Assembly (NCBI GenBank): GCA_900314165.1
Contig: OMUE01000004.1
Location: forward strand, 1 to 8,439
DNA: 8,439 nucleotides
Direction of reading: 5' to 3'
Origin: an uncultured Acidaminococcus sp.
GTDB lineage: Bacteria; Bacillota_C; Negativicutes; Acidaminococcales; Acidaminococcaceae
The translations under genes and the position numbers were made by a program. The notes below the pieces were generated by a model. That model saw only the letters and a program-made list of their open reading frames with translations, made no database searches and was not told where the DNA came from. Below, piece by piece: positions 1-8,439 of this stretch; the stretch's first letter is position 1, and the number at the start of each line of letters is the position of its first letter.

Positions 1-21
1 AAGAGTGAAGAGCGAAGAGAA
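1..21 (+). repeat. Heptad repeat tract, GYGAARA family (copy A)
   Basis: The window opens inside a purine-rich tract of 7-base units (AGAGTGA, AGAGCGA, AGAG), the same family found at 1446-1476, 3445-3473, 3526-3556, 5541-5568, 6482-6510 and 6697-6728. Bases 3-8 read GAG TGA, the register in which other copies end a protein. This suggests that an upstream plus-strand gene stops at base 8, but too little of it is present to call that gene. Confidence 0.7.
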
Positions 22-93
22 TCGCGAAACGTGGAGGTAGGGCGTGCAGAGTCACTTGCGATGATGGTCGGCGTGCAGAAAGGAATTTTTATC

Positions 94-678
94 ATGAAAC
101 GAAGAACTGCAGAAGAGAAAAAGCTGGATGCCGGTCTACCTTATGACTTTACAGATCCGGGAGTGGACGGACGCAAGATGCATGCAGTGGCTTTCTGTCG
201 GAAACTGCGACAGCTGCAGGATAGTGATGCTTCCAAAGAGCAGCAGGATGCCTTGATCCGGTCTTCTCTGGGAAAAGTAGGAAAGGTGGTAAATATCCTG
301 CCGGGCTTTACCTGCGATAATGGTCGGAATATTTTTTTAGGAGAGGATTTCCTGGCCAATTATAACGTAACGATCCTGGACATCATGCCCGTCCGTATAG
401 GAGACCACGTGATGATTGGTCCCAATACCCTGATTTCTACGGTGAACCATCCTATGACTCCTATGGGACGGAGAAAACATTTGGGCATCGGCAGTGCTGT
501 CACCATCGGTAACGACGTTTGGATAGGCGGCAACGCGACCATCCTTCCCGGTGTTACCATTGGCAATAACGTCATTGTAGCGGCCGGCGCAGTAGTGACA
601 AAGGATATCCCGGATAACACCCTGGTAGGCGGTGTACCCGCCAGGAAAATTGATTCCTTGGAAAATGACGTGGAGTAG
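94..678 (+). CDS. Maltose/galactoside-type O-acetyltransferase (left-handed beta-helix)
   Basis: A 194-residue protein of the maltose/galactoside/nodulation acetyltransferase family, which moves an acetyl group from acetyl-CoA to a sugar hydroxyl in the cytoplasm. Residues about 5-58 fit the N-terminal Mac domain. From about residue 75 to 187 hexapeptide repeats of the left-handed beta-helix follow (for example IGPNTLI, VTIGND, GVTIGN). The expected catalytic histidine is His119 in TVNHP, and the C-terminal VGGVPAR motif is complete. Length is close to the usual 185-200. I start at the ATG at 94 because AAAGGAA lies 9 bases upstream and the conserved Mac domain begins just after it; the longer frame from base 31 adds 21 residues with no family resemblance. 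No promoter was recognised, so it may be read through from upstream. The true acceptor cannot be told from sequence, as members of this family often act on several sugars. Confidence 0.92.
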   Translation: MKRRTAEEKKLDAGLPYDFTDPGVDGRKMHAVAFCRKLRQLQDSDASKEQQDALIRSSLGKVGKVVNILPGFTCDNGRNIFLGEDFLANYNVTILDIMPVRIGDHVMIGPNTLISTVNHPMTPMGRRKHLGIGSAVTIGNDVWIGGNATILPGVTIGNNVIVAAGAVVTKDIPDNTLVGGVPARKIDSLENDVE

Positions 679-717
679 AGTTTTAAAAATTGGTTAATAC
701 TGTTTTAACTAATTGCG

Positions 718-744
718 AATTCCCATTAGGAAATTTTCTTTTTA
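718..744 (+). terminator. Weak candidate terminator after the acetyltransferase
   Basis: A small AT-rich stem (AATTCC at 718-723, GGAA plus a bulged A and TT at 729-735) is followed by a T-rich run at 734-744. It is the only terminator-like structure between the acetyltransferase stop and the next promoter. The stem is short, so it is likely inefficient. Confidence 0.3.
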
Positions 745-756
745 TACTACAAAGTG

Positions 757-765
757 TGATAAAAT
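757..765 (+). promoter_or_regulatory. Extended -10 promoter for the DUF2271 lipoprotein
   Basis: TGATAAAAT is an extended -10 (TG, one base, TAAAAT matching 5 of 6). No good -35 is seen at normal spacing, as is common for extended -10 promoters. A start near 772 would give a leader of about 38 bases holding the palindrome at 777-789 and the ribosome site AGGAGGGG at 795-802. Confidence 0.5.
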
Positions 766-776
766 AATTCTACACT

Positions 777-789
777 ACTTTAGTAAAGT
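777..789. promoter_or_regulatory. 13-base palindrome between promoter and ribosome site
   Basis: ACTTTA and TAAAGT flank a central G in perfect inverted symmetry, just downstream of the expected transcription start and just before AGGAGGGG. Position and symmetry suit an operator for a dimeric repressor, but no regulator can be assigned. It could equally be a chance AT-rich palindrome. Confidence 0.35.
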
Positions 790-809
790 ATATCAGGAGG
801 GGAATCACT

Positions 810-1463
810 ATGAATAAGGTTATAAAAGCTCTGAGCTGTGCAGGTCTGGCAGCCCTGCTGCTGACCGGCTGCGGATCCCAGGCTAAGACGGGAGCCACAA
901 AGAAAGCTGCAGCAAAACCGGCAGCCCAGACGGCTCAGGCTGCAGCTTCTGCACCTAAAGGCAATGGCAAATTTACCGTCACCATGACCTATGACTATAA
1001 CGGTGAAAGAATCATGGCCTCCAATCAGCTGGCTGCCTGGGTGGAAGACGCTCAGGGGAAAGTGGTAAAGAATTTGTTTGTAACGTACTTTACCGGTAAA
1101 GGCGGCTATACGAAACGGAAAGAATCCCTGCCTCTGTGGGTCAGCAAAGCCAATCCGGCTAAGATGGATGCGGCAAAACTGGATGCCATCACAAAATCCA
1201 CTCCATCCACCGGCAAGCAGACTGTGGTCTGGGACGGCACGGATGACGCAGGCAAGCCTGTAGCTGAGGGGAAATATACTATGTATCTGGAAGGCACTTT
1301 GTACTGGAGCAGCGATTTCCAGGCCCATGCGGTCATCGATACGACGGCAAAAGGCGAACAGAATCTGAAAGTGGACCAGAAGTTCACAGAGGACAAGAAA
1401 GAACACAGAAATATGATCCAGAATGTGGCGGTGAGCTATAAATCAGTGAAAAGCGAAAAGTGA
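810..1463 (+). CDS. DUF2271-type predicted exported lipoprotein
   Basis: A 217-residue exported lipoprotein. Residues 1-20 are a signal peptide ending in a lipobox (LTGC), with Cys21 as the lipidation site. Residues 25-50 are an Ala/Lys/Gln-rich linker. Residues about 54-211 resemble DUF2271 predicted periplasmic proteins: AAWVED, a GGYTKRKESLP segment, and a FlgD-like beta motif WDGTDDAGKPVAEGKY ending near residue 156. The family has no firmly known activity; members I recall are exported and often lie near flavin or iron-sulfur redox genes, in line with the flavoenzyme next door. AGGAGGGG lies 7 bases before the ATG. The last residues (VKSEK) and the stop are encoded by the heptad tract at 1446-1476, so this tail is probably not part of the ancestral domain. 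It has its own promoter and a strong terminator behind it. Confidence 0.85.
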   Translation: MNKVIKALSCAGLAALLLTGCGSQAKTGATKKAAAKPAAQTAQAAASAPKGNGKFTVTMTYDYNGERIMASNQLAAWVEDAQGKVVKNLFVTYFTGKGGYTKRKESLPLWVSKANPAKMDAAKLDAITKSTPSTGKQTVVWDGTDDAGKPVAEGKYTMYLEGTLYWSSDFQAHAVIDTTAKGEQNLKVDQKFTEDKKEHRNMIQNVAVSYKSVKSEK

Positions 1464-1489
1464 AAAGCGAAAAGTGGCCGCATAGCGGC
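1446..1489 (+). repeat. Heptad tract (copy B) with attached GC hairpin
   Basis: Four 7-base units alternate GTGAAAA and GCGAAAA (1446-1473), then GTG and a hairpin GCCGC-ATA-GCGGC (1477-1489). The tract overlaps the end of the lipoprotein gene, and its third unit supplies the TGA stop at 1461-1463. A similar GGCCGC-NNN-GCGG hairpin follows the copies at 3526-3556 and 6697-6728 when these are read on the minus strand. Confidence 0.85.
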
Positions 1490-1497
1490 AGAATAAA

Positions 1498-1542
1498 GAG
1501 ACTGTGAAGAAATGAACACCTCATTTTTCACAGTCTCCTTTT
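1498..1542. terminator. Bidirectional terminator between convergent genes
   Basis: The left arm 1498-1515 and the right arm 1521-1537 form 17 base pairs with a single bulged G at 1509 and a 5-base loop (ACACC). CCTTTT follows on the plus strand, and CTTTATT follows on the minus strand. It sits between the lipoprotein stop (1463) and the flavoenzyme stop (1545) and should end both transcripts. Confidence 0.88.
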
Positions 1543-1544
1543 GG

Positions 1545-2546
1545 TTATTTGTTTTCCAGCATCAGCTTGCCAAAACCGGCGTCCTTCAGGAACGGCCGGG
1601 CGGCGCCGATGAGGTCGGCTTGGCCGGCGGCTAACAACTGCTCAGCAGCCTCACGGGTCCAGATACCACCGGTCAGGAGGACGGGGATATGGACGGATTT
1701 CTTGATGGCTTCCGAGGCATCCCGGAAATAACCGGCGTCCGTACGGCCGGGCAGCGTATAGAAGCACAGGCCCCCGGTGACGCTGATGTAATCCGCACCA
1801 GCAACTTCAATGAGTTTAGCTGCTGCAGCCCCGTCCTCAATGGTGCTGCCTCCGGGTGTATAGTCACAGGCACCCAGTCGCAAGCCTACGATAAAGTCGT
1901 CTCCTGCTGCTTTGCGGACAGTCTGCAGGACCTGCCGCTGCAGCAGCGTCCGGCCTTCGATTGTGCCGCCCGTATAGGCGTCACTCCGATGGTTCGTCAG
2001 GGGAGAATAGAATTGGTTCAGCAGATAGCCGTGAGCAGAATGGATTTCCACGCCGTCAAAACCGGCTTTTTTAGCCCTCAGAGCGGCTGCCACAAAGGCG
2101 TCGATGAGCTCACGGATCTCCTCCAGGCTCATAGCATGGGTGTTCTGCAGCTTATCTTTAGGGGTGCGGTCCAGTGGACTTACCAACCCGCTGGGACTGA
2201 TGCCCTCTAAAGGAACCACGTCCTTGCGCAGGCTGGCTCCCGCATGGGAAATCTGTAACACAGCTTTGCTGCCGTTTTTGTGGATGGTCTCCGCCAGCTG
2301 TGTGAGGCCGGGAATATACTTGTCATCGCAGCTGCCCAGCTGGGGCGCCGAAGCCTGGCCATTGGGCAGTACAAACGTGTGCTCTACAACGACCAGGCCC
2401 ACATAACCGCCCTGAGTGCGGCTGTCGTAATAGGCCAGATGGTTTTCGTTTACAAAGCCTTTTTCGGCAAACCGCAGGTTCGTGGGCGCCATGACCAGGC
2501 GGTTGGAGAATTCCGTATTTCTAATTGTAAGAGTCTGTTCAAGCAT
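1545..2546 (-). CDS. Old Yellow Enzyme-family NADH:flavin oxidoreductase (short form)
   Basis: A 333-residue FMN-dependent TIM-barrel enzyme of the Old Yellow Enzyme family, which reduces activated C=C bonds with NAD(P)H. Motifs in order: NRLVMAP (15-21), LQISHAG (97-103), the substrate-binding pair His169/His172 in HSAHGYLLNQFYSP, Arg223 in the barrel, LTGGI (291-295) and GAARPF (314-319) at the FMN phosphate. The length matches single-domain YqjM-like members. The C-terminal [4Fe-4S]/FAD domain of 2,4-dienoyl-CoA reductase types is absent, so it should take electrons directly from NAD(P)H. The residue aligned with the redox-tuning Cys of YqjM is Thr22. AGGAGGG lies 5 bases before the ATG, tight but usable. 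Its promoter is divergent from the HD gene. Substrate unknown; it could act on dietary enones, bile-acid or xenobiotic double bonds. Confidence 0.93.
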   Translation of the reverse strand: MLEQTLTIRNTEFSNRLVMAPTNLRFAEKGFVNENHLAYYDSRTQGGYVGLVVVEHTFVLPNGQASAPQLGSCDDKYIPGLTQLAETIHKNGSKAVLQISHAGASLRKDVVPLEGISPSGLVSPLDRTPKDKLQNTHAMSLEEIRELIDAFVAAALRAKKAGFDGVEIHSAHGYLLNQFYSPLTNHRSDAYTGGTIEGRTLLQRQVLQTVRKAAGDDFIVGLRLGACDYTPGGSTIEDGAAAAKLIEVAGADYISVTGGLCFYTLPGRTDAGYFRDASEAIKKSVHIPVLLTGGIWTREAAEQLLAAGQADLIGAARPFLKDAGFGKLMLENK

Positions 2547-2562
2547 GATAGCCCTCCTAGTT

Positions 2563-2591
2563 TTGAGATTATGCTGATTCTATTGTATCAT
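2563..2591 (+). promoter_or_regulatory. Promoter for the HD-domain gene
   Basis: TTGAGA (2563-2568), a 17-base spacer and TATCAT (2586-2591) make a good sigma-70-type promoter. Transcription would start near 2598, giving a leader of about 100 bases that holds the TTAGGGA heptads and the hairpin repeat at 2631-2681. It overlaps the minus-strand -10 of the flavoenzyme. Confidence 0.6.
2582..2590 (-). promoter_or_regulatory. Extended -10 promoter for the flavoenzyme
   Basis: Read on the minus strand this is TGATACAAT, an extended -10 (TG, one base, TACAAT). No strong -35 is seen; TTAAAC at 2606-2611 is the nearest. It shares bases with the plus-strand TATCAT box, so polymerases for the two genes probably exclude each other. 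Confidence 0.5.
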
Positions 2592-2593
2592 AA

Positions 2594-2630
2594 ATAGGGA
2601 TTAGGGTTTAAGGAGTTAGGGATTAGGAAG
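2594..2630 (+). repeat. TTAGGGA heptad tract
   Basis: Units are ATAGGGA, TTAGGGT, TTAAGGAG, TTAGGGA and TTAGGAAG: three 7-base and two 8-base units. It is a second, different 7-base repeat family, found once here, at the 5' end of the HD-gene leader and touching the hairpin repeat at 2631. Confidence 0.65.
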
Positions 2631-2681
2631 TTGTCGCCCCCGAAGGGGGAGAGGGCCATCGTAGATGGCGAGGGGGCAGGC
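2631..2681 (+). repeat. Hairpin repeat, leader family (copy 1)
   Basis: The unit begins TTGTCGCCCCC and ends GAGGGGGCAGGC. It holds hairpin CCCCC-GAA-GGGGG (2637-2649) and hairpin GCCATC-GTA-GATGGC (2655-2669). The first GCCCCC can also pair with the last GGGGGC (2672-2677), giving an alternative fold that encloses both. Copy 2 is at 5474-5529. This copy lies in the leader of the HD gene, ending a few bases before its ribosome site (GGAGG at 2687-2691). Confidence 0.85.
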
Positions 2682-2699
2682 AGCGCGGAGGTTTTGATT

Positions 2700-3455
2700 A
2701 TGGACATAGTCTTATTGCAAAATAGATTTTCTTTCTATGTTAAAAATTTTTATCTTACTGATCCTGCCGTCCAACTGAAATACGACCATTCTCTTCGTGT
2801 CAGCGTAAACTGTAGAGTGATTGCCGAAAGTCTGGGCCTCAGCCAGGATGATGTGGACCTGGCCTATGCTATGGGTCTCTTGCACGATATCGGCCGCTTT
2901 GAACAGCTGCGGCAGTACCATACGTTTTCCGATGGACGCAGCATGAATCATGCGGAGTACGGTGCCCGGTATCTGTTTGACAAGGGCCATATCCGGGAGT
3001 TCCTGGAGGATAGCAGCCAGGATGACATTCTGAAGGAAGCCATTCGGCAGCATAGTGCCTATGAGCTGACGGGCTCTCTCACGGACCGCCAGCGCCTATT
3101 TTGTCAGCTCTTACGGGATGCTGATAAAGTGGATATCTTCCGGGTCTATGCCCAATATGCCCACAAGCTGCCCATTATCTGGAATGCTGACTGGAGGGAA
3201 CTTCTGCAGGCTTCTGTGACACCGGCAGTCATGGCAGCCGCTCGACAGAAGCATTCCATCAAAACCGCATTAAAAAAGACCCCCATGGATTACTTCATTG
3301 GAGGTCTGTGTATGTATTTTGATTTAGTCTACCCGAAATCCCGTCAGCTTGTCAGGGAGCAGGGATTTTATACAAAGCTGCTGGAAGTGCACTCTTGCAA
3401 TGACGATGCGGAACGGTGCTTGGAGGAAGTGAGAGGCTTGATTAGCGAAGAGTGA
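2700..3455 (+). CDS. HD-domain phosphohydrolase
   Basis: A 251-residue cytoplasmic protein with a metal-dependent HD domain over about residues 25-150. Visible ligands are His30 (DHSLRV), the His62-Asp63 pair (LLHDIGRFEQ), His84 (NHAEYGA), His118 (RQHSAYE) and the Asp140/Asp142 pair (LRDADKVDIFR). These are the hallmarks of HD phosphohydrolases, which hydrolyse nucleotides or other phosphoesters; the substrate is unknown. Length suits the roughly 250-residue stand-alone clostridial type. I start at the ATG at 2700, with GGAGG 8 bases upstream. The longer frame from 2631 would translate the hairpin repeat as 23 extra residues and is rejected. The protein ends GLISEE, where the last residues and stop come from the heptad tract at 3445-3473. 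It is a single-gene unit, convergent with the SGNH hydrolase. Confidence 0.9.
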   Translation: MDIVLLQNRFSFYVKNFYLTDPAVQLKYDHSLRVSVNCRVIAESLGLSQDDVDLAYAMGLLHDIGRFEQLRQYHTFSDGRSMNHAEYGARYLFDKGHIREFLEDSSQDDILKEAIRQHSAYELTGSLTDRQRLFCQLLRDADKVDIFRVYAQYAHKLPIIWNADWRELLQASVTPAVMAAARQKHSIKTALKKTPMDYFIGGLCMYFDLVYPKSRQLVREQGFYTKLLEVHSCNDDAERCLEEVRGLISEE

Positions 3456-3473
3456 AGAGCAAAGAGCGAAGAG
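3445..3473 (+). repeat. Heptad tract (copy C, left arm)
   Basis: Units GCGAAGA, GTGAAGA, GCAAAGA and GCGAAGA plus a final G. The second unit provides the TGA stop (3453-3455) of the HD gene. It is complementary in 25 of 29 positions to 3525-3553 on the other side of the gap, so the two can form a long stem. Confidence 0.88.
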
Positions 3474-3505
3474 AAATGCTCCGCACAATGTTGTTATACT
3501 GCTTT

Positions 3506-3523
3506 AAAAATTCCGCAGAGCGG
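3506..3523 (-). terminator. Candidate terminator for the SGNH hydrolase gene
   Basis: On the minus strand a short hairpin, CCGC-TCT-GCGG (3513-3523), is followed by AATTTTT. The stem is short but GC-rich, and the larger 29-nt arms at 3445-3473 and 3525-3553 lie on either side. It may act as an intrinsic terminator for the minus-strand gene. Confidence 0.45.
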
Positions 3524-3525
3524 CC

Positions 3526-3556
3526 TCTTCGCTCTTATCTCTTCGCTTTTCGCTTT
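3526..3556 (-). repeat. Heptad tract (copy C, right arm, inverted)
   Basis: Read on the minus strand the units are GCGAAAA, GCGAAGA, GATAAGA and GCGAAGA, beginning right at the TAA stop (3555-3557) of the SGNH hydrolase gene and followed by the GGCCGC-type hairpin. It is the inverted partner of 3445-3473. Confidence 0.87.
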
Positions 3557-4877
3557 ACATAAGCTTTCCAAGCCCCCTATTAATCACCCCCGCCATGATT
3601 TCCTTCATATTGGCATCGCCGTGGAGGCCGTCCAGGGCCATGCTGGTGGGAAGCACGCTGCCCATGCGTTCGAAAGGAGCAGCAGTATCAATGTGGGGCT
3701 GGGTGCGAATCCAAGAGTTGACAGCAGCAAAGGCTTGCTGCCAGCCGCTGGCGGTAGGTTCATCAAAAGCTTTTTGGATGTTATCCGGATTTACCGGTGC
3801 CAGGGTCAGCAGGATGGGGGTCATGCCATTGGCACGGGCCTTTTGCTGGATCTCTCGCAGGTCGCTGATGACGGATTCCGCAGAAACCCCGCCACGGAGG
3901 CTGTTGGTGCCGCCCATAATCAGCAGATATTTCACATGGAAAGGCAGTACATCCTTTTCAAACCGGTCCACCATCATTTCGCTGGTGTCGCCGCTTTCGG
4001 ACAGGTTGATGGTGGGAATGTTCAAATAGTGAGCATAGCTATAGGAAAAATCCACAGGGGAGAAGGACATATGGCCACCGCCATGGGAGATGCTGTCTCC
4101 AAAAATAGCCACGTTATATTTGGCGGAGGGTTCCGTGGTGAATTTTTCCGGCAGGCTCCACTGGCCAACGGCATTGCCAGCCTTGTCCATGCCCCGGACC
4201 CGCCAGTAATACGTGCCGATACGGGCTTCTTTATCATACAGGTCTGTCAGGGGAGTGACTTCGGAGAATACGCGATACTTGGAAGGAGCAATGCCGTCCG
4301 GATTTTCCGGATAACGGTTTATGACTTCTACTTCATACTGGCTGGCTCCGGGATTGCCCGTATAGGCATAGACCGGGTACAGCAGGGTGCTGCCCTTGCC
4401 GTCTTCGTAGGTAGGTCTGGGCACAGGAGCATTACGAGTCACGGTCTTCAGGTGGCTCTGAAGCAGCTGGGGAGCTGTAAACGGGGAAGAGGGATTGCCA
4501 TCCAGGTCATAGGAACGGACCCGGAAGTACATGGGCTGGCCCCCTTCATAGGAATCCAGGACAGCTTTTGCCAGCAGCAGACTGTTTACGTATACATGCT
4601 TGTTTCTATATTCGGCATTTTCTACCGGTTTATTGGAATCAATATTTTGAGGAACTTTTGAGAAAAGTTCCACTTCGTACCGGACGGCCTGCAGGTCTGC
4701 GGGCCATTGCAGGAATTCCAATGCTTTATCCCCGTCTGTCACTTGAACCTGTTGAGTGATCTGAGCAGCCGCAGCTTTCCTGAGATGATGTTTCCTGTGG
4801 CCCAGAAGCAGGGCAGGTACCAGGGACAGCAAAACCAGACCGATAGAACCGTATTTTAAAACCTGTTGTTGTAACAT
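3555..4877 (-). CDS. Membrane-anchored SGNH/GDSL hydrolase with two FN3-like domains
   Basis: A 440-residue exported esterase-type protein. Residues about 9-26 are a hydrophobic N-terminal anchor with basic residues (HRKHHLRK) just after it. Residues about 45-135 and 150-248 look like two fibronectin-III/Ig-like beta domains; YYWRVRGMDKAGN is a typical FN3 strand pair. The catalytic SGNH domain covers about 254-440: block I GDS with Ser262, block II Gly296, block III GGTN with Asn325, and block V DGLH with Asp416 and His419, so the catalytic set is complete. Such enzymes remove acyl or acetyl groups from lipids, polysaccharides or peptidoglycan outside the membrane; the substrate is unknown. 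I start at ATG 4875-4877 because AAAGGAG (4886-4892) lies 8 bases upstream; the ATG eight codons earlier falls upstream of that ribosome site. Own promoter at 4938-4966. Confidence 0.88.
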   Translation of the reverse strand: MLQQQVLKYGSIGLVLLSLVPALLLGHRKHHLRKAAAAQITQQVQVTDGDKALEFLQWPADLQAVRYEVELFSKVPQNIDSNKPVENAEYRNKHVYVNSLLLAKAVLDSYEGGQPMYFRVRSYDLDGNPSSPFTAPQLLQSHLKTVTRNAPVPRPTYEDGKGSTLLYPVYAYTGNPGASQYEVEVINRYPENPDGIAPSKYRVFSEVTPLTDLYDKEARIGTYYWRVRGMDKAGNAVGQWSLPEKFTTEPSAKYNVAIFGDSISHGGGHMSFSPVDFSYSYAHYLNIPTINLSESGDTSEMMVDRFEKDVLPFHVKYLLIMGGTNSLRGGVSAESVISDLREIQQKARANGMTPILLTLAPVNPDNIQKAFDEPTASGWQQAFAAVNSWIRTQPHIDTAAPFERMGSVLPTSMALDGLHGDANMKEIMAGVINRGLGKLM

Positions 4878-4937
4878 ATAGATAACTCCTTTCCAACACA
4901 ATCCTTAGGGTTGTTATGTTTTCCTTTCGTTATCTGT

Positions 4938-4966
4938 ATGATATAGCAGTTCTCAAGAAATGCCAA
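4938..4966 (-). promoter_or_regulatory. Promoter for the SGNH hydrolase gene
   Basis: On the minus strand, TTGGCA (4961-4966), a 17-base spacer and TATCAT (4938-4943) form a good sigma-70-type promoter, with AT-rich sequence upstream. The leader would be about 55 bases with no evident structure. Confidence 0.62.
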
Positions 4967-5040
4967 ATACTTATAATAAATGCATAAAACAGCCTAAAAA
5001 GCATTTTAATAGTAGACTCTAAATAATTCTTTCTGGTATA

Positions 5041-5056
5041 GGAATTTGCAAATACC
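5041..5056. other. Near-palindromic 16-base site
   Basis: A perfect 10-base palindrome ATTTGCAAAT (5044-5053) is flanked by GGA and ACC, so 14 of 16 positions are symmetric. It is isolated in AT-rich intergenic DNA about 75 bases upstream of the SGNH gene -35 box. It might be a regulator site; no owner can be named. Confidence 0.3.
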
Positions 5057-5073
5057 TTTCTGTTTATACTAAC

Positions 5074-5161
5074 CCGTAGGGGCGCATCGTGAGATGCGCC
5101 CACTAAGAAATCTTCTAAATTAATGGCTTTAGCGGGCTTATCTTACGATAAGCCCCTACGG
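5074..5161. repeat. 88-base palindromic element with 10-bp terminal inverted repeats
   Basis: The ends are CCGTAGGGGC (5074-5083) and GCCCCTACGG (5152-5161), a perfect 10-base inverted repeat. Inside each end is a second 9-bp hairpin: GGGCGCATC-GTGA-GATGCGCCC (5080-5101) and GGGCTTATC-TTAC-GATAAGCCC (5134-5155). The hairpins and the terminal pairing share bases, so they exclude each other. The 32-base middle is AT-rich with no open frame. No target duplication is visible next to it. It looks like a small mobile or palindromic intergenic element of the GTAGGGGCG type; only one copy is in the window. Confidence 0.75.
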
Positions 5162-5349
5162 AGTCGTCCAGAACTTGGTATATGTTTTGAGTTATAAGTG
5201 AAAATTAATAACGATTTTCCATACTACTTTATGCCGCTCATTATGCTGGTAAAAAATGAAGGACAGATGAACAAATTGGGAAGAAAATAGGAACTATAGG
5301 TTAGTACGTTATTTATACCTGCTGTAAAAGGCATAATTTAAGCGTTATA
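5162..5349. other. AT-rich intergenic stretch without a recognisable feature
   Basis: This is part of the roughly 720-base gap between the SGNH hydrolase and the LysR gene. I see no open frame with a ribosome site, no strong hairpin and no repeat in this stretch. It could hold operator sites for the downstream promoter, but none can be named. Confidence 0.5.
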
Positions 5350-5358
5350 TGATATAAT
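5350..5358 (+). promoter_or_regulatory. Extended -10 promoter for the LysR regulator
   Basis: TGATATAAT is a perfect extended -10 (TG, one base, TATAAT); no clear -35 is present. A start near 5365 would give a leader of about 230 bases that runs through the whole hairpin cluster and an inverted heptad tract to the ribosome site AAAGGAGG at 5582-5589. A closer promoter is not visible. Confidence 0.5.
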
Positions 5359-5390
5359 AAGAATATCTTGATAAAATGATTAGTGGGCTA

Positions 5391-5467
5391 GTGGTGCTCT
5401 GCAAGGCCCCACCACCGTGCCATTCGGCACGGTTCCCCTCCCCTGCGGGGATGACAGGGCTTTGCCC
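5391..5467 (+). other. Chain of small hairpins in the LysR leader
   Basis: Consecutive stems: GTGGTG/CACCAC (5391-5396 with 5410-5415), ACCGTGCC-ATTC-GGCACGGT (5414-5433), TCCCC-TGC-GGGGA (5439-5451) and GGGC-TTT-GCCC (5457-5467). The first two overlap by two bases (5414-5415) and so compete in part. With the hairpin repeat that follows, this gives about six stems in 130 bases. No known riboswitch pattern was recognised. The stems lack U-runs, so they do not look like terminators; they more likely come from dispersed palindromic repeats. Confidence 0.6.
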
Positions 5468-5473
5468 AGCGGG

Positions 5474-5529
5474 TTGTCGCCCCCGCAGGGGGAGAGGGCC
5501 AGATGCTTGCATCTGGCGAGGGGGCAGGC
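5474..5529 (+). repeat. Hairpin repeat, leader family (copy 2)
   Basis: The frame is the same as at 2631-2681 (TTGTCGCCCCC start, GAGGGGGCAGGC end). The first hairpin is CCCCC-GCA-GGGGG, and the second is a longer stem, GCCAGATGC-TT-GCATCTGGC (5498-5517), in place of GCCATC/GATGGC. Pairing is kept although sequence and length differ by 5 bases. The element is directly flanked by CAGCGGG on both sides (5467-5473 and 5530-5536), which resembles a target-site duplication. Confidence 0.85.
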
Positions 5530-5540
5530 CAGCGGGCTGC

Positions 5541-5568
5541 TCTTCGCTCTTCACTCTTCGCTCTTCAC
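5541..5568 (-). repeat. Heptad tract (copy D, inverted)
   Basis: Four clean 7-base units, TCTTCGC, TCTTCAC, TCTTCGC and TCTTCAC, are the reverse complement of GCGAAGA and GTGAAGA. Unlike the other copies it lies in a 5' leader, 13 bases before the LysR ribosome site, and is not next to the 3' end of a recognisable gene. Confidence 0.87.
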
Positions 5569-5596
5569 TATCCAAGTAACCAAAGGAGGCCCCATC

Positions 5597-6499
5597 ATGG
5601 AACTTCGCGTCTTAAAATATTTCCTAGTCGTGGCTCGGGAAAAGAACATTACACGAGCTTCAAAAATGCTTCATATTACACAGCCGACTCTGTCCCGGCA
5701 GCTGCATCAGCTGGAGCAGGAATTCGGTACGGCCCTGTTCCGCCGGGGTAAGCATAATATTTCCCTGACTACAGCAGGCCTGCTGCTGTACCGCCGGGCC
5801 CAGGAATTTGCGGAACTGGAAGAGAAGACCTCTCAGGAAATGCAGAACAGCGGGGAATCCATTGCCGGGCCCGTGGCTATCGGCATAGGGGAAACGGTAT
5901 CCCTGAATGATGTGGCTGAAGTCATCAAAGCCTTCCAGGAGGAGTATCCCGACAGCTATTTCGATATCTATACGGGCGTTGCAGATGACGTAAAGGAGCG
6001 GATGGAAAATGGCTTGCTGGACTTTGGTGTCCTGTTAGATCCTGTAGATATCAGTGAATATAATTTCATCCATCTGCCCAATACGGACTTCTGGTCCGTC
6101 ATTATGCCGGAAGATCATCCTTTAGCCGAAAAAAAGGAAATCACAGCAAAAGATCTGGCAGGTGTTCCTTTGCTTATGGCCAGACGGGAAGCCGTACGGA
6201 ATATGGTGGAAAACTGGTTTGGCAAATACAAGGATGACCTTGTCATTCCTGTTTTTATGAACCTGTCTGCTTATAATAAGAGCATCCTGGTCCGCAAAGG
6301 CCTTGGTGTAGCATTGGGTCTGGACTTTGGCTTTGCCGGTAAAGGTCTCGTATCCCGGCCTCTCAGCCCCAGACTCATCAACCATTGCTCCATTGCCTGG
6401 AAAAAGAACCGCTTCCAGTCGCCTGTAGTGAACCGGTTTGCAGAGTATATGGAGGACTGGTTCGCACAGGAACCTGAGTCAGCGAAAAGCGAAGAGTAA
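5597..6499 (+). CDS. LysR-family transcriptional regulator
   Basis: A 300-residue LysR-type regulator of typical length. Residues 1-60 are the winged helix-turn-helix: MELRVLKYF at the start, the HTH around 18-40 (ITRASKMLHITQPTLSRQL) and LFRRGKHNISLTTAG as the wing. A linker helix (about 60-88) leads to the periplasmic-binding-like effector domain (about 91-295), which starts GPVAIGIGET. The start at 5597 is set by AAAGGAGG (5582-5589) 7 bases upstream; the longer frame runs back into hairpin repeats and is rejected. The tail SAKSEE and the TAA stop come from the heptad tract at 6482-6510. It converges with the polyferredoxin gene. LysR regulators often control a divergent neighbour, but the divergent SGNH gene starts about 720 bases away, so the target is unclear. 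The effector is unknown. Confidence 0.93.
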   Translation: MELRVLKYFLVVAREKNITRASKMLHITQPTLSRQLHQLEQEFGTALFRRGKHNISLTTAGLLLYRRAQEFAELEEKTSQEMQNSGESIAGPVAIGIGETVSLNDVAEVIKAFQEEYPDSYFDIYTGVADDVKERMENGLLDFGVLLDPVDISEYNFIHLPNTDFWSVIMPEDHPLAEKKEITAKDLAGVPLLMARREAVRNMVENWFGKYKDDLVIPVFMNLSAYNKSILVRKGLGVALGLDFGFAGKGLVSRPLSPRLINHCSIAWKKNRFQSPVVNRFAEYMEDWFAQEPESAKSEE

Positions 6500-6523
6500 A
6501 GAGCGAAGAGGCGGCCGCTGGCC
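6482..6523 (+). repeat. Heptad tract (copy E) with GC hairpin
   Basis: Units GCGAAAA, GCGAAGA, GTAAAGA and GCGAAGA (6482-6509). The third unit supplies the TAA stop (6497-6499) of the LysR gene in the same register as copies B and C. GGCC-GCT-GGCC (6513-6523) follows. It is complementary in 25 of 29 positions to 6696-6724. Confidence 0.87.
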
Positions 6524-6536
6524 AATCTTGTAATGA

Positions 6537-6582
6537 AAAAAATCCGCATACTACTGAAAAATCAGTGGTATGCGGATTTTTT
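6537..6582. terminator. Strong bidirectional terminator
   Basis: Arms 6537-6557 and 6562-6582 pair over 21 positions with one G-U and a 4-base A loop; each arm ends in A or T runs so that both strands have a U-tract. It lies between the convergent LysR and polyferredoxin genes and should end both transcripts. Confidence 0.93.
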
Positions 6583-6653
6583 ATACGAATAACTAACATA
6601 AGGAGATTACTTTCAAGCGCTAGAACTTTTCTAACCCCCGACAACAGGTTCTA

Positions 6654-6674
6654 TCATCTGTCATCTATCATCTT
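6654..6674 (+). repeat. TCATCTN heptad tract
   Basis: Three units, TCATCTG, TCATCTA and TCATCTT. It is a third 7-base repeat family in this window, between the terminator and the inverted heptad tract of the polyferredoxin gene. Confidence 0.6.
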
Positions 6675-6683
6675 TTCCTAGCT

Positions 6684-6728
6684 CCGCGCAGCGGCCTCTT
6701 CGCTCTGCACTTTTCGCTCTTCGCTTTT
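6684..6728 (-). repeat. Heptad tract (copy F, inverted) with GC hairpin
   Basis: On the minus strand the units GCGAAGA, GCGAAAA, GTGCAGA and GCGAAGA (6697-6724) follow the TAA stop (6727-6729) of the polyferredoxin gene almost at once, then a CCGC-TGC-GCGG hairpin (6684-6694). This is the same arrangement as at 3513-3556. Confidence 0.87.
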
Positions 6729-8154
6729 ACCAAGCCAGTTTCCTCAAATCCACCTGCTGATCCACAGGATACACATTGATTGCCTTAGGGTCAGCCGGGC
6801 AGACAGCGTGGCAGGCGCCGCAGCCCAGGCATTTCTCGAAGTTGACCTGGGGACGGACCCGTTTGTCCTTGCCGGTGACCAGATCGATGGCTCGGGCAGG
6901 GCACTTCATGGCACAGCGGCCGCAGTGGGCGCCACGGATGTCTACAAGGCATTTGCTGCGGTCTACGGAGGCCACGCCAATCTGGGTATGGCGCTTTTCT
7001 TCCAAGGTTATGGGACGGATAGCGCCTGTAGGGCAGGCTTCACTGCAGGCATGGCAGTCGTACAGGCAATGGCCCAGGCTATGGTCCATATAGGGCTGTC
7101 CCATGCGGTCCAAGCCTTGTGTCCAGGTAAAGGGCCGTAATACATGGCCCGGGCAGCGGGAGATGCAAAGATGGCAGGCCGTGCAGTTCTGGGACAGGTG
7201 AGTCTGGCTGAGAGCACCGGGCGGCAGGATGAAAGGCTTCGTGGATTGGGCCAGCACAGGCTTTAAGGCCATAGGACCTTTGGCCAAGGCTACAGCAGCA
7301 GAACCGGCGGCAATCGCCGTTCCTGCCAGGAACTGGCGGCGGCTGATTGCGCTGCCCTGTGGCACTGATTCTGCAGGCTGTACATTCTTTACGCCTTTAC
7401 GGGCAAAGGTAATAGCTCTCTTGGGGCAATGGCTCACGCACTGCAGGCAATCCACACAGCGGCTGGTATCTACAGTCTTATTTTTTACATCGATACAGTT
7501 GGACGGGCACAGACGTTCGCACAGGCCACAGCTGATGCATTTTTCTTCGTTAAAGCGAGGCTGATAAAGCGCAAAGCGGCTGATAGAACCGAGAAGCGTC
7601 CCTGCAGGACAGATGGTGTTGCAGTACAGTCTTCCGCCTTTGATAGCAAAAGCGGAGATGATGACCCAGTACAGCAGCGCACCGGCTAGTGCAATCGTAC
7701 TGCCCACAGACAGCAGGCCTCTGGCCGTACGCCAAGGGGTAAGCCATAAATCTGAGGCCAAGCGGCCGTAAATGCTGTAGGGATCCAGCAGCAGGAACAG
7801 GCTGGTGCTGCCCAGCAGCAGGGAGGCTGCAGCCAGGAGCAGGAAACCATAGCGAAGCTTTGCATGTTCGGCTTTGTAGGTTCCTTTTTTCTTCTTCCAG
7901 AGTTTACGAGCCAGGAAATGGACCCCATCCTGATAAATCCCCAGGGGACAAATCAGGCTGCAGTAGATTCGGCCTATGAATAAAGTAACCAGAAATAAGA
8001 AACCCAGGACTACAACATTGCCTGCCAGCAGGGCTGGAATCAGCTGGGCTTTGGGCAGCAGGGGAACTGCTATGCCCATAAACGCTGCCGTACAGAATAA
8101 AATGCTGGCAAAAGCCGCGATAGTCTTTATATGAGAAAGAGTTTTTAACCGCAT
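6727..8154 (-). CDS. Six-cluster polyferredoxin: NapH-like membrane part fused to NapG-like part with internal Tat signal
   Basis: A 475-residue membrane iron-sulfur protein. Residues about 8-170 hold four membrane segments (about 10-31, 39-61, 102-123, 148-170) and two CxxxCP motifs (Cys65/Cys69, Cys178/Cys182) typical of NapH. Two [4Fe-4S] motifs follow: Cys206/209/212/216 and Cys233/236/239/243. At 271-278 stands SRRQFLAG, a twin-arginine signal, with a hydrophobic stretch to about 290. The C-terminal part resembles NapG with four more clusters: Cys324/327/330/334, Cys363/367/370/374, Cys402/411/414/418 and Cys442/445/448/452. NapH and NapG pass quinol electrons to periplasmic reductases, so this fusion could carry electrons across the membrane to an exported acceptor; no reductase is encoded in the window. 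The start is set by AAAGGAGG (8163-8170), 8 bases upstream. Confidence 0.92.
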   Translation of the reverse strand: MRLKTLSHIKTIAAFASILFCTAAFMGIAVPLLPKAQLIPALLAGNVVVLGFLFLVTLFIGRIYCSLICPLGIYQDGVHFLARKLWKKKKGTYKAEHAKLRYGFLLLAAASLLLGSTSLFLLLDPYSIYGRLASDLWLTPWRTARGLLSVGSTIALAGALLYWVIISAFAIKGGRLYCNTICPAGTLLGSISRFALYQPRFNEEKCISCGLCERLCPSNCIDVKNKTVDTSRCVDCLQCVSHCPKRAITFARKGVKNVQPAESVPQGSAISRRQFLAGTAIAAGSAAVALAKGPMALKPVLAQSTKPFILPPGALSQTHLSQNCTACHLCISRCPGHVLRPFTWTQGLDRMGQPYMDHSLGHCLYDCHACSEACPTGAIRPITLEEKRHTQIGVASVDRSKCLVDIRGAHCGRCAMKCPARAIDLVTGKDKRVRPQVNFEKCLGCGACHAVCPADPKAINVYPVDQQVDLRKLAW

Positions 8155-8183
8155 TGTCGTTTCCTCCTTTTGAAGATAGTTTC

Positions 8184-8213
8184 ATTATACGGGAAGGAAA
8201 AAGCAATTGCTAA
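8184..8213 (-). promoter_or_regulatory. Promoter for the polyferredoxin gene
   Basis: On the minus strand TTAGCA (8208-8213), an 18-base spacer and a perfect TATAAT (8184-8189). A 10-base perfect palindrome, AGCAATTGCT (8202-8211), overlaps the -35 and could be an operator. The leader is short, about 25 bases. Confidence 0.6.
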
Positions 8214-8240
8214 TACTTAATTTATGAGGGGGAAGAATAC

Positions 8241-8363
8241 GTGAAAAGCATGACTAGAATCCCCATTACCAGCTACGCAGCATACCACCACCCTTCGGAT
8301 GATCCCCTTGGAGCTGCTCATCCCTGCCGGGACTGCGAGGCCTGTGGCAAGAATGGTCCCTGA
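8241..8363 (+). CDS. Small Cys-rich protein (CxxCxxC), possibly longer through a UGA codon
   Basis: A 40-codon frame starting with GTG, with GAGGGGGAAG (8226-8235) at good spacing; an in-frame ATG lies at 8250. The predicted protein has a polar N-terminus (residues 2-20 include TRIPITSYAAYHHPSD) and ends HPCRDCEACGKNGP, with Cys29, Cys32 and Cys35. The TGA at 8361-8363 is followed by 17 further in-frame codons, IFKDGSYEIKLKRVYDN, up to TAA at 8415-8417. That extension reads like ordinary protein and could mean a selenocysteine codon, a nonsense mutation or chance. The gene is divergent from the polyferredoxin. I do not recognise the family; the three cysteines suggest metal or cluster binding. 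No clear promoter was found. Confidence 0.5.
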   Translation: MKSMTRIPITSYAAYHHPSDDPLGAAHPCRDCEACGKNGP

Positions 8364-8439
8364 ATCTTCAAGGATGGAAGCTATGAAATAAAATTGAAAA
8401 GAGTATATGACAATTAAAACTAAAAGATAGCTTTGTCAG

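Follow-up and report, generated by a model that had tools for sequence, protein, structure and literature searches.

Short tandem heptads of the form GYGAARA recur across the window (the whole 8439-base stretch of DNA analysed here) and coincide with the ends of most of its genes. This raises the question of whether such a repeat is placed or retained at stop codons, and of how it came to be there. Seven genes were recovered in the window with a codon-usage gene caller, and five of them end in or against a tract, as the earlier note had claimed: three plus-strand stops lie inside tracts and two minus-strand TAA codons touch one (Table 1). The tracts are indeed located where that note had placed them, with 16 overlapping matches to three GYGAARA units, allowing up to three mismatches, against 0.01 expected. 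Altogether, six tracts are complete, with four to five units each, and one is cut; GG is absent from all seven.

Table 1. Genes and heptad tracts of the window.
Feature	Position	Strand	Relation to genes and tracts
Heptad tract	1..21	+	cut by window edge; preceding gene outside window
Acetyltransferase gene	stop ending at 678		no tract at stop
Four-unit heptad arm	1446..1476	+	gives TGA (1461-1463) of DUF2271 gene
DUF2271 lipoprotein-like gene	stop ending at 1463	+	stop inside tract
Flavin oxidoreductase gene	3' end at 1545		no tract at stop
Four-unit arm	3445..3473	+	gives TGA (3453-3455) of HD-domain gene; left half of inverted pair A
HD-domain gene	stop ending at 3455	+	stop inside tract
Heptad arm	3526..3556	-	starts at GDSL-lipase TAA; right half of inverted pair A
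GDSL-lipase gene	TAA at 3555-3557	-	touches tract 3526-3556
Four-unit arm	5541..5568	-	before LysR start, antisense to LysR; not at a stop
Four-unit arm	6482..6510	+	gives LysR TAA (6497-6499); left half of inverted pair B
LysR regulator gene	stop ending at 6499	+	stop inside tract
Heptad arm	6697..6728	-	starts at Fe-S gene TAA; right half of inverted pair B
Polyferredoxin-like Fe-S protein gene	TAA at 6727-6729	-	touches tract 6697-6728

The window arms share more than their heptads. A GC-rich piece (GGCCGC..GCGG) lies 3' of several of them: the arm at 1446 is followed by a GGCCGC..GCGGC hairpin and next by a terminator-like hairpin, and the arm at 3526 continues into GGCCGCTCTGCGGAATTTTT on its own strand. 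Over 45 nt the arm at 3526 is 84% identical to that at 6697 (family D1). The arm at 5541 has no heptad partner in its own spacer and abuts a second repeat family.

Part of the searches with the window proteins returned distant relatives only. The Fe-S protein is closest to metagenome proteins without a name (82 and 75%), followed at 44% by further matches that include a Megasphaera hexanoica protein, and its best matches among 380 Negativicutes genomes are 47-48% identical. The window has no Rfam match at gathering scores, and no plasmid or phage record matches it.

Linkage of tracts to sense stops

The proposal that the repeat is targeted to, or kept at, translation ends was examined in three probable Acidaminococcus genomes (G003, G006 and G007), a fourth Negativicutes genome (G230) and stretches from IMG/VR. 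Stretches around tracts were chosen among the pattern matches listed with up to two mismatches, a few in G007 and G230 being omitted. A tract was taken as stop-linked when a sense stop lay within it or up to 20 nt before it, and the null was random placement outside gene interiors. Sense stops are enriched in every set tested, at about four to seven times random placement, and antisense stops are not, lying at or below chance (Table 2). The observed count was reached by none of 200 simulations in any of the four genomes, in the window, or among the IMG/VR matches listed, from which 9 too-short stretches, duplicates, tracts inside genes and tracts near an end had been excluded. All gene calls were made with a home-made codon-usage caller, a limitation that we counted against our best explanation. 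The linkage of tracts to sense stops is real.

Table 2. Tracts and stop codons by set. IMG/VR values hold among the matches listed; columns 7-9 condition on the spacer and score tract starts up to 20 nt from the facing stop.
Set	Stretches	Stop-linked tracts	Null mean	Tracts dropped as inside genes	Antisense stops	Start near facing stop	Expected	Simulated P	Solitary, sense stop before	Solitary, antisense stop after
G003	21	7/19	1.8	2	0	8/12	2.1	0.0001	1/19	0
G006	13	7/13	1.8	1	1	7/7	4.7	0.009	2/13	0
G007	20	10/19	1.6	6	1	11/15	5.4	<0.0001	4/21	1
G230	24	22/44	5.5	1	1	22/25	17.0	0.007	8/12	1
Window		5/6	0.7	0	0	5/5	3.0	0.026	0/2	0
IMG/VR	at least 120	47/102	12.3	17					23/98	9

Solitary tracts, that is, those without an inverted partner, are informative here, as the supply of a stop by the tract itself plays little part in them. 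Among 163 such tracts, the window apart, 38 have a sense stop just before them and 11 an antisense stop just after. Among the IMG/VR matches listed, gene starts adjoin solitary tracts as 12 sense starts after the tract and 10 antisense starts before it.

The earlier note had also drawn attention to the shared register of the three plus-strand stops and to their tails SEK, SEE and SEE. Both are present, and both are automatic. When all Y/R choices of (GYGAARA)4 are enumerated, every one of the 512 stops is a TGA at unit positions 2-4, and each of the 256 stops with nine bases ahead is preceded by SEK or SEE; the register and the tails are thus forced by the spelling of the unit once a TGA lies in the tract. 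The LysR stop, a TAA in a GTAAAGA unit, occupies the same unit place as TGA elsewhere, and the pyrimidine strand of GYGAARA arrays contains no stop. We accordingly rejected the fixed register as a signal, since it is a tautology of unit spelling. Gene frame relative to the tract does vary, with counts of 3, 7 and 7 over the three frames for 17 in-tract stops in G003, G006 and G007, whose offsets from the tract start are -4 (1), -11 (7), -18 (7) and -25 (2), one further value of -40 being left out. The related idea, that the frame in which the heptad was copied always yields a stop, fails on the units themselves, as those reading GCGAARA give none. The three plus-strand tracts of the window close 2, 1 and 1 of the three frames, and all three genes are read in a frame that is closed. 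This hints weakly at selection for the stop: the chance is about 0.07, but these tracts were picked because a stop lies in them.

Among tracts of at least three units, four is the commonest number in the window (4/6), G003 (12/22), G007 (12/26) and G230 (33/59), and three in G006 (6/12, with four in 5/12). By a stricter measure, three units also lead among the IMG/VR matches listed (50/102, with four in 37), so that a preference for four is a feature of some genomes and not of the GYGAARA unit everywhere. Unit number at one shared filled site differs between species (18 vs 5), although such sites are uninformative on how often tracts are shared because they were found through the tracts of both species. 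Phase-variable switching of genes by unit number is not expected at gene ends.

Several other repeats occur near the tracts. The second family, GTTGTCGCCCCCG..GGGGGAGAGGGCCA..TGGCGAGGGGGCAGGC, is present twice, at window 2630-2681 and 5473-5529, one copy directly adjoining the arm at 5541. Two further short-repeat families, one with a 15-base period and GATTAGG-like halves and one of TCTATCA heptads, lie at window 2601-2632 and 6650-6673, and other heptad-like runs are present in G230 and G007 spacers. An inverted repeat, CCGTAGGGGC..GCCCCTACGG, spans window 5074-5161; a unit like CCGTAGGGGC is found behind several G003 tracts, and a repeat mosaic therefore seems to be common to the window and this genome. 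A near-identical, insertion-sequence-like stretch (AAACCGTACYCCTTGTCAAGGACAG..) lies just after 5 of 21 G003 tracts (L061, L072, L074, L077 and L078) and one site in G011 (L324), as if a mobile element targeted the repeat. In G230, a CRISPR-like array (L103/L105, near the start of contig C27) lies within about 1 kb of three heptad elements of the palindromic kind and of one lone arm. On contig C1 of G003, plus-strand tracts lie mostly before about 1.13 Mb and minus-strand tracts mostly after, which looks like a leading-strand bias in counts uncontrolled for gene orientation.

Facing arms and transcript ends

The window has three convergent spacers, and in two of them arms face each other, as the inverted pairs 3445(+)/3526(-) and 6482(+)/6697(-), which the earlier note had not mentioned. 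Such arms could be functional 3'-end elements: folded in the mRNA downstream of the stop, they would protect or terminate the transcripts of both converging genes. We consider this reading unlikely, though it has several points to recommend it. The predicted folds are strong: pair A reaches about -55 kcal/mol, with z scores of -7.1 and -7.6 on the two strands, and pair B has a z of about -10, to which a terminator-like hairpin lying between the two arms contributes. The G230 genome adds a regular architecture. Of the 23 inverted pairs found in it, 19 have gaps of 10-32 nt; the element typically comprises four heptads, a core mostly of 10-32 nt and four inverted heptads, it often fills the gap from the stop to the next gene, and co-directional genes flank every one of the 38 tracts classified. 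Rehm et al. (2015, PMC4692102) report more transcript starts and stops at quadruplex-capable heptads.

Against such a role, the arms of a pair are not matched to each other. In the window, non-partner arms agree as well (86 and 91%) as partners do (87 and 84%). Across 20 G230 elements partner arms are 0.687 alike vs 0.717 for non-partners, a difference caused in part by the elements not having been turned to one direction, and of 2000 permutations all but one give a mean at least as high as that of the true pairs. Covariation between facing arms was thus not found in the window or G230, where partners are no more alike than non-partners. Inverted pairs are also almost absent from the probable Acidaminococcus genomes, with one in G003 and none in G006 or G007, and the tracts turn over between species.

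Terminator-like sites provide an indirect test of the role in transcript 3'-end formation that had been suggested, and they lend it no support: they occur up to 250 nt downstream of the stop in 12 of 52 tract-linked cases vs 122 of 464 others, though in 3 of 5 in the window, where 10 such sites compare with 8.9 in shuffles. Of the 12, 11 begin after the tract. On this overall lack of difference we discarded the ideas that tracts stand in for terminators or accompany them, and no general terminator niche was found across all sets. Selection on the hairpin found no support in these comparisons, yet may act. With no pair-specific matching and with tract turnover, the facing-arm hairpin would most likely be a by-product of a shared consensus and not a maintained terminator.

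Proposed arrival of tracts at gene ends

Three genes were compared with their orthologues. Gene A carries one in 1 of 9 genomes (G006), and it starts exactly where most of the others stop: eight genomes end in EEYK, EEYKK or similar, and in G006 the tract has extended EEYK to EEYKSAE. This one clean empty-site comparison shows no visible target duplication. For gene B, three of seven examined genomes carry a tract, G003 has a remnant and three have none (G009, in which the gene is split over two contigs, was left out), and gene C finds a match in 7 genomes, one of which carries a tract. Close relatives of the window HD protein end in SEE, SKE, KMTEDR or DKNYE. An 89% relative of the LysR protein ends in LAKSDEDPAGQ, which may be read from its protein sequence as an altered tract.

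On balance, and with modest confidence, we favour the view that GYGAARA tracts are a neutral, dispersed extragenic repeat that is tolerated at gene ends and able to close them. The repeat arm would consist of about four heptads, often followed in the window by a GC-rich hairpin. Preformed tracts would reach gene 3' ends in any reading frame, the native stop included; arrival exactly at the native stop is seen for one gene (A), vs eight orthologues without a tract. As the unit sequences indicate, a tract entering a coding end would have its frame closed within a few codons by a unit TGA or TAA, and because of this the insertion should cost the gene almost nothing. Selection would presumably remove copies from coding or promoter DNA, and copies change unit number once in position, as the difference between species shows, probably by slippage. 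Tolerance does not fully explain how tightly tracts sit at stops in spacers of 400-1300 bp, together with the strand bias of solitary tracts.

A mobile element of MITE or REP-like kind, with an enzyme that targets gene ends, appears rather improbable. Copies are dispersed and some lie within larger shared units, and a pattern for the short palindromic version matches in 22 of 380 genomes, eight of them with more than one site, while a reversed-pattern control matches none; in the 14 genomes matched only once, the hairpin may be unrelated. No mobilising enzyme for the repeat was identified. The REP-type transposase PF01797 is present in 3 of 8 tract-rich genomes vs 6 of 12 others, which include G011 and four genomes with few copies and are not clean controls, and hence no RAYT link is seen. 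Unit sequences also vary among copies, and no target duplication is visible at gene A. Least likely of all is local birth by slippage at purine-rich gene ends already holding GTGAAGA-like sequence around TGA: the unit does contain TGA and resemble Lys/Glu codons and a Shine-Dalgarno-like run, and unit number varies, but a native stop duplicated in tandem should still sit in unit 1, where only 1 of 17 in-tract stops is found (G003, G006 and G007; first units reading GTGCAGA carry none), and gene A appears to have gained its tract cleanly at the native stop.

Relation to known heptad repeats

REP/BIME elements with RAYT transposases are extragenic palindromes that form mosaics with other repeats and are common after genes; GYGAARA differs from them in its heptad arms and in showing no PF01797 link. 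Tandem heptanucleotides, the STRR, are dispersed in Calothrix. These STRR are named in a passage of PMC4692102, which gives no stop linkage for them, and their units are other than GYGAARA.

The earlier note knew of no stop-linked heptad family, and in this it was mistaken. As described by Rehm et al. (2015, PMC4692102), the GGGAATC and GGGGA(C/T)T heptads of Xanthomonas and Nostoc are mostly intergenic and prefer four units. They lie on the coding strand no more than 50 bp from the stop, overlap included, are rare between divergent genes and occur as 70 opposed neighbouring cases in a genome with 186 repeats. The authors tied the four units to G-quadruplexes and found no function. GYGAARA is likewise enriched on the coding strand at or overlapping the stop in all sets. 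Opposed repeats occur in the window and G230, but hardly in the three probable Acidaminococcus genomes, and four units are the leading size in the window, G003, G007 and G230, but not in G006 or among the IMG/VR matches listed. Unlike the published heptads, GYGAARA has no G-run and cannot form the proposed quadruplex, and it occurs in Negativicutes, where G230 and some neighbours carry a compact palindromic form. GYGAARA shares the stop position without the G-runs, and quadruplexes are therefore not the common cause of that position. The TAACTGA direct repeats of Beggiatoaceae, described by MacGregor (2015, PMC4679880), are dispersed intergenic heptads with stops in all three forward frames, and they overlap the stop of the upstream gene in 13 cases; unlike GYGAARA, they lie just before start codons and have a proposed translational role.

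It is doubtful, in our opinion, that stop-anchored heptads make up a single class general to bacteria, whatever the unit sequence and with no need of quadruplexes, in which some process would set short, coding-strand-oriented heptad arrays at translation ends in unrelated lineages. We found no description of the GYGAARA family in the literature searched, which left most subscription journals outside. Matches to the letters of the repeat were unrelated by title, and among the matches listed for Acidaminococcus with intergenic repeats nothing was on topic by title or start of abstract.

The layout is ordinary in kind, and the GYGAARA family adds to it stop-linked heptads without G-runs. The published case tied a preference for four units and a position near genes to possible G-quadruplexes, which GYGAARA does not need, and the stop-linked layout is now seen in a further phylum. 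Annotators should bear in mind that a repeat whose in-frame stop always falls at one place may owe this to its spelling, and that short SEE, SEK or SAE tails in such genomes can be derived from the repeat.
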